A stretch of DNA of 64,000 nt from Kribbella monticola (GTDB taxonomy: Bacteria; Actinomycetota; Actinomycetes; Propionibacteriales; Kribbellaceae), in contig NZ_QFXK01000029.1 in assembly GCF_003261635.1 (NCBI RefSeq), positions 248,001 through 312,000 on the forward strand, given 5' to 3'. Position 1 is the first letter of the stretch. Each line of letters begins with the position of its first letter. The notes beneath the pieces were generated by a model. That model did no database searches. It was given only the letters and a program-made list of their open reading frames with translations, and was not told the DNA's origin. This document shows, one piece after another, positions 1-64,000 of this stretch. A program made the translations under genes and the position numbers.

Positions 1-537
1 GACGTGCTCTTCATCGAGGCGTCGCTGGCCGACAAGGAGACCGGTCCGACCGGTGTCACGCTGACGGGTCAGCTCGGCGACGTGATGAAGGAGTCGGCGC
101 AGATCGCACTGTCCTACCTGCGGTCGCACGGTGCGGAGCTCGGGTTGCCTGTTGGCGACCTGGCTGAGCGGAACACGCACATCCACGTGCCGGCCGGAGC
201 TGTCCCGAAGGACGGTCCGTCCGCTGGTGTCACGATGACGACGGCGCTCGCGTCGCTGCTGTCGGGACGACCGGTTCGCTCGGAGGTCGCGATGACCGGT
301 GAGGTGTCGCTGACCGGACGGGTGCTCCCGATCGGTGGGGTGAAGCAGAAGCTGCTCGCGGCGCACCGGGCCGGACTCACCACGATCCTGATCCCGAAGC
401 GCAACGAGCCGGACCTGGAAGACGTGCCGGAGTCGGTGCTGAAGGAGCTGACGGTTCACCCCGTGAGCGACGTCCGCGAGGTGCTGGAGCTCGCGCTCGA
501 ACCGGCCCAGGTCGACGCACGCCAGTTCGCCGCCTGA
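1..537 (+). CDS. lon: Lon protease, C-terminal part (5' truncated by window)
   Basis: This is the proteolytic domain of ATP-dependent Lon, which degrades misfolded and regulatory proteins in the cytoplasm. The window opens inside the gene; about 178 residues of the P domain remain. The catalytic serine lies in KDGPSAGVTM and the partner lysine in the GGVKQKLLAAHRAG segment, the classic Lon Ser-Lys dyad. The typical GEVSLTGRVLPIGG stretch sits between them. The AAA+ and N-terminal domains must lie upstream of base 1. The stop is TGA at 535-537. Family assignment is firm; whether the rest of the gene is intact cannot be seen. Confidence 0.95.
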   Translation, partial: DVLFIEASLADKETGPTGVTLTGQLGDVMKESAQIALSYLRSHGAELGLPVGDLAERNTHIHVPAGAVPKDGPSAGVTMTTALASLLSGRPVRSEVAMTGEVSLTGRVLPIGGVKQKLLAAHRAGLTTILIPKRNEPDLEDVPESVLKELTVHPVSDVREVLELALEPAQVDARQFAA

Positions 538-774
538 CCAACTCCGGTACTACGTACCTGGGTTGAGTTCGGAACATCGGCCGGTCGGGTCCCTTGCGGG
601 GGCTCGGCGGGCCGTCGTCCTTTTGGATGAAATTCGGCCGGCTCGGACGCCGGCAGGCCGTAGTACGGGGCTGTTTTCGGGCGCTCCTGACGCCTGGGAG
701 ACCGCTGGGGTTGACGTGAGGTAGATCACGTTGCCGAATTCGGCGTGGCTCTTCGATCACGTAGTCTTTTGCGC

Positions 775-3159
775 ATGCGCGTAAGGGAGAAAGGCGATCG
801 TGGCGTCGTCCAGTCAGTGGTCCTGTTCCTCGGAGTGAGCGTGCTGTCCGGCGCTCTCGCCGCCGGGCTGGCGATCCCGTTCGCGGGGCTGGCCGGATTC
901 GGCAGCGAGAAGACGGCGGAGACCCTGCAGGACCTGCCGGTCGAGCTGAAGACCGACCCGCTCGCGGTGAAGAGCAAGATGGTCGCCGCCGACGGCTCGC
1001 TGATCGCGGACCTGTTCGAGCAGAACCGGATCCCGGTGAAGCTGGGCCAGGTGGCGCCGATCATGCGCAAGGCGATCGTCTCGATCGAGGACGACCGGTT
1101 CTACCAGCACGGCGCCCTGGACGCGAAGGGCACCTTGCGCGCGCTGATCCGCAACCAGAGCGACGGCGGCGTCTCCCAGGGTGGTTCGAGCATCACCCAG
1201 CAGTTCGTGAAGCTGAGCCTGATCGAGAAGGCGCGCACCGAGGCCGAGGTGAAGGCCGCCACGGCCGAGACCTACCAGCGCAAGATCGCCGAGCTGCGCT
1301 ACGCGGTGGCGGTCGAGAAGCAGTTCTCCAAGGACGAGATCCTGGAGAAGTACCTGAACCTGGCGAACTTCGGCGACGGTGCGTACGGCATCGAGGCCGC
1401 GTCGCAGCACTACTTCTCCGTGCACGCCTCCCAGCTCAACCTGCAGCAGGCCGCGATGCTGGCCGGCCTGGTGAAGAACCCGACCGGCTACGACCCGACC
1501 AACTCGCCCAAGCGCGCGAAGGACCGTCGCGACGTGGTGATCAACCGGATGAAGGAGCTCAACGTCGTCACCGCCAAGCAGGCGGCCGACGCGATCCGGA
1601 CCCCGGTCATCGACCCGAAGAAGCTGCAGAAGGTCCCGAACGGCTGCGCCAGCGGCCGGTACCCGTTCTACTGCGAATGGGTGATGTCGAAGCTGGTCGA
1701 CAGCAAGCTGTTCGGCAAGACCAAGAAGGACTCCGAGCACTACATCAAGACCGCCGGCCTGACGATCAAGACCGGCCTCGACCCGAGAATCCAGGCCGCG
1801 GCGCAGGCGTCCATCAACAAGAACGCCAAGCCGACCGACCAGGCGATCTCGGCGGTCACGATCGTCGAACCGGGCACCGGCATCGTCAAGGCGATGGCCC
1901 AGAACCGCAAGTACGGCGGCGGCAAGAACGAGACGGCGTACAACTACAACACCGAGAAGTCGTACGCCGGTGGGTACGGCGGGTTCCAGAACGGTTCGAC
2001 GATGAAGGCCTTCACGATCGCCGCCGCGATCCAGAAGGGCTTCCCGACCACCCACCGGATCAACTCGCCGGACACGCTGGACCTGAGCAACGCGAGGTTC
2101 CCTACCTGTGACGGATACACCCAGGCAGGTGACGACTACCACCCGAAGAACTCGACCAAGGGCGGCGGCGACCTGACCATGGTCCAGGCTGCCCAGCACT
2201 CGACCAACACCTACTTCCTGCAGCTGTCCGAGCAGGTCGGGCTCTGTCAGATCGGCAAGGTCGCCGCCGCACTCGGCATGAAGGACGGCCAGACCGGTGA
2301 GCCGCTGGAGCAGGTGGTTTCGATGACGCTGGGCGTCGGTCTGGTGACCCCGCTGATGCTGTCCAACGCCTACGCGACCTTTGCCGCGCGCGGCAAGTAC
2401 TGCACACCGGTCAGCGTCACCGCCGTGCTGAACTCCAGCGGTAAGCCGATCGGCAACTTCGGCCCCAACTGCAAGCAGGTGATCGAGGCGAAGGTGGCCG
2501 ACGGCACCACCTATGTGCTGAACAAGGTGCTGGAGCCGGGCGGTACCGGTGCACACCTGAAGTTCGGTCCCAGCGACCTGGCCGGCAAGACCGGAACGAT
2601 CAACGACAACAAGGCCGTCTGGTTCTCCGGGTACTCCAGCAAGCTGGCCGCCGCTTCGGTGGTGGCCGACGTGCACCCGACGTCCAGGTCGCTGGTCGGC
2701 CAGACGCACGACGGCAACGAGCTCAGCTTCTCCGAGGTCTCCGGCTCCGGCGTCGCCGGACCGATCTGGGAGGACGCCATGAAGGGCGCCCTCAAGGGCC
2801 TGCCGACCACCCACTTCGTCCAGCCCGACGACAAGACCGTCCGCGGCGACGTGAAGGACATCCCCTCCGTCATCGGCCTGTCCCCCCAGGACGCCACCGC
2901 CAAGCTCCAGGAAGCCGGCTTCACCGCCCAGGTCGCCCCCGGCGTGGTCAAGTCCGGCGAGCAAGCCGGCACCGTTGCCTGGACCAGCCCCCGCCAGAGC
3001 GACGGAGCTCCCGAAGGCTCCAACATCACCCTCTACATCTCCGACGGCACCAAGGGCCAGCAACCCCCCAACACCCCGATCACCCCCGGTGGCCCAGGCA
3101 AACCGAAGCCGAACTGCCCACCCTGGAACCCGAAATACCCCAACTGCGGCGGCCGCTGA
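775..3159 (+). CDS. Bifunctional penicillin-binding protein (GT51 + transpeptidase + PASTA)
   Basis: A class A PBP of 794 residues that polymerises and cross-links peptidoglycan at the outer face of the membrane. A hydrophobic anchor covers residues about 12-40. The GT51 glycosyltransferase shows EDDRFYQHGA near residue 105 and GGSSITQQFVK. The transpeptidase has the SxxK nucleophile in NGSTMKAFT (about 407), SxN in STNTYF and KTG in AGKTGTINDN (about 603). One PASTA domain and a Pro-rich tail follow (about 695-794). I chose ATG 775: a TAGTCT -10-like hexamer at 762-767 would place the transcription start almost on this ATG, so the mRNA is probably leaderless. An upstream GTG at 745 is in frame but less likely. 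Confidence 0.93.
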   Translation: MRVREKGDRGVVQSVVLFLGVSVLSGALAAGLAIPFAGLAGFGSEKTAETLQDLPVELKTDPLAVKSKMVAADGSLIADLFEQNRIPVKLGQVAPIMRKAIVSIEDDRFYQHGALDAKGTLRALIRNQSDGGVSQGGSSITQQFVKLSLIEKARTEAEVKAATAETYQRKIAELRYAVAVEKQFSKDEILEKYLNLANFGDGAYGIEAASQHYFSVHASQLNLQQAAMLAGLVKNPTGYDPTNSPKRAKDRRDVVINRMKELNVVTAKQAADAIRTPVIDPKKLQKVPNGCASGRYPFYCEWVMSKLVDSKLFGKTKKDSEHYIKTAGLTIKTGLDPRIQAAAQASINKNAKPTDQAISAVTIVEPGTGIVKAMAQNRKYGGGKNETAYNYNTEKSYAGGYGGFQNGSTMKAFTIAAAIQKGFPTTHRINSPDTLDLSNARFPTCDGYTQAGDDYHPKNSTKGGGDLTMVQAAQHSTNTYFLQLSEQVGLCQIGKVAAALGMKDGQTGEPLEQVVSMTLGVGLVTPLMLSNAYATFAARGKYCTPVSVTAVLNSSGKPIGNFGPNCKQVIEAKVADGTTYVLNKVLEPGGTGAHLKFGPSDLAGKTGTINDNKAVWFSGYSSKLAAASVVADVHPTSRSLVGQTHDGNELSFSEVSGSGVAGPIWEDAMKGALKGLPTTHFVQPDDKTVRGDVKDIPSVIGLSPQDATAKLQEAGFTAQVAPGVVKSGEQAGTVAWTSPRQSDGAPEGSNITLYISDGTKGQQPPNTPITPGGPGKPKPNCPPWNPKYPNCGGR

Positions 3160-3160
3160 C

Positions 3161-3212
3161 CCCCACCCACCGCTCCGAGCCAGCCGACGAGTACGGCTCG
3201 GGGTGGGTGGGG
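3161..3212 (+). terminator. Hairpin terminator after the PBP gene
   Basis: A GC-rich inverted repeat starts directly after the PBP stop: CCCCACCCACC-gct-CCGAGCC pairs with GGCTCGG-GGTGGGTGGGG around a 13-nt loop. There is no T-run, as is common for actinobacterial hairpin terminators. It separates the PBP gene from the convergent YqeY gene. Confidence 0.7.
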
Positions 3213-3250
3213 CGAGCGCCGACGCCGGCGGGGCGAAGCGGGCGTACTTT
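3198..3250. repeat. Partial copy of a dispersed intergenic repeat
   Basis: This segment (cggggtgggtggggcgag, then gccgacgccggcggggcg, then aagcgggcgtactt) matches the second half of the 128-bp units at 9843-10095 with a few changes. It overlaps the right arm of the terminator and lies between two convergent genes. Confidence 0.5.
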
Positions 3251-3258
3251 CCGCTGAG

Positions 3259-3726
3259 TCAGCCGGCGAGTTGGCGTTTGACCTCGGCGGAGACGGCGCC
3301 GCCGTCCGCCTTGCCTTTGACCTTTGGTTGGAGGGCGCCCATGACCTTGCCGATGCCGCGGGGCCCGAGCTCGGCCGCGCCGGTTTCGGCGATGGTCGCG
3401 GTGACGAGGGCGGCGATCTCCTCGGCCGTCAGCTGCTCGGGGAGGTACTCGGCCAGGATGTCCGCCTCGGCCTGCTCCTTGTCGGCCAGCTCGCCCCGCC
3501 CGGCCTCGCGGTACGCCGTGACCGACTCGCGCCTCTTCTTCGCCTCAGCGGTGAGTACGTCGAGAACCTCCGCGTCCGACAGCTCGCGGGCCTCCTTGCC
3601 GGCCACCTCCGCCTTCGTCACGGCCGTCAGCGCCATCCGCAGGGTCGACTTACGGATCTCGTCGCGCGCCTTGAGGGCGGCGGTCATGTCGTCGTGCAGG
3701 CGCTGCTTCAGTTCGGAGTTGGACAT
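3259..3726 (-). CDS. GatB/YqeY domain-containing protein
   Basis: A 155-residue protein of the YqeY family, related to the tail domain of the amidotransferase subunit GatB. The highly charged helical N-terminus (SNSELKQRLHDDMTAALKA) and the ILAEYLPEQLTAEEIAALV segment are typical, as is the closing GIGKVMGALQPKVKGKADG with its many lysines. YqeY proteins are thought to act in a tRNA-linked process, but no activity can be read here. I use ATG 3726; a GTG six bases upstream is also in frame. It is divergent from the metallophosphoesterase gene with only 26 bases between the starts. Confidence 0.9.
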   Translation of the reverse strand: MSNSELKQRLHDDMTAALKARDEIRKSTLRMALTAVTKAEVAGKEARELSDAEVLDVLTAEAKKRRESVTAYREAGRGELADKEQAEADILAEYLPEQLTAEEIAALVTATIAETGAAELGPRGIGKVMGALQPKVKGKADGGAVSAEVKRQLAG

Positions 3727-3752
3727 GGGCACGATTGTGGCAGGCTGGTGAA

Positions 3753-4697
3753 ATGAGTTTCACGGGGCTTGCCGCCAGGACGTTGAAGACCACGGCCGTC
3801 GTCGCGGGCGTGGGCGCGGCCTGCGTCGCGTACGCCGCCGGCGTCGAGGTCCGCTGGTACACCCTGCGCCGCTTCACGGTTCCCGTCCTGCCACCCGGCG
3901 CAGAGCCGGTGAAGGTGCTGCACCTGTCCGACCTGCACCTGATGCCGAACCAGGAGCGCAAGATCCGCTGGGTCAACGAGCTCGCCAAGCTCGAGCCCGA
4001 CCTGGTCGTCAACACCGGCGACAACATCTCCAGTCCCGACTCGGTGCTGCCGCTGCTCCGCGCACACGGCGCCCTCCTGGACCTGCCCGGCGTGTTCGTC
4101 TTCGGTTCCAACGACTACTGGAAGCCGCACTTCAAGAACCCGGTCAACTACCTGCTCCCCGCCCAGAAGCAACGGCACAAGCCGCACGGGCCGAATCTGC
4201 CCTTCGAGGAGATGCGCAAAGCGTTCACCGACGCCGGCTGGACCGACTTGAACAACGCGAAGGCCACCCTCAAGGTGAACGGCCTACGCGTCGACTTCGC
4301 CGGCACCGACGACCCGCACATCAAGCGAGACCGGTACGCCGAGGTCGCGGGCGAGGTGGATCCCACGGCGGACCTGTCGATCGGGGTCACCCACGCGCCG
4401 TACCAGCGGGTCCTGAACGGTTTCGTCGGCGACGGGTATCCGCTGGTGCTCGCCGGGCACACCCACGGCGGCCAACTCGCAGTACCGATCTACGGCGCTC
4501 TGGTGACGAACTGCGACCTCGACACGTCCCGGGTGAAGGGCCTGACCAGCTGGGGTCACAACGGTCGCCAGGCGGCGTTGCACGTGTCGGCCGGCCTCGG
4601 CACGTCGCCGTACGCGCCGGTCCGGTTCGCCTGCCGGCCCGAGGCGACCCTGCTCACTTTGGTGCCGCGGATTAACCCGATTTCGTCCCAGCGGTAG
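3753..4697 (+). CDS. Membrane-anchored metallophosphoesterase
   Basis: A 314-residue calcineurin-like phosphoesterase, probably held in the membrane by a hydrophobic N-terminus (residues about 8-30). The dinuclear metal ligands appear in order: DLHL (DxH), NTGDN (GDxx), GSNDYW (in place of GNHD), THAP and GHTHGGQ. It resembles the YkuE/YaeI-type lipid or cell-wall phosphoesterases; the substrate is unknown. The ATG at 3753 follows a GGCTGGTG stretch and replaces an earlier in-frame start at 3735. The gene ends 24 bases before tRNA-Pro. It may relate to the nearby PBP, but that rests on proximity only. Confidence 0.9.
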   Translation: MSFTGLAARTLKTTAVVAGVGAACVAYAAGVEVRWYTLRRFTVPVLPPGAEPVKVLHLSDLHLMPNQERKIRWVNELAKLEPDLVVNTGDNISSPDSVLPLLRAHGALLDLPGVFVFGSNDYWKPHFKNPVNYLLPAQKQRHKPHGPNLPFEEMRKAFTDAGWTDLNNAKATLKVNGLRVDFAGTDDPHIKRDRYAEVAGEVDPTADLSIGVTHAPYQRVLNGFVGDGYPLVLAGHTHGGQLAVPIYGALVTNCDLDTSRVKGLTSWGHNGRQAALHVSAGLGTSPYAPVRFACRPEATLLTLVPRINPISSQR

Positions 4698-4721
4698 GCG
4701 CATGTAAGCTAACGCCGACTT

Positions 4722-4795
4722 CGGGCTGTGGCGCAGCTTGGTAGCGCGCGTCGTTCGGGACGACGAGGTCGCAGGTTCAAATCCTGTCAGCCCGA
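4722..4795 (+). tRNA. tRNA-Pro(CGG)
   Basis: The cloverleaf can be folded by hand. The acceptor CGGGCTG (4722-4728) pairs with CAGCCCG (4788-4794), the D stem is GCGC/GCGC, and the anticodon stem is CGTCG/CGACG around loop TTCGGGA with anticodon CGG at 4756-4758. The T arm is GCAGG-TTCAAAT-CCTGT. CCA is not encoded. Confidence 0.96.
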
Positions 4796-4800
4796 CAGAT

Positions 4801-4830
4801 GAGGGTGGTGGCCGATCGGTCACCACCCTC
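4801..4830 (+). terminator. Terminator after tRNA-Pro
   Basis: A perfect 10-bp stem, GAGGGTGGTG (4801-4810) with CACCACCCTC (4821-4830), encloses a 10-nt loop six bases after the tRNA. The following gcttcatttc is mildly T-rich. Confidence 0.85.
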
Positions 4831-4859
4831 GCTTCATTTCGCGGCCGTTCTAGGCTGGC

Positions 4860-5501
4860 GTGGTGAGTGCGATTCAGCGGGTGGATCTCGGCGAGGTCGA
4901 GTACGAGGTCGCGGCCAAGGACATGCAGACGTGGGTCGCCGAGCGGACGGCCGGTGAGGCTCCGGATCGGTTGTTCCTGCTGAGCCATCCGCCGGTGATC
5001 ACGTACGGCCCACGGACCTCCTTGGACGACCTGCCGGCCGAGGCGGCGGCGATCCCGACCGTTGCGGTGGACCGCGGCGGTTTCGCGACGTACCACGGGC
5101 CTGGGCAGCTCGTCGGGTACCTCGTGATCGACCTCAAGCGCCGCGGCGTGGCCGACGTGGTCCGCTGGGTCGAGAACGGCCTGGTCGAGGCGCTCGGGTC
5201 GCTGGGGTTCCCGGTGATCCGGCGCGAGACGCCCAAGGGTGCGAGCAGCCTGGTCGGTGTCTGGACCGAGGACCACCGCAAGCTGTGTTCGATCGGGATG
5301 CGGATCAGGCGAGGCATCACCAGCCACGGCTTCTCGATCAACCGCGACCCGGACATGAGCGTCTTCCACACCTTCACCACCTGCGGCCTGCACGACGTGA
5401 CGATGACCTCCCTAGCCGAACTCGCCGCCGAGACCGGCGTCCCGGTACCGACGGACGAAGCCCTCCGTACGGCGGTCGCAGCCTCCCTGGGCGCCGCCTG
5501 A
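4860..5501 (+). CDS. lipB: Lipoyl(octanoyl) transferase LipB
   Basis: LipB moves octanoyl groups from acyl carrier protein to lipoyl domains, the first step in de novo lipoate attachment. The 213-residue product has the RGGFATYHGPGQLVGYL signature, the lysine segment KLCSIGMRIRRGITSHGF and the acyl-thioester cysteine in HTFTTCGL. These match the Cys/Lys pair known in the family. The start is GTG 4860, with GTG 4863 equally possible. lipA is usually next to lipB but is not in this window: the next gene encodes a membrane protein. Confidence 0.95.
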   Translation: MVSAIQRVDLGEVEYEVAAKDMQTWVAERTAGEAPDRLFLLSHPPVITYGPRTSLDDLPAEAAAIPTVAVDRGGFATYHGPGQLVGYLVIDLKRRGVADVVRWVENGLVEALGSLGFPVIRRETPKGASSLVGVWTEDHRKLCSIGMRIRRGITSHGFSINRDPDMSVFHTFTTCGLHDVTMTSLAELAAETGVPVPTDEALRTAVAASLGAA

Positions 5502-5675
5502 CCCGCCGTACTGCGGTCGTCCTGTGCGCTGACCGCCACCGACTCGCCGTACGCCGGGCGTCGCCGCGCTGAGCACCACCTGACTCGCGGTTGCGGAGGT
5601 CGCTGTTTGGGTGGCTGTTGGGCTCGGGACGCGGGTGTGGCGTCGTTGGGGGTTGGATGTCGATAGCCTGCGGGC

Positions 5676-6179
5676 ATGGGTGACGACGTGAGCGAGGCCG
5701 ACGAGGTCGGGCACGGGATGCCGGCCGACTTGGAGGAAGCGCTCGAGGAGGCCGACGCCGAAGCGGCGGAGGAGGCCGACGAGGGCCGGTACGACGCTCC
5801 GCCGTTGCCGCCACTGCTGGTTGTCGCGGTGGTCGGGCTGCTCGCCGGGTTTGTCACGATCGCGTGCATCTGGCTGAGCGAGCAGGGCTGCAACCGGGTC
5901 CGCGATACGCCGAACTGCGGCGCGATGGGGTTCCCGCTACTGATCCTGACCGTGGTCGTCACGATCGTGCTCGCCGCTCTCGCGCTCACCAAGCTCGCGA
6001 TGCCGCATCCGCGCCTGGTCGCATTCCTGGGCGTGATGTTCATGCTCCTGATCGTGCTGGCCTTCCTCACGGACCACCTGTCGTCGACGTGGAGCCTGCT
6101 CGTCGTACCGGTGCTGTCCGCCGTCACCTTCCTTGTCGCACACCTGATCGCCGGACGGTTGGAGCGAGCCGATGCCTGA
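5676..6179 (+). CDS. Small integral membrane protein, unknown function
   Basis: A 167-residue protein I do not recognise. Residues 1-45 are strongly acidic (EEALEEADAEAAEEADEG), followed by about four hydrophobic segments: LLVVAVVGLLAGFVTIACIW, FPLLILTVVVTIVLAALAL, VAFLGVMFMLLIVLAFL and WSLLVVPVLSAVTFLVAHLI. The loop after the first segment contains two cysteines (EQGCNRVRDTPNCG) that could form a disulphide. The start is ATG 5676. Its 3' end overlaps the next gene by 8 bases, so the two are probably co-translated. Confidence 0.8.
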   Translation: MGDDVSEADEVGHGMPADLEEALEEADAEAAEEADEGRYDAPPLPPLLVVAVVGLLAGFVTIACIWLSEQGCNRVRDTPNCGAMGFPLLILTVVVTIVLAALALTKLAMPHPRLVAFLGVMFMLLIVLAFLTDHLSSTWSLLVVPVLSAVTFLVAHLIAGRLERADA

Positions 6180-6873
6180 ACTCCCCCGCTACAAATGCCT
6201 CCGCACGACCGCGGTACCGAACCTCGACGGCACCCTGACCGACCCGGCCTGGGACGCCGCGCCCTGGACCACCGACTTCGTCGACATCCGCGGCGGCGAC
6301 AGCCCGGCGCCGCGGTTCCGGACCCGGGCGAAGCTGATGTACGACGACGAGTTCCTGTACGTCGGCGGGCAGCTCGAGGAACCGCACGTCTGGTCGACCA
6401 TGACCGAGCAGAACACCTACCTGTACGAAGAGAACAACTTCGAACTGTTCCTCGACCCCGACGGCGACGGGCTCAACTACTACGAGCTGGAGATCAACCC
6501 ACTCAGCACCCTGTGGGAACTCACCCTGCCGAAGCCGTACGACGACGGCGGCGTCGCGGTGAGCCCGACGAACCTCCCCGGCCTGCGCACCGCAGTTCAC
6601 ATCGACGGAACCCTCAACGACCCGTCGGACACTGACACCGGATGGTCGGTAGAGCTGGCCCTGCCGTGGACCGACCTGGCCCAGTACAACCAAGGCAAGC
6701 CCCACCCAGACGCCGGCGACGAGTGGCGCATGAACCTGATGCGCATCGAGTGGAACCACTCTGTTGTGGACGGCGAGTACCGCAAGGGCGAGCAACAGGA
6801 CTTCTGGGTCTGGTCCCCGCAGTACGTCGTAGACATGCACAAACCCAGCCAATGGGGCGTCCTGGAGTTCTGA
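6172..6873 (+). CDS. Carbohydrate-binding family 9-like protein
   Basis: A 233-residue CBM9-like beta-sandwich. Typical features are the opening LDGTLTDPAWDAAPWTTDF, the RAKLMYDDEFLYVGGQLEEPH core, NNFELFLDPDGDGLNYYELE and the late WSVELALPWTDL and WRMNLMRIEWN. CBM9-like modules bind sugars or occur in extracellular enzymes. No signal peptide and no catalytic domain are visible here, so a stand-alone intracellular binding role is possible. It overlaps the upstream membrane protein gene by 8 bases. Confidence 0.85.
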   Translation: MPELPRYKCLRTTAVPNLDGTLTDPAWDAAPWTTDFVDIRGGDSPAPRFRTRAKLMYDDEFLYVGGQLEEPHVWSTMTEQNTYLYEENNFELFLDPDGDGLNYYELEINPLSTLWELTLPKPYDDGGVAVSPTNLPGLRTAVHIDGTLNDPSDTDTGWSVELALPWTDLAQYNQGKPHPDAGDEWRMNLMRIEWNHSVVDGEYRKGEQQDFWVWSPQYVVDMHKPSQWGVLEF

Positions 6874-6941
6874 AGGCCACCCGCTTCGCCGGGCAGCCGG
6901 GTACTGCGCAAGTACAGTTGCGCGGTGGAGAAGATCGGCAC

Positions 6942-7439
6942 ATGGTGATGGGGAAGCAGGACATCGAGGCCTGGGACGCGGAGTTCCATCGTTCCGGCCG
7001 GGTAGTCTTCGCGATCCGGCCGGCGCTGGCCTTCGGCGGGCTGGTCGTCGTGCTGATATTGGCCTGCGTTCCGATCGCCTCGGCCGTCCGGGATCTCGAC
7101 TCCCGCGGCACTTGGTTCACGATCCGGGTGGCGGTCCTCGCCGTACTCCTCGCCGCCTGTGGCGCGCTCGCCGTCCTGATCCTCCTCGGCCACCCGCGAG
7201 TGACCGTCAACGCCAGTGGCATCCGCTTCGCTTGGTGGCGGCAGATCCCGTGGTCCGAGTTCGGGGGCACCACTCTCGTCACACCCGCGAGCAGCAGCCT
7301 CGCCGCCCCCTATCTGACCATCGCCTCCACTCGCGGCAGCAAACTCCACATCCCCCAAACGAACGTCGAAGACCTCGGCGCCTTCGCCGCCTGGCTCACC
7401 AAACTTCACACCCAGCACCACCTGAAGACCCCCCGCTGA
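6942..7439 (+). CDS. PH-like membrane protein
   Basis: A 165-residue protein with two hydrophobic segments (PALAFGGLVVVLILACVPIA and FTIRVAVLAVLLAACGALAV) followed by a soluble part, VTVNASGIRFAWWRQIPWSE onward, that resembles bacterial PH-like domains fused to short membrane anchors. The function is unknown. I chose ATG 6942, preceded by GGTGGAG; the reading frame stays open upstream inside the CBM9 gene, but that part looks like its shadow. ATG 6948 is an alternative. Confidence 0.7.
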   Translation: MVMGKQDIEAWDAEFHRSGRVVFAIRPALAFGGLVVVLILACVPIASAVRDLDSRGTWFTIRVAVLAVLLAACGALAVLILLGHPRVTVNASGIRFAWWRQIPWSEFGGTTLVTPASSSLAAPYLTIASTRGSKLHIPQTNVEDLGAFAAWLTKLHTQHHLKTPR

Positions 7440-7512
7440 ACGGCCGATTTCGAGGCCGCCGTGGGAGCCACCACCCATCGGTGCGTGCAACCAACCTCTT
7501 GACGGAGTACAG

Positions 7513-8709
7513 CTAGCGGCTCAGTTTCGCTCCCAGGAAGAAGATTCCCGGCTGGGTCTCGAAGCCGTCGCTGGGGTTCGACTTCAGCGTCGACCTGGCG
7601 ATGGTCAGCGTGCCGGTCCGGTCGTTGCTGACGAAGAAGATCGCACCGCCGCCCTCGTTCGCGTGGTTCTCGCGGATCACGGTGCCCTTGACGTTCACCG
7701 TGAACGTGTTGCCGTCGGTGTAGATTGCGCCGCCCGAGCCGCCTCCGGGGGTGCCTGCTTTGGCCGGGTTGGCGCCCCGGCCGATCGCCTTGTTGCCGGT
7801 GAACACGCTGTTGAGCACGGTCCACGAGACGCCGATGCTGCTCAGCGCGCCGCCGTTGGAGCATCGGCCTCCGGTGAAGGTGCTGTGCACGACGTACACC
7901 GACTGGTTCTGCGACTGCGACAGCACCCGGATCGCCGCGCCGCCCAGGTCGGCGCCCGTACTGTCGCAGCGGTTGTCGGTGAAGCGGGAGTTCACCACCT
8001 TCAGCCGCCCGCCGCGGACGAAGATCGCCCCTCCGCCGCCGCCCTCGGCGGTCTCGCCGGTCGCGTTGCCGCGCGTGAACGTCAGGTTCTGCACGGTCAG
8101 CCGGGGCGTGGGCTGGTCCTGGCAGTGCGAGGTGGTGAAGCGCTGGGCCGCGTCGCAGGTGTTCTGGTAGAGAATGCGGCGTTTGCCGTCGCCGCTGAGC
8201 GTCACCCGGCCACCGCCGTCGAGTACGACGTCCGGACCGTGGTCGTTGCGGACCTTGGCGGTGGCTTTCATGATGATCGTCACCGGAGCCGGCCCGCAGT
8301 TGAAGGTGATCACCCCGCCGGCTGCCACGGCCGCGACCACGGCCGCCGACGTACAGCCGGCCGGCGTGCCTTTGCCGACGACCCGGTCGGGCCGTTTGGT
8401 GTCGACGGCCCGCGCCGCGGCGGGGACCGTGGCGTCACCGCCGGGGTTGCCGGGGCTCGGGAGAGCCTGCGGCCGCTTCGATGCAGATGGGCTGGGCGTG
8501 GGTGACGAGCGGGGCGTCGGCGGCGCTGAGACCGAGGCGGATGGCAAGGCGGACACGGAGGCGGGGGACGACGGAGACACAGACGCCGGTGCCGAAGCGA
8601 CCGGCGTGGGCCCATCGGACGCCCGCGGCTTGGCATCGTCCCCGCAGCCGGACAGAGCCAGGGCACAGATCACGGTCACGGTCAGCGCGGGAAACCAGGG
8701 GGATCGCAC
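7513..8709 (-). CDS. Lipoprotein with right-handed beta-helix
   Basis: A 398-residue exported lipoprotein. The signal peptide ends in a lipobox (CALALSGC). It is followed by about 70 residues of Ser/Pro/Ala linker (SVSPSSPASVSALPSASVSA) that would carry the fold away from the membrane. The rest reads as a parallel beta-helix with repeated rungs such as LTVQNLTFTRGNATGE, GGGGAIFVRGGRLKVVNSRF and EGGGAIFFVSNDRTG, in the style of polymorphic-outer-membrane or pectate-lyase-like proteins. No catalytic residues are obvious. The role could be polysaccharide binding or cleavage at the cell surface; that is inference. Confidence 0.8.
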   Translation of the reverse strand: MRSPWFPALTVTVICALALSGCGDDAKPRASDGPTPVASAPASVSPSSPASVSALPSASVSAPPTPRSSPTPSPSASKRPQALPSPGNPGGDATVPAAARAVDTKRPDRVVGKGTPAGCTSAAVVAAVAAGGVITFNCGPAPVTIIMKATAKVRNDHGPDVVLDGGGRVTLSGDGKRRILYQNTCDAAQRFTTSHCQDQPTPRLTVQNLTFTRGNATGETAEGGGGGAIFVRGGRLKVVNSRFTDNRCDSTGADLGGAAIRVLSQSQNQSVYVVHSTFTGGRCSNGGALSSIGVSWTVLNSVFTGNKAIGRGANPAKAGTPGGGSGGAIYTDGNTFTVNVKGTVIRENHANEGGGAIFFVSNDRTGTLTIARSTLKSNPSDGFETQPGIFFLGAKLSR

Positions 8710-9087
8710 CGCGCAATGCTAGGTGCCAGCGCCCAATGGCAACAGTACTCCGACGACAGCCCGCCGGCCCGCGATCAACCGCATCTCGTCCGCTGCTGGC
8801 GAACCTGATGATTACGCCTCTTTATCCCTTGTTATGAAGGGATAACCGGATGTCGTTGGCCGGCGGGTGGGTAACAAACAATCGCTAGGTGCAAGTTTCT
8901 TTCCAGCGGCCGCGGACTCCGAGCCGGCATCGCGGCAGGTGGAACCGGCTGAGGCGTTCCAGCGTCCAGGTCAGCAGCATGTATCCGACCAACGCCGCTG
9001 CCCGACGGAGCCATCCGGTTGATCCTGGCGCGTGGCATCGTGTTCGCGGTCAGGACTACATGGTCCAACCCAGTCCCAAGGAGCGCC
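8710..9087. other. Intergenic stretch between lipoprotein and secreted-protein genes
   Basis: About 380 bases without a convincing gene. The only clear structure is the 9-bp inverted repeat at 8822-8845 (listed separately). The stretch must hold divergent promoters for the lipoprotein gene and the small secreted protein, but I cannot place -10/-35 hexamers with confidence. Confidence 0.5.
8822..8845. promoter_or_regulatory. AT-rich inverted repeat, possible operator
   Basis: TTATCCCTT (8822-8830) and AAGGGATAA (8837-8845) are perfect inverted copies separated by GTTATG. The low GC content stands out against the surroundings. It lies 113 bases before the lipoprotein start and 243 before the secreted-protein start. 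A regulator site is more likely than a terminator because no gene ends here. Confidence 0.4.
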
Positions 9088-9474
9088 ATGAGACTTGCTG
9101 CCACCAGCACCGCGATCGCCGCTACCACCGCGGTGATGTTGTTCGGTGCCGCGACCACCGCCCACGCCGCCAATGGGGTCGTCACCGCTCAGAACAACAC
9201 CGGGTTCGTCCAGTACATCGACGCCGGCGACAAGGTCAAAGTCTGTGACACCAAGAGGAACGACGACGGCGTCATCGGCTGGATCGCGGTTCGCCAGACC
9301 AATGGGAAGTTCAAGAACTACCCGCGGATCTACGTCGGCGGCGCGGGCAAGTGCGTCACCAAGAGCCAGGACGTGACCCCGGAGAACACCTCGATCATCC
9401 TGACCGCCTGCTCGATCAGCGGCCCCAAGGGCACGCCCTACGCCTGCGGCTCCAAGATCATCAAGGGCAGCTGA
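9088..9474 (+). CDS. Small secreted protein, unknown function
   Basis: A 128-residue protein with a clear Sec signal peptide: MRLAATSTAIAATTAVMLFG leads to a cleavage site near TAHAANG. The mature part is about 100 residues with four cysteines (VCDTKRN, GKCVTKS, LTACSIS, YACGS), which suggests two disulphides. I do not recognise the family. AAGGAG at 9079-9084 sets ATG 9088 as the start; an earlier in-frame start at 9019 lacks such a site. Confidence 0.75.
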   Translation: MRLAATSTAIAATTAVMLFGAATTAHAANGVVTAQNNTGFVQYIDAGDKVKVCDTKRNDDGVIGWIAVRQTNGKFKNYPRIYVGGAGKCVTKSQDVTPENTSIILTACSISGPKGTPYACGSKIIKGS

Positions 9475-10195
9475 CCGCACAGGTGACGGTGCTCTCCTTG
9501 ATCTGACCGGACCGGTTCCGGCGACACCCACAACCAGTCGCGGAGCCGGCCGGCCGCCGGATAGCCGGCCTCGAGGACCAGCACCGCCGCACTCACCGCA
9601 GCCGCCGTACGACGAAGGCCGCGTCGTGCAGCTGCTCGAGCTCGAGCAGCCGGTTGACGAGCACCTGATCGACATCGACGTCGTGCGGCGGTGAGCGCGA
9701 TCGGCAGCGAGCGCCCGACAGAAGGCACATCGACTGATCCTGGCCCGAGCCCGCGTATCAGCGCAGTCCGGTTGCGGATGCTCGGAGTTGCTCAAAGTCG
9801 GTCCTCCAGCGGTGCTATGACTCGCGCGCACCTCAGCGATCAGCTGAGTACACCCGAACAACCCGCGGCCCCCCACGCAGTTCACAGCCGCGACGGAGGA
9901 GCGGCGACCCGGGGCGGGTGGGTCGAGCCCCGACGTAGGAGGGGCGAAGCGGGTGCACTTCACGCGAGCAGCTGAGTACCCCGAACAACCCGCGGCACCC
10001 CCACGCACCTCACAGCCGCGACGAAGGAGCGGCGACCCGGGGCGGGTGGGTCGAGCCCCGACGCAGGAGGGGCGAAGCGGGTGCAGTTCCGCGTAGTACA
10101 GGAGTTGTGGTTCGGCCCACAGTGGGTGAGTCTCGCCGGATGTGCGGGTGCTGGTTAGAGTCGAGCGGACACCCAATCTGCAATGGAGCAGCCTG
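9475..10195. other. Non-coding region with repeats and possible gene debris
   Basis: About 720 bases lack a convincing gene. Around 9605-9693 an open frame reads DEGRVVQLLELEQPVDEHLI then DIDVVRR and a stop, which looks like the tail of a decayed gene, but nothing upstream continues it. From 9843 to about 10095 the region holds two tandem copies of a 128-bp repeat. The promoter of the CoA-transferase operon must lie at the right end. Confidence 0.5.
9843..10095. repeat. Tandem pair of 128-bp repeats (dispersed family)
   Basis: Copy 1 begins at gctgagta 9843 and copy 2 at gctgagta 9971, a period of 128 bases. They share ccgaacaacccgcgg, cacagccgcgacg, aggagcggcgacccgggg and cgggtgggtcgagcccc with scattered substitutions. 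A shorter relative lies at 3198-3250, and a 17-base core (gacg-N-aggagcggcgac) recurs at about 60050. The family is intergenic each time. Confidence 0.75.
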
Positions 10196-10984
10196 ATGGA
10201 CAAGACGTACGAGTCGCCGCGGGCCGCGGTCGACGACATCGGCGACGGCGCGAGCCTCGCGGTCGGCGGCTTCGGGCTGTGTGGCAATCCGATGGAGCTG
10301 ATCAGCGCTTTGCACGCGAAGGGGGTGAGCGGGCTCAGCGTCGTGTCGAACAACTGCGGCGTGGACGACTGGGGGCTCGGGATCCTGCTCGCGGACCGGC
10401 GGATCGCGAAGATGACGTCGTCGTACGTCGGGGAGAACAAGGAGTTCGCCCGGCAGTTCCTCTCCGGTGAGCTGGAGGTGGAGCTGACCCCGCAGGGCAC
10501 GCTGGCGGAGAAGTTGCGCGCCGGTGGTTGCGGGATCGCCGCGTTCTTCACGCTCGCCGGCGTCGGGACCCAGGTGGCCGAGGGCGGGCTGCCGCAGAAG
10601 TACAACACCGACGGGTCGGTGGCGAAGGCCTCGGAGCCGAAGGAGACCCGCGAGATCAACGGTACGACGTACGTGCTGGAGGAATCCATCACGACCGACT
10701 TCGGCCTGGTGCACGCGCTGAAGGGCGACACGCACGGGAATCTCGTCTTCGACCGCAGCGCGCGCAACTTCAACCCGCTGGCCGCGATGGCCGGCCGGAT
10801 CACGATCGCGCAGGTCGAGGAGCTGGTCCAGCCTGGTGAGCTGGACCCCGACGAGATCCATCTGCCCGGCGTCTTCGTCCAGCGAGTCGTTGCCGTCGGC
10901 AAGGGTATCGAGAAGCGGATCGAGAAGCGCACGGTGCAACCCCGCGAGGCCTACGAGGCGGCCCGCGAGAAGCTGGAGGCCTGA
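10196..10984 (+). CDS. scoA: 3-oxoacid CoA-transferase subunit A
   Basis: The A subunit (262 residues) of a succinyl-CoA:3-oxoacid CoA-transferase, which moves CoA between succinate and acetoacetate in ketone-body and short-chain acid use. Family marks are [19 protein letters not shown] near the N-terminus, the [15 protein letters not shown] stretch, and [15 protein letters not shown]. The C-terminal VQREAYEAA-type tail is usual. ATG 10196 follows a GGAG at 10185-10188. Its stop lies one base before subunit B, so the two form an operon and the heterodimer is made in step. Confidence 0.93.
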
Positions 10985-10985
10985 G

Positions 10986-11615
10986 ATGCCACTCACCCGT
11001 GAGCAGATGGCCGCCCGGGCCGCGTCGGAGCTGGAGGACGGTTCGTACGTCAACCTCGGCATCGGCCTGCCGACGATGGTCCCGAACTACATCCCCGACG
11101 GCGTCACCGTCGTGCTGCAGAGCGAGAACGGCATCCTCGGCGTCGGCCCGTACCCGGTCGAGGGCGACGAGGACCCGGATCTGATCAACGCGGGCAAGGA
11201 GACGGTCACCACCTTGCCGGGCGCGTCGTTCTTCGACTCGTCGCTGTCGTTCGGGATGATCCGCGGCGGCGCGATCGACGCGGCGATCCTCGGCGCGATG
11301 CAGGTGTCGGCCAAGGGCGACCTGTCGAACTGGATGATCCCGGGCAAGATGGTCAAGGGTATGGGTGGCGCGATGGACCTGGTCCACGGCGCGAAGAAGG
11401 TGATCGTGCTGATGGAGCACGTCGCCAAGGACGGCTCGCACAAGATTCTCGAGGAGTGCGATCTGCCCTACACCGGCCGCGGCGTGGTCAACCGGATCAT
11501 CACCGACCTGGCCGTGCTCGACGTGACGGACGACGGTCTCCAGTTGGTCGAACTGGCCGACGGCGTCACCTTCGAGGAGCTCCAGGAGAAGACCGGCGCC
11601 CCGATCAAGCAGTGA
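10986..11615 (+). CDS. scoB: 3-oxoacid CoA-transferase subunit B
   Basis: The B subunit (209 residues). It carries the catalytic glutamate in the [12 protein letters not shown] motif, which forms the glutamyl-CoA thioester in this family. [15 protein letters not shown] and the [20 protein letters not shown] stretch also match. The start ATG 10986 comes one base after the subunit A stop. The operon ends at the strong hairpin just downstream, so no other gene seems to be co-transcribed. Confidence 0.95.
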
Positions 11616-11624
11616 GTCGTACTC

Positions 11625-11659
11625 CGACGGCCGCCCGGTGAGCACCCGGGCGGCCGTCG
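11625..11659 (+). terminator. Terminator after the CoA-transferase operon
   Basis: A perfect 14-bp stem: CGACGGCCGCCCGG (11625-11638) pairs with CCGGGCGGCCGTCG (11646-11659) around a 7-nt loop. It begins nine bases after the scoB stop and has no T-run. Confidence 0.85.
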
Positions 11660-11888
11660 TACGTCCGGACGCCCCGCGACCACCGAGCAGACGTCGAGCG
11701 CGCAGCCGACCCGACGACCGCCGAACAGAGCGTCGTACGCCGGGAAGTCGCCCAACGGTCGGGACGTGGCCGAGAACACGGTCGGCCGGTGCCAACCTCA
11801 GTGCGGGGTCAAGTCGTCCCACGAACATGGGCGCGGTCTTGTGGTGGGCGGTTGACTGTGCGGGAATGAAGCGGGCGAGTGGGGACAG

Positions 11889-12800
11889 GTGGTAGGCGTG
11901 GATGTGTTCGTGATCGGTGGGGTGGGCGTCGACACGATCGTGCGGGTGCCCGAATTGCCGTTGCCGGCCCGGGAGACGATCCCGGTCGCACCGATCGAGT
12001 CGTACGTCGGGCACACGGGGCACGGTGTCGCGCTGGGCTGCCATCGACTCGGGCTGGACGCGGCGATCGCGGACGTGATCGGTGACGACGACGAGGGCGA
12101 CCGGATCCGCTGGACCTACCAGAAACTCGGCATCCCGTTCACGTCGGTCGTCTCGCCCGGCGGTACCCGGCGGGCCGTGAACCTGGTCTCTCCCGACGGG
12201 CGCCGCGTCTCGTTGTACGACGCGCGCCGGCCGCAGTACGACGGATTCAAGGTGCACCCGGATCTGTGGCGGCCGGACCTCAGCCGGACCAGGCACGTGC
12301 ACGTTTCGATCATGGATTTCGCCCGGCAGGCCCTGCCGGATCTCGCGATGGCCGATTGTTCGATGTCCACCGATCTGCACGACTGGGACGGCGTCGACGA
12401 CTACCACCGGGATTTCGCGACGGCCGCCGATGTGGTGTTCGTGTCGGCCGAGGCGCTGCCGGACGACGCGATCAGCTGGATCTTCGCGCACGGCCGGGCC
12501 CAGGCCGTGGTCGCGATGGCCGGTGCCGACGGCAGCTATCTCCACGTCGCGACCGAGAAGCCGGTACACATCCCTCCCGTCGAGATCCCGGAGCGGCCGG
12601 TCGTCGACACCAACGGCGCCGGGGACGCCTATGTCGCCGCCTTCCTGGCGACCTGGCTCGACGGCCGGAGCTGGCGGGAGTCGGCTCAGGCGGGTTCCAT
12701 CGCCGGCGCCTGGGCCTGCGGCTCGCCCGGCACCCACACCGACCTCATCACCGCCGAACAACTGATGACCCTGGTCCTCAAGGAGCTGTCCGCCAACTGA
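11889..12800 (+). CDS. PfkB-family carbohydrate kinase
   Basis: A 303-residue ribokinase-like kinase, which phosphorylates a sugar or nucleoside with ATP. The N-terminal sheet starts DVFVIGGVGVDTIVRVPELP. The C-terminal PfkB signature is VVDTNGAGDAYVAAFLATWL, with the catalytic Asp in GAGD and the oxyanion-forming GAG. VAMAGADGSYL is the usual nucleotide-binding strand. The substrate cannot be read from the sequence. The start is GTG 11889; GTG 11898 is as plausible, since both have purine-rich sequence upstream. It stands alone between two terminators or convergent genes. Confidence 0.88.
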   Translation: MVGVDVFVIGGVGVDTIVRVPELPLPARETIPVAPIESYVGHTGHGVALGCHRLGLDAAIADVIGDDDEGDRIRWTYQKLGIPFTSVVSPGGTRRAVNLVSPDGRRVSLYDARRPQYDGFKVHPDLWRPDLSRTRHVHVSIMDFARQALPDLAMADCSMSTDLHDWDGVDDYHRDFATAADVVFVSAEALPDDAISWIFAHGRAQAVVAMAGADGSYLHVATEKPVHIPPVEIPERPVVDTNGAGDAYVAAFLATWLDGRSWRESAQAGSIAGAWACGSPGTHTDLITAEQLMTLVLKELSAN

Positions 12801-12807
12801 CGGCCGG

Positions 12808-13491
12808 TCACCCGCGCGTGAGCGGTGGGTGGAGGAAAGTAGCCGGGCCGCGCCGGAAGAGTTGCGCGGGTCGGCCTCCGTCGCGGGTGGTGGTCGTGCC
12901 GAGCGGTACGACGAATCCGTCGGTCTTGGTCGCCTTGCGATGGAAGTTGCGCGGGTCGAGCGGCGTACCCCAGACCGCTTCGTAGATCCCGCGCAGTTCC
13001 GAGATGGTGAACTCGTCGGCACAGAACGCGGTCGCCAACGGCGAGTACTCCAGCTTCGCCCGCGCCCGCTCCACCCCGTCGAGGAGGATCCGGTGATGAT
13101 CGAACGCGAGCCGCTCCGGATCAGTCAGTACTTCGTCCGCAGGCACCCAGCTCGCCGAGGCGGCGTCGGTCCCGGCGACCGGCGTCGGCAGATCCGGGAC
13201 CAGCGCCAGGTACGCCACGCTCACCACCCGGCCGCGGGGATCACGGCCGGGTTCGCCATACGTCGCGACTTGCTCGAGGTGGATCCGGTCGGACACCAGC
13301 CCGGTCTCCTCGGCTAGCTCCCGCCGGGCAGCGGCCTCCAGGTCCTCTACCGGCCGGACGAAGCCACCGGGTAGCGCCCAGCGGTCCTTGTGCGGCTCGA
13401 TGCCGCGCCGGATCAGCAGCACCTGCAGGGAGCCGTCGCGAACAGTCAGGATCACCAGGTCGGCGGCGACGCCCATCGGCTCGAAGTCCAT
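12808..13491 (-). CDS. Nudix/winged-helix protein (NrtR-like regulator)
   Basis: A 227-residue fusion of an N-terminal Nudix domain and a C-terminal winged helix, the layout of the NrtR regulators that sense ADP-ribose or related nucleotides. The Nudix box region is GGFVRPVEDLEAAARRELAE followed by ETGL; the RELAEETG core is intact, so hydrolase activity is possible. The C-terminal part (SPLATAFCADEFTISELRGI, GTPLDPRNFHRK) matches the family's DNA-binding half. ATG 13491 was chosen. It faces the SPFH/NAD-kinase-like operon across two palindromes, which I infer are its operators. Confidence 0.85.
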   Translation of the reverse strand: MDFEPMGVAADLVILTVRDGSLQVLLIRRGIEPHKDRWALPGGFVRPVEDLEAAARRELAEETGLVSDRIHLEQVATYGEPGRDPRGRVVSVAYLALVPDLPTPVAGTDAASASWVPADEVLTDPERLAFDHHRILLDGVERARAKLEYSPLATAFCADEFTISELRGIYEAVWGTPLDPRNFHRKATKTDGFVVPLGTTTTRDGGRPAQLFRRGPATFLHPPLTRG

Positions 13492-13505
13492 ACGGCACAC
13501 CTTAA

Positions 13506-13520
13506 TCGTCACCTTGACGA
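13506..13520. promoter_or_regulatory. Palindrome 1 of the Nudix/SPFH intergenic region
   Basis: TCGTCA-CCT-TGACGA is a perfect 15-bp palindrome 15 bases upstream of the Nudix regulator start. An identical half-site pair occurs 34 bases away. This is a likely operator, by position and symmetry. Confidence 0.75.
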
Positions 13521-13539
13521 AAAGCGATTCAGACCCTTA

Positions 13540-13554
13540 TCGTCAGGATGACGA
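13540..13554. promoter_or_regulatory. Palindrome 2 of the Nudix/SPFH intergenic region
   Basis: TCGTCA-GGA-TGACGA has the same arms as palindrome 1 and lies 20 bases before the SPFH start, just ahead of its AGGAG ribosome site. The 34-bp centre-to-centre distance is close to three helical turns, so two dimers could bind on one face. Confidence 0.75.
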
Positions 13555-13573
13555 CAAAAGAGGAGACAGTGAC

Positions 13574-14566
13574 ATGGCGGACATCACCAGGTTCCGGTTC
13601 ATCAGCCACCTACGGGCCAACCCGACCACCCACGTGCGGCACCTGCGCAACGGGAAGCTCGCCCACGACGGGGCCGGCCAGGCCTTCTGGTTCCGGGCCC
13701 TGAACTCGTCCCTGAGCGAGATCCCGATCGACGACCGGGAGCAGCCGCTGCTGTTCCACGGGCGGACCGTCGACTTCCAGGACGTGGTCGTGCAGGCCAC
13801 CGTGACCTACCGGGTGATCGACCCGGCGCTCGCCTCGACCAGGCTGGACTTCGGCATCGACCCCGATACCGGGTTGTGGCGAGCGACGCCCCTGGAACAA
13901 CTCGGCGGCCTGCTGACGGAGCTCGCTCAACAGACCGCGCTGGACCTGCTCGCCCGGATGACGCTGACCCAGGCGCTGTCCGAGGGGATGGCGTCGCTCC
14001 GGCTCGCGGTGAGCACCGGCTTGCGCGAGGACCAGCGGCTGACGGGAATCGGGATCGGCGTCGAGGACGTCCGCGTGGTCGCAGTACGGGCTGAAAGCGA
14101 TGTGGAGCGGGCGCTGCAGACGCCGACGCGCGAGATGGTGCAGCAGGCGGCCGACAAGGCGACGTACGAACGGCGCGCGATGGCCGTCGAGCGGGAGCGG
14201 TCGATCGCCGAGAACGAGCTGCAGAACCAGATCGAACTGGCCCGGCGCGAGGAACAACTCGTCACCCAGAAGGGCCAGAACGAACGCCAACGGGCGACCG
14301 AGGCCGCGGCGGCCGGACGGATCGAGACCGAGGCGTCGGCGTCCCGGCGGCGCCAGTTGGCCGAGGCGGATGCGGACGCGAAGCGGGTCCTCGGTGCGGC
14401 CGAGGCCTCCGCGGAGAAGGCCCTGCTCGAGGCGTACGCCGACCTGAGCCAGGGCACCATCCTCGCGCTCGCGATCAAGCAGGGCGCGCTGCCGGAGATC
14501 GGCACGCTCAACCTGACGCCGGATCTGATCACCCCGCTGCTGGCGAAGCTGGCGAGCCAGGAATGA
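13574..14566 (+). CDS. SPFH (band 7/slipin-like) domain protein
   Basis: A 330-residue SPFH-domain protein. The N-terminal beta-rich part ([20 protein letters not shown], then [20 protein letters not shown]) is the SPFH fold. Residues about 190-290 are a long charged helix ([20 protein letters not shown] and the A/E/R-rich stretch after it) that should form the coiled coil on which such proteins oligomerise. There is no obvious membrane segment, so it may be a soluble scaffold. AGGAG at 13561-13565 sets ATG 13574. The stop overlaps the next gene by ATGA, so translation is coupled to the NAD-kinase-like protein. Confidence 0.88.
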
Positions 14567-15438
14567 GCCTGCCACCCCGGGCCGTGGTGGTGCACCGGGC
14601 GACCGAACTCACCGAACTGGTCGCCCGGCACGGCACCCGCCAGCAGGCCGGCTTCTTCCTGACCAGCCGCGGCCGCGACCTCGCGGAACTGGATGCGCGA
14701 CATCAAGCCCAGCAGCAGGCGCTCGCGACCGTGTCGGCCGCGATTCCACTGGACTGGCGCCGCGCTGTTGCCGAGCGCAACGATCTGGACCGGTTCGTCT
14801 TCGGTCCGGAAGATCTGGTGATCGCGGTCGGCCAGGACGGACTGGTGGCCAACGTGGCGAAGTACCTGGACGGGCAGCCGGTGATCGGAGTCAACCCGGA
14901 GCCGGGCCGCAACCCCGGCGTACTGGTTCCGCATGAGCCTGACGCCGTACTGGAGTTGCTGCGCGGTTTCAATGTCGAGGAGCGGACGATGGTTGCCGCC
15001 AGCACCGATGACGGGCAGAAGTTGCTGGCTTTGAACGAGGTGTACGTGGGGCATCGGACGCATCAGTCGGCGCGGTACCGGCTCGCGTCCCCGGAGGGTC
15101 TGGAGGAGCGGCAGTCCTCATCAGGTATGCTGGTCGGCACCGGCACAGGGTCAACGGGGTGGTGCCGCTCAGCCTGGCAGGAACGCCGCTCGACACTGCC
15201 GCTGCCCGGACCGACAGACGCCTCTCTCTGCTGGTTCGTGCGCGAGGCGTGGCCGTCGCCCGCGACCGGAACCTCCTGCACAGAAGGCCTACTGACGGCT
15301 GCCGACCACTTGACCGTCACCGCCGAGTCCGACCTGGTCGTCTTCGGCGACGGAATCGAATCCGACACCCTGTCGCTCACCTGGGGCCAGCGCGCCGAGA
15401 TCGCGATCGCCGAAACGCGTCTCCGCCTCGCCCGCTGA
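14563..15438 (+). CDS. NAD-kinase-like protein
   Basis: A 291-residue member of the NAD kinase superfamily, which adds a phosphate to NAD to make NADP. The nucleotide motif reads [14 protein letters not shown] (GGDG in classical kinases, GQDG here). It is followed by [22 protein letters not shown] and the GTGTGSTGW loop that holds ribose in true NAD kinases. The C-terminal [10 protein letters not shown] also fits. An extra N-terminal part of about 80 residues with a Q-rich helix is not usual. The substrate could be NAD or another nucleotide. It is coupled to the SPFH gene and faces a Nudix sensor, which supports a nucleotide-related role. Confidence 0.8.
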
Positions 15439-15497
15439 GCAACCACAGCCCCGTTCCGGGTCGGTGGCTTTCTCAGGGGTGAGCCGGGGTTATTCCG

Positions 15498-15514
15498 CCT
15501 ATACGGCGTATAGG
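15498..15514. promoter_or_regulatory. Perfect palindrome upstream of TetR gene
   Basis: CCTATAC-GGC-GTATAGG is a perfect 17-bp palindrome ending 22 bases before the TetR start. It is probably the autoregulatory operator of that repressor. Confidence 0.75.
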
Positions 15515-15536
15515 TAATTGCTTTTGAATGATGTGC

Positions 15537-16109
15537 ATGACCACGAAGGACCGAATTGTCGCTGCCGCCAGTTGGCTGCTCACCGAGAAGGGCGCCGACG
15601 GTGTCAGCATGCGCCGGGTCGCGGCGGCGGTGGGGATCACGCCGATGGCGATCTATCAGTACTTCCCCCACCGGGACGCCTTGCTGCACGAGGTAGCCGA
15701 CGCCGCGTTCGCGGAACTGATGGCGCGGTGGGCAGCGGAGCCACGCAGTACGGCGGCCGATGCGCGGCTGCGGGAGATGCTCGTCGATCACGTCGACTTC
15801 GCGCTCGCCCAGCCGCGGCTCTACGCGTACATGTTCACCGAGCGGCGCGACCAGGCCCGGCAGTTCCCGGCCGATTTCAAGGCGCGCAAGTCGCCCACCT
15901 TCACGCTGCTCGCCGACGCCATCGAGGCCGGCGTCGAGCAGCAACTCTTCCGTGACGACGACATCTGGGAGTCCAGCCTGATGATCGCCGCCTTCCTGCA
16001 CGGCTTGATCCAGCTCTACCACGGCGACCGGATCGGCATGCCCGCCGACGATTTCCGCGCCCTCTGCCTGAGCCTGGGCGAAAGGATGATCGATGGACTC
16101 CGTCGCTGA
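15537..16109 (+). CDS. TetR-family regulator
   Basis: A 190-residue TetR repressor. The HTH is typical: GVSMRRVAAAVGITPMAIYQ leads into YFPHRDALLHEVADAAF. The C-terminal ligand domain (LREMLVDHVDFALAQPRLYA) carries no recognisable ligand clue. ATG 15537 gives the usual short N-terminus; ATG 15528 and 15531 are also in frame and none has a ribosome site, so the transcript may be leaderless. Its 3' end overlaps the Lnt-like gene by 17 bases, so it probably controls that gene. Confidence 0.9.
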   Translation: MTTKDRIVAAASWLLTEKGADGVSMRRVAAAVGITPMAIYQYFPHRDALLHEVADAAFAELMARWAAEPRSTAADARLREMLVDHVDFALAQPRLYAYMFTERRDQARQFPADFKARKSPTFTLLADAIEAGVEQQLFRDDDIWESSLMIAAFLHGLIQLYHGDRIGMPADDFRALCLSLGERMIDGLRR

Positions 16110-17559
16110 CCACCCCCGCCGGTACGCCGTACTTGCGATCCTGCTCACCGCCACAGCCCTGTACTTCGGGTCCGGGCTGACCACCATTCCCGCGCTCACC
16201 TGGCTTGCACCACTGCCCGTCTTCCTGCTCGCGCCTCGCGTCAGCGGCCGCCTCGCAGCATTGACCGCCTTCGCCGGCTGGTCACTCGGACTGGCGAATC
16301 TCTGGCGGTATCTCCTGAAGGATCTCGAGCTTCCACCGCCGACGCTCAGCTTCCTGCTGCTCCTCGCCGGTGTCTTCACCGCAACGGTCCTGCTGTTTCG
16401 CGCCTTGGCGGTTCGTCGCCGATTTGTCCTTGCTGCGTTGGCAGGACCGGCTTGCTGGGCGGCTTGCGACTTCCTGATTGCCACAGTGTCACCGCACGGC
16501 ACCTTCACGAGCCTCGCCTACACCCAGGCCGAGGTACGCCCAGTAGTGCAGCTTGCTTCACTGACCGGCCCCTGGGGCATCACCTTTCTGCTCATGCTTC
16601 CCGCCGCCGTACTGGCGATCATCTTTGCCCCAGGCGTCAAGCGCCGTGCCGTACTCCAGATCTCCATCGGCTTCGCAATGGTTGCCCTAGGCACCATCGG
16701 GTACGGCGCCTGGCGGCTGAACGACTCCACGAGCACCAAACCGCCGATCCGGATCGCGGTCGTGTCCGCCAACACCGACGACGACTCGAACTGGACAACG
16801 CCCGGAGGTCCGTCGATCCTGCGGAACTACACCCGCGCGATCAACGAGGCCGCTCGACAAGGCGCTCAGGTCGTCCTCCTACCGGAGAAGATCATCGACA
16901 TCCAGGCCGCCGCCCTCCCCGGCCTGTCGACCAGCTTCCAAAAGCTTGCTACGAGCAACAAGATCACGCTTGTCGTCGGACTGACCGTCTTCGGTGACCA
17001 GGGCAACGACTACAACCGCGCACTGGTGTTCTCGCCGGCCGGCGGCGCCCCGACGGCGTACGACAAACATCACCTGATCCCCGCGCTGGAGCCGTACGCC
17101 TCAGGTGATCACCTCGGCCTGCTGGCGGGTCCGGCCGGCGAGCGCTGGGGAGTGCTGATCTGCAAGGACCTGGACTTCCCGGCCCTTTCGCGCCAGTACG
17201 GCAAGGGGGACGTCGACCTGCTCCTCGTCCCCGCCCTCGACTTCGACAACGACGGTTGGCTGCACAGCCGAATGGCTCTGCTCCGCGGCATCGAGAACGG
17301 CATCCCGATGGCCCGCGACGGCAGCAAAGGCCTCCTGACCCTGACCGACCAACACGGCCGGGTCGTGAGCGAACGCCCCGCCGCCTCCAACCAGTCGGCG
17401 ACTCTCATCGGCACCCTGACACCCGGTATCGCCTCGACGCCGTACACCCGACTGGGCGACTGGTTCGCCTACCTCTGCGTCATCCTCACCGTGGGCTGCT
17501 GCTGGTCAGCGCGACCACGACGTCGACGTTCGAGCGGACATCGTCCCAACGCCCTTTGA
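16093..17559 (+). CDS. Lnt-like membrane nitrilase (apolipoprotein N-acyltransferase family)
   Basis: A 488-residue protein with about six membrane segments followed by a periplasmic-type nitrilase domain, the layout of Lnt, which N-acylates lipoproteins. The catalytic triad is visible: Glu in LLPEKI, Lys in AYDKHHLIP and Cys in LICKDLDFPA. A final hydrophobic helix (WFAYLCVILTVGCCW) closes it. Many actinobacteria have Lnt homologues fused or linked to a mannosyltransferase; none is next door here. Pairing with a TetR gene is odd for a housekeeping Lnt and suggests a specialised substrate. Its 3' end overlaps the convergent kinase gene by 74 bases. Confidence 0.8.
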   Translation: MDSVADHPRRYAVLAILLTATALYFGSGLTTIPALTWLAPLPVFLLAPRVSGRLAALTAFAGWSLGLANLWRYLLKDLELPPPTLSFLLLLAGVFTATVLLFRALAVRRRFVLAALAGPACWAACDFLIATVSPHGTFTSLAYTQAEVRPVVQLASLTGPWGITFLLMLPAAVLAIIFAPGVKRRAVLQISIGFAMVALGTIGYGAWRLNDSTSTKPPIRIAVVSANTDDDSNWTTPGGPSILRNYTRAINEAARQGAQVVLLPEKIIDIQAAALPGLSTSFQKLATSNKITLVVGLTVFGDQGNDYNRALVFSPAGGAPTAYDKHHLIPALEPYASGDHLGLLAGPAGERWGVLICKDLDFPALSRQYGKGDVDLLLVPALDFDNDGWLHSRMALLRGIENGIPMARDGSKGLLTLTDQHGRVVSERPAASNQSATLIGTLTPGIASTPYTRLGDWFAYLCVILTVGCCWSARPRRRRSSGHRPNAL

Positions 17560-18421
17560 AGGCGCAGTACGCGATGGCGTCGAGTCCGATGTGGATCAGG
17601 TACGCGTGCAGGCGCTCCCGCGCGTTGACCGGAGCTGAACGGGAGGCGGCCCAGTGAGCCGACAACTCGGACTTGATGTCGATGGAGCGCCACTGTGGGT
17701 ACCAGGGCCACCAGTAGATCAGCCAGGCCGCGTCGTAGAGGCTGTCGCCGTGCGCGGCATTGCCCCAGTCCAGCACCGCAGAGACACCGTCGTCAGAGCA
17801 GAGGACGTTGCGGTTCAGCAGATCGCTATGGATCATCCGGCGATCGTCCGGCAGGTAGGGCGCAAGTGCGGCGAGGGCGGCCGATCCGGCCTCGAACGGC
17901 TCCAGCCCGAACTCCGAGGCAGCCAGCGCCGCGCGCCAGCCAGGAACCCGCTCCGTCTCGGTCCCGATCGCCAGCAACGCCTCAGCCCACGACCCGTACG
18001 GCGCTCGGCCGCCCGGACTCCATCCCCCATAGCCCTCCGCCCCACCGATCTCGAGGTCGCCGATCTCGTCAAGCATGGCCAGCAGACTCGGCAACACCCG
18101 AGTCAGCTCAGCTCTGGAAAGATCGTCGAGGGCAAGACCGTGCGCTCGAGCAGAGACCGCATAGTGCCAGCCGTCGAACTCGCCTCTCGCGAGGACGGCC
18201 GGCACCGGAAGTGCGGGACCGGCAACGCGGGCAACGACCTCGTCCTTGGCGAAGTCCGTTCCGTGCTTGCCGACCCGCAACACCACCTCTGCATCATCGA
18301 GGGTCAGCTCGAAGGCCTGAGACCACTCGCCGGCTGCCAACTGCTTCGGTTCGGTCGCCCGTACTCCGAAGGTCTCGCGCACCAGCCGTTTCGCCAGTTC
18401 AGGCAACGTTCCGGCAGACAC
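17486..18421 (-). CDS. APH-family phosphotransferase
   Basis: A 311-residue aminoglycoside-phosphotransferase/choline-kinase-like enzyme. The catalytic loop is MIHSDLLNRNVL (HxDxxxxN) and the metal-binding motif is AVLDWGNAAHGDS. The N-lobe glycine-rich strand is ASGEWSQAFEL-like (LAAGEWSQAFELTLDDAE). The substrate is unknown; many actinobacterial members act on antibiotics or small metabolites. Its last 74 bases lie antisense to the end of the Lnt-like gene. The start abuts the truncated trypsin gene, 22 bases away. Confidence 0.82.
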   Translation of the reverse strand: MSAGTLPELAKRLVRETFGVRATEPKQLAAGEWSQAFELTLDDAEVVLRVGKHGTDFAKDEVVARVAGPALPVPAVLARGEFDGWHYAVSARAHGLALDDLSRAELTRVLPSLLAMLDEIGDLEIGGAEGYGGWSPGGRAPYGSWAEALLAIGTETERVPGWRAALAASEFGLEPFEAGSAALAALAPYLPDDRRMIHSDLLNRNVLCSDDGVSAVLDWGNAAHGDSLYDAAWLIYWWPWYPQWRSIDIKSELSAHWAASRSAPVNARERLHAYLIHIGLDAIAYCAFKGRWDDVRSNVDVVVALTSSSPR

Positions 18422-18443
18422 ACCAGGGATGTCAGAACCCCCT

Positions 18444-19135
<692 letters not shown>

Positions 19136-20128
19136 ATGAGCTCGACCGACACGGAGCGTGCCGACCACTTACGGGTGCTCGGTCTCAGCGACGATGAGAT
19201 CCGGGTCTACCAGCATCTGCTCCGGACCGGACCGTCCTCGGTCACCGAGCTGGACCAGGCCGTGCCCGACCAGGCGGCCGGGATCGAGACCACCCTGGGC
19301 GGACTGGTCACCGCCGGCCTGGCCCGGCGCTCGGGAACAGACCACTCGAGGTTCCTGCCGGTGCCACCCGATGCCGGCCTGGAGGCGCTCACCCTGCGCC
19401 GCGAGTCCGAGCTCAAGCAGGCCCGGATCGAGGTCCTCAACGCCTACGACGAGTTCCGCCGGACCGTCCACAACGAGTCCACCACCCACCTGATCGAAGT
19501 GGTCAGCGGTACGGCGATCGTCGAGCGGATCAACCAGATCAAGGGCAGTGCGCAACGCGAGATCCTCGCCATCGACTCCCCGCCGTACTACCTCGGCGCG
19601 GGGCCGAACCAGATGGAGATCGAGCAGCTCAGCCGCAACGTCGCGTACCGGGTGGTCTACTCGCCGGAGTCCGTCGAGGTGCCCGGCTACCTGACCGAGA
19701 ACATCCTGCCCTGCGTGGAAGCCGGCGAGCAGGCGCGCGTGCTGCCCGACGTACCGGCGAAGCTGACCATCATCGACGGCTCGATCGCGTTCGTGTCGAT
19801 GTCGGTGCGCGACACCGATGTGAACCGGTCCCTGCTGATCATCCGGCCGAGCAGCCTGCTCACCGCGCTGATCGGCATGTTCGAGCTCTGCTGGCGTAAC
19901 GCGCTGCCACTGCACGCGTCCGTCGGCGCCGAGGACGACCGGCTGGAACCGATCGAACGCCGGCTACTGGCCCTCCTGGCGACGGGCGCAGCAGACGACA
20001 CGATCGCCCGCACCCTGGGCATCAGCCGCCGCACGTTCTTCCGTTACCTGGAACGGTTGATGAATCGCACCGGCGCGAGTACGCGTTTTCAATTGGCATT
20101 GCACGCGGCCCGGGAGAATTGGCTGTAA
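19136..20128 (+). CDS. TrmB-like/LuxR-type two-HTH transcriptional regulator
   Basis: A 330-residue regulator with an N-terminal TrmB-like winged helix (LGLSDDEIRVYQHLLRTGPS) and a C-terminal LuxR-type HTH (LATGAADDTIARTLGISRRT). The middle (about 100-250) looks like the PLD-like sensor part seen in this actinobacterial family. Such proteins often sit beside secreted-protease or lantibiotic-type genes; here the neighbour is a broken trypsin, which may be its former target. ATG 19136 follows GGGAGGGAAGAG; an upstream in-frame start at 19106 is less likely. It ends at a shared terminator. Confidence 0.85.
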   Translation: MSSTDTERADHLRVLGLSDDEIRVYQHLLRTGPSSVTELDQAVPDQAAGIETTLGGLVTAGLARRSGTDHSRFLPVPPDAGLEALTLRRESELKQARIEVLNAYDEFRRTVHNESTTHLIEVVSGTAIVERINQIKGSAQREILAIDSPPYYLGAGPNQMEIEQLSRNVAYRVVYSPESVEVPGYLTENILPCVEAGEQARVLPDVPAKLTIIDGSIAFVSMSVRDTDVNRSLLIIRPSSLLTALIGMFELCWRNALPLHASVGAEDDRLEPIERRLLALLATGAADDTIARTLGISRRTFFRYLERLMNRTGASTRFQLALHAARENWL

Positions 20129-20133
20129 AACAA

Positions 20134-20164
20134 TGGGACCCCGGGCCGATCGCCCGGGGTCCCA
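20134..20164. terminator. Bidirectional terminator between regulator and asd
   Basis: A perfect 13-bp stem: TGGGACCCCGGGC (20134-20146) with GCCCGGGGTCCCA (20152-20164), loop cgatc. It lies between two convergent stops and can serve both genes. Confidence 0.9.
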
Positions 20165-20176
20165 GCGCATTTGTTC

Positions 20177-21280
20177 TTACTTGGCTGCGGTGAATTCCTT
20201 GGCGACGACCTCGGCGATCTGCGCCGTGTTGAGCGCGGCGCCCTTTCGCAGGTTGTCGCCGCAGACGAACAACTCCAGCGCCTGCGGGTCGTCCAGCGAC
20301 TTGCGGATCCGGCCGACCCAGGTCGGGTCGGTGCCGACGACGTCGGCGGGCGTCGGGAACTCGGCTTCGGCCGGGTTGTCGAACACGAGTACGCCGGGTG
20401 CGTCCCGTAGTACCTCGCGGGCCTCGTCCACGTCGACCTCGCGGCCGAACCGCGCGTGCACCGACAGCGAGTGGGTCGTGATCACCGGGACCCGCACACA
20501 GGTCGCGGACACCTTCAGATCAGGCAGGTTCAGGATCTTCCGCGACTCGTTGCGGACCTTGAGCTCCTCCGACGACCAGCCGTCGTCCTTGAGCGAACCG
20601 GCCCACGGTACGACGTTCATCGCCAGCGGCGCAGGGAACGGCCCGAGCGCGTTGCCGATCACCCGGCGTACGTCGCCAGGTGTCGTCCCGAGCTCCCGGT
20701 TGCCGGCCACCTTCATCAGCTGGTCGTAGAGCGCGTCGATGCCTTCCTGGCCGGCACCCGAGGCCGCCTGGTACGACGCGACGATGAGCTGCTCCAGCTC
20801 GTACCGGTGGTGCAACGCACCCATCGCGACGATCATCGAGAGCGTTGTGCAGTTCGGGTTCGAGATGATCCCCTTCGGCCGGTTGCGGGCCGCCTCGGCG
20901 TTCACCTCGGGCACCACCAGCGGCACCTCGGGATCCATCCGGAACGCGCCGGAGTTGTCCACCACGACAGCACCCTTGGCGGCCGCGATCGGCGCCCAGT
21001 GCAGCGACACCTCGTCCGGTACGTCGAACATCGCCACGTCGACCCCGTCGAAGGCGTCCGCGCTGATCGCGACCACTTCGACTTCCTCGCCGCGCACCTT
21101 GAGCCGTTTGCCTGCCGAGCGCTCCGACGCGATCAGACGGATCTCACCCCAGACGTTCTCCCGGGTGGAGAGCAGGGTGAGCATCACCGTGCCGACGGCC
21201 CCGGTCGCGCCGACCACCGCCAGCGTAGGGAGTCCCGTCCGGTCCTCGGTCCGATCCAGCGTTGCGCTCACAGGGGTCAC
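20177..21280 (-). CDS. asd: Aspartate-semialdehyde dehydrogenase
   Basis: Asd reduces aspartyl-phosphate to aspartate semialdehyde, the branch point to lysine, threonine, methionine and diaminopimelate. The 367-residue product has the NADP-binding [16 protein letters not shown], the catalytic cysteine in [14 protein letters not shown] and the [20 protein letters not shown] loop. The start GTG 21280 overlaps the lysC stop as GTGA and has GAGGAAC upstream. It is the second gene of the lysC-asd operon. Confidence 0.96.
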
Positions 21281-22545
21281 CGTCCTGTTCCTCCGTAGAC
21301 GACAGCTTGGGTGTGCTCGTCGTCCAGGTCGAATGCGGTGTGCGCCGCGGTCACGGCGGCGTCCACCAGGTTCTCGTCCACTACCACCGAGATCCGGATC
21401 TCCGAGGTGGAGATCATCTCGATGTTCACACCGGCGTCGGCCAGGGCGGAGAAGAACTTCGCCGAGACACCGGGGTGCGAACGCATCCCGACGCCGATCA
21501 CCGACACCTTGCCGATCTGGTCGTCGTACAGCAGTTGCTCGTAGCCGACCTCGTCCTTCATCCGGGCCAGCGCGGACATCGCCCGGGCACCGTCGGCGCG
21601 GGGCAGCGTGAAGGAGATGTCGGTCCGGTTGGTGGCGACCGCCGAGACGTTCTGGACGATCATGTCGATGTTGGTCTCGGCATTGGCGACCGTCTCGAAG
21701 ATCCGGGCCGCCTCACCCGGCTTGTCGGGTACGCCGACCACGGTGATCTTGGCCTCGCCACGGTCGTGGGCCACGCCGGAGATGATCGCCTGTTCCATGT
21801 TCTGAATATCCTTCGCATCGACGACCCAGGTGCCTTCCTTCTGGGAGAAGGACGAGCGCACGTGGACGGGGACGTTGTAGCGCCGCGCGTACTCCACGCA
21901 GCGCAGGTGCAGGACTTTCGCGCCGCAGGCAGCCATCTCGAGCATCTCCTCGTAGGAGATCTTCGGGATCTGCTTGGCGGCCGGCACGATCCGCGGATCC
22001 GCGGTGAAGATGCCGTCCACGTCGGTGTAGATCTCGCAGTAGTCCGCTTCCAGTGCCGCGGCCAGTGCGACCGCGGTGGTGTCGGACGCGCCGCGGCCCA
22101 TCGTGGTGATGTCCTTGGTGTCCTGCGCGACGCCCTGGAACCCGGCGACGATCGCGACGTGGCCCTCGGCCAGCGAGTCCTCGATCCGGCCCGGCGTGAT
22201 GTCGATGATCCGCGCGTTCCCGTGCGCCGCTGTGGTGATCACACCGGCCTGCGACCCGGTGAACGACCGCGCTTCGTAGCCGAGGTTCGCGATCGCCATC
22301 GCCAGCAGCGCCGCGGAGATCCGCTCACCCGAGGTGAGCAGCATGTCCAGTTCGCGCGGTGGCGGTAGCGGAGAGACCTGCTTGGCCAGATCCATCAGTT
22401 CGTCGGTGGTGTCCCCCATGGCGGAGATGACCACCACCACGTCGTTCCCGGCCTTCTTCGTCGCGACGATCCGTTGGGCCACGCGCTTGATGCAATCGGC
22501 GTCAGCGACCGAAGAACCGCCGTACTTGTGCACGACGCGTCCCAC
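21277..22545 (-). CDS. lysC: Aspartokinase
   Basis: Aspartokinase phosphorylates aspartate in the first committed step of the aspartate family. The 422-residue enzyme has the kinase core [20 protein letters not shown], the [20 protein letters not shown] motif and two C-terminal ACT domains that bind lysine/threonine. I chose GTG 22545, which has GAGGAG eight bases upstream; the open frame extends further but gives an unusual N-terminus. In related bacteria an internal start makes a separate regulatory subunit; [20 protein letters not shown] would be a candidate here. Stop and asd start overlap. Confidence 0.96.
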
Positions 22546-22735
22546 AGAGCAGCTCCTCATAGCTTGAATCCCCAGCGGCAACACTGGTTGCGGTACGCCG
22601 TGCCGCGCTGCACAAGACGTAGTCGTTCGGGGTCATTCTAGCCGTGAACGCCTCGTTGTCTCCCGGCTGACCAGCACCTGGTCGCTGCTGAGCAGACCAC
22701 TTGTTCATATAAGTCATGACTGAAATAGTGGCGGC

Positions 22736-23086
22736 ATGCACGCCTTCGACATCCTCGGCGATCCGGTCCGCCGCCGGATCCTGGAACTGCTGGCCGATGC
22801 CGAGCTCCCGGCCGGCAGCATCGCGAGCACGATCGGGGCCGAGTTCGGCATCAGCCAGCCCGCCGTCTCACAGCATCTGCGCGTACTGCGGGACAACGGC
22901 TTCGCCACCGTCACCGTCGACGGCACCCGCCGCCTGTACGCCGTGGCGCCCGCGCCGCTCCAGGAGATCGACGCGTGGCTGGACCGCTACCGCAAGTTCT
23001 GGACGAACCGCCTGGACGCCCTGGACACCGAGCTCCGTCGCGGCCGTCGCGCCGCCCAAAGGACGCCTGAAGACGGCCCAAAATAG
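22736..23086 (+). CDS. ArsR-family regulator
   Basis: A 116-residue ArsR winged-helix repressor. LGDPVRRRILELLADAELPA and the recognition helix FGISQPAVSQHLRVLRDNGF are typical. No metal-binding cysteines are present, so it belongs to the non-metal group often paired with small enzymes. It lies 83 bases before a DHFR-like protein, which it may control. AGTCATGACT at 22712-22721, near the start, is a short palindrome that could be its operator. Confidence 0.9.
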   Translation: MHAFDILGDPVRRRILELLADAELPAGSIASTIGAEFGISQPAVSQHLRVLRDNGFATVTVDGTRRLYAVAPAPLQEIDAWLDRYRKFWTNRLDALDTELRRGRRAAQRTPEDGPK

Positions 23087-23169
23087 TTTCTGCGCAAAAT
23101 GTCGATCTGCCGGTCGACCGGTCGACGCAGCGGTGAAGGCAACCAGCCGACACCGATGAGGAGACCACC

Positions 23170-23712
23170 ATGAGGAAGATCGTCGCCAGCCTGTTCATCT
23201 CACTCGACGGAGTCGTGGAGGCGCCGGAGACCTGGCACTTCCCGTACTTCAACGACGAGATGGGCGCTGTCGTCAGCTCGCTGTCCGAGACCGCGGACGC
23301 CATGCTGCTGGGTCGCAAGACCTATCAGATGTTCGCGGGCTACTGGCCGAACGTCGGCCCGGACGAAGAGATGGGCCCACTGATGAACGAGACGCCGAAG
23401 CTGGTCGTCTCGACCACCCTGGACAAGGTCGACGAGTGGCAGAACTCGACGCTGTTACAGGGCGACCCGTTCGAAGCACTGACCGCACTGAAGAACGAGC
23501 CCGGCAAGAACCTGAACACGGTCGGCAGCATCACGCTGGTGCGATCGCTGCTCCGTGCGAAGGTGCTGGACGAGCTGCACCTGCTCATCCACCCGATCGC
23601 CGTCGGACACGGCGAGCGGCTGTTCGACGAGGGCGAGACCCAGCCACTCGAGCTGGTCTCGAGCACCACTTTCAGCACCGGCGTACTGCACACCGTCTAC
23701 CGCCCGGCCTGA
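23170..23712 (+). CDS. Dihydrofolate-reductase-like (RibD C-terminal domain) protein
   Basis: A 180-residue protein of the RibD-C/DHFR-like group. The opening RKIVASLFISLDGVVEAPET and the MLLGRKTYQMFAGYWPNV, VVSTTLDKVDEW, GSITLVRSLLRAKVLDELHL series match the family. These proteins bind NADPH, but the substrate of the stand-alone members is unknown; true folate reduction is unlikely. GAGGAG precedes ATG 23170. The upstream ArsR gene is probably in the same unit. Confidence 0.88.
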   Translation: MRKIVASLFISLDGVVEAPETWHFPYFNDEMGAVVSSLSETADAMLLGRKTYQMFAGYWPNVGPDEEMGPLMNETPKLVVSTTLDKVDEWQNSTLLQGDPFEALTALKNEPGKNLNTVGSITLVRSLLRAKVLDELHLLIHPIAVGHGERLFDEGETQPLELVSSTTFSTGVLHTVYRPA

Positions 23713-23716
23713 CCAC

Positions 23717-24943
23717 TCAGGTCGCGACAGCTGCCGCCGCCTCGGGGACCGATTCCTCCGAGGCGGGGCGGTTGGGCGGGATGCGGATCAGCGTGATGGC
23801 GGCCAGGAAGGTGAGGACGGCGGCGAGCACCCAGACGTACTCGACGCCGAACGACTCGACGACCTGGCCGGCGACCGAGGAGCCGATCGCACCGCCGACC
23901 ATTCCGGCACTCACCATCCAGCCGAACACCTCGGTACGCACCGAATCGGGAGTGAGGGCGCCGAGCCGTTCGTACAGGGCACCGACGGTCGGCGCGAGCA
24001 CGCAACCGGCGAGCAGCAGGCCGATGCCGAGCGACACCGATGACCGGGTGGCGAAAACGCACGACAGCATGCCGAGCGACACCAGCAGGGCCCGGCGCCA
24101 GACGTACGAGTCCCGCCTGCCCGGCAGTGCACCCATCACGAGTCCGCCGAGCAGGCTTCCGATCGCCCAGACGGTCTCCAGTACGCCGGCGATCAACCGA
24201 TTGCCGTGGTCATCGGCGAACGCCACGATGCCCAGCGACACCGACGCGAACGAGGTCACACACAACCCGAACGCGAAGATCAGCGGTAGCCGGTGCCGAT
24301 GCCACAACAACTGCGGAGCGGTGAGCCGCGCACCTGCCGACTCGTCATGAGGCAGTGCCGGCGGCTGACGCAGCCCGAACCACCAGATCGACCCTGCCGC
24401 CAACAGAGCAGCAGCCAGTACTCCGGCGCGCGGGTTGAGGAAGCTCACAGTCACGGCGCCCAGCATCGGGCCGACAGCGAAGAGCACCTCCTGCGCGGTC
24501 GCATCCAGCGCGTACACCGTGCGCAACTGCGATCCCTGGACCAGCCGTGGCCACGCAGCTCGGCAGGTAGATGTCACAGGGGCCACGACGACCCCTGCGA
24601 GGCCGGAGACCACTGGCATCAGCCGGTACCAGTCGGAGGGCAGCAGTGCGAGCACAGCCATCGCCACGCCCCAGGCAACGCCGGTGCCGATGACAACCCA
24701 CCGGCCGCCTCGCCGGTCGGCCAGCCGCGACCAGATCGGGCCGCCGATCGCCATTCCGATCGAATAGGTACCGGCGACGACGCCCGCCCAGCCGAAGTTG
24801 CCGGCGGCATCCTTGGCCAGGAAGGAGACCGGGATCAGTGCCGCCATCACCGGGAGACGTGCCAGCAGGGCCGCACCCATCAGGGTCACGACGGGCCGGT
24901 TCCTCCAGAGCAGGCGGTACATCGACAGGTCCATAGCTTGCAT
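23717..24943 (-). CDS. MFS transporter
   Basis: A 408-residue major facilitator protein with about 12 hydrophobic segments. The conserved loop after the second helix is SRLADRRGGRWVVIGTGVAW. The pattern resembles actinobacterial drug or sugar efflux proteins; there is no substrate signature. I prefer ATG 24943 (MQAMDLSMYRLLWRN), with AGGACAG just upstream, over the more distant ATG 24976. It is convergent with the DHFR-like gene, leaving 4 bases between stops. Confidence 0.88.
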   Translation of the reverse strand: MQAMDLSMYRLLWRNRPVVTLMGAALLARLPVMAALIPVSFLAKDAAGNFGWAGVVAGTYSIGMAIGGPIWSRLADRRGGRWVVIGTGVAWGVAMAVLALLPSDWYRLMPVVSGLAGVVVAPVTSTCRAAWPRLVQGSQLRTVYALDATAQEVLFAVGPMLGAVTVSFLNPRAGVLAAALLAAGSIWWFGLRQPPALPHDESAGARLTAPQLLWHRHRLPLIFAFGLCVTSFASVSLGIVAFADDHGNRLIAGVLETVWAIGSLLGGLVMGALPGRRDSYVWRRALLVSLGMLSCVFATRSSVSLGIGLLLAGCVLAPTVGALYERLGALTPDSVRTEVFGWMVSAGMVGGAIGSSVAGQVVESFGVEYVWVLAAVLTFLAAITLIRIPPNRPASEESVPEAAAAVAT

Positions 24944-25028
24944 TCTGTCCTGTCGCAGGAGGGTGCGCCTCAGCATTTCTCCCTATCCGGCGACGGTGGC
25001 GATCACTAGTGAGTTGGCTGCGACTATG

Positions 25029-25042
25029 CGAACATATGTTCG
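25029..25042. promoter_or_regulatory. SOS (LexA) box over the dinB start
   Basis: CGAACATATGTTCG is a perfect 14-bp palindrome that fits the actinobacterial LexA consensus GAAC-N4-GTTC. It contains the ATG at 25036, so LexA would sit on the initiation region itself. Confidence 0.85.
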
Positions 25043-26238
25043 TGTCGTCGGGCCTGGAGGCGGATATCCTGCATGCCGATCTGGACGCGTTCTACGCGTC
25101 GGTCGAGCAGCGCGACGACCCACGCCTGCGCGGCCGGCCGGTGATCGTCGGTGCCGGAGTCGTGCTGGCCTGCAGTTACGAGGCGAAGGCCTACGGCGTC
25201 CGTACGGCGATGAACGGCGGCCAGGCGCTCCGCCGCTGCCCGGGCGCCATCGTGGTTCCGCCGCGCATGTCGGCGTACTCCGAAGCCAGCAAGGCGGTCT
25301 TCAAGGTGTTCGAGGACACCACGCCGCTGGTGGAAGGGCTGTCGATCGACGAGGCGTTCCTCGACGTCGGCGGGCTGCGCAAGATCTCCGGCGCCCCGGT
25401 CGACATCGCGCGCCGGCTGCGGACCGAAGTACTGGCTCGCGTCGGTCTGCCGATCACGGTCGGCGTGGCCCGGACGAAGTTCCTCGCGAAGGTGGCCAGT
25501 GGCGTCGCGAAGCCGGATGGGTTGCTGGTGGTGCCGCCGGACGAGGAACTGGAGTTTCTGCATCCGTTGGCCGTCGAGCGGTTGTGGGGCGTCGGCGAGG
25601 TGACCGCAGAGAAGCTGCGCAACCGAGGACTGCGGACGGTCGGCGATGTGGCGATGCTGCCCGAGGCGGCGTTGATCTCGATGCTCGGCCGGGCCTCGGG
25701 GCGACACCTGCACGCACTGGCACACAACCGGGACCCGCGTCCGATCGAGGTCGGCCGCCGGCGGCGCTCGATCGGCTCACAACGGGCGTTGGGGCGGTCA
25801 CCCAAGTCTGCGGAGACGCTGGACGCCGTACTGGCCGGGCTGGTGGATCGGGTCACGCGGCGGATGCGGTCGGCGGAGCGGGCCGGGCGCACGGTCACCC
25901 TGCGGTTGCGGTTCGACGACTTCAGCCGGGCGACCCGGTCACATACGTTGCCTCAGGCAACCGGTCAGACGCGGGCGATCCTGGTCACCGCGCGATCGCT
26001 GATGGCGGCAGCCCGGCCGATGATCGAGAAGCAGGGCATCACCATGGTCGGCATCTCGGTCGGCAACCTGGAGAACGAGAAGACCGTGCAACTGGCGCTG
26101 CCGTTCGACAAGGCCGCCAACGACGAACTGGACTCGGCGCTGGACGGAGTACGGGACAAGTTCGGCTCCAACGCCATCACGCGGGGAACGCTGCTGGGGC
26201 GCGACCAAGGGCTCGCCGTACCGATGCTACCGGACTGA
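25036..26238 (+). CDS. dinB: DNA polymerase IV (Y-family)
   Basis: A 400-residue translesion polymerase. The palm motifs are ILHADLDAFYASVEQRDDP and GLSIDEAFLDVGG, which hold the metal-binding Asp/Glu residues. The thumb HhH region (ERLWGVGEVTAEKLRNRGLR) and little finger follow. QLALPFDK near the C-terminus is a clamp-binding motif, so it should dock on the sliding clamp. The SOS box overlaps the start. ATG 25036 or GTG 25042 would both fit a leaderless or very short-leader transcript. It is likely induced by DNA damage. Confidence 0.95.
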   Translation: MFVSSGLEADILHADLDAFYASVEQRDDPRLRGRPVIVGAGVVLACSYEAKAYGVRTAMNGGQALRRCPGAIVVPPRMSAYSEASKAVFKVFEDTTPLVEGLSIDEAFLDVGGLRKISGAPVDIARRLRTEVLARVGLPITVGVARTKFLAKVASGVAKPDGLLVVPPDEELEFLHPLAVERLWGVGEVTAEKLRNRGLRTVGDVAMLPEAALISMLGRASGRHLHALAHNRDPRPIEVGRRRRSIGSQRALGRSPKSAETLDAVLAGLVDRVTRRMRSAERAGRTVTLRLRFDDFSRATRSHTLPQATGQTRAILVTARSLMAAARPMIEKQGITMVGISVGNLENEKTVQLALPFDKAANDELDSALDGVRDKFGSNAITRGTLLGRDQGLAVPMLPD

Positions 26239-26280
26239 GTTTCCCTTTGTTTTCAAGGGGTTTTCGACTAGAGTAAGGCG

Positions 26281-27291
26281 GTGAGGAGCCGAGATCTGCG
26301 ACTGCTGCCGAAGGCCGAGCTGCATCTTCATCTGCTGGGGGCGTTGCGGGCGACGACATTGGCGGAGCTGGCCGCTTCCGAAGGGATTCCGGTGCGGGAT
26401 CCCCGGCTCTTCGCCGACTTCGACGAGTTTCAGCAGTGCTTCCAGGACGCCTTCCGGCTGACCGCGGCACGCCCGGAGAACCTCCGCCGCCTGGTCCGCG
26501 AGGTGATCGCGGACGCCGCGGCCGATGGCGTCGTCTGGGTCCAGCCGCATTTCGATCCGTACTTCTACACGCCGCTCGGCAGCCCGGACGAAGTGATGGA
26601 GCTGGTGCTGGACGAGGCCGACTCGGCCAGTCGCGAGTACGGCGTGGGCTTCGGGCTGACCATGGCGGCCTCGCGGCATACCGAGGCCGAGGTCGCCGAG
26701 GAGCGGGCGAGGTTCGCGGCCCGCTATGCCGGCCGCGGCGTCCATGCGCTCGGGCTGACCGGCAACGACACGGTCGCACCGGCCGCTGTCTTCGCGAATG
26801 CCTTCAAGATCGCGCGTGACGGCGGGCTGACGGCTGCGCCGCACGCGGGTGAGCTGGCCGGCGCGGACAGCGTGCGCGCCGTCGTCGAGGAGTTGGGCGC
26901 GACCCGGGTTGCGCACGGGATCCGGGCCGCCGAAGACCCCGCAGTACTGGCGTTTCTGGTGGAGCGCGACGTCACGCTCGACGTGTGCCTGACCTCGAAC
27001 GTACTGCTCGGCGTGACGGCGTCGATCGAGTCACATCCGCTGCCGGCTCTGTTGGCGGCCGGGGTGCGTTGCTCACTCGGCGCCGACGATCCGCTGATGT
27101 TCGACAAGGGGCTGTACGACGAGTACTCGCTGGCCCGGGACGGGCTAGGGCTCTCCGACGAGCAGTTGGCCGCGATCGCGCGGACCTCGTTGGAGACCAG
27201 CGACGCCCCTGCCGACCTGGTGGCGAGCGGGCTGGCCGGCGTGGACGCCTGGCTGCGGGCGGACGACGAGCCGGCTCAGGAGCGCGGGTAG
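26281..27291 (+). CDS. Adenosine-deaminase-like amidohydrolase
   Basis: A 336-residue member of the adenosine/AMP deaminase superfamily. Metal ligands appear as KAELHLHLLGALR (HxH), HAGELAGADS, TRVAHGIRAAED and SLGADDPLMF. In classical enzymes the residue after HxHL is Asp or Glu, which contacts the ribose; here it is Leu (HLHLLG). The substrate may therefore not be adenosine. The start is GTG 26281. It overlaps the convergent gene at 27276 by 16 bases. Confidence 0.82.
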   Translation: MRSRDLRLLPKAELHLHLLGALRATTLAELAASEGIPVRDPRLFADFDEFQQCFQDAFRLTAARPENLRRLVREVIADAAADGVVWVQPHFDPYFYTPLGSPDEVMELVLDEADSASREYGVGFGLTMAASRHTEAEVAEERARFAARYAGRGVHALGLTGNDTVAPAAVFANAFKIARDGGLTAAPHAGELAGADSVRAVVEELGATRVAHGIRAAEDPAVLAFLVERDVTLDVCLTSNVLLGVTASIESHPLPALLAAGVRCSLGADDPLMFDKGLYDEYSLARDGLGLSDEQLAAIARTSLETSDAPADLVASGLAGVDAWLRADDEPAQERG

Positions 27292-27932
27292 CCGATCTCG
27301 GCGATCTCCTCGGCGAGGTCGGCCAGGCGTCGTTCGGGGTTGAGCGAGGTCACTACGTACTCGGTCAGCGGCATCAGCGCATAGACGTGGCGAACCGCTT
27401 CGAGATCGAGCGCACGCTCGTAGTAGTCCTCGGCGAACGTGAGGTAGGCCTCGGGACGCGAATCCATGACGAGGTCGAAGAGGTCCTCGGCCCGGTCGTC
27501 CTCGACGTTCCCGACCGGCCCACAGGCCCACTCGGCGTCCTCGGTCCGGCGCCAGAAGCACGTCGTCACCAGCCGCCGCCCGTCCTCGTCGGCGAACGCC
27601 GGCTCGTCCATCGCCTCGTGGAACTCCGACGGCAAGCCATCGAACATCCCCGGCCAGGTGTGCCCGAACTCGTTCGCGTACGGCGACATCGACGACTCGT
27701 GATCGAATCCGCGCGCGTACACGCCGTCCGGTGAGAAGACGATCGAGTACGCGTCGCCGGACCCGTTGTCCATCAGGGCCGCCTCTTCCGTCTCCGACCA
27801 GCGCGCGTCGAACTCGTAGTACCGGCTCTGCTGGTCCTCACACAACACCAGGTCCAGCACCGCCAACGCCCGGCTGACCCGTCGGACGGTGGCGATGTCC
27901 GGCAGCTGCCGGATCAGGTCGTGAACAGACAC
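27276..27932 (-). CDS. Conserved actinobacterial protein, unknown function
   Basis: A 218-residue acidic, soluble protein. I recall similar proteins from streptomycetes but no defined function. Visible blocks are ARWSETEEAALMDNGSGD, YSIVFSPDGVYARGFDHESS, MSPYANEFGHTWPGMFDGLP and the closing NPERRLADLAEEIAEIGYP. Tryptophan and acidic residues are abundant. It starts 10 bases after the DUF5063 gene and is probably the last gene of the ybaB-recR unit. Its 3' end overlaps the adenosine-deaminase-like gene. Confidence 0.8.
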   Translation of the reverse strand: MSVHDLIRQLPDIATVRRVSRALAVLDLVLCEDQQSRYYEFDARWSETEEAALMDNGSGDAYSIVFSPDGVYARGFDHESSMSPYANEFGHTWPGMFDGLPSEFHEAMDEPAFADEDGRRLVTTCFWRRTEDAEWACGPVGNVEDDRAEDLFDLVMDSRPEAYLTFAEDYYERALDLEAVRHVYALMPLTEYVVTSLNPERRLADLAEEIAEIGYPRS

Positions 27933-27942
27933 AGCCTGTTGC

Positions 27943-28587
27943 TCAGCGACGCTGAACGACTTCTTCGGCTACCTCGACCAGCTCGCGGTCCGTGGCTTCG
28001 GTCTCGGCGTCGTGGGCCGGCTCGAGCCGGTCGTGCGCGATCAGGGACTGGATGGCCCGCAGTACTGCGCTGGCCGCGGCGCCCCAGGTCGAGACGTACG
28101 AGAACTGCCACCACCACAGCGCCTCGACGACCCGGCCGGCTTCGTAGTGCGCGAGGCCGTGCACAAGGTCCGTCGCGATCGCGGTCAGGTCGTCGGAGAG
28201 CCGGTTGATGGTGATCTCCGGCGGCGCGGCGTACGGGTCGAAGACCTCGGCGTACTCGTCGAGGCCCTCGAACAGGATCGCCAGCCGGTCGCGCATCGCG
28301 TCCAGATCCGGGTCCGGACCGGCGTCGCTCTCGAACCGCTCCTCGGGCACGAAGTCCTCGAACGCACCCAGCCGGCCGCCGGCGAGCAGCAACTGGCTCA
28401 CCTCGAGCAGCAGGTACGGCAGCGAGGCGAGGCCTTCGTCGACGCCGTCCTCGTCCGGCTGCGCCGCGATGTCGCGCACCGAGATCAGGAAGCTCTGCAC
28501 CTGATCGGCGATCTGTTCGGCGAACTCGGTGAGGTCCTCCGAGTCGGTGGCCAAAGCAATCTCAGCAATATCGGTTGATTCAGTCAT
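27943..28587 (-). CDS. DUF5063 domain protein
   Basis: A 214-residue acidic helical protein, the DUF5063 family that sits after recR in many actinobacteria. Segments such as [40 protein letters not shown] and [20 protein letters not shown] are typical. No catalytic motif is visible. Its ATG 28587 lies inside the end of recR (ATGACTGA, 8-base overlap), so the two are translationally coupled. A link to recombination repair is suggested only by this context. Confidence 0.82.
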
Positions 28588-29179
28588 CGATCGATCGTCG
28601 CCCTTCAAACGCCCGTCCGAGTGTGACCTCGTCGGCGTACTCGAGGTCACCGCCTACTGGAAGTCCACTAGCCAAACGGGTGACGCGCAACCCCATGGGC
28701 CGGAGCAACCGGCTCAGGTACGTCGCTGTCGCCTCACCCTCCAAGTTCGGATCCGTGGCCAGGATGATCTCGGTCACCTCACCGCTGGCGAGCCGCTGCA
28801 TCAGTTCCCTGATCCGCAACTCGTCCGGTCCGATCCCCTCGATCGGCGAGATCGCGCCGCCGAGGACGTGATAGCGGCCGCGGAACTCGCGGGTCCGCTC
28901 GATCGCCACGACGTCCTTGGCTTCCTCGACCACGCAGATCAGCGCGAGGTCGCGACGCGGGTCGCGGCAGATCCGGCACAGCGTCTCCTCCGAGACGTTG
29001 CCGCAGATCTCACAGAACTTGACCTTCTCCTTGACCTGCACGAGCACGTGCGCGAGCCGTCGTACGTCGGTCTCGTCGGCGGCGAGCAGGTGGAACGCGA
29101 TCCGCTGCGCGGACTTCGGGCCGACGCCGGGGAGCCGGCCGAGCTCGTCGATCAGGTCCTGGACGGCTCCTTCGTACAC
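28580..29179 (-). CDS. recR: Recombination mediator RecR
   Basis: RecR works with RecO (and RecF) to load RecA on gapped DNA. The 199-residue protein has the N-terminal HhH ([20 protein letters not shown]), a C4 zinc finger ([20 protein letters not shown]) and the Toprim part ([37 protein letters not shown]). GTG 29179 is one base past the ybaB stop, so the ribosome can pass from one gene to the next. Confidence 0.96.
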
Positions 29180-29180
29180 G

Positions 29181-29660
29181 TCAGCCCGGGTTCTGACCGG
29201 GCTCGCCCGGACGGGTGAACCCGAGCGGACCGCCGGTGCCGCTGCTGCCGCCCTGCGACGGACCGTCGCCGAGACCCGGCAGGCCACCGCCCAGGCCGGG
29301 CAGGCCACCGCCCAGGCCGGGCAGGCCACCGCCGCCGAGACCGCCGGCCAGCGGGCCCATCGCCCGGGCCGCAACCTCCTTGGCATTCTCGGACGCGTCC
29401 CGGACCGCGGCCACGATCAGGTCGGCCAGCGTCTCGGTGTCGTCCTTGTCGACCGCCTGTGGGTTGATCGTCAGGCTGAGCAGCTCACCCGTGCCGGACA
29501 CCAGCGCGGTCACCAGGCCGCCACCGGCGGTGCCCTCGACCTCCTGGTTCTCCAGGTTGGCCTGAGCTTCCATCAGCTGGCTCTGCATCGCCTGCGCCTG
29601 GGCGAGCAACTCGGACATGTCGAAGCCCCCGCCACCCTGCGCCCCGCCACCGTCGAACAC
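29181..29660 (-). CDS. ybaB: YbaB/EbfC nucleoid-associated protein
   Basis: A 159-residue YbaB family protein, a small dimeric DNA-binding protein. The core is [20 protein letters not shown] followed by [20 protein letters not shown]. The C-terminus is an odd Gly/Pro-rich tail with three tandem GGLPGLG units. GTG 29660 has GGGAG upstream; ATG further downstream (at MSELL) is possible. It lies immediately before recR, as in most bacteria, and after a DnaA-box cluster. Confidence 0.92.
29272..29340. repeat. 21-bp tandem repeat inside ybaB
   Basis: Three near-identical 21-base units (caggccaccgcccaggccgg type) encode the GGLPGLG repeat in the YbaB tail. Copy number may vary between strains. Confidence 0.75.
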
Positions 29661-30392
29661 CGCGATCTCCCTGCTTTCGGTTACCCCGAGCCTATCCGGT
29701 ACCCCGGACAACCCCCGGCGCGGCCATCGTACCCGCGGAAACCGATGAGTCTCCCAAGCCTTCTCCACACCTTGTGGACACCTTTATCCACAACCTGTGC
29801 ACAACCCCGCCCCCCAACCGCCTACCGCCTCCCCCACCACCCACAGCTCCCTCCCCACCCCTGTGGACGACGCCCCCGCCTCCCCTACCCACAGCCCTTC
29901 CCCACCCAGTCCCATCTATCCCCCGACCGATGCCCAACCGCCCACCACCTCACAGCCCTTCCCCCACCCGCCGTGGTCGACACCCCGGCCCCGCCCCCAC
30001 CGCCGCTCACCAACGGAGCCCTCTCCCCATCCCTGGGAACGACGCTCCAGCCCCGGCCACCCGTCACCACACCAACGCCGTACCTCGAGCGAGCTCCCCC
30101 TGGATTCAGCTCCCCGCACCAACCGCCACACCGAGCCAGCTCGCCCGACCTCGCCCTCCACCCATGCGAAGCACCACCCTGCTGCCGAACGGCGAGGGCG
30201 ACATGGCGCGGCGTCGAGGCCAGCCCCGTGGGGCGTTGCTCGCGCTGCCGTCGACAGTGGTGCGGCCGTGACGCCAGCCTGCTGCCACTCCGCGAGGGCA
30301 GCTCGGTGTGGACGTGGAAGCCATCGGCAAGGCTGACGCCGGCTATGCAGCCGTGGCGGATTGAACCGGTCGAAGGAACCTTTTGCGGAGTG
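29661..30392. other. C-rich intergenic region upstream of ybaB
   Basis: About 730 bases between dnaX and ybaB. The DnaA-box cluster lies at its left end. The rest is strongly C-rich on the plus strand (ccctccccacccct type) and codes for no recognisable protein. The open frames across it are Pro/Gly repeats with no family features. Its unusual strand composition may reflect structure rather than coding. Confidence 0.6.
29761..29880. promoter_or_regulatory. Cluster of DnaA-box-like 9-mers
   Basis: TTATCCACA at 29784-29792 is a perfect DnaA box. Close to it are one-mismatch versions on both strands: TTCTCCACA (29761-29769), TTGTGGACA (29772-29780), TGTGCACAA (29796-29804) and TGTGGACGA (29872-29880). 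Four of the five fall within 44 bases. The cluster lies about 100 bases upstream of the ybaB start. Confidence 0.65.
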
Positions 30393-33300
30393 TCAGTTGG
30401 GTTCTTCGGTGATGATCTGGGCGCCGAGGGCATCGCGGAGGAGGTCCGTGTGACTGCGGGAATCCTCTTCGAGCACGATGTCGTCTTCCGCGATAGCTTC
30501 GGCTTCTTCCTCCGGTGTGAGCGGACCTTCATCCACTGGACGCGCGGCTGCGCGACTTGCCTGCTCGGCCGCCACGGCGGCTTCAGCAGCCCGACGCTTA
30601 CTCGCAGCCTGTTCGCGGCGGTTCTCCGGCGAACCAGGTGTCGCCGACGGCGCAGGCGGCCCACCCGCCTGCTGATCACCCTGTACGACGTGCGCCCCGC
30701 CCAACCGAGCCTCTACCGCAACCCCGCCACGCAGACCCTCGTGCCGATCCACCTGCGCCTGACCCACAGATTCGTTCTGCGGCCCACCGGACCCGACCCT
30801 CGCAGCCCCACCGAACCCCGGCGCACCTTCACCGGCCCCACCGCCCTGCACGTCACCCGCCCCCTGGCCAGCCGACCCGCCAGCCCCGTAGCCAGACCCA
30901 CCAACCGCCGAACCCACGCCCGATGAGCCCTGACCCGTCGAGCCGCCGATACCGGGCGATCCGTGACCCGCTGTGCCACCCGCACCTGCTGAGCCGCCAA
31001 CCCCGCTCCCCGCCTGAGCCCCTGAGCCGCCCACGCCTGCCGATCCCTGAGCTGCCGAGCCACCCACACCTGCCGACCCATGAGCTGCTGAGCCACCCAC
31101 GCCTACTGACCCCTGAGCTGGTGATCCACCGACGCCGACCGACACCTGAGCAGCTGAGCCGCCCGCGCCGCCCGACCCATCAGCGGTGGAGCCTGCTGCG
31201 CCGGGCGATCCCTGAGCGGAGCCGGCTGCGCCTGGTGAGCCCTGATCGAAGCCGGCTGAGGTGGGCGATGCATGACCTGTGATGCCAGCAGACTCGGACG
31301 ATCCGTGCGCAGGGGACCCTGCCGCTCCGGACGATCCGGGAGCAAGGGAACCGGCGGTGCCGGGCGATCCCTGACCCGGGGAGCCCGCGTCGCCGGGCGA
31401 TCCCTGACCCGGGGAGCCCGCGGCGCCGAGCGATCCGTGACCTGGGGAGGCCGCCGTGCCGGGTGATCCCTGAGCTGTGGAGTCGGTGTCGCCGTGCGTG
31501 CCAGCAGGTGAGCCAGTGGGGCTCGCCGAGGCGTGCGAGTCGGGCGCTTGGGCGGCTGACCCACCGGCGTGAGCGTGGGGGCCGGGAGCTGGGTAGCCGT
31601 CGGTGGCCGCGTGCGGTTGCGGGGCGCTGGGCGGTTGATACTGACCGCCCGGCGGCGGGGAGTCCCAGGACGACGGACCGCTCGGTGGACCGGAAGGCGG
31701 TGAAGCCGGCGAACCCGCACCGGGGTCGGCGGACGGGTCGACGACCGCTTCGACGCGCCGAGTCAGTCCAATGGTGTCGATCATCGCCTGCCGGAGGATC
31801 TCGTCGCTTCCCGAGCGGGCGAAGCTCTCCCGCGCACCAGCGTTGACCAGCCCGAGCGTCAGGGTCTGCTCGTCGATCGCAATGACCTGGGCGTTCTGGC
31901 TGAGCATGATCCAGGCGAACCGCCGCTTGCTCTTCACCGCCTCAAGAATCTCCGGCCACAACCGCCGAACATCACCAAGCCCAACAGACCCCGATGAAGC
32001 AGGTACGCCGACGGCACCCGCAGCCGCAGACTGACCAGCCGACGACGAAGCTGCGGACTGAGCGCCAGGGCTGGGCGCGACCGGCGCAGCCGGAACAGTC
32101 GAAGCCGCCGCCGCGGAATGCCCAGAAGCCTGCTGAGCAGCCGCCGACTCATCCGGCCACGCCCCCGACCGCCCACCATCCGCACCGGCCGCGTCTGTTT
32201 CAGCAGTCACACCAGCAACTGAAGATCGGCTATCGGAACCGTCAGCCGCCCGCTGCCCACCGTCCGCCGCCCGGGTCGCAGCGGACTGACCGCCGTCCGT
32301 CTCCTCGTCGGCTGTCCCCCGACCGCCTGGTTGAGAAGCGGCATGGCCGGAGCCCGCCAGATTCCCCGCCGGCGCCTGACCTGGGCCGGAGCCCGCCACG
32401 CTCCCCGCTGGTGCCTGACCTTGATCGGAGCCCGCCGGCGCCTGACCTGGGCCGGAGCCAGCCACGCTCCCCGCTGGTGCGTGACCTTGGCCGGAGGCCG
32501 AGGGGCTCCCCACTGGGGCTTGACCACGCTGGCCGGGGCTGCCAGAAGAACTCGCCAGTGGCTGAGCAGGTGCCTGCGGCGCGGCTGTTGCCTGTGCCAC
32601 CGGCGGCGGCGCGCCCGTAGTACCGGCTGGAGGTACGCCGATGGTCAGGCGGCGTTCCATTCGGTCCAGGCGGGCCTGGATGCCGTTGGTGGAGTCGTCG
32701 GCGCCGGGCAGAAGCACCTTGGCGCAGATCAGTTCGAGTTGGAGGCGCGGTGCCGTGGCGCCACGCATCTCCAGCAATCCGGCGGCGACGATGTCGGCGG
32801 CGCGCGTCAGTTCGGCCGGGCCGATCCCGGCTGCCTGCGTCTGCAGTCGCTCGCCTTGATCCTCCGCCGCCTCGATCAGTCCAGACGCAACGGCGTTCGG
32901 TACTGCGGAGAGGATCACCAGGTCACGCAGTCTCCGGAGCAGGTCCTCGGCGAAGCGCTTCGGGTCCTGACCGGTCTCGATCACCTTCTCGATGGTCTCG
33001 AAAACAGTCCGGCTGTCATGCGCCGCGAACCCGTCCACGCAAGCGTCCAGCAGCGAATCCGGCGTGAACCCGAGCAACTGGACCGCGAGCCGATAGGTGA
33101 CGCCCTCCTCGTCGGCACCACCGATCAACTGGTCGAGCACGCTCAGTGAGTCACGCACCGACCCGGCACCGGCGCGAACCACCAGCGGCAGGGCGGCCGG
33201 CTCGATCGTCACGCCCTCGGCCGTACACAACGTCGCCATGTAGTCGGCCAGCGCCTTCGGCGGGACCAGGCGGAACGGGTAGTGGTGCGTCCGGGACCGG

Positions 33301-33806
33301 ATCGTCCCGATCACCTTGTCGGGCTCGGTGGTGGCGAAGATGAACTTGAGGTGCGGCGGCGGCTCCTCGACCAGCTTCAGCAGGGCGTTGAAGCCCTGCG
33401 TGGTCACCATGTGCGCCTCGTCGATGATGTAGATCTTGTAGCGGCTCTCGACCGGCGCGAAGAACGCCCGCTCGCGCAGGTCGCGCGCGTCGTCGACACC
33501 ACCGTGCGAGGCGGCGTCGATCTCGATCACGTCGATGCTGCCAGGGCCGCCGCGGGCGAGATCGGTGCAGGACTTGCAGACGCCGCACGGCTCGGCGATC
33601 GGGCCCTTCTCGCAGTTGATCGCGCGGGCCAGGATCCGCGCGCTGGTGGTCTTGCCGCAGCCTCGTGGGCCGGAGAAGAGGTAGGCGTGGTTCACCCGGT
33701 TGTTGCTCAAAGCGTTCCGCAGCGGAACGGTGACATGGTCCTGCCCGATCACCTCGGAGAACGTCTCCGGGCGATACCTGCGGTACAACGCTAGGGGTGC
33801 TTCCAC
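30393..33806 (-). CDS. dnaX: DNA polymerase III gamma/tau subunit with very long linker
   Basis: DnaX is the clamp-loader ATPase. The AAA+ part shows YRRYRPETFSEVIGQDHV, Walker A GPRGCGKTTSA, a zinc site (CEKGPIAEPCGVCKSC) and the IIDEAHMVTTQGFNALLKLV segment. Domain III runs to about residue 400. Then come GQAPAGSVAGSG-type repeats (about 425-495), a conserved block SGSVGLGDVRRLWPEILEAV (about 600-685), and a long Gly/Ser/Ala region (about 690-1060; repeats densest about 760-990) before an acidic C-terminus. At 1137 residues it is far longer than usual (about 600-800). I chose GTG 33806; GTG 33830 is also possible. Confidence 0.93.
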   Translation of the reverse strand: MEAPLALYRRYRPETFSEVIGQDHVTVPLRNALSNNRVNHAYLFSGPRGCGKTTSARILARAINCEKGPIAEPCGVCKSCTDLARGGPGSIDVIEIDAASHGGVDDARDLRERAFFAPVESRYKIYIIDEAHMVTTQGFNALLKLVEEPPPHLKFIFATTEPDKVIGTIRSRTHHYPFRLVPPKALADYMATLCTAEGVTIEPAALPLVVRAGAGSVRDSLSVLDQLIGGADEEGVTYRLAVQLLGFTPDSLLDACVDGFAAHDSRTVFETIEKVIETGQDPKRFAEDLLRRLRDLVILSAVPNAVASGLIEAAEDQGERLQTQAAGIGPAELTRAADIVAAGLLEMRGATAPRLQLELICAKVLLPGADDSTNGIQARLDRMERRLTIGVPPAGTTGAPPPVAQATAAPQAPAQPLASSSGSPGQRGQAPVGSPSASGQGHAPAGSVAGSGPGQAPAGSDQGQAPAGSVAGSGPGQAPAGNLAGSGHAASQPGGRGTADEETDGGQSAATRAADGGQRAADGSDSRSSVAGVTAETDAAGADGGRSGAWPDESAAAQQASGHSAAAASTVPAAPVAPSPGAQSAASSSAGQSAAAGAVGVPASSGSVGLGDVRRLWPEILEAVKSKRRFAWIMLSQNAQVIAIDEQTLTLGLVNAGARESFARSGSDEILRQAMIDTIGLTRRVEAVVDPSADPGAGSPASPPSGPPSGPSSWDSPPPGGQYQPPSAPQPHAATDGYPAPGPHAHAGGSAAQAPDSHASASPTGSPAGTHGDTDSTAQGSPGTAASPGHGSLGAAGSPGQGSPGDAGSPGQGSPGTAGSLAPGSSGAAGSPAHGSSESAGITGHASPTSAGFDQGSPGAAGSAQGSPGAAGSTADGSGGAGGSAAQVSVGVGGSPAQGSVGVGGSAAHGSAGVGGSAAQGSAGVGGSGAQAGSGVGGSAGAGGTAGHGSPGIGGSTGQGSSGVGSAVGGSGYGAGGSAGQGAGDVQGGGAGEGAPGFGGAARVGSGGPQNESVGQAQVDRHEGLRGGVAVEARLGGAHVVQGDQQAGGPPAPSATPGSPENRREQAASKRRAAEAAVAAEQASRAAARPVDEGPLTPEEEAEAIAEDDIVLEEDSRSHTDLLRDALGAQIITEEPN

Positions 33807-33909
33807 GACCGCAACCCTAGCGCCGCCCACGGACAATTCGTGCCCAGCCCGTCACGACCCCGAAGCGAACGGATCCCAGCCAGGCAACCCCACGCCAGAC
33901 AGCCGCGTG

Positions 33910-34788
33910 TCAGGGAAGCTGGCCCGGTTCCTCGAGGAGCCCGCGGAGGTAGTTGCCGTACCCCGACTTGGCCAGGGCGTCGGCGCGTTGCAGCAGGCCG
34001 GCGTCGTCGATGAAGCCGCGCCGCCAGGCGATCTCCTCGGGGCAGCTGATCTTCTGCCCCTGCCGAACCTCGACGGCACGGACGAACTCACCGGCCGACA
34101 TCAGCGAGTCGAACGTCCCGGTGTCCAACCACGCCGTACCGCGGGGAAGCACCTCGACCTGGAGCCGGTTCGCCTTCAGGTACACGTCGTTGATCGACGA
34201 GATCTCGAGCTCGCCGCGCGCCGAGGGCTTGATGTCCTTGGCGATCTCGATGACGTCGCTGGAGTAGAAGTACAGCCCCGGTACGGCGTAGTTGCTCTTC
34301 GGCTCGGCCGGCTTCTCCTCGATGCTGAGCGCGCGACCTTCCGCGTCGAACTCGACCACGCCGTACGCGCTCGGGTCGGCGACCCGGTACGCGAACACGA
34401 CACCGCCGTCGACCTCGTTGAACGTCTGCAGCCGGAGACCGAGCCCGGGGCCGTAGAAGATGTTGTCACCGAGGGCGAGCGCGACCGGCTCGGAGCCGAT
34501 GAAGGACTCACCGATCAGGAAGGCCTGTGCGAGGCCGTCGGGGCTCGGCTGAACGGCGTACGAGATGCTCATCCCGAACTGCGACCCGTCGCCGAGCAGC
34601 CGCTGGAACTGCGCGGCGTCGTCCGGGGTGGTGATGACGAGCACCTCGCGGATGTTCGCCAGCATCAAGGTGGACAGCGGGTAGTAGATCATCGGCTTGT
34701 CGTAAACCGGCAGCAACTGCTTGCTGGCCGCCATCGTGAGCGGATGCAGTCTGGTGCCGGAACCGCCGGCCAGGATGATGCCTCGCAT
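33910..34788 (-). CDS. rfbA: Glucose-1-phosphate thymidylyltransferase
   Basis: A 292-residue RmlA-type enzyme that makes dTDP-glucose, the entry to dTDP-rhamnose and other deoxysugars. Motifs are [53 protein letters not shown] and the [20 protein letters not shown] block. ATG 34788 starts with the usual MRGIILAGG. No rfbB/C/D genes are next to it, so the pathway must be completed elsewhere. It is downstream of the acyl-CoA synthetase gene on the same strand. Confidence 0.94.
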
Positions 34789-34826
34789 GCGACCGCACCC
34801 TACCGATATCCGGCGGTCAGGCCACA

Positions 34827-36452
34827 TCAGCCCAGGTGATAGTCCGCGAACCGGGTCCGCAGATCCTTCTTCGAGAACTTGCCCACCGACGTCTTCGGCA
34901 CCTCCTCGATGAACTCGACCGCGTCCGGCAGCCACCACTTGGCCACCAGCGGTTCGAGGTACGCCAGGATCTCCTCCGACGTCGCCGTCGCCCCTTCCAC
35001 CAGTACTACGCACGCCAGCGGCCGCTCGTCCCACTTGGGATGCGGTACGCCGATGACCGCCGCCTCCTTGATGGCCGGGTGACCCATCAGCAGGTTCTCC
35101 AGTTCGACCGAGCTGATCCACTCGCCGCCGGACTTCACCAGGTCCTTGGTCCGGTCGACCAGCCGCACCGATCCGAACTTGTCGATGGCCGCGACGTCGC
35201 CGGTCTTCATCCAGCCGTCCTCGGTGTTCAGCTCGACCCCGTCGTCAGGCCGGTAGTACTCGGCGGCGATCCACGGCCCGCGAACCTGCAGCTCACCAGT
35301 CGCCTCGTCATTCCACGGCAGCGGCGTGATCGACCCCGGCTCGACGATCCGGACCTCCACACCGGGCAGCGGCAGCCCTTGCCGAGCCCTGAGATCTGCC
35401 TGCTCGTCCTCCGGCAGATCCGCATACCGAGCCGGCACATGCGCCGCCGTGGCGACAGGGCTCGTCTCCGTCATCCCCCACGCTTGCAGGATCGGCCGAC
35501 CCAGCTTCTCCCGGAACGCCTCGGACAACGCCTTCGGTACTGCGGAACCGCCGCACGGGATCCGCCGGAGTTTCGGCAACTCGACCCCGTCGAGCAACGG
35601 AAGCAGACCCTGCCAGATCGTCGGCACTCCCGCGGACAGCGTGACCTCACGCTCCTGCAGAAGTTTGAGAATGCCCGCCGGGGACATGTCCGGACCGGGG
35701 AACACCAGGCTCGCCCCGGCCATCGGCGCCGCGTGAGCCAGACCCCAGGCATTCGCGTGGAACATCGGCACCACCGGCATCACCGTGTCGGTCTCGGTCA
35801 GCCCGATCCCGGCATTGGTGAGCACACCGATCGAGTGCAGCCAGGTGGACCGGTGCGAATAGACGACACCCTTCGGATTCCCCGTCGTACCGCTGGTGTA
35901 GCACATGGCCGCGGCCTGGTTCTCGTCCTCGACGCGGAAATCGACCGGCGAGGCAGCCGCCAGGAGCTCCTCGTAGTCGTGGAACCGATCGTCCGCCGGC
36001 ACCTCCACCCCGGCAGCGCCGGGCGGCAGGTCGTCCATCACCACGACGTGCCGGACCAGGGGCAGCCGTTCCAGCAGCGGCAGGAACAGCCCGAGCAGCG
36101 ACCGGTCGACGAACACCACCTCGTCCTCGGCGTGGTTAGCGATGTAGACGACCTGGTCGGGGAACAGCCTGATGTTCAGGGTGTGCAGGACCCGCCCGGT
36201 GCACGGCGCCGCGAAGTACAGCTCGAGGTGGCGGCCCGAGTTCCAGGCGAAGGTGCCGACGCGGCCGTCGGCGCTGATTCCCAGCGTGTCGAGCACCCCG
36301 CCGAGGCGTCTGGTCCGCTCCGCCCACTCGGCGTACGTCGTGAGGGTGGGCGCGGGCCCGCCCGTATAGACCGTCTTGTCCGGGTAGTACTCCTCGGCCC
36401 GGCGGAAGATGGTGTCCAGGGACAGCTGGTAGTCCTGCATCAGACCCTTCAT
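34827..36452 (-). CDS. Long/medium-chain acyl-CoA synthetase (AMP-dependent)
   Basis: A 541-residue adenylate-forming enzyme that activates a fatty acid to its CoA ester. It has the P-loop [19 protein letters not shown], the A5 motif [13 protein letters not shown], the hinge [18 protein letters not shown] and the catalytic lysine in [15 protein letters not shown]. The length and motifs match the FadD group. The start is ATG 36452, though the ATG 12 bases in has a better AAGGG site. It faces a MarR gene across a shared intergenic region. Confidence 0.92.
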
Positions 36453-36567
36453 GGACCCACAATGCCAGTCCCGGTGTCAGGTTGGCCATGACCGCGTTGT
36501 GCACCGTGTCTGCACCCACCCCGCCCTGAACCGGCCCTCGTTGCCTCCGATCTCCTCTCATCAATAG

Positions 36568-36603
36568 TTGACACGACATACGTGTCGTGTAATCTATTGC
36601 ACA
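36568..36603 (+). promoter_or_regulatory. marR promoter with embedded operator
   Basis: TTGACA (36568-36573) and TAATCT (36590-36595) with a 16-base spacer form a near-consensus sigma-70-type promoter. The spacer carries the palindrome ACACGACA-TACG-TGTCGTGT (36571-36590). The predicted transcription start is at about 36602-36603, so the ATG at 36603 would be leaderless. Confidence 0.8.
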
Positions 36604-37061
36604 TGCGAGCGGCGGAAGAGCTTCGGTACTTGGTGCTGGCGATCCAGCGCGAGGGCAACCGCCTGCTCGCCGCAGAGCTGAAACCACTCGGAATCACACC
36701 GTCACAAGCCGAAGTACTACGTGTCCTTCGGGATCACGGACCACTGACACTCAATGCCCTCGGCGACCTGCTGGTGTGCGAAACGGGCAACAGTCCCAGC
36801 CGGCTCGTGGACCGCCTGGTCGCGCGTGGACTGGTCCAGCGCGACATCGACCGGGTGGACCGTCGGTATCTCGCGCTGAGTCTGACCCGCCAAGGTAAGG
36901 CCTTGTGCCGCCGGATCGTCGCAGCCGAAGAGGTCCTGCACAAAACCATCGACCGACTCGTCCGGGGCCGACAGGCCGACGTGACCCTCCAAACGCTGCG
37001 AGCTGTCGCTGCCGGCTTCCCGGCCGGCGAAGCGCTGGCCCGCCGACGCGCCGTCGCATAG
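36603..37061 (+). CDS. MarR-family regulator
   Basis: A 152-residue MarR winged-helix regulator. The recognition region is LNALGDLLVCETGNSPSRLV followed by DRLVARGLVQR and the wing DIDRVDRRYLALSLTRQGKA. ATG 36603 is fixed by the promoter just upstream. The operator between -35 and -10 points to autorepression, and the divergent acyl-CoA synthetase gene may be controlled too. It lies 11 bases before the SRPBCC gene. Confidence 0.9.
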   Translation: MRAAEELRYLVLAIQREGNRLLAAELKPLGITPSQAEVLRVLRDHGPLTLNALGDLLVCETGNSPSRLVDRLVARGLVQRDIDRVDRRYLALSLTRQGKALCRRIVAAEEVLHKTIDRLVRGRQADVTLQTLRAVAAGFPAGEALARRRAVA

Positions 37062-37072
37062 GAGAAGCAGCC

Positions 37073-37471
37073 ATGGAACAAGCCGTTTCCCACCTCCCAG
37101 CCGCCCCTGCCGCGATTCGCCATGCGTTGCTGGACCCGCTGTCACTCCCGGAGTGGAACGAAGCATTCCTGGCGATCGACGGCCCGGCCGATGCCGAGGT
37201 CGGAGTTCGCTACGTACTGCGAGTCCGGCCGGGGCTGACCGGGCATCTTGAGTACACGGCGATCGAGTCGGACCGGATCGACTTCAGTTGGCAGGTCCCT
37301 GGGTTCCACGAGACCAGCAGCTGGATCCTCGGGCCGAATGGCACGGTCACGCATTCGTTCGAGCAATCGGGTCCACTGGCCGCAGTACTGCGTCCCGCCT
37401 ACCGCGGTATCGCCGCGGTGCGCCTCGACCGCCTCGCGAACCGGCTCGCCCAACTGAGCCGGGCGGCCTGA
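37073..37471 (+). CDS. SRPBCC/START-like small protein
   Basis: A 132-residue SRPBCC (polyketide-cyclase-like) fold protein. The start AVSHLPAAPAAIRHALLDPL, the SLPEWNEAFLAIDGPADAEV strand and the GTVTHSFEQSGPL strand match. The ligand is unknown. GGAGAAG sets ATG 37073. It follows the MarR gene, with which it is probably co-transcribed; a similar MarR plus SRPBCC pairing occurs in other actinobacteria. Confidence 0.85.
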   Translation: MEQAVSHLPAAPAAIRHALLDPLSLPEWNEAFLAIDGPADAEVGVRYVLRVRPGLTGHLEYTAIESDRIDFSWQVPGFHETSSWILGPNGTVTHSFEQSGPLAAVLRPAYRGIAAVRLDRLANRLAQLSRAA

Positions 37472-37666
37472 CCCCAGAAGCCCGGCCCAGTGAAGGTCTG
37501 CCGGGACATGACTCGGACCGCCAGCGCTCATCGATCGCCTCTTGGCCTGCCTTCTGTCGACCTCCGACCGACAGAGGGACGACCAGGCTCGGCTGATGAG
37601 CGTGGGCGGTCCGCTTCCACTGTCTTGCCCACCAGCGAGGCTCGTGGCGTCCGAGGCGACCAGGTG

Positions 37667-38839
37667 TCAGGCGAAGTGGGCGCCCGGTTTCCGGTAGCCG
37701 CGGAGGAGGTCGCGGGAGATGATCAACCGCTGCATCTCGTCGGTGCCTTCGAAGATCCGCCAGAGCCGGACCTCACGGAACCACCGCTCGATCGGCAACT
37801 CCTTGGTGTAGCCCATTCCGCCGTGGATCTGGAGCACCCGGTCCGCCACCCGGTTCACGGTATTGGTGCCGTAGAGCTTCGCGATCGCGCTGTCGTGCTG
37901 CGGATGGCGACCCTGGTCGACCGTCCACGCGGCGTACAGGACGAGCCAGCGAGCCGCCTCCAGTTCGACCTCGGAGTCGGCGATCATCCACTGGATCGCC
38001 TGGTTGTCGCCGATCGCGCTGCCGAAGGTCTGCCGGGTGGTCGCGTGCTCGATCGCCAACTGCAGCAGGCGTTCACAGGCACCGATCCCTCGAGCCGGGA
38101 TGATGAACCGGCCCTTCATGATCCAGCGCATCGCCAGTTCGTACCCCTGCCCGACCTCGCCGAGCACATGGTCGCCAGGCACCCGCACGTCGTCGAAGTT
38201 CAGCGTTGCCGGCACCGCCTGGCCCATCGTGATGATCGGGTCGGACGTCCAGCCCCGGTCCCGATCCACCAGGAACGCGGTGAAGCCGCCCTTCGATCCC
38301 TTGTCCGCATCCGTGACCGCGATGACGATCGCGAAATCGGCCTCGTTCCCGCCGGTGATGAACGTCTTCTCGCCCCGGATCACCCAGTCGTCGCCGTCGC
38401 GGCGGGCCGTCGTACGGATCGCGCGGGTGTCCGACCCGGCGCCTGGCTCGGTGATCGCGAAGCAGGACTTCCGCTCACCGGAGATCGTCGGGAGCAGGTA
38501 CTCCTTGCGCTGCTCCTCGTTGCTCTCGAAGAGGATGTTGTCCGCCTCGCCGCCGAACGAGAACGGCACGAACGTCCGGCCCAATTCGCTGGTGATCAGC
38601 GCCTGGTCGACGGCCGACAGGTTCATCCCGCCGTACTCTTCCGGCGTACTCAGTCCCCAGAAGCCGAACGACTTCGCCTTCAGCCGCAGGTCCCGGATCT
38701 GCTCGGGTTCGACGCCGGGCAGTCCTTCCCGCTCGCGTCGGAGTACCTCGTTCTCCAGCGGCATCAGCTCACGGCGGACGAACTCCCGCGTCGTCTCCCG
38801 AATCGCTTGCTGTTCCTCACTGAGCGAGAAGTCGACCAT
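37667..38839 (-). CDS. Acyl-CoA dehydrogenase
   Basis: A 390-residue flavin-dependent acyl-CoA dehydrogenase of fatty-acid beta-oxidation. Signatures are SLSEEQQAIRETTREFV, FAITEPGAGSDTRAIRTTA (FAD/substrate), and the catalytic base region QIHGGMGYTKELPIERWFRE with IFEGTDEMQRLIISRDLL. TTGGAGCG precedes ATG 38839. A divergent hydrolase gene starts 55 bases away. With the acyl-CoA synthetase nearby it suggests fatty-acid use, but the two genes are not adjacent. Confidence 0.94.
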   Translation of the reverse strand: MVDFSLSEEQQAIRETTREFVRRELMPLENEVLRREREGLPGVEPEQIRDLRLKAKSFGFWGLSTPEEYGGMNLSAVDQALITSELGRTFVPFSFGGEADNILFESNEEQRKEYLLPTISGERKSCFAITEPGAGSDTRAIRTTARRDGDDWVIRGEKTFITGGNEADFAIVIAVTDADKGSKGGFTAFLVDRDRGWTSDPIITMGQAVPATLNFDDVRVPGDHVLGEVGQGYELAMRWIMKGRFIIPARGIGACERLLQLAIEHATTRQTFGSAIGDNQAIQWMIADSEVELEAARWLVLYAAWTVDQGRHPQHDSAIAKLYGTNTVNRVADRVLQIHGGMGYTKELPIERWFREVRLWRIFEGTDEMQRLIISRDLLRGYRKPGAHFA

Positions 38840-38894
38840 CAGCGCTCCAAATAGTTGGGTACCAGTCACCCTAGGCCGGTTTACTGTTCGGTAC

Positions 38895-39764
38895 ATGTTG
38901 CTGGAGATTCGCGGCACCCGCCTGTACGTCGACCGTCGCGGCACCACCGGCTCGCCGCCGTTGCTGTTCCTGCACGGCGGACCGGGCTCCGGTTCGTACG
39001 ACTTCCTGTCCTTCCAGGGCGACCGCTTGTCCGCGAAGCTCGACCTGGTCGGCGTCGACCAACGCGGCGTCCAGCACTCCGATCCACTCGACGGCCCGGT
39101 CACCGAGAACGATCTGATCGCTGATTTCGAGGCGCTCCGGTCAGCCCTCGGCATCGAGCAGTGGTCGATCCTCGGCCACTCGTACGGCGGTCGGCTGGCG
39201 CTGCGATACGCGGCAACGCACCCCGAAACAGTCAGCAAGGTGATCTTCGAGAATCCGCCGTGGGACATGGTGCTGGCAACCAGGACGCTCGTCCTCGGTG
39301 CTCTTCCGCTGCTGCGGGAACTAGGGCTGGACGACGGCGTGGAGGACCTGCTGGCGTACGACGGCCCGGCGACCGCTGAGATGTGGGACGAGCGCATCGG
39401 CGTACTGCAGCGGCTCGGCGACCGCCGGATGGAGCTCTACCTCGGCCCGAACGCACGCGACCTCGTGTTGCCGGCGGACGATCTGCCCGACGAGATCCAG
39501 AGCCGGGCCGGCCGGTTCGCCACCGAGATCACCCGCACGCCGGGCTTCTCGGAGTCGCTGCTGCCCTATCTGGAGCGGCTGACTCAGCCCGCGCTGCTGA
39601 TCAAGGGTGAACTGGACCCGGTCACCAGTCCGGAGGAGATCGCGCTCTTCCAGGCCAAGGTCCCGAACGGCACCTACCGGAATTTCCAAGGCATCGGTCA
39701 TTTCGTGCACGGGGAGGTGCCGGCGGAGTACGCCGAACTGGTGACGTCCTTCGTGGCCGGTTAA
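38895..39764 (+). CDS. Proline-iminopeptidase-like alpha/beta hydrolase
   Basis: A 289-residue alpha/beta hydrolase with features of the prolyl aminopeptidase group: LLFLHGGPGSGSYDFLS (HGGPG), VDQRGVQHS, nucleophile elbow GHSYGGRLALRYAA, acid GELDPV and base GIGHFVHGE. The lid is short, so it may be an esterase rather than a peptidase. ATG 38895 follows a TTTACT -10-like sequence closely, which suggests a leaderless transcript. Confidence 0.87.
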   Translation: MLLEIRGTRLYVDRRGTTGSPPLLFLHGGPGSGSYDFLSFQGDRLSAKLDLVGVDQRGVQHSDPLDGPVTENDLIADFEALRSALGIEQWSILGHSYGGRLALRYAATHPETVSKVIFENPPWDMVLATRTLVLGALPLLRELGLDDGVEDLLAYDGPATAEMWDERIGVLQRLGDRRMELYLGPNARDLVLPADDLPDEIQSRAGRFATEITRTPGFSESLLPYLERLTQPALLIKGELDPVTSPEEIALFQAKVPNGTYRNFQGIGHFVHGEVPAEYAELVTSFVAG

Positions 39765-39821
39765 TCGGCTGCTTGCGTCCGCCACGTTTGGCAGAATCCG
39801 GACGACCGGAAAGGCGGGCGG

Positions 39822-40355
39822 ATGACAACGCAGGTGATCGTGCTGAACGGCGGTTCCAGCTCGGGCAAGACGGGAATCAGCCGGTGTCTGCAGGCGATCC
39901 TGCCGCAGCCGTGGCTCAGCCTGAGCGTGGACGACCTTGTCGACGCGCTGCCGCCGTCCGTGCTGGAGGGGAGCTCCGGCATCACCTTCGGCGAGCAGGG
40001 AGAGGTCGCGGTCGGCGCCGGGTTTCGTGAGATCGAGAGCGCCTGGATGACCGGCATCGCGGCGATGGCACGGGCCGGCGCGCGGATCATCCTCGACGAC
40101 GTGTTCCTGGGCGGCCGCGAGTCGCAGGACCGGGTCCGTCGGCAGCTCGAAGGTCTCGACGTGCTGTGGGTAGGCGTGCGTTGCGACGCCGAGATCGCAG
40201 CCGGCCGCGAAATCGCCCGCGGCGACCGCACCGGCGGCATGGCGGCGCAGCAGGCGGACATCGTCCACGAGGGCGTCACCTACGACCTCGAGGTGGACAC
40301 CGCCAAGGCCGAGTCCCTCACCTGCGCCCGAACCATCGCCAACCACCTCACCTAA
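39822..40355 (+). CDS. Chloramphenicol phosphotransferase-like kinase
   Basis: A 177-residue CPT-like P-loop kinase. Walker A is LNGGSSSGKTGISRCLQ and the substrate-binding Asp region is LSVDDLVDALPPSVLEGS; ILDDVFLGGRESQDRVRRQL resembles the family's lid. The known prototype phosphorylates the 3-hydroxyl of chloramphenicol, so resistance is possible; other members act on unknown metabolites. It starts 57 bases after the hydrolase stop and is convergent with nadE across a short tandem repeat. Confidence 0.82.
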   Translation: MTTQVIVLNGGSSSGKTGISRCLQAILPQPWLSLSVDDLVDALPPSVLEGSSGITFGEQGEVAVGAGFREIESAWMTGIAAMARAGARIILDDVFLGGRESQDRVRRQLEGLDVLWVGVRCDAEIAAGREIARGDRTGGMAAQQADIVHEGVTYDLEVDTAKAESLTCARTIANHLT

Positions 40356-40400
40356 GACCCGCGTACGCCGGCGGCACGCGCGCCCGCACACGAGCGATCC

Positions 40401-40440
40401 CGGCGTACCGGCGTACCGGCGTACCGGCGTACCGGCGTAC
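40401..40440. repeat. Five perfect copies of CGGCGTAC
   Basis: An 8-bp unit, CGGCGTAC, repeats five times without a mismatch between the convergent ends of the CPT-like kinase and nadE. Such short repeats are prone to slippage, so the number probably differs between strains. Confidence 0.9.
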
Positions 40441-40444
40441 GGAA

Positions 40445-41260
40445 TCAGACCGCGTAGGGGACGGCGCGTTTGTGGGTGGTGCGGCGGTGGGTGGCGATGA
40501 TGATCTCGGCCGCGGCGTCGTCGATCTGCTTGCCTTCGAGGAAGTCGTCGATCTGGTCGTAGGTGACGCCGAGCGCGTGCTCGTCGGGCAGCCCGGGGTT
40601 GTTCGTCTCCAGGTCAGCCGTCGGCACCTTCCCGGTGATCAGCTCGGACGCACCGAGCCGCTCCGCGACGGCCCGCACCCGCCGCTTGGTCAGCCCCGAC
40701 AGCGGCGTCAAATCACACGCCCCGTCGCCGTACTTCGTGAAGAACCCCATCACCGCCTCGGCCGCGTGATCCGTCCCGACCACGAGCCCACCGCGCGCAC
40801 CCGCCACGACGTACTGCGCGATCATCCGCTGCCGCGCCTTGATGTTCCCGGTGTGGAAATCGGCCCGCTCGCCGAGATCAGAATGCTTGACCGAGTCAAC
40901 CATTGCGTCCGTCGCCGGCTTCACGTCGACCGTCAGCGTCTCGTCCGGCTGGATGAACTCGAGCGCGCGCTGCGCATCGACCTCATCAGCCTGTACGCCG
41001 TACGGCAGCCGCATCGCCACGAAGCTCGCCTTTCCGCCGGCCGCCCGGACCCGCTCGACCGCGAGCTGGCAGAGGCGACCCGCCGTACTGGAGTCGACGC
41101 CGCCGCTGATCCCCAGCACGTACGTCGAAGCGCCGGCGCGGCGGAGCCGGTCGGTCAGGAAGTTGAGCCTGCGTTCGATCTCCAAGTCGACATCGAACGA
41201 GGGGCTCACGCCGAGCTCGTCGATGATCAGCTCCTGCAGGTACCGGCGGTCGTCGCTCAT
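40445..41260 (-). CDS. nadE: Ammonia-dependent NAD synthase
   Basis: NadE converts deamido-NAD to NAD using ammonia and ATP. The 271-residue single-domain form has the P-loop LGISGGVDSSTAGRL, NIKARQRMIAQYVVAGARGG and the GLVVGTDHAAEAVMGFFTKY motif with the acidic residues, followed by TPLSGLTKRRVRAV. There is no glutaminase domain, so it uses free ammonia. ATG 41260 with GAGGGAG. It lies downstream of the SRP RNA on the same strand and near the NAD-kinase-like system by function only. Confidence 0.95.
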   Translation of the reverse strand: MSDDRRYLQELIIDELGVSPSFDVDLEIERRLNFLTDRLRRAGASTYVLGISGGVDSSTAGRLCQLAVERVRAAGGKASFVAMRLPYGVQADEVDAQRALEFIQPDETLTVDVKPATDAMVDSVKHSDLGERADFHTGNIKARQRMIAQYVVAGARGGLVVGTDHAAEAVMGFFTKYGDGACDLTPLSGLTKRRVRAVAERLGASELITGKVPTADLETNNPGLPDEHALGVTYDQIDDFLEGKQIDDAAAEIIIATHRRTTHKRAVPYAV

Positions 41261-41391
41261 CAGGCTCCCTCGTCGACACGATCTGTCCGGAGCCCAGCCT
41301 ATTTCGCCCACCCGGCACGTGCATGCACGCGGTCCGATTCCCGGAACCCGCACCGCTTTACCGGAGCCTGCCCGAAGAGGTCCGGACATAA

Positions 41392-41482
41392 GGATTCCCC
41401 GCGCACCCGGAAGAGCTCACTTACCCTTGCTGCCTTCCGGCCCTGGGGGAGTTGGGCGAGATACCGCCACGCGGGGAACCAG
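41392..41482 (-). ncRNA. ffs: Bacterial signal recognition particle RNA (4.5S type)
   Basis: On the minus strand the apical loop reads CCAGGGCCGGAAGGCAGC then AAGGGTAAG, matching the SRP helix-8 core (CCGGAAGG...GCAGC...GGGTAA). The ends GGTTCCCCGCG and CGCGGGGAATCC pair to close one long hairpin. The exact ends are estimated from pairing. It carries the small SRP RNA needed for membrane protein targeting and lies just upstream of nadE. Confidence 0.88.
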
Positions 41483-41630
41483 CCAAGAGTGTACTGGACC
41501 CCCGCCCGCAATGAGGAATCCGGCCCTCTCCCTCTCCGCGTCACGGCTCGCCGCCGCACTGAGCCCCTCTCCGCGCCGAGGCCACCCCGCGCCTCATAGC
41601 CCGCTTGGGGATGGTTTCTACGCTGGCACG

Positions 41631-42452
41631 GTGACCAATCTCGCGCTCGGCCGGATCGGAATCACCACCGGCCTGAACAGCTCCCCGGACTCCCTCGCAG
41701 CGGCAGCGGCCGCGGAAGACCTCGGCTACCCCGCCATCTGGCTCTCGGGCGGTCCGCTGCCCGGCCTGCAGACCATTACCGACCTGATCGGTGCGACCCG
41801 GTCGATCAAGTTCATCAGCGGCATCCTCGCTGTGGACACCTACGCCGCAGACGACGTCGCGACGACGTACGAGCAACTGGAAGCCTCCAGTCCGGGCCGC
41901 TTCACCGTAGGACTCGGCGGTGCTCACGGCGCGAAGCCGCTCGCCACACTGAACGCCTACTTCGACCAGCTGACCGCAGTACCGACAGAGCGGCGTCTGC
42001 TCGCCGCGCTCGGCCCACGCATGCTGGAGCTCGCACGGGACCGCAGTGAAGGCGCGTACCCGTTCCTGATCACCCCTGCCTACGCAGCCGAGGCACGGAA
42101 GGTGTTGGGTCCGGACAAGCTTCTCGCTGTGAGTCACCTGGTCGTCCTGGAGTCGCACCCCGCACGAGCCCGGTCGATCGCACGCGACACGATCAGCTTC
42201 TTCCCAAAGATCCCCGGCTATGCGGCGTCGCTCAAACGCCAGGGCTACAGCGAGAGGGAGCTCACTGAGCTACCCGATGCGATGGTGGACGCGCTGGCCG
42301 CCTGGGGTACGCCGGACGCGATCGCCGAGAAGCTGCAGCAGTTCCACGCGGCCGGCGCCGACCACGTAGCCATCAATGTCATCACCGGGGTCACAGGCCC
42401 GCAACCAATCGCCGAATGGCGGGCTTTGGCCCCAACTCTCCTAGCGCTCTAG
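41631..42452 (+). CDS. LLM-class F420-dependent oxidoreductase (TIGR03620 type)
   Basis: A 273-residue luciferase-like monooxygenase-fold oxidoreductase, probably F420-dependent. Marks include GRIGITTGLNSSPDSLAAAA, GYPAIWLSGGPLPGLQTITD, SPGRFTVGLGGAHGA, and the C-terminal AAGADHVAINVITG. F420 use is usual for actinobacterial members of this group. GTG 41631 is used; the upstream frame has no clear ribosome site. It overlaps the convergent GNAT-SET gene by 12 bases. Confidence 0.85.
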   Translation: MTNLALGRIGITTGLNSSPDSLAAAAAAEDLGYPAIWLSGGPLPGLQTITDLIGATRSIKFISGILAVDTYAADDVATTYEQLEASSPGRFTVGLGGAHGAKPLATLNAYFDQLTAVPTERRLLAALGPRMLELARDRSEGAYPFLITPAYAAEARKVLGPDKLLAVSHLVVLESHPARARSIARDTISFFPKIPGYAASLKRQGYSERELTELPDAMVDALAAWGTPDAIAEKLQQFHAAGADHVAINVITGVTGPQPIAEWRALAPTLLAL

Positions 42453-43427
42453 GCCGCGCTGCCGCTTGAGCAGCGCGGGGATCCAGTGATCGCCGTACCG
42501 CTCCTGCAACTCCGGCCTACGCCAGTCATCACCAGTCACGACACCACGGCACAGCGCCGACCCGCACCTGCACTCCATCTTAAACGGAACGCCAGTGCTG
42601 GTGCCGTAATCGTTGGTGACCTCTTCACCCGCCGCGATGTCGCGACGGGTCTCGAGCGTCACTGCATCGACCCACCACAGATTCGGATCACAACTGTGGT
42701 TGCCATAGGCAATGTTCGGCCGCGGGTCGGACGGCAGCACGAGATGCTCGTCGTCATCGACCGTGATCGTGTCGACCGGCGGATTCTTCAGCAATTGCTG
42801 GAGTTCTGCGGTCGTCACCGTCCGCCCCGCCAACTGCGAGACCACGACACCTTTCGCGATCGGCTCGGCCGCAAATAGCCCCTGCCCCTCGATCCCGGAC
42901 TTCTTCACCACCAGGCCGGGATGCCCCCAAAGCAAGCGCTTCTCATACAGCCGCGCCAGGGATTCCAGCTTGTCGTACCGATAAGGCTTGACTTCCCCCG
43001 TCGCCTCGAACCGCAGCCGCTGCCAGAACCCCGCAGCCTGCTCCGCATTCGTATCCACCACCGCCAACCGAAGTACCCGAATCTCCGGCCACTCCTCGGT
43101 CACATACCGCTCCACCAACTCGTACGCCGTACGCCCGACCCCTTCGCCCTGGCGCCCGCCATGCACCTCGAGCAGTCCGATGAACCCGGTGTATCCATTC
43201 GGATACCCCCGCAACAGATCAACAACAGCGACCAGTTGCTCCGCGTCCCAAACCCCCAACACGACCTTCGCGTCCTCGGCGATCGCCTCCGGCCGCATCA
43301 TCAACAAACTCTGCGCATCCGCCGCCCCCGGCGGATACCCAGTGATCCGCTCGGTATACCCCGCATCCGACTCAATCAATTCCTGCACAGCCTCAACATC
43401 GTCACCGGTGATCTCAGCAAGCCTCAT
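42441..43427 (-). CDS. GNAT acetyltransferase-SET methyltransferase fusion
   Basis: A 328-residue fusion. Residues 1-165 are a GNAT domain (VVLGVWDAEQLVAVVDLLRG; HGGRQGEGVGRTAYELVERY is the acetyl-CoA loop). Residues about 175-320 are a SET domain: GLVVKKSGIEGQGLFAAEPI, the cofactor motif YGNHSCDPNLWW, AAGEEVTNDYG and a post-SET cysteine cluster MECRCGSALCRG. SET enzymes methylate lysines; bacterial ones are uncommon. Joining lysine-type acetyl and methyl transferases in one chain is unusual. Its ATG 43427 overlaps the stop of the 48-residue ORF as ATGA. Confidence 0.85.
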   Translation of the reverse strand: MRLAEITGDDVEAVQELIESDAGYTERITGYPPGAADAQSLLMMRPEAIAEDAKVVLGVWDAEQLVAVVDLLRGYPNGYTGFIGLLEVHGGRQGEGVGRTAYELVERYVTEEWPEIRVLRLAVVDTNAEQAAGFWQRLRFEATGEVKPYRYDKLESLARLYEKRLLWGHPGLVVKKSGIEGQGLFAAEPIAKGVVVSQLAGRTVTTAELQQLLKNPPVDTITVDDDEHLVLPSDPRPNIAYGNHSCDPNLWWVDAVTLETRRDIAAGEEVTNDYGTSTGVPFKMECRCGSALCRGVVTGDDWRRPELQERYGDHWIPALLKRQRGLER

Positions 43428-43570
43428 TCAGCCGCCTCCAACTGACCGACACTGCCGGCCATGATCGCCCGCACCCCCACCTCCACCAACGGCAACTGAA
43501 CCAGCGGCTTCAACAACACCCGCCCGTCCCCCGGCCGCACAACCCCAGCATCCGGCGCCTCCTCATCCAT
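43424..43570 (-). CDS. 48-residue small protein coupled to the GNAT-SET gene
   Basis: A short ORF, MDEEAPDAGVVRPGDGRVLL then KPLVQLPLVEVGVRAIMAGS and VGQLEAAE. It has GAGGG before ATG 43570 and its stop overlaps the GNAT-SET start as ATGA, the usual sign of translational coupling. The codon pattern fits the neighbours. I recognise no family. Its middle is hydrophobic and could bind the GNAT-SET protein or be its substrate, but it contains only one lysine. It could also be a leader peptide. Confidence 0.6.
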   Translation of the reverse strand: MDEEAPDAGVVRPGDGRVLLKPLVQLPLVEVGVRAIMAGSVGQLEAAE

Positions 43571-43734
43571 CCCTCGACCCTAAAACCCCCGCCCCCTCCC
43601 CTCCACGCCATTTACCTCCCACCCCACACCCGGCGCCTAGCCACGAGGTCCCACCGCCCACACTGACGGCCTGCCGATCCGCCTCAACCCCCCGATTTCA
43701 GCTACACCCCTCCCCTCGCGTATCCTCTCGCCTT

Positions 43735-43819
43735 GGAGGATTCGCCTAGAGGCCTAGGGCGCACGCTTGGAAAGCGTGTTGGGGGCAACCCCTCACGAGT
43801 TCGAATCTCGTATCCTCCG
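43735..43819 (+). tRNA. tRNA-Ser(GGA), integration target
   Basis: Acceptor GGAGGAT (43735-43741) pairs with ATCCTCC (43812-43818); the anticodon stem CACGC/GCGTG encloses TTGGAAA with anticodon GGA (43769-43771). A long variable arm (TTGGGGGCAACCCCTC) and T arm ACGAG-TTCGAAT-CTCGT follow, and CCA is encoded (43820-43822). From base 43767 the gene is part of a 95-bp direct repeat; the intact tRNA has been rebuilt by the inserted DNA. Confidence 0.95.
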
Positions 43820-43861
43820 CCACTCTCCGGAGAAGCAAAACCGCAGGTCAGAGCGCGGTTC
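43767..43861. repeat. Attachment repeat, copy 1 (tRNA side)
   Basis: This 95-bp segment runs from the tRNA-Ser anticodon loop to 42 bases past the tRNA end. It is identical to 50926-51020, with divergence starting exactly at 43862/51021 and before 43767/50926. This is the left end of the inserted element. Confidence 0.93.
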
Positions 43862-43930
43862 TTTGAGTGGCGATTTACGGTAACCCGAGCTGCCGTTTGA
43901 TCGCAACTGGGAAGCGATATTCTGGGAGAT

Positions 43931-44167
43931 GTGACAGACCCTCGGAGCGCCCTAGAGGCAAAGACGGCCCGATACCGGCAGACCGAAGCCACCCACGAAG
44001 AGGCTCGCCAAGAGGTGCTGGCAGCCGTCGTCGATGCCCTGCGGGCGGGCGTGCCGCCGACAGAGGTAGAGCGGCTATCGCCCTTCACTGCGGCGTACAT
44101 CCGTAAGACAGCCCGGGAGAACGGCATCCCTCCCGCGAGTCGCGGTCGGAAGCCTTCCCGAGCTTGA
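43931..44167 (+). CDS. Small HTH-like protein of integrative elements
   Basis: A 78-residue protein (MTDPRSALEAKTARYRQTEA at the start). The segment GVPPTEVERLSPFTAAYIRK reads as a helix-turn-helix, and a short basic tail follows. Proteins of this type are common in actinobacterial integrative elements. GGGAG at 43924-43928 precedes GTG 43931. It is 70 bases past the attachment repeat and could serve as a small regulator or an excision factor. There is no direct evidence for either. Confidence 0.7.
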   Translation: MTDPRSALEAKTARYRQTEATHEEARQEVLAAVVDALRAGVPPTEVERLSPFTAAYIRKTARENGIPPASRGRKPSRA

Positions 44168-44283
44168 GTGGTGAGCTGGCACGTGGTCTTCGGCATGCCA
44201 ATGAGTTTTGGCGAAATCGCGTCTCGCCCTAGCTCCGCGTGTATCTCATCTCGACCGTCCGTGACCCATCTGGTCTCATCTGT

Positions 44284-44295
44284 GTCTCACGAGAC
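44284..44295. promoter_or_regulatory. GTCTC-AC-GAGAC palindrome upstream of the DUF5919 gene
   Basis: GTCTC (44284-44288) and GAGAC (44291-44295) form a short palindrome 43 bases before ATG 44338. Nearby direct copies of TCTCATCT at 44245 and 44273 make it a likely binding region for the HTH protein or an integrase arm. Confidence 0.45.
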
Positions 44296-44337
44296 TGATA
44301 CGTTCGCGAGACTCAAACTCGCCACTGGGGAGCACTG

Positions 44338-45186
44338 ATGCCCGCCGAAACAGCCCTGAAGGTCCTCCTACGACAGCGCCACCTACAGGAGCATCGCGCC
44401 TTCTGCCGCGAATACGACAAGACAGCGCGGATCGTGGACCGAGAGCTGGTCGGCGGCTACCCCAGCAAGGCGACGTTCTACCGATGGATCTCCGGCAACC
44501 TGACCGGCCTACCTCACCCCGGTCACTGCCGCATCCTCGAAAGCATGCTCCCCGGTTGGACCGCCCAAGCGATGTTCGAGCCTTGGCCCGGGGAGGATGA
44601 CCAGCCAGCGGAGCCACCCGCAGCCGTCGCTTCCGCGATGCCGGCCGAATTGGCAGGCGTCACGGCGATCTACACGAGCCGCACCGAGTTCTCCCACCAA
44701 GTGCCGTCGACGAAGCTGTTCGACAGCGCTATGAGCGTCGATGCAATGGGTCTATCCCTCAACCTGATCTGCCAGCAGTACCCGGACCTCAAGCTCCGAG
44801 CTCTGCTACGCCGCGCATCGGTCCGGTTGCTCTTCCTCGACCCGGACGGCGACGCGATCAAGCGCCGCAACATCGAAGAGGGCCACGAAGACGGCCATCT
44901 GTCGGCCTGGTCCATCGGCAACATCAACATCATGCGACGCCTTCGCGACGACCTCCCGCCGGAGGCCGCCGAGCGGCTCCAGCTCCGGATGTACGACGAG
45001 ACGATCCGCTTCAACCTGATGTTCATCGACAACGAGCTGGGCATCATGCAGACCTACCTACCGGCCCTGCGCGGACTCGACTCCCCAACCTTCATGATGC
45101 GGCCGACAGGGCCTGAAGGAACTGACCTGTACTCCGTGTACGCCCACGTCTTCAGCTCACTCTGGGAACGAGGCAAAACCCTGTGA
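44338..45186 (+). CDS. DUF5919-type HTH regulator
   Basis: A 282-residue protein. The N-terminus (ETALKVLLRQRHLQEHRAFC, then REYDKTARIVDRELVGGYPS) is a known actinobacterial DNA-binding module, with a following RWISGNLTGLPHPGHCRILE. The C-terminus, from about residue 110, matches the DUF5919 phospholipase-D-like ligand domain (VRLLFLDPDGDAIKRRNIEE). The role is likely transcriptional control of the operon. ATG 44338 has GGGGAGCACTG before it. It overlaps the IMPase-like gene by GTGA, so the pair is translated together. Confidence 0.78.
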   Translation: MPAETALKVLLRQRHLQEHRAFCREYDKTARIVDRELVGGYPSKATFYRWISGNLTGLPHPGHCRILESMLPGWTAQAMFEPWPGEDDQPAEPPAAVASAMPAELAGVTAIYTSRTEFSHQVPSTKLFDSAMSVDAMGLSLNLICQQYPDLKLRALLRRASVRLLFLDPDGDAIKRRNIEEGHEDGHLSAWSIGNINIMRRLRDDLPPEAAERLQLRMYDETIRFNLMFIDNELGIMQTYLPALRGLDSPTFMMRPTGPEGTDLYSVYAHVFSSLWERGKTL

Positions 45187-45992
45187 CCGACCTTCCCGCC
45201 CTCCTGGCGACAGCTAGCGAGGCCACCGACAAGGCCAGCGCGATCATCAGATCCCGTCAGCCGGGCGAGCTGACCGCCAAGGGCGATCGCGACATGGCAT
45301 CCGAGGTCGACTACGCCGTCGAACAAGCGCTACGGACCTACCTCGCCGAAGCAACGCCGGACATCGGCTTTCTCGGGGAAGAAGAGGGCCGAACGGCGGG
45401 CAGCTCCGACGAGCTCTTGTGGGTGCTCGACCCCGTAGACGGAACCGTCAACTTTGTACACGGCATGCCCCTAGTCGCCGTATCGCTCGGCTTGGTTGCC
45501 GGAGACCGCTCCATCCTCGGTGTGATCGAGATGCCCTTCCTCGGCAAGCACTACGCAGCCGCGGATGGCCTCGGAGCCACCTGCAACGGCAAAGCAATCC
45601 ACGGCAGCACCTGCAGCAGCCTCAGTGATGCCCTCATCGCCATCGGTGACTACGCCGTCGGAACTGGCGCTCCCGAGCGCAACCAAGTCCGGCTCGCACT
45701 GACCACGCTGCTAGCCGCGAATGTCCAGCGCATCCGGATGCTCGGTACAGCCGCAACCGACCTCGCATGGGTTGCCGAGGGCAACCTGGATGCCTCAGTG
45801 ATGTTCACCAACAAACCCTGGGACACCAGCGCCGGAGTCCTCATCGCCCGCGAGGCTGGCGTCCAGGTGCTCGACGTCGACGGATCGCGACACACCTTCA
45901 ACTCCACCGGCACAGTTGCTGTCGCGGCTCCGCTCGCGGCCGAGCTGCTCGGACTTATCCAGGAAGCTCGGTCGGCCGCCGAATCACAGTGA
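45183..45992 (+). CDS. Inositol-monophosphatase-family phosphatase
   Basis: A 269-residue IMPase-fold enzyme. Metal-binding motifs are FLGEEEG, LDPVDGTVNFVHGMPLVAV and WDTSAGVLIAREAG, all intact. The family dephosphorylates inositol phosphate, sugar phosphates, NADP or 3'-phosphoadenosine-type nucleotides. The substrate cannot be told from the sequence. It is coupled to the DUF5919 gene by a GTGA overlap. Within a defence-like element it might process a nucleotide signal, but this is speculation. Confidence 0.85.
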   Translation: MTDLPALLATASEATDKASAIIRSRQPGELTAKGDRDMASEVDYAVEQALRTYLAEATPDIGFLGEEEGRTAGSSDELLWVLDPVDGTVNFVHGMPLVAVSLGLVAGDRSILGVIEMPFLGKHYAAADGLGATCNGKAIHGSTCSSLSDALIAIGDYAVGTGAPERNQVRLALTTLLAANVQRIRMLGTAATDLAWVAEGNLDASVMFTNKPWDTSAGVLIAREAGVQVLDVDGSRHTFNSTGTVAVAAPLAAELLGLIQEARSAAESQ

Positions 45993-46185
45993 GTCAGGCT
46001 GATCCGGCGTGTCGGCGCTGATGCAGGGGTTAAGAGGCAGTCACAGCGACTCGATAGGACGGACTCGGGCGCTGCAAGCACCTGCGCTAGGCGACGGGCT
46101 CAGGTCATCCCCAGAACGGCGAACCTTTGACCCGCACGCCACCTCAAAGTAGGCAGATGCAAGCGCTGCCATTCTGATCCGGCCT
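45993..46185. other. Short intergenic stretch before the STAND unit
   Basis: About 190 bases without a gene. It separates the regulator/IMPase pair from the STAND operon and probably holds a promoter for the latter. No terminator or clear promoter hexamers stand out. Confidence 0.4.
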
Positions 46186-46287
46186 ATGCCAACATCCTTC
46201 ATGGGACAGCGAGGGGGAGTCATGGGAGCCGAAGCGCGGAATGTCACGACTGCCGGTCGAGACGGCCGATCGAGGGAGCTGCGATGA
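46186..46287 (+). CDS. Short upstream ORF coupled to the STAND gene
   Basis: An open frame of 21 codons from ATG 46222 (MGAEARNVTTAGRDGRSREL then R) ends in TGA overlapping the STAND ATG (46284) as ATGA. AGGGGGAG sits six bases before ATG 46222. In-frame ATGs at 46186 and 46201 would make it up to 33 residues, so I give the longest form. It could be a leader peptide that controls entry to the NTPase gene. Coding itself is unproven. Confidence 0.4.
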   Translation: MPTSFMGQRGGVMGAEARNVTTAGRDGRSRELR

Positions 46288-49200
46288 GTCCCCGCCCGGG
46301 CGGCGAATCAGACAAGATCGGGAATCGGTATGAGGGTGCGTGGACAATATGGCATCTGCTGCAGGTCCTCCGTGGACAGGGAACCTCCGTCACTGTCGAG
46401 GCGATAGGCGACCTTGCCGACGGGGCCGAATTCGCCTACAAGCGAGCCACGGACGGCACGCTTGAGATGCACCAGCTGAAGCGACAAAACCGCACTGCTA
46501 ACAGCTGGTCTGTCAAGTCGCTTCAGGCTCTAGACATATGGTCAAAAGCAAAGTTCCATACACGCGAGGGACGCGAGTTTCACTTTATCTCCATACTTTC
46601 AAGTATCAAGCTTCAGGAATTGTGCGACCGGGCGCGCCGATCAGACAGCCTTGACGCATTTGTCAAGCAGTGGTTGACAAAACCGCTCCGGGCCGAATTC
46701 GACGAATTGGCTGCACCGGCTATTCTAGGATCGCCGGAGGTCGCATGGACCGTCCTTCGGGGGACGTGGGTTTCCTGGCACGACGAAAGAAACATCATTC
46801 AGATCAATTCGGCCTTCGCTGGACTGCTTCTGGATGGAGCAAACGGAAGCTTAGCCGCGTTAGCCCTCGGGGACATCGTCCAAAATAACCTGGGCGTCAC
46901 CCTCACTGCTTCGAAGATCGAAGAGCAGTTGCCCACATACGGCCTGGCCCGTACCGGTACTGCCCGGCGAAACAGCATTGCGGATGAGGTCGACCGAGTC
47001 ACGCAAGGCTGGGCAACCTCAGTCGAGCGCGAACTTCTAAGTCCACCCATTCCCCGCCGTGAAGCACACCAGCTGTTCGACATAGCTGCAGATGACTCAG
47101 CTAGCCGGGTAGTGTTCCTTGTCGGCACTGCCGGCGGCGGAAAGAGTTCCGTGCTGGCTCAATTGGTCCGCGATGCTTCAGACAGCGATGTTCCTGTCTT
47201 GGCATTCCGGCTAGATCGGACTGCAGAATTCTCTAATACCCAAGACCTGGGTGACAAACTTGGACTTTCAACGTCCCCGGTGGCAGCCTTAGCATCAATC
47301 GCCGCAGACGAGTCATGCCTCTTAGTCGTCGACCAGTTAGACGCAGTGAGCCTCGCATCGGGGCGCATGCCCAATAGCTTCGATGCCATCGCTGATCTAA
47401 TCAGAGAAGCCAGCGCATTTCCCAATATGCGAATCATATTGGCATGCCGGCAGTTTGACGTTGACAACGACTATCGAATCCGAAACATCGCACGCTCCAC
47501 GACCGTGCTACCAGTGGGACCACTTTCTGACGAGGAGATCAACACTGCACTGGAAGGTATGAGCCTAGATTCTCGCCTTCTAACGTCAAAACAGCGGGAA
47601 GTCCTCCGGACTCCCCTCCACCTGGTCCTCCTGGCCACCTTGGCCGGCGAGCCAGATGCTTTGGCCTTCCAGACGACAGCACGCCTATTTGATGCGTATT
47701 GGACCAGAAAACGGCAGGCCGTGCGCGAACGCAACAGAGATGTTCGCTTTAACGAGGTCGTCAGCGCGGTTGCCGTGGCCATCAGCGACAGCCAGCATCT
47801 GTCTGTGCTTGACACTGTTCTTGATCGCGGCGATTTGGCAGCAGATGCAGACGTTTTGATATCAGAGCATGTCCTCATTCGTGATGGGCGACGGATTTCG
47901 TTCTTCCACGAGACATTCTTCGATTATGCCTTCGCGCGATATTGGGTCGAGGAGAACGTCTCGCTGGTTGATTTTCTTACCGCCACCGAGCAGGATCTAT
48001 TCCGGCGAGCGCAAGTGCGTCAAGTTATGCATCACCTTCGCCAGCGTGACTCTTTGCGATTTGTATCGGAACTGGACGCGGCCCTAACCAGCAACCTCGT
48101 GAGACCTCACATCAAGGTAGCGATGCTGGCAGTCGTTGGCAGCCTTCAGGATCCCACGAGCGCAGAACTCCAACTCATGCTGAAGTTCCTACAGGGCGAG
48201 GATCAGTTGGGCACTAGCGCGTGGCGAGCTGTTCGCACCGCTTCATGGTTCGGTCGCATGAATAGTGACGGCTATCTGCGGAACTGGATCGAGTCCAATG
48301 ATGAGGTCATGACAAACCGGACCCTTAACATGCTCGCCGCAGGTGTGGCAGCACAACCTGATCAGGTCGCGAATCTCCTAGCCGAATACTGCGATCGCGT
48401 CGAGTTTCCGGAATGGATCCGCTGGGTGACTCGATTTGGAGGCGCGACTAGCAGCCGGAAATTGTTCGACCTTATTCTCACGGCAATTCGAGCAGGCTAT
48501 TTCGACGAACATGCGGGTGACCTGTGGATAGCTATGAATGGCATCGCCGACCAAGAGCCGGCATGGGCTGTCGAACTCTGCTCAGCAATGCTCGCCGAGA
48601 GACCTAACGCACTTATCCTGAGCGAATCCGGCAAAGTCTCAGCATTGGCGAGATCAGATTACGCTGCGGCAGAGATAATCAAGCGCGCAGCAGCCGCTCG
48701 ACCGGAAGAGTATGTCGAATCGATTATGCCCTTTGTGATCGAGGTAATGCGGCTCACTTCTAGGGAGAGCATCGGACGAGGCTTCCCTAAGGACAAGCAC
48801 TTCTCGGCAGACTATTTTGGGGGTGATCCTCACGACGACCTCGATGAGGTAGTTTTTGCTGCTTTGCAACATGCTATCGAATCCCTAGCAAAGGAAGATT
48901 CTCAGATCGTCAGGCCGATCCTCGAAACGCTAGCAGGGCTCCCCTATGACAGCGCTCAGACGCTTCTGTATCGGGGGCTAATTGCTGGCGCCGCCGCCTA
49001 CGCCGAATGGGCCGCAAGGTTGCTGAACGAAGGAGACAACAGACTGTTTTGTGGATTTAGGCACAACTCGGTTTGGGTGGCACGACTATTAATCCAAGCC
49101 ATTGCTGGCCATATAGGCGATCCGACCCATCAGGCGCTTGAGTCGGCGGTCCGCGATTTGCGCTTCGAGTGGGAGGGGCGTACTAGGGGCGGATATTACT

Positions 49201-50750
49201 CGTTCACGCTACTATCTGCGCTTGATCCAGCTCGATTGACAGACGTTGGTCGGCGGCGTCTTGGTGAGTATCAGCGCAAATTTGAATGTGATCAGCCGCC
49301 GGAACCGGAGGGCGCAACTGGAGGCTTCATCGAGTCACCAATTTCGGACGATTCAGCCGCACTGATGAATGATGATCATTGGCTGAAAGCAATCGAAAGA
49401 TACAAGCACGAGGGCGCCGATTGGCAGACATTCACAGGCGGGGCTCACGAGTTGTCAAACGTTCTTCGTGATCAGACGAAAAAAGATCCGGTTAGGTTCG
49501 CGCGGTTCGCTCGGAGACTGACGGCTGATATGAATCCCGCCTATGGATCGGGGATCCTGATAGGACTAGCTGAGGGCTCTATTGTTCCAACCGATGCGCA
49601 GCACGAACTATTTGATTGCATCCGGCACCTGACAGGATTTGGGCATTCCGAGATCGACCGATGGATTGGTCACGCTTTGGGGAGGTATCTGAAGACCACA
49701 CCTTTAGATGTTGTTGAACTTTTGCGGGACCGCGCATTAATGTCTCCCGATCCCGTCGGGAGCGGTCAGCCCTGGATAGCGAACCGCGATCCCGAGCCAG
49801 GCGAGGAACTCCGCATCGCGGGCATGAATTCGGTGCGCGGAAGTCTCGCGGAAACTCTGGGCGACCTGATGATATATGATGTTGACGGGTCGAGAACTGC
49901 TGTGATCGCGCCAGCGCTTAAACAGATGGCCGTCGATCCGGTGGCGGCAGTTCGAGCTCAGGTCGCGCATGCAATCGCAGCAGCACTGCGGTTCGACCGC
50001 GAGAAGGCGATTGATGCATTCTGGAAGCTGGTCCAGATAGATAACGATGAAGTTCTCGCCGCATCTTTCGTTCGCTCGCTTGTGATGTATATCGGCAATG
50101 GCGATTCGGAATCTGTTGTGCCGGTTATTACAAGGATGATTCAATCCACGGACGGCGATGTACGTGAATCTGGAGGTGAGTTGGCAGCATTCGCCGCGCT
50201 CGAATGGCTGCTACCCGACGCTCTTGGCATAATCTTGTCAGGGTCGGACGAGCGAAGTCGGCAAGGTGTCGCACGAATTTGCGCAGAGAGGATCACCGCT
50301 ACTCGAAGCGTCGACCTTGCGCAAGCAACTCTCATTGGCTTCTTTGATGACCCCAATGAAACCGTCCGCGAACTGGCCGCCGGAGTCGCCGCTACACTTC
50401 GTGGATCAGACCTTCGGCCTTTCGAGTCTATCCTCCTAGCTTTGATTGACTCCAAGTCGTTCGAAGCGTCGACGCCGCAAATATTCCTAGCTCTTGAAGA
50501 GGCGACCGAGCGCGTCGATGGGGTGGCGCTACGGTGCGCCCAACGTTTCGTGGAAGTCTCTGGTTCCTCTGCTGGCGACATCCGAACGCGCGCCGCCGCT
50601 GATGCCGGCCATGTGTCTAACCTCGTGGTCCGCGGTTTGGCTCAAACCAGAGAGCCCGCCGAGCGTGCCGCCCTTCTTGACGTCGTGGACGATCTCGTGA
50701 TGTCCGGTGCGTATGGAATCGACGAGGCGATCGAGGCTGCGGGGCGCTGA
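46284..50750 (+). CDS. STAND NTPase with N-terminal DUF4297/Cap4-like nuclease domain
   Basis: A 1488-residue putative anti-phage effector. Residues 1-220 resemble the DUF4297/Cap4 nuclease domain: IGNRYEGAWTIWHLLQVLRG and a putative catalytic E61-x-H-Q64-x-K66 (LEMHQLKRQ). The NTPase has Walker A VGTAGGGKSS (residues 280-289) and Walker B CLLVVDQLDA (D350, D353); FFHETFFDYAFARYW (540-554) is the winged-helix mark of STAND proteins. Residues 560-1488 look like alpha-helical repeats, the sensor. Such proteins (Avs type) bind a phage protein, oligomerise and cut DNA. The gene is AT-richer than its surroundings. GGAG precedes ATG 46284. Confidence 0.8.
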   Translation: MSPRPGGESDKIGNRYEGAWTIWHLLQVLRGQGTSVTVEAIGDLADGAEFAYKRATDGTLEMHQLKRQNRTANSWSVKSLQALDIWSKAKFHTREGREFHFISILSSIKLQELCDRARRSDSLDAFVKQWLTKPLRAEFDELAAPAILGSPEVAWTVLRGTWVSWHDERNIIQINSAFAGLLLDGANGSLAALALGDIVQNNLGVTLTASKIEEQLPTYGLARTGTARRNSIADEVDRVTQGWATSVERELLSPPIPRREAHQLFDIAADDSASRVVFLVGTAGGGKSSVLAQLVRDASDSDVPVLAFRLDRTAEFSNTQDLGDKLGLSTSPVAALASIAADESCLLVVDQLDAVSLASGRMPNSFDAIADLIREASAFPNMRIILACRQFDVDNDYRIRNIARSTTVLPVGPLSDEEINTALEGMSLDSRLLTSKQREVLRTPLHLVLLATLAGEPDALAFQTTARLFDAYWTRKRQAVRERNRDVRFNEVVSAVAVAISDSQHLSVLDTVLDRGDLAADADVLISEHVLIRDGRRISFFHETFFDYAFARYWVEENVSLVDFLTATEQDLFRRAQVRQVMHHLRQRDSLRFVSELDAALTSNLVRPHIKVAMLAVVGSLQDPTSAELQLMLKFLQGEDQLGTSAWRAVRTASWFGRMNSDGYLRNWIESNDEVMTNRTLNMLAAGVAAQPDQVANLLAEYCDRVEFPEWIRWVTRFGGATSSRKLFDLILTAIRAGYFDEHAGDLWIAMNGIADQEPAWAVELCSAMLAERPNALILSESGKVSALARSDYAAAEIIKRAAAARPEEYVESIMPFVIEVMRLTSRESIGRGFPKDKHFSADYFGGDPHDDLDEVVFAALQHAIESLAKEDSQIVRPILETLAGLPYDSAQTLLYRGLIAGAAAYAEWAARLLNEGDNRLFCGFRHNSVWVARLLIQAIAGHIGDPTHQALESAVRDLRFEWEGRTRGGYYSFTLLSALDPARLTDVGRRRLGEYQRKFECDQPPEPEGATGGFIESPISDDSAALMNDDHWLKAIERYKHEGADWQTFTGGAHELSNVLRDQTKKDPVRFARFARRLTADMNPAYGSGILIGLAEGSIVPTDAQHELFDCIRHLTGFGHSEIDRWIGHALGRYLKTTPLDVVELLRDRALMSPDPVGSGQPWIANRDPEPGEELRIAGMNSVRGSLAETLGDLMIYDVDGSRTAVIAPALKQMAVDPVAAVRAQVAHAIAAALRFDREKAIDAFWKLVQIDNDEVLAASFVRSLVMYIGNGDSESVVPVITRMIQSTDGDVRESGGELAAFAALEWLLPDALGIILSGSDERSRQGVARICAERITATRSVDLAQATLIGFFDDPNETVRELAAGVAATLRGSDLRPFESILLALIDSKSFEASTPQIFLALEEATERVDGVALRCAQRFVEVSGSSAGDIRTRAAADAGHVSNLVVRGLAQTREPAERAALLDVVDDLVMSGAYGIDEAIEAAGR

Positions 50751-50809
50751 CTGGCGGGTTATCTATATGGCGTGGGGAAGTGCGCCGCTCCCGGCGCGCC
50801 CGGTTACGA

Positions 50810-50829
50810 CAGTCTCAATGCCAGTCTCA
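50810..50829. repeat. Possible integrase arm site, left of attachment copy 2
   Basis: CAGTCTCAAT then GCCAGTCTCA: two GTCTCA half-units 14 bases apart. It differs at one base from the copy at 51085-51104. Both flank the 95-bp attachment repeat, so they look like arm-type binding sites. Confidence 0.5.
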
Positions 50830-50925
50830 TCCGCGTCCGTTCGAGGACGTTCAGGGAGGTCGGCGGTTTGGTTCTGCCTGCCTGCCTGGCACCGGAGGAA
50901 CGTTTCTGAACCTCGGATCGGGGGA

Positions 50926-51020
50926 TTGGAAAGCGTGTTGGGGGCAACCCCTCACGAGTTCGAATCTCGTATCCTCCGCCACTCTCCGGAGAAGCAAAAC
51001 CGCAGGTCAGAGCGCGGTTC
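50926..51020. repeat. Attachment repeat, copy 2
   Basis: A 95-bp segment identical to 43767-43861. It lacks the tRNA 5' half and is therefore not a tRNA gene. It is both the right end of element 1 and the left end of the integrase-bearing remnant. Confidence 0.93.
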
Positions 51021-51044
51021 CACCCTCCCGAGAGGAACGACAAG

Positions 51045-51077
51045 CCGGGGCGGCTCCCACATCTGGGAGCCGCCCGG
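51045..51077 (-). terminator. Terminator after the integrase gene
   Basis: GGGCGGCTCCC (51048-51058) pairs with GGGAGCCGCCC (51065-51075) around ACATCT, an 11-bp stem between the integrase stop and the attachment repeat. It ends the integrase transcript. Confidence 0.8.
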
Positions 51078-51084
51078 AGTCGTT

Positions 51085-51104
51085 CAGTCTCAACGCCAGT
51101 CTCA
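51085..51104. repeat. Possible integrase arm site, right of attachment copy 2
   Basis: CAGTCTCAAC then GCCAGTCTCA, 19 of 20 bases the same as 50810-50829. It lies just beyond the integrase stop, 65 bases from the attachment repeat. Confidence 0.5.
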
Positions 51105-51113
51105 ACAGGCCAC

Positions 51114-52319
51114 TCAGGCAGGCACTCTGACGGGCGTCGGGTCCTCCTCCGCGCCCTGCTCCTTCCGCCTCAGCTTCGCCTTCTTGCCCTTCTTCGACTT
51201 CTTGGGCTTCTTGGTCTCGGTCGCCTCCCACAGCAACCCGCCGACCCTCACAGCGATATCCATACGGATCTGTTGAGTGATGTGCTGATAGCGCGTCGCC
51301 ATCGACGACGAGGACCAGCCCATCAGGTCCATCACGGCCCGCTCTGGCACACCGAGCAACAACAGAACCGTCGCTGCGGTGTGGCGCGCGTCATGTAGCC
51401 GCCCCTCGCGAACTCCTGCGGTCGCCAGGATGTCTTTCCACTCCCGGTAGTCCATGTTTGGGCTGACCGCTTCCCCGGTCCGCTTGGCGAACACCCATCC
51501 CTCGTCCTTCCAGAGCTGACGAGCGGTCGCCCTCTCAGCGGCCTGCGCCTTCCAGTGCTCTCGCAGAACCGCTGTCAGCTCCGGCGGCAGGCCGATCGTC
51601 CGGCGGCCTGCCCGTGACTTCGTCGGTGCTGTGTCCGGCCGCGCCTTCTGCTTCTTCGGACAGAATCCCGGCTTCCGTCCACACGGCTCGTCACCACACC
51701 CGTGCTTGTACTTCGGACGGTTGAGGCTACGGCGAACCCGGAGGACACCGGTCTTCAGATCGATATCCGTCCACTTGAGTCCAAGCGCCTCTCCTTGCCG
51801 CAGTCCGAGCGACAACGCGATTGCCCATCGGGCGCTGTTCCTCCGCTTGTTGGCCTCCTCCAGAATTGCCCGGATCTCGTCGACCGAATATGGGTCGATC
51901 TCGTCCTCTTCCTCCAGGTCGAGGCGCGGCGGAATGGCTTTCTCCGCAGGGTTTTGAACAGTCAAGGCTCCGCGTCTCTCGGCCTCACCCAGTGCTGTCC
52001 GGATGGTGCGGTGCGCCTGGTGCGCAGTGCCGGCACTCGACCCATTGTTCTGCATCTTGGTGTAGAAGCGCTCCAGGTGCTCGGGCTGCAACTTGTTCAA
52101 CTTGTGCCCGCCCAGGCCGGGAATGAGATGCACCCGCACCGCGACCTCGTAAGCGTCGTACGAACCATCCCGTAGGTTCGGCCGAGCGATAGTCAGCCAA
52201 TGGGTCAGCCACTCCGCCACGGTCCATTTCTTCTTACCTGCCGGTCGAATCTTCCCGCTGTCTCGCTCCTTCTCCAGCTCGGAGACTCGATCGACTACCT
52301 CGGCTCTGTCTTTCCGCAT
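51114..52319 (-). CDS. Tyrosine recombinase/integrase
   Basis: A phage-type site-specific recombinase of 401 residues. The core-binding domain is TVAEWLTHWLTIARPNLRDG. The catalytic domain shows R in LSLGLRQGEALGLKWTDIDL, HxxR in GRLHDARHTAATVLLLLGVP and the tyrosine in RYQHITQQIR. A lysine-rich tail follows. A possible zinc-like insert (HGCGDEPCGRKPGFCPKKQ) is seen. The usual N-terminal arm-binding domain looks partly missing: an in-frame sequence VEDRRHV runs upstream of ATG 52319 without a new start. It may be N-truncated or start at a non-ATG codon. Confidence 0.88.
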   Translation of the reverse strand: MRKDRAEVVDRVSELEKERDSGKIRPAGKKKWTVAEWLTHWLTIARPNLRDGSYDAYEVAVRVHLIPGLGGHKLNKLQPEHLERFYTKMQNNGSSAGTAHQAHRTIRTALGEAERRGALTVQNPAEKAIPPRLDLEEEDEIDPYSVDEIRAILEEANKRRNSARWAIALSLGLRQGEALGLKWTDIDLKTGVLRVRRSLNRPKYKHGCGDEPCGRKPGFCPKKQKARPDTAPTKSRAGRRTIGLPPELTAVLREHWKAQAAERATARQLWKDEGWVFAKRTGEAVSPNMDYREWKDILATAGVREGRLHDARHTAATVLLLLGVPERAVMDLMGWSSSSMATRYQHITQQIRMDIAVRVGGLLWEATETKKPKKSKKGKKAKLRRKEQGAEEDPTPVRVPA

Positions 52320-52533
52320 AACGTGCCGTCGGTCCTCGACAGAGGGCCGGACGCTTAGCGTCCGGCCCCTCCTGCGTCTAGCAGCCCCGCCCCCGCCGGG
52401 CTCCTACGTCGCCGGCTCCCCACCCCCAGCTACGGGGTTCCTCCGTCACCCGCACGCTGCCTCGCGCCGAACACGCAGACCGTGCTGTCGCCACCGGCGA
52501 TCACGCTCCAGACGTGGCGGATAGTCAGCCCGT
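52320..52533. other. Intergenic stretch upstream of the integrase
   Basis: About 210 bases. It contains the hairpin at 52344-52368 and no complete gene. In many such elements an excisionase gene lies here; none can be found. Confidence 0.4.
52344..52368 (-). terminator. Hairpin upstream of integrase
   Basis: GGGCCGGACGC and GCGTCCGGCCC form an 11-bp stem with a TTA loop just before the integrase start. It may end a lost upstream gene, or hide the start of the integrase message. Confidence 0.65.
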
Positions 52534-52746
52534 CTACCTACCCCACCTGGAGTGCCAGCCGCTCGCAGCAGTACGGCCGGCATCCTCGCGAAGCTCACTT
52601 AGCCGCAGCCCCAGCGCCTCTTCAGCCGTCAGTCTCATCCGCTCCGGTCCGGGAGGTTCATGAACGTCGAACTGGTCTGCGGCCGATGGAGAACCTCGCC
52701 GAACCTCTGGGCACGGAGATTGCCCGTTGTCTGTCACGATTCGCAT
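52534..52746 (-). CDS. 70-residue small protein next to XRE remnant
   Basis: A small acidic protein (MRIVTDNGQSPCPEVRRGSP; MRLTAEEALGLRLSELREDA). Its ATG 52746 comes one base after the stop of the XRE fragment, so both were once co-translated. I do not recognise it with confidence; similar small proteins follow XRE regulators in streptomycetes. It may be non-functional, as the partner is broken. Confidence 0.5.
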   Translation of the reverse strand: MRIVTDNGQSPCPEVRRGSPSAADQFDVHEPPGPERMRLTAEEALGLRLSELREDAGRTAASGWHSRWGR

Positions 52747-52747
52747 G

Positions 52748-53205
52748 TCATAGGGCTCCCACAGCCTCTTCGAAGTTGGATACAAGGCCCTCGCTGGGGA
52801 AGCGGTGGCGTAGCTCCTGGTCTAGCTCGCCGGCGATCATGTGTAGGTGCATCTTGCTCTGGCGGCCGTTCTTGAGGCCGCTGACGCCAAGCTCTACGGC
52901 TTGTTCGAGGTCGCCTTCTCGGCCAGCCACGAAGCCGAGAGTGATGCGGCATTCGGCGACCCTCATCGGGCTCAGCTCGTAGCCGTTCGGAGTGATGTTG
53001 TCCTTGATCACGGTGCGGGCGTACTGGGCGGCTAGCTCGTCGTCTCCGGCGATTCTGTGGACATCCATTGCGTAGTAGTCCCACTTGGCGGGGTCCACCT
53101 TGAAGTGGTTGTCTGGCCGGTCGGGGTACGGCAGGCGGCTGAGCATCTCCTTGCCGCTCTCAAGCAAAGGGCGGAGGTCCTTCACGACCTGTCGAGGAGC
53201 CGCAA
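52748..53205 (-). pseudogene. C-terminal fragment of an XRE-type regulator
   Basis: About 150 residues of the TPR-like ligand half of an actinobacterial XRE regulator: KDLRPLLESGKEMLSRLPYP, DRPDNHFKVDPAKWDYYAMD, SPMRVAECRITLGFVAGREG. The HTH half is missing. Homology fades near 53200, where the third attachment-like copy begins, so the break probably arose by recombination at that site. No convincing start is left. Confidence 0.7.
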
Positions 53206-53243
53206 AACCACCCCTAAACCTTGCCGAACACGGGGCGAAGGAA

Positions 53244-53309
53244 TTGGAAAGAGCGCGTTGGGGGTAACTCCTCACGAGTTCGAGTCTCGTATTGCTCGCC
53301 GCTCTCCGA
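53244..53309. repeat. Degenerate attachment copy 3
   Basis: TTGGAAAGAGCGCGTTGGGG, then a diverged T-arm region ending CTCGTATTGCTCGCCG, matches copies 1 and 2 with several substitutions and a 2-base insertion. The T arm ACGAG-TTCGAGT-CTCGT is intact. It marks an older element end. Confidence 0.75.
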
Positions 53310-53351
53310 AAGGTTTCCCGGTTGGGGGATCTATCCCTCAGGCATTTCGGT

Positions 53352-54437
53352 TCAGTCGGCTCCCGGGGTTGGGGTCGCGTCTATGGCGTACAAGTAGCCG
53401 GCTCTGGTGCCGACGTACAGGATGTTGTTGGCGACGACGGGGGTCTCTACCTTGGCGCCGAGGGGGAGCTTCCAGTGGACGTGGCCGTTTTGGGCGCTTA
53501 CTGCCCAGAGGTGGCCGTCAGAGGTGCCGAAGTAGACCGTGCCGTCTGCTACCACCGGGGAAGAGTCGACTTCGCCGTCTGTCAGGACGTGCCATCGGGT
53601 TTGGCCGGTGGTTGCGTTGAGCGCGTAAAGACGGTGATCCCGAGAACCGACGTACAGGGTGTCGCGGTAGATCGCGGGGGTCGTCTTGATGCTGCTGACG
53701 CTTTGGATGTCGGGCCACGCTTGCCAGCGGCGCGCGCCGGTGGTGGCGTCAAGAGCGTAGACGTGATAGCCCCGTCCAGCTGCCAGGTAGAGGCAACCGT
53801 TGTGCACCAACGGCGTACTGGGCTGACGGGCCGATGTGGACTGCTGCCAGCGGGTCCTGCCGCTAGCCGGATCGAAGGCCCGGACCGTCCCCCGATCGTC
53901 GATCGCGTAGAGCGTGCCATCGGCAAGCACTGGTGCGGACTCGTTCCATTCGATCCGACGGTACTTCGTCCTCCAGCGACGGCGGCCGGTTGCCGCATCG
54001 AGCGTACGAAGGTACTGGCCGTCGTTGACGTAGTGGAGCAGCCCGTCGCCGAACGCGGGCGGCGTTTGGGACCACCGATTCATGCGCCGATGCCAGCGGA
54101 CCCGGCCGTCAGCAGTGTCCAAGGCGAAGAACTTGAAGTAGCCCGCGACATAGACGCTGTCGCCGACCACCGTGGGCGCACTCCTGAACCCGGCATTCGG
54201 ATGGGTCCACCGAACGGTGCCATCAGCGGTGTCGAGGGCCCACAGACCGCGGCCGGCGACATAGACACTCCCCTCGGCGACAGACGGCGCCGAGTAGACG
54301 GGGCCTCCGACGTACGCTCGCCAGCGCACGGGCGCGCCTGGTACGAAAGGCGATTGCGCCAAGCCGCTCGACAAACCGGGCGGAAGACTCTTGTGCGAGC
54401 GCCTGCTGAGCCCTCGGAGGCGATTTCGATTCGTCAT
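53352..54437 (-). CDS. PQQ-type beta-propeller repeat protein
   Basis: A 361-residue protein made of about seven PQQ-like blades with the repeating pattern VYVAGRGLWALDTADGTVRW, TLDAATGRRRWRTKYRRIEW, LYVGSRDHRLYALNATTGQT and LYVGTRAGYLYAIDATPTPG. It resembles BamB-like or dehydrogenase-type propellers but has no catalytic domain. A signal peptide is not evident, which is unusual, since most are exported. ATG 54437 has GGGGTGGA upstream. It lies directly right of the mobile region and may belong to it or to the host. Confidence 0.8.
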   Translation of the reverse strand: MTNRNRLRGLSRRSHKSLPPGLSSGLAQSPFVPGAPVRWRAYVGGPVYSAPSVAEGSVYVAGRGLWALDTADGTVRWTHPNAGFRSAPTVVGDSVYVAGYFKFFALDTADGRVRWHRRMNRWSQTPPAFGDGLLHYVNDGQYLRTLDAATGRRRWRTKYRRIEWNESAPVLADGTLYAIDDRGTVRAFDPASGRTRWQQSTSARQPSTPLVHNGCLYLAAGRGYHVYALDATTGARRWQAWPDIQSVSSIKTTPAIYRDTLYVGSRDHRLYALNATTGQTRWHVLTDGEVDSSPVVADGTVYFGTSDGHLWAVSAQNGHVHWKLPLGAKVETPVVANNILYVGTRAGYLYAIDATPTPGAD

Positions 54438-54581
54438 TCCACCCCTGTTCAGCCGGCAATAGGCGTTCCCCACCACGAACCGCAGGCGTCCCGACGAATC
54501 GGGCGCACCGTAGACAACCAGGTTAGTACTGACACAGGTCCGTCGGCTTGCGTACGTCGAGCCGTGGGAGACCAGCGGTTC

Positions 54582-55139
54582 TCAGCCGTCTCGGCCAGGG
54601 CTGCGGTGGTCGGGTGAGACGATTGACGGGGGTGTGTTGGCGAGTAGGGATTGCAGTCGTTCGATAGGGAGTTCTACGAAGTTTGTGCAATTCGGCTGGG
54701 CGCATTCGCAGTCGAGTTGAAGGATCGTCTGGCGGCCGTCCGATTTCTGGCGTTCGGTTGCCTGGATGGCTAGTTGGTGATTGCCGATGCGAATCAAGGA
54801 TTGACGCTCTTCGGCGGTGCGTGCCGAGAAGGCAGACTTCAGAAGACCATTGAACCTTTGCTCGACCGCGGTGAGGGTTTGCTCGATGGTCTGGTGGTCG
54901 ACGTTGATGATGGTTGCGGTGGTTCCCTCTAGTTGGTTGTGGATCAGATTCCAGCCCCAGATCTGGCCATCGTGCGCGCCGCCTGGGTTTCTGTGTTCCA
55001 GTCTGGTGAGTTGTTCCGTTTTCGAAGGCATTAGCCAGACTGCGTTCTCGGTGACGCCGGCCATCGTGGGAGTGACGAATGCACCTTCGACGACAACCGC
55101 TGTCTCCACGGGCAATGAGGCGATGTCTTCGAGGATCAT
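54582..55139 (-). pseudogene. Split P-loop kinase, C-terminal part
   Basis: A 185-residue frame with blocks of an actinobacterial P-loop kinase: LEDIASLPVETAVVVEGAFV, AVWLMPSKTEQLTRLEHRN and the cysteine-rich tail ILQLDCECAQPNCTNFVELP. It begins ATGA-overlapping the N-terminal frame. Compared with intact family members about 25-30 residues between the parts are missing. It may be a decayed gene, or two interacting chains. Confidence 0.55.
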
Positions 55140-55342
55140 CGGTTTGCGTCGAAGTCGCCTGGGCCGGTGCCCATGACATGAAGACCGGCCGTCGCGGCGC
55201 GCTTTTCGTGAGCGAACGCGTGAGCATCGACGCTGTACCAGAGAAATCCGTGTTTTCGCGCAAGCAGACGGCTGACCGTGGTCTTTCCCGCCGCCGCCGG
55301 ACCGCCCACCCAGAGAACTTGATGTTCTGGTTCATCACTCAT
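55136..55342 (-). pseudogene. Split P-loop kinase, N-terminal part
   Basis: A 68-residue frame with VLWVGGPAAAGKTTVSRLLA (Walker A) and WYSVDAHAFAHEKRAATAGL. The stop TGA at 55136-55138 overlaps the start of the second frame. The Walker A motif is intact, but it cannot make a full kinase alone. Confidence 0.55.
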
Positions 55343-55353
55343 ACGACAACAGT

Positions 55354-56391
55354 TTAGAGCGTCGTCGAGAAGTGCTGGCGGTAGCGTTCTGGAGTGGTTG
55401 CGAGGTGGCGGGTGAAGAGGCGGTGGAGGGTTTCGCCGTGTTTGTAGCCGACTGTTCTGGCGATGGCGGCGACGGTCAGGGCGGTTGTTTCCAGGAGACG
55501 GCGGGCTGCTTCTACGCGCAGGCTTTCCACGAAGGCGGCCGGAGTGCTGCCGGTTTCGGCGCGGAAGGCGCGGGCAAAATTGCGTTCGCTCATTCCTGCC
55601 CGCCGCGCCAGTGCGGCCACGCTGAGGTCCTGGGCGAGATGGTCGGGTAGCCAATTCTGTACGGCCCGGATGGCTGGTGTTCGTGCGGTCTGCGCGCGCA
55701 ACTGGGCGCTGAACTGCGTCTGACCGCCGGGCCTGCGGGTGAAGACGACCATGCCTCGGGCGATCAACTGAGCCAGCTCCGGGCCGTGATCGTCCTCGAC
55801 CAGCGCCAGCGCGAGATCGATGCTCGCGGTTACGCCGGCCGAGGTCCAGCGATCACGATCGCGTACGTAGATCCGGTCTGGTTCGACGCACACTCGCGGG
55901 TACCGCTCGACGAGCTGCTGGGTCGCACCCCAGTGCGTCGTCGCGCGGTACCCGTCGAGCAGCCCTGCGGCAGCGAGCAGCAGGCTGCCGGCGCAGACCG
56001 CGGCCACCCGGCGCGAACGCCGAGCGAGCGCGGCAAGCTCTGGCACCACGCCGACGGAGGCGTCCGGGTCAAAGACCCCGAACCCACCGATCACGACCAT
56101 CGTGTCGATGTCCTCGTCACCGCGGGCGATGTCTACCAGCGTGTGCTCGACAGGGATCGTCACACCACCAGTGACGGACACCGTCCCGGCCCTCGGAGCT
56201 GCCAGCAGCACGCGGTACACCGGCGTTTCCATCAGGACGTTCGCTGCTTCGAAGATGTCCAGCTGACCGGCCAGTTCGATCAGCTGGATGCCGTCGTAGA
56301 CCACGAGGACCACGGTGCGAAGTGGGGACACGGCTCTATCGTCCACCCTGCCCGCGGGTTCGAGCGCGGAATCAGGAGGTGAAGCCGGCAT
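55354..56391 (-). CDS. GlxA-family (DJ-1/AraC) transcriptional regulator
   Basis: A 345-residue protein: an N-terminal DJ-1/PfpI-type domain (VVLVVYDGIQLIELAGQLDI; AAVCAGSLLLAAAGLLDGYR has the nucleophile-elbow cysteine) and a C-terminal AraC HTH pair (LSVAALARRAGMSERNFARA; LTVAAIARTVGYKHGETLHR). These activators usually control nearby catabolic genes. GGAGG precedes ATG 56391. It starts 26 bases after the stop of the alpha/beta hydrolase, so one transcript is likely. Confidence 0.9.
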   Translation of the reverse strand: MPASPPDSALEPAGRVDDRAVSPLRTVVLVVYDGIQLIELAGQLDIFEAANVLMETPVYRVLLAAPRAGTVSVTGGVTIPVEHTLVDIARGDEDIDTMVVIGGFGVFDPDASVGVVPELAALARRSRRVAAVCAGSLLLAAAGLLDGYRATTHWGATQQLVERYPRVCVEPDRIYVRDRDRWTSAGVTASIDLALALVEDDHGPELAQLIARGMVVFTRRPGGQTQFSAQLRAQTARTPAIRAVQNWLPDHLAQDLSVAALARRAGMSERNFARAFRAETGSTPAAFVESLRVEAARRLLETTALTVAAIARTVGYKHGETLHRLFTRHLATTPERYRQHFSTTL

Positions 56392-56417
56392 CGGGCCTCC
56401 GTCGTCGGAGGAGCTGG

Positions 56418-57278
56418 TCACCGCGCTGGATCGATGGCGTGCTGCCGCACGAAGGTGACGATCAGTTCCGCGACCCGGTCGGCGTACTCCGTCTGGGCGT
56501 AGTGCCCGCCTCCCTCGACGACGGCCACCTGGCCGATGCCGGCGGGTGCGGCGGCGACGATTGCTTCGCCTTCGGCCCGTGGGTCGACGAAGTCCGGGTC
56601 CTCGGAGCCCATGATCACCAGCAGGGGACGTTTCAGTTCGGGCAGCTTTGCTTCCGCGTCGGCCGGGGTGGTCTTGCCGGTCTTCACGAACTCTTCCCAG
56701 CGGCCCGGCTGCCGAAGGGTTTCCATCAAGCCGTCGGTGTACTGGCGGTAGTCGTCGGGCTTGTGGGGGTAGGCGACGTCGAGATAGGAGCGCCAGATCT
56801 TGGGCGACTTCAGCAGCTGCGTCCCGACCAACCGGGCGAACCCTCGGCGATACCGCCGTACGGCGAACAGCGCGCCGAAGTTCAGCTTCGCGACGCGGGT
56901 GAAGGGGTTGATCTCGACTATCGCGGTCACCAGTTCTGGAGCCAGTGCCGCGGCGATGGTGGCAGCGCCGCCCGACAGCGACTGGCCGACGATCACCGCG
57001 GGGCCGCCGAAGTGCCGGATGACGCCGAGGAGGTCGTTGGCGACATCCGTGCGGCTGATGGCGGCCTTCCCGGTGACCGAAGGCCAGTTCAGGCTCGACT
57101 CGCCGTGTCCGCGCATGTCCACGTTCACGACCCGGAATCCGGCGTCGGCCAGCAGCGGTGCCAGGTGCCGGTAGTCCTGCCGCCAAACGCCCATGCCGTG
57201 CGAGAGCACCACCAGTGGACCGTCGCCGATCACGTCGTACGCGATCCGCCCGCCGTCGAGAGTCACGAACTCGGTCAT
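56418..57278 (-). CDS. Alpha/beta hydrolase
   Basis: A 286-residue serine hydrolase. Oxyanion LSHGMGVWRQDYRHL, VDMRGHGESS, nucleophile GQSLSGGAATIAAAL, acid GSEDPDFVDP and base EGGGHYAQTEYADR form the triad. The length and lid are typical of small ester or haloalkane-type hydrolases; the substrate is unknown. AAGGTG lies before ATG 57278. The adjacent GlxA regulator may control it. Confidence 0.88.
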   Translation of the reverse strand: MTEFVTLDGGRIAYDVIGDGPLVVLSHGMGVWRQDYRHLAPLLADAGFRVVNVDMRGHGESSLNWPSVTGKAAISRTDVANDLLGVIRHFGGPAVIVGQSLSGGAATIAAALAPELVTAIVEINPFTRVAKLNFGALFAVRRYRRGFARLVGTQLLKSPKIWRSYLDVAYPHKPDDYRQYTDGLMETLRQPGRWEEFVKTGKTTPADAEAKLPELKRPLLVIMGSEDPDFVDPRAEGEAIVAAAPAGIGQVAVVEGGGHYAQTEYADRVAELIVTFVRQHAIDPAR

Positions 57279-57395
57279 TCGCCACACCTTCCTCACTGTT
57301 TGCAGCAGTCGCGAAGCCCGCGACAAGGACGATTGAAGGCCGAAGCCGCGCCTGCGAACGACGTACGGGCAGGATCGGTCAGACGCGTGGCTGTC

Positions 57396-58088
57396 TCAGT
57401 CAGAAGCTGACTCGTTCGGCAGAGGAATCCATCGGCCGGCCATCTTGCTCGCCCCGCTGGCAACCACGGGAGACAGCAGCCAGACGAACGGAATGTTGCT
57501 GAACCACCAGGTCAGTACGGCGGTTAGCGCCCAGAACAAGCCGAAAACCACCAGCATGATCGCCTTGATCGTCAACTGCCTCCCGTCGGCGCCGGGCTTC
57601 AGTACGCCGCTGCGCACCACCACGAACAACAGGGCGGCCTGACAAAGGAGCAGCAGTGCTTCGATCCCGGCGAAAAGGCAGATGGTCAAGGGATTGTCGG
57701 CGAGGTCCCCGACGAGCGACTCTCCGACGAGCGCGGTCGGATACGGCAGGAGAACAACGAGAATCAGCAACGGAATATGAAGAAACATCATCGCCGGAGT
57801 GACCCGCTCGAGCTGATCGAAGACGGCGTGATGTTGGCGCCAAGCAGCCCACAGCATCAGGAACGCGACGACGAAGGCCACGAACGAACCGACGTTGTCC
57901 CCGAGGAAACGCCACAGTTCCGAGGCCATCGCCATCCGGTCCTCCCCGCCGCCGACCCCTCGCTCCGGCCTCGGCATCGCGATGACGAGCAGCGTCATCG
58001 CGATGGCAAACACCGCGTCGGTGAACATCCCCACGCGCTCAGAGGTGAGGCCGGGCGCGACTGCACGTCGTACGGCGGTGGTGGTCAC
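57396..58088 (-). CDS. TMEM175-family (DUF1211) potassium channel-like protein
   Basis: A 230-residue membrane protein with six hydrophobic segments, the bacterial TMEM175 layout of potassium-selective channels. The first helix carries RVGMFTDAVFAIAMTLLVIA (FSD motif, here FTD). WWFSNIPFVWLL is the last segment. AGGAG precedes GTG 58088. A TetR gene is divergent 147 bases away. Confidence 0.85.
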   Translation of the reverse strand: MTTTAVRRAVAPGLTSERVGMFTDAVFAIAMTLLVIAMPRPERGVGGGEDRMAMASELWRFLGDNVGSFVAFVVAFLMLWAAWRQHHAVFDQLERVTPAMMFLHIPLLILVVLLPYPTALVGESLVGDLADNPLTICLFAGIEALLLLCQAALLFVVVRSGVLKPGADGRQLTIKAIMLVVFGLFWALTAVLTWWFSNIPFVWLLSPVVASGASKMAGRWIPLPNESASD

Positions 58089-58158
58089 GGGATCTCCTGA
58101 CGGGCGGCGGGTCTGAGCTCGTACTGCGGGTCGCCGGCTCGCCAGGTCGGTCAGGCTT

Positions 58159-58218
58159 AGACGGAACGACTCCGTATCGACTAAACATAGACCGAGTCGA
58201 GACGCAACCGTTCCGTCT
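58159..58218. promoter_or_regulatory. Inverted half-sites between TMEM175 and TetR genes
   Basis: AGACGGAACG (58159-58168) and CGTTCCGTCT (58209-58218) are perfect inverted copies with 40 bases between. The left one is also part of ACGGA-ACGAC-TCCGT (58161-58175), a palindrome by itself. This is probably the TetR operator. Confidence 0.6.
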
Positions 58219-58235
58219 CGTGTTAGGGTCGGAGC

Positions 58236-58865
58236 ATGGCCAGTTCACCAGCGCGCAGGGCTCCCGGCGGACCGGTGCTTCAGGACGCTGTCACCGAGGC
58301 GATCGGCGCTGCGATGTTCGAGGAACTCGCCGCCGTCGGCTACGGGAAACTGACGGTCGAGGCCGTGGCCAAACGCGCCGGCGCAGGCAAGGCCGCCGTC
58401 TATCGACGCTGGCCCTCCAAGCAGGCGATGGTCATCGACCTGGTCACTCGGGTCGCCACCACCACGGCCGACGCCCCTGACACCGGCACCCTGCGCGGCG
58501 ACGTACTCGAATTCCTGTCGGCTGGCGCCAAGGCACTGACGCACCCGCTGATGTCCCGGATCGTCCCGGACCTGCTGGCGGAGGGCTCTCGCAATCCCGA
58601 GGTGGCCGCGATTCTGCTGGAGCAGGTCGGCGGCACGCGCCGAAAGAAGGCGGCCGCAATCCTGCACCGCGCAATCCAACGCGGCGAACTCCCCGTCGAC
58701 ACCGACCTCGAACTAGGCCTCGATTTCCTCGCCGGCCCGCTCTATTGGCGGGTGGGAATCCTCCGCGACCCCATGGATCCCGAGCGGCTCAATCACCTGG
58801 CCGACAAGGTCGTTGCCGCCATCGCCGCGCCGATCTCGAATGTCGAGGTACCTTCGCGACCGTGA
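58236..58865 (+). CDS. TetR-family regulator (TMEM175 neighbour)
   Basis: A 209-residue TetR protein. The HTH is LTVEAVAKRAGAGKAAVYRR then WPSKQAMVIDLV. The C-terminal domain (LEQVGGTRRKKAAAILHRAI) is of the AcrR/RutR type. GGAG precedes ATG 58236. It probably represses itself and the divergent channel gene through the inverted sites. Confidence 0.9.
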   Translation: MASSPARRAPGGPVLQDAVTEAIGAAMFEELAAVGYGKLTVEAVAKRAGAGKAAVYRRWPSKQAMVIDLVTRVATTTADAPDTGTLRGDVLEFLSAGAKALTHPLMSRIVPDLLAEGSRNPEVAAILLEQVGGTRRKKAAAILHRAIQRGELPVDTDLELGLDFLAGPLYWRVGILRDPMDPERLNHLADKVVAAIAAPISNVEVPSRP

Positions 58866-58934
58866 CCTATCAGGTCCCGGCCGGCCAACTTCCTGCGCTG
58901 CGGGCCAAGGCGGGAGTGGCGTTGCCGGCGTTTG

Positions 58935-59861
58935 CTAATGCTGCGTGAGTAGCGTCGCGAGGGTGTCGGCGTAACTGGTGAAGTGGTCCAACTCAGAGCC
59001 GTTGGGGGCGACGCGGAAGCCGTGGCGGCGGCCCCAGAAGGCGCCTTCCACGAGGTGGAGTTGGGACCAGCGCTGGGTGCGTTCGCGGTCCAGATCCGCA
59101 GCCTCGGTGAAGATGTCGAGGAAGCGGCGTACCGGCCTTGCCAGCTCGCCTGCTTCGACGAAGGTCAGCGCGCTGACCTTGAGCAGCGCGCCGGCGTCAT
59201 ACGCTGGATCTCCGGCGTAGCCCTTCGGGTCGACGACCAGCCACGGCTCACGATCGGCTCGCAGAATGTTTCTGGCGTGGAAATCGCCGTGGAGAAGGGT
59301 ATCCGGCTGGATCGGCCCGAGTTCGCGGACGGTCGCGAGGGCGGCATCGACGACGTACGACGGCAACGGGTGCGGCAACTCTGTCGAATCGCGGAGCAGC
59401 TGCTCCTCCCACTCGCCGGCCCGATCTCTCAGCCGGGGCAGAGCAGGTGGCGCAGTGATGGCCAGCCGGCGGTTGAGTTGCCCTGCGACCGTCGCGACCT
59501 CGTCACTGTCTTCGCTTGCCGCCAGGGTTGACGGGCGGGCCCGCTCAAGCAACATCGCGTACTGCGAATCGTCACGCTCGTACAGCTGTACTGCGCCGCC
59601 ACCGTTCCATGCCACGAACGCGTCGGGCTCGTGAACATTGCCAGGATGCGGAAACGACACCTTCAGCGCAGCGGGACCCTGCCGACGCAGTACCGGGACG
59701 ATGAGCCCCACGCCACCGTGCATGACGTCGCCGTCTTGCACGCAGCCCCACCGGTCAAGCAATTCGTCGACAATCCCAGGCAGTTCGGCGAGCCACTTCG
59801 CGCCCCGCTCCCCTTCCCGCTCGACCGTACTCCGCGCAAACGCCCCAGGAATCCCAACCAT
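58935..59861 (-). CDS. APH(6)/hydroxyurea-type antibiotic kinase
   Basis: A 308-residue aminoglycoside/hydroxyurea phosphotransferase-like enzyme. The catalytic loop is TLLHGDFHARNILRADREP and the distinctive VVDPKGYAGDPAYDAGALLK follows; that DPKG block marks the streptomycin 6-kinase type. It could inactivate an aminoglycoside; the substrate is unproven. The stop region abuts the TetR gene convergently. Confidence 0.83.
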   Translation of the reverse strand: MVGIPGAFARSTVEREGERGAKWLAELPGIVDELLDRWGCVQDGDVMHGGVGLIVPVLRRQGPAALKVSFPHPGNVHEPDAFVAWNGGGAVQLYERDDSQYAMLLERARPSTLAASEDSDEVATVAGQLNRRLAITAPPALPRLRDRAGEWEEQLLRDSTELPHPLPSYVVDAALATVRELGPIQPDTLLHGDFHARNILRADREPWLVVDPKGYAGDPAYDAGALLKVSALTFVEAGELARPVRRFLDIFTEAADLDRERTQRWSQLHLVEGAFWGRRHGFRVAPNGSELDHFTSYADTLATLLTQH

Positions 59862-60279
59862 CCGGGCACCCTAGGCGACGCCGCCTTGACTCAGATCGAC
59901 CGGGTGAGAAGGAGTCAGCTCGCAGAGGTTGACGGACCTGGGGGCTGGACGGCTGCATGAGACGCTTACAAGCATCCGATCCGACTGGCAACAACCACCT
60001 GCACCCGACCGGCGCGGCCAGCCACCGGGTCTTTTACCGAGCCGGGACGCAGGAGCGGCGACGGAGGAGGTGCGTAGGTTGGCGCGGTTGGTTGCTGGGG
60101 GCATGCAACAGAAAAGGCAAGGAGATGACTCTCCCTGCCGTGTCTAAGTTATAACGCATGGGGGGACTTGCCGCAAGGCCCCGTTGGGGGCGGAGAATCG
60201 TCGGCCGTAGCTGAATCTGACGAACGACGGGGAGTCGCAGAAGTGCGTTTGTTGTTGTCGATGTCCGGGAGCCGCTGAT
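59862..60279. other. Intergenic region with helR control sequences
   Basis: About 420 bases. The left half has no gene and contains a 17-base core (gacg-N-aggagcggcgac, about 60050) of the dispersed repeat. The right half holds the -10-like TATAAC (60150-60155), the rifamycin-associated element at 60162 and an open frame of 17 codons (ATG 60158), then GGGAG before helR. Confidence 0.6.
60162..60182 (+). promoter_or_regulatory. Rifamycin-associated element (RAE)-like palindrome
   Basis: GGGG, A, CTTGC-C-GCAAG, G, CCCC: an inverted repeat with a CTTGC/GCAAG core that matches the published RAE type found before rifamycin-response genes. It lies about 100 bases before the helR ATG, close to the -10-like TATAAC. 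Confidence 0.75.
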
Positions 60280-62442
60280 ATGACCACCAGTGCGTTCGAT
60301 CTCCCAGAAAACCTCAGTAGTAAAGCCGATCCACACCTGATCGCCCACGACGAGCAGCACTTCGCGGCGATCAAGAAGACCCTCGAGCAGTCCATCGCGG
60401 AGCTGACCGACAGGCTCGACGAGACCCGCAAGGCCCCTGGCGGTGAAGGGCAGGCGGCGCTCGACCGCGACCTCGAGATCCACCGGCTGACCACCAGATT
60501 GCGTACCTTGCGCAGATTCGGCCTCGACCTCTGCCTCGGGCACATGGTCAGCGCGGAAGACAACGAGCCGACGTACGTCGGACGTCTCGGCCTCACCGAC
60601 AGCGACGGCCGACGACTCCTGATCGACTGGCGATCGCCCGCGGCCGAGCCGTTCTTCGGTGCCACCCATGCGAACCCGATGGGTCTGACGAGTCGGCGTC
60701 GCTACCGCTGGACGCGCGGGAAGATCAGCGACTACTGGGACGAGATCTTCACCGAGGACGGCCTCGAAGGCCACAAGGCCTCCCTCGACGATCAGTCCGC
60801 CTTCATCGCGAGCCTCGGCAGCAACCGCTCGCCCCGCATGCGCGACGTACTGGGCACGATCCAGGCCGACCAGGACGCCATCATCCGGGCGAGCTCCCGC
60901 GGTGCCCTCGTCGTCGACGGCGGCCCGGGAACGGGGAAGACGGTCGTCGCGCTGCACCGTACGGCGTACCTCCTGTACTCCGATCCGCGCCTCGGCCACC
61001 GGCGTGGCGGCGTACTGTTCATCGGTCCCCACCAGCCCTACCTCGCCTATGTCTCCGACGTCCTCCCGAGTCTCGGTGAGGAAGGTGTGCAGACCTGCAC
61101 CATCAGAGATCTCCTGCCTGAAGGAGCAACGGCGCCGGACGAAACAGATCCCGAAGTAGCGCGCCTGAAGGCCACGGCTGACATGGTGAAGGCGATCGAG
61201 CCGGCTGTGAAGCTGTACGAGGAGCCGCCGATCAAGCCGATGACGGTCGAGACGGACTGGGCCGACATCTGGCTCAGCGCCGCCGATTGGGCCGAGGCAT
61301 TCGGGGCGGCAGATCCCAGTACTGCGCACAACGAGGCGCGCGACCAGGTCTGGGAAGAACTGATCACGATCCTGCTGGACAAGTACGAGGAGGAGAACGA
61401 GGACGACGAGGTGTCGATCGACCTCGTGCGCAGATCCCTTGAGCGCAACGAGGATCTGATCGATGCCTTCGGCAAGGGCTGGCCGCTGATCGAGCCGACC
61501 GATGTCGTCGGCGACCTGTGGTCCGTGCCCGCCTACCTACGGATGTGCGCGCCCTGGCTCAGTCCTGACGAAGTGAAACTGCTGCAACGCAAGGAAGCAC
61601 CGCAGGCCTGGACGACGTCCGACCTGCCACTTCTGGACGCGGCACGACAGCGGCTCGGCGACCCGGAGGCGTCACGACGGAGACGCCGGCAGAAGGCAGC
61701 GGCGGCGGCCGAGAAGGAGCGGATGGCCGATGTCATCGACAACATCATCGCGGCCGATGACGACAACGAGGGCTGGGTGCCGATGCTGCGCGGGCAGGAC
61801 ATCCAGAACAGCCTGATCGACCTCGGCGGCCTGCCGACCGCCGACCCGGACCTGCTGGCGGGCCCGTTCGCCCACATCGTCGTCGACGAGGCCCAGGAGC
61901 TGACCGACGCCGAATGGCAGATGTTGCTGCTCCGCTGCCCGTCCAGGAGTTTCACCATCGTGGGCGACCGCGCCCAGGCCAGGCACGGCTTCACCGAATC
62001 GTGGCAGGCGAGGCTCGAAAGAGTCGGCCTCGATCGGGTCGAGCTGGCCTCGCTGAGCATCAACTACCGAACGCCGGAAGAGGTGATGGCCGAAGCCGAG
62101 CCCGTCATCCGCGCCGCTCTGCCGGACGCCAACGTCCCCACTTCCATCCGCAGCAGCGGCGTACCGGTCGTCCACGGATCCAGCGCGGACCTCGACTCGA
62201 TCCTCGACACCTGGCTGGCCGAGAATGCCGAAGGCATCGGCTGTGTCATCAGCGCGGACGGAACCCTCCGTACGCCGGACCGCGTGCGCTCCTTGACGCC
62301 GGTGCTGTCCAAGGGGCTCGAGTTCGATCTGGTCGTCGTGATCGACCCGGAGTCGTTCGGCGAAGGGATCGAAGGAGCCGTCGACCGCTATGTCGCGATG
62401 ACCAGGGCGACCCAGCAACTCGTCGTACTCACCACCGGGTAG
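60280..62442 (+). CDS. helR: HelR/HelD-like RNA polymerase-associated ATPase
   Basis: A 720-residue UvrD-like superfamily 1 ATPase. The N-terminus is a charged coiled coil (LEQSIAELTDRLDETRKA) typical of HelD-like proteins that enter the RNA polymerase channels. Walker A is VVDGGPGTGKTVVALHRTA, Walker B is HIVVDEAQELTDAEWQM; LSKGLEFDLVVVIDPESF and YVAMTRATQQLVVL are late helicase motifs. HelR removes rifamycin from polymerase. The RAE upstream supports this. GGGAG precedes ATG 60280. Confidence 0.9.
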   Translation: MTTSAFDLPENLSSKADPHLIAHDEQHFAAIKKTLEQSIAELTDRLDETRKAPGGEGQAALDRDLEIHRLTTRLRTLRRFGLDLCLGHMVSAEDNEPTYVGRLGLTDSDGRRLLIDWRSPAAEPFFGATHANPMGLTSRRRYRWTRGKISDYWDEIFTEDGLEGHKASLDDQSAFIASLGSNRSPRMRDVLGTIQADQDAIIRASSRGALVVDGGPGTGKTVVALHRTAYLLYSDPRLGHRRGGVLFIGPHQPYLAYVSDVLPSLGEEGVQTCTIRDLLPEGATAPDETDPEVARLKATADMVKAIEPAVKLYEEPPIKPMTVETDWADIWLSAADWAEAFGAADPSTAHNEARDQVWEELITILLDKYEEENEDDEVSIDLVRRSLERNEDLIDAFGKGWPLIEPTDVVGDLWSVPAYLRMCAPWLSPDEVKLLQRKEAPQAWTTSDLPLLDAARQRLGDPEASRRRRRQKAAAAAEKERMADVIDNIIAADDDNEGWVPMLRGQDIQNSLIDLGGLPTADPDLLAGPFAHIVVDEAQELTDAEWQMLLLRCPSRSFTIVGDRAQARHGFTESWQARLERVGLDRVELASLSINYRTPEEVMAEAEPVIRAALPDANVPTSIRSSGVPVVHGSSADLDSILDTWLAENAEGIGCVISADGTLRTPDRVRSLTPVLSKGLEFDLVVVIDPESFGEGIEGAVDRYVAMTRATQQLVVLTTG

Positions 62443-62445
62443 GGC

Positions 62446-63627
62446 TCAGCTCGTGCCGAGCGCGTACTGGGTCCCGGTGACGGCGGCACCGCGGGCCCAG
62501 TCGGTGAAGGTGAGCGGGGTGGTGAGGATGGTGAGCTCGCAGCGTTGGACCTCTCGCGGCCCGGGTCGCAGCCGGTCCGCGATCACCTCGTTCAGCGCTG
62601 CGGAGTCTGCCAGCGCGGCGACGTCTTCGCCGGCGAGCACGATGCAGGTGGTCTGCAGTGCGCCGGCGAAGGTCGCTATCAGATGCCCGAGGGCCCGGGC
62701 CGCCGCGTCGAGCCGGGCGCTCGCGTCCGGGTCGCCGCCGGCGCGAGCGGCGATCAGGCCGGCCATGGTGACAGGCCGGCCGACGGCCGCCGACGCCTGA
62801 GCCTCGAAGTCCTCGCGGTTCAGGTACGCGGCCACACACCCACGGTGCCCGAGGCCACAGACAGGTCCCGTCACGTCGACCGGAGCGTGCGCGAGCAGGT
62901 GCCCGTTGTCGATCGTCTGCTCGACCGGAACCCCTTCACGGACGACGCCGATGCCCAGCCCGGCACCGACGGTGATCACCCCGAAGGTCGAGTGAGTACG
63001 CCCGGCACCGAACCACAACTGCTCGCGGGCAAGAGCCGCGACGTCGTTGGTGACGATCACCGGCAACCCGGTCCGCTCCCGCAACGGGCCGGCGAGATCG
63101 ACCTCGCTCCAGCCGAGAAAACTTCCTTCGAGTACGACGGACTGGTCGGCCACCACGCCGCCGACGGACACGCCGATACCGTCCAGCGACGGGACCTTGC
63201 GGCCCAGCTTGGTGACGAGCTGAGCGATCACCTTGACCGTGCCGTCGACCGGGACGACCCCATCCACCGGCTCGGGGAGGGCCGCCTTCGCAGTCCCCTG
63301 CACCTCGCCGAAGAGGTCGCAAACCACGCCGTACGCCGTGTCGCCGGTCAGCTTGCAGCCGACCACGTGCCGCGCGCTCGGGATCGCGGTGAGGATCTGC
63401 CGGGGCCGGCCGATCGCGGTGGCGGGGTCGAGATCCTCCGAGGCGATGCCGCCGCCGATCAAGGAGCGGGCGACCCGCGACATCGAGGCGTAGGAGAGGT
63501 TGAGGCGGTCGCCGAGATCACCGCGGGTAGCGGGGCCGTGGACCAACAACTGTTGGGTCACGGCGAACTCACCCGCCGACAGTGATCTCTCGGGCGCCGA
63601 CCGCGCAGGCCTGCTGGTCACTGTCAC
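62446..63627 (-). CDS. ROK-family (NagC/XylR-type) repressor
   Basis: A 393-residue ROK protein: N-terminal winged helix (LLVHGPATRGDLGDRLNLSY) and a kinase-like ROK domain (SLDGIGVSVGGVVADQSVVL, VTNDVAALAREQLWFGAG, GAGLGIGVVREG). The zinc-motif region is CGLGHRGCVAAYL. It lies divergent from a sugar ABC permease and probably represses that operon until a sugar binds. GTG 63627 is used. Confidence 0.9.
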   Translation of the reverse strand: MTVTSRPARSAPERSLSAGEFAVTQQLLVHGPATRGDLGDRLNLSYASMSRVARSLIGGGIASEDLDPATAIGRPRQILTAIPSARHVVGCKLTGDTAYGVVCDLFGEVQGTAKAALPEPVDGVVPVDGTVKVIAQLVTKLGRKVPSLDGIGVSVGGVVADQSVVLEGSFLGWSEVDLAGPLRERTGLPVIVTNDVAALAREQLWFGAGRTHSTFGVITVGAGLGIGVVREGVPVEQTIDNGHLLAHAPVDVTGPVCGLGHRGCVAAYLNREDFEAQASAAVGRPVTMAGLIAARAGGDPDASARLDAAARALGHLIATFAGALQTTCIVLAGEDVAALADSAALNEVIADRLRPGPREVQRCELTILTTPLTFTDWARGAAVTGTQYALGTS

Positions 63628-63638
63628 CCACTTAGTTT

Positions 63639-63653
63639 ACAAGTGACCCTTGT
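63639..63653. promoter_or_regulatory. ROK operator candidate
   Basis: ACAAG-TGACC-CTTGT is a perfect inverted repeat 12 bases upstream of the ROK start. An AT-rich stretch (about 63670-63700) with TGTAAAT may be the promoter of the ABC operon. Confidence 0.6.
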
Positions 63654-63854
63654 CACACCGGTCATCATGGCTTATTTTCAATCTGACTGTAAATACCTCA
63701 GGGCCGGGATACCTCACTCCGGCTCTCGGGACAGTCGATCAATCGGCTGGCGTCCGTGGGTACGGGGTCACGACAGGGGAGTTCGCGGGCGCCACCCGTT
63801 CGAGCGGTTCGAGCGTGCCGGTGCGCCGCAGTACACCTGGCGGAGGAGACACCC

Positions 63855-64000
63855 ATGGCCACAGCGACCCCGACCCAGCAGCAGGCCAGCCGCCGGAAAG
63901 CCCCGACCGGCTACCGCGACGACACCCGGCTCGCCCTGCTCTTCATCCTGCCCGCCCTGATCGGCTTCGCGGTCTTCATGATCTGGCCGACGCTGCGCGG
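63855..64000 (+). CDS. Sugar ABC transporter permease (cut by window end)
   Basis: The first 48 residues of a binding-protein-dependent permease: a charged N-terminus (TQQQASRRKAPTGYRDDTRL) leads into LALLFILPALIGFAVFMIWP, the first membrane helix of MalF-type permeases. GGAGGAG precedes ATG 63855. It is divergent from the ROK repressor and probably the first or second gene of an uptake operon beyond the window. Confidence 0.8.
   Translation, partial: MATATPTQQQASRRKAPTGYRDDTRLALLFILPALIGFAVFMIWPTLR

What the first reader, a model, noticed from the sequence alone, without database searches (positions are those of the whole stretch)
12808..15438. Nudix sensor, SPFH scaffold and NAD-kinase-like protein under twin palindromes
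A Nudix/winged-helix protein faces an ATGA-coupled SPFH plus NAD-kinase-like pair. Two perfect TCGTCA-N3-TGACGA palindromes lie 34 bp apart between them. The set looks like a self-controlled unit that senses an NAD-related nucleotide and makes a scaffold-bound kinase. I know no described system with exactly these three parts.
Basis: partly seen in the sequence, partly recalled or inferred. Interest (0 to 1): 0.8.

Follow-up and report, generated by a model that had tools for sequence, protein, structure and literature searches.

The report
Conserved NrtR, SPFH, NAD-kinase-like module
A soil bacterium (Kribbella or a close relative) carries a three-gene unit, also found across actinobacteria and proteobacteria, in which a repressor of the NAD-sensing NrtR type appears to switch on a soluble SPFH scaffold protein together with an enzyme built like the human mitochondrial NAD kinase; the wiring is well supported by genome comparison, but the chemistry is untested.

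Summary
Two perfect TCGTCA-N3-TGACGA palindromes (13506-13520, 13540-13554) lie between an NrtR-family Nudix/winged-helix gene and an ATGA-overlapping SPFH/NAD-kinase-like pair; in 21-bp form they are the only such sites in the 8-Mb genome. The promoter is built into them: the -35 (TTGACG) is the right arm of site 1, the -10 (TATCGT) the left arm of site 2, 17-18 bp apart. Searched blind in 297 genomes of the class, the twin site occurs 27 times, always about 1.1 kb upstream of this kinase gene. Where the Nudix gene has moved, the sites persist; in Streptomycetaceae they also precede the moved regulator gene and pncB, an NAD-salvage gene. In four genomes lacking this NrtR type they are gone. 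The kinase-like protein has the fold and motifs of human NADK2 but escapes Pfam's cut-off; the SPFH protein has no membrane segment. The same triad, with other operators, occurs in alpha-, beta- and gammaproteobacteria. Best reading: an NrtR repressor releases production of a soluble SPFH scaffold and an NADK2-like kinase when an NAD-derived ligand appears. Ligand, kinase substrate and physical association are inferred. No description was found in the held library.

The parts
12808..13491 (-). NrtR-family regulator: N-terminal Nudix domain with intact Nudix box, C-terminal winged helix (motif DPRNFHRK)
   Evidence: Pfam NUDIX 2.6e-24 and NrtR_WHD 3.4e-14; PDB matches 5bs6 (AraR) and 3gz5 (SoNrtR); Nudix box
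13503..13523 (.). Operator site 1, TAATCGTCACCTTGACGAAAA (palindrome core 13506-13520)
13537..13557 (.). Operator site 2, TTATCGTCAGGATGACGACAA (palindrome core 13540-13554)
13514..13519 (+). Inferred -35 box TTGACG, in the right arm of site 1
   Evidence: TTGAC invariant in 77 paired loci, including a T that is free in site 2; inference from conservation and spacing
13538..13543 (+). Inferred -10 box TATCGT, in the left arm of site 2; spacer 18 bp
   Evidence: TTATCGTC nearly invariant in site 2; inference
13560..13565 (+). Shine-Dalgarno-like GAGGAG for the SPFH gene
   Evidence: sequence
13574..14566 (+). Soluble SPFH (Band 7) protein with a long C-terminal helix
   Evidence: Pfam Band_7 7.5e-11; AF2 model pLDDT 84.8; Foldseek HflK, stomatin, erlin, vault; no membrane segment
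14563..15438 (+). NADK2-like kinase-fold protein, translationally coupled to SPFH by ATGA overlap
   Evidence: AF2 model pLDDT 92.8; human NADK2 Z 23.8 over 274 residues; profile 8.3e-16 to NADK2

Best explanation
The unit is an NrtR-type regulon whose output is a soluble SPFH scaffold plus an NADK2-like kinase. NrtR dimers bind the two palindromes, which overlap the -35 and -10 boxes of the SPFH-kinase promoter and lie just upstream of the regulator's own start codon, so transcription in both directions is held down. When an NAD-derived ligand (by family precedent ADP-ribose or a relative) rises, the Nudix domain binds it, the repressor leaves, and SPFH and kinase are made together through the ATGA overlap. 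In actinobacteria the Nudix catalytic motif is intact, so the regulator may also destroy its inducer and reset itself. The SPFH protein probably forms a cytosolic ring or cage that organises the kinase, which phosphorylates NAD or a close derivative. Shown by sequence comparison: operator, promoter overlap, link of the operator to this NrtR type, link to NAD salvage in Streptomycetaceae, coupling, folds. Inferred: repression rather than activation, the ligand, the kinase substrate, SPFH-kinase binding, self-resetting.
For: Triad conserved across actinobacteria and proteobacteria. Twin operator in 77 of 90 loci at 34, 33 or 44 bp spacing, with promoter-like constraint. Blind search: 27 twin sites in 297 genomes, 0 in the reversed control, all 27 about 1.1 kb upstream of the kinase. 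Operators kept where a DPRNFHRK-type NrtR lies elsewhere in the genome (14 genomes), absent in four genomes without one. Moved Streptomycetaceae regulators carry their own site. Same core site before pncB in 10 of 10 Streptomycetaceae genomes and in 0 of 10 others. NrtR relatives release DNA with ADP-ribose (PMC6800001). Kinase: NADK2 fold and motifs. Overlap of -4 in 75 of 90 loci.
Against: No binding or enzyme data. The kinase has GQDGL where NAD kinases have GGDGT, so activity or donor use may differ. The host has two other proteins above the NAD_kinase_C cut-off, so a third NAD kinase is not needed for bulk NADP. In the window genome pncB lacks the site, so the NAD link there rests on the family. 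SPFH-kinase contact was not modelled. Four genomes keep SPFH and kinase without the operator. The genomes behind the operator/regulator correlation are partly related.
Confidence: 0.62

Rival explanations
1. Same NrtR control, but the 'kinase' no longer makes NADP: it phosphorylates another NAD-derived or damaged nucleotide (for example ADP-ribose), or only binds NAD as a sensor, so the operon is a disposal or damage-response unit.
For: GQDGL replaces GGDGT throughout and family-specific motifs such as VREAWPS/VREPFPS are invariant or nearly so; two other NAD_kinase_C proteins exist in the genome; the family is outside Pfam's cut-off.
Against: Catalytic Asp, the NE/ND pair and the SSG...TG.GS.GW region shared with human NADK2 are conserved from actinobacteria to gammaproteobacteria.
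Confidence: 0.28
2. The triad is an anti-phage or conflict system in which the NrtR protein senses NAD loss or ADP-ribosylation during attack.
For: Patchy distribution (51 of 297 genomes), occurrence on plasmids, and paralogous Nudix regulators govern predicted antiviral ADP-ribosylglycohydrolase systems (PMC9503650; paralogues here).
Against: No PADLOC match for SPFH or kinase, only a weak partial Nudix-domain match; no phage or viral homologue; no effector or variable module beside it; syntenic position in Kribbella; operator shared with pncB.
Confidence: 0.07
3. The palindromes belong to another transcription factor and the Nudix gene is only a neighbour.
For: No direct binding data; other regulators recognise similar palindromes.
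Against: Operator and DPRNFHRK-type NrtR are present or absent together also when the regulator gene has moved, and the moved Streptomycetaceae gene carries its own operator copy.
Confidence: 0.03

Closest known systems
[quoted passage not shown] MsNrtR, PMC6800001)
   Same: Nudix plus winged-helix architecture; palindromic operator between the regulator and a divergent NAD-related operon; by family, ADP-ribose response
   Different: Target is SPFH plus an NADK2-like gene instead of NAD synthesis genes; operator TCGTC-N5-GACGA instead of GTTTTCGA-N7-TCGAAAAC; Nudix box intact; it is a paralogue of the NrtR beside nadA/nadB-like genes in the same genome
Human mitochondrial NAD kinase 2 (NADK2; 7r4j, 7n29)
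   Same: Whole-length fold (Z 23.8, 274 residues) and the SSG...TGTGS..W active-site region; best sequence match among solved structures
   Different: 24% identity; GQDGL instead of GGDGT; operon with SPFH and bacterial regulator; activity unknown
SPFH proteins HflK/C, stomatin, vault shoulder domain; soluble subfamilies SPFH8/9 (PMC2636767)
   Same: SPFH domain followed by a long helix
   Different: No membrane segment, no FtsH or NfeD partner; paired with a kinase. Assignment to SPFH8 or SPFH9 not tested
ADP-ribosylglycohydrolase-centred systems with Nudix regulators (PMC9503650)
   Same: Nudix-HTH regulator of an NAD/ADP-ribose-related operon; paralogues found here next to ADP-ribosylglycohydrolase
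   Different: No ADP-ribosylglycohydrolase, phosphatase or chaperone in the present module; different recognition-helix motif

Membership tests
NrtR regulators | Nudix domain plus NrtR-type winged helix | tested here: met
   PF00293 and PF21906 above cut-off; 3gz5 aligned over residues 7-218
NrtR regulators | Palindromic operator at the promoters of target and own gene, co-conserved with the regulator | tested here: met
NrtR regulators | Regulon touches NAD metabolism | tested here: met
   pncB site in 10 of 10 Streptomycetaceae genomes; not seen in the window's own genome
NrtR regulators | ADP-ribose releases the protein from DNA | not testable with these tools
   needs a binding assay
NAD kinase | NAD-kinase fold | tested here: met
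NAD kinase | Pfam NAD_kinase above gathering score | tested here: not met
   18.8 against 25.5 bits; only weak matches, in 13 of 35 members
NAD kinase | GGDG motif with catalytic Asp, NE/ND pair | tested here: inconclusive
   Asp and NE/ND invariant, but GGDGT is GQDGL
NAD kinase | Phosphorylation of NAD | not testable with these tools
   needs an enzyme assay
SPFH superfamily | SPFH/Band 7 domain followed by a coiled-coil-like helix | tested here: met
   Band_7 above cut-off; model and fold match
SPFH superfamily, classical membrane-bound subfamilies | N-terminal membrane segment | tested here: not met
   highest 19-residue hydropathy 1.23 in the window protein, 0.73-1.67 in 90 relatives; model begins with the domain
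SPFH superfamily | Ring or cage oligomer | not testable with these tools
   no multimer prediction available
Anti-phage defence systems | Match of the SPFH or kinase protein to a known defence model | tested here: not met
   PADLOC none for SPFH and kinase; weak partial Nudix match to PDC-S07, 2.6e-05

The most novel reading that the evidence does not exclude
A widespread, undescribed bacterial machine in which a cytosolic SPFH ring or cage carries an NADK2-type kinase, so that NADP (or a phosphorylated NAD derivative) is made inside a scaffold only when an NrtR sensor detects NAD breakdown; a bacterial counterpart of the mitochondrial NADK2 branch, with a repressor that in actinobacteria hydrolyses its own inducer.
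Probability: 0.3. Interest if true: 0.8.

Novelty: new variant of a known kind. Interest (0 to 1): 0.62.

Why it matters
It gives a regulator, an operator and an NAD-linked context to a kinase family that Pfam does not recognise (annotated 'sugar kinase' or 'hypothetical') and to a soluble SPFH protein, over several bacterial classes. SPFH proteins are known mainly as membrane organisers; a soluble one locked to an NAD-kinase-like enzyme would open a new role for the family. The defined operator, the near single-target regulon and the small proteins make the hypothesis directly testable.

Tried and rejected
Chance palindromes: rejected. Other perfect 15-mer copies in the genome as a wider regulon: rejected, none is a pair. 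A fourth conserved gene: none found; the shared clusters were mostly antisense shadow frames or lineage synteny. PfkB, CoA-transferase, TetR and Lnt neighbours as parts: the first two are Kribbella synteny only, the last two were not found in the homologous loci. Phage origin: no match. One operator in all phyla: rejected; gammaproteobacteria show GTGTC-N5-GACAC-like repeats, Rhizobium TCAACTAAGTTAGTTGA, Cupriavidus GTTGTAC-N-GTACAAC. Literature: SPFH with NAD kinase 0 papers; other searches gave nothing on the triad, nor does the survey of prokaryotic SPFH families mention Nudix or kinase (PMC2636767). Rodionov et al. 2008 on NrtR regulons is not held, so prior mention there cannot be excluded.

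Full report
What is there. The window lies in an 8.0-Mb actinobacterial genome; the kinase-like protein is 78-88% identical to its best matches, nearly all from Kribbella. Between a minus-strand Nudix/winged-helix gene (12808-13491) and an SPFH gene (13574-14566) lie two perfect palindromes. The third gene (14563-15438) overlaps SPFH by ATGA. Pfam finds NUDIX and NrtR_WHD, Band_7, and only a sub-threshold NAD_kinase match.

The set is a conserved unit. Among 80 loci from public genomes plus ten from the genome search, SPFH and kinase lie within 60 bp of each other in 88 of 90, with an overlap of -4 in 75, and the Nudix gene is divergent in most. Plasmid and replicon records show the same divergent triad in Rhizobium phaseoli and R. 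etli, Methylomonas, Moraxella, Acinetobacter, Proteus, Providencia and Cupriavidus; Roseomonas has the SPFH-kinase pair without a detected Nudix neighbour. No fourth gene is shared. In the class, 51 of 297 sampled genomes have the kinase.

Operators and promoter. In 77 of 90 loci the two sites are paired at 34 (59 loci), 33 (16) or 44 bp (2). Site 1 always reads TTGAC in its right arm, with the first T invariant, while that base is free in site 2. Site 2 reads TTATCGTC almost without exception. This places TTGACG and TATCGT 18 or 17 bp apart, the spacing of a sigma-70-type promoter for SPFH. My reading is that selection keeps a promoter built from the inner arms of two operators, which fits occlusion of RNA polymerase. 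The twin pattern was then searched blind in 297 genomes: 27 hits, none in the reversed control, and comparison puts all 27 about 1.1 kb upstream of the kinase gene. In the own genome the 21-bp site occurs only here.

Which protein binds. All 71 loci with a divergent Nudix gene, some of them cut by the end of the stretch held, have the operator. In 14 genomes without it nearby (seven of genus g4, four of Kitasatospora, and G300-G302) a close paralogue with the motif DPRNFHRK lies elsewhere, and SPFH keeps its operators, with a degenerate first site in G301 and G302. The relocated regulator genes carry their own copy, except in G300. Four genomes that have SPFH and kinase but no such NrtR (G214, G303-G305) have no operator. 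For 14 against 4 genomes the exact probability is about 3e-4 by my arithmetic, but the four are related to each other, so this is support and not proof.

Link to NAD. With one mismatch allowed, two genomes of genus g4 (taken to be Streptomyces) showed an extra site in front of a gene that Pfam calls nicotinate phosphoribosyltransferase (pncB), followed by an isochorismatase-family gene that is probably the nicotinamidase. Testing 20 genomes, the core palindrome precedes pncB in 10 of 10 Streptomycetaceae, eight perfect in ten core bases and two with one mismatch, and in none of the ten others. One of these, G171, shows no SPFH-kinase pair but keeps regulator, its own site and the pncB site, so the same regulator evidently serves NAD salvage. 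In the own genome a different NrtR paralogue sits beside genes that I read as nadA and nadB from their sequence, so the window's regulator is a second, dedicated one. A third group of paralogues lies near ADP-ribosylglycohydrolase, as described in PMC9503650.

The proteins. The kinase model (pLDDT 92.8) matches human NADK2 best by sequence profile, Foldseek and VIA-align, ahead of bacterial NAD kinases, and shares the SSG...TGTGS..W region. The catalytic Asp is invariant and the NE pair is kept (ND in most proteobacteria), but GGDGT has become GQDGL, so activity must be measured. The SPFH model (pLDDT 84.8) has an SPFH domain and a 115-residue helix and no membrane segment; its best matches are HflK, stomatin and erlin, and the vault protein further down. 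SPFH8 and SPFH9 are the soluble subfamilies in PMC2636767, but I did not assign it. The Nudix box is intact in 64 of 65 cis actinobacterial regulators and degenerate in the proteobacterial ones, so hydrolysis cannot be essential to the whole family.

Conclusion and limits. The wiring rests on comparative evidence that is hard to explain otherwise. Ligand, repression, enzyme activity and assembly are predictions from family knowledge. I score it as a new variant of a known kind: a known regulator family with an undescribed output pair. Absence of prior description was tested only in the open library, and the key NrtR regulon paper is not held.

Noticed in passing
L173, L175, L176, L179, L207: The triad (or its SPFH-kinase part) sits directly beside tet(H) in Moraxella, Acinetobacter and plasmid pHHV216 and beside tet(J) in Proteus, and a small A. 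pleuropneumoniae tet(H) plasmid carries a 3' fragment of the kinase gene next to tetR(H); the mobile tet(H) segment may have come from such a locus.
   Followed up: partly
L227:4572 and L227:11011 (G023:C1:439069 and 445508): Two further perfect TTATCGTC-N5-GACGATAA sites, 6.4 kb apart, precede genes without a confident Pfam family in one Streptomyces-group genome; possible extra regulon members.
   Followed up: partly
L088, L096, L097, L103, L106, L108, L109, L110, L112: All nine Lentzea loci keep only one operator, at the site 2 position, with the Nudix gene still divergent.
   Followed up: no
L120, L121 (G000:C67:8934, C82:345413): The window's genome has two other proteins above the NAD_kinase_C cut-off, so three NAD-kinase-like genes in all.
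   Followed up: partly
L166 (G000:C87:21000-29000): A second NrtR paralogue in the same genome lies divergent to genes that read as nadA and nadB; its Nudix box is degenerate.
   Followed up: partly
L174 about 3895-3940: Cupriavidus carries two near-perfect palindromes GTTGTACAGTACAAC and GTTGTACTGTACAAC upstream of SPFH, a quite different operator at the same place.
   Followed up: no
window 10142-12800: A CoA-transferase-like gene pair and a PfkB-family kinase gene upstream of the module are syntenic across most Kribbella loci and not seen elsewhere.
   Followed up: partly
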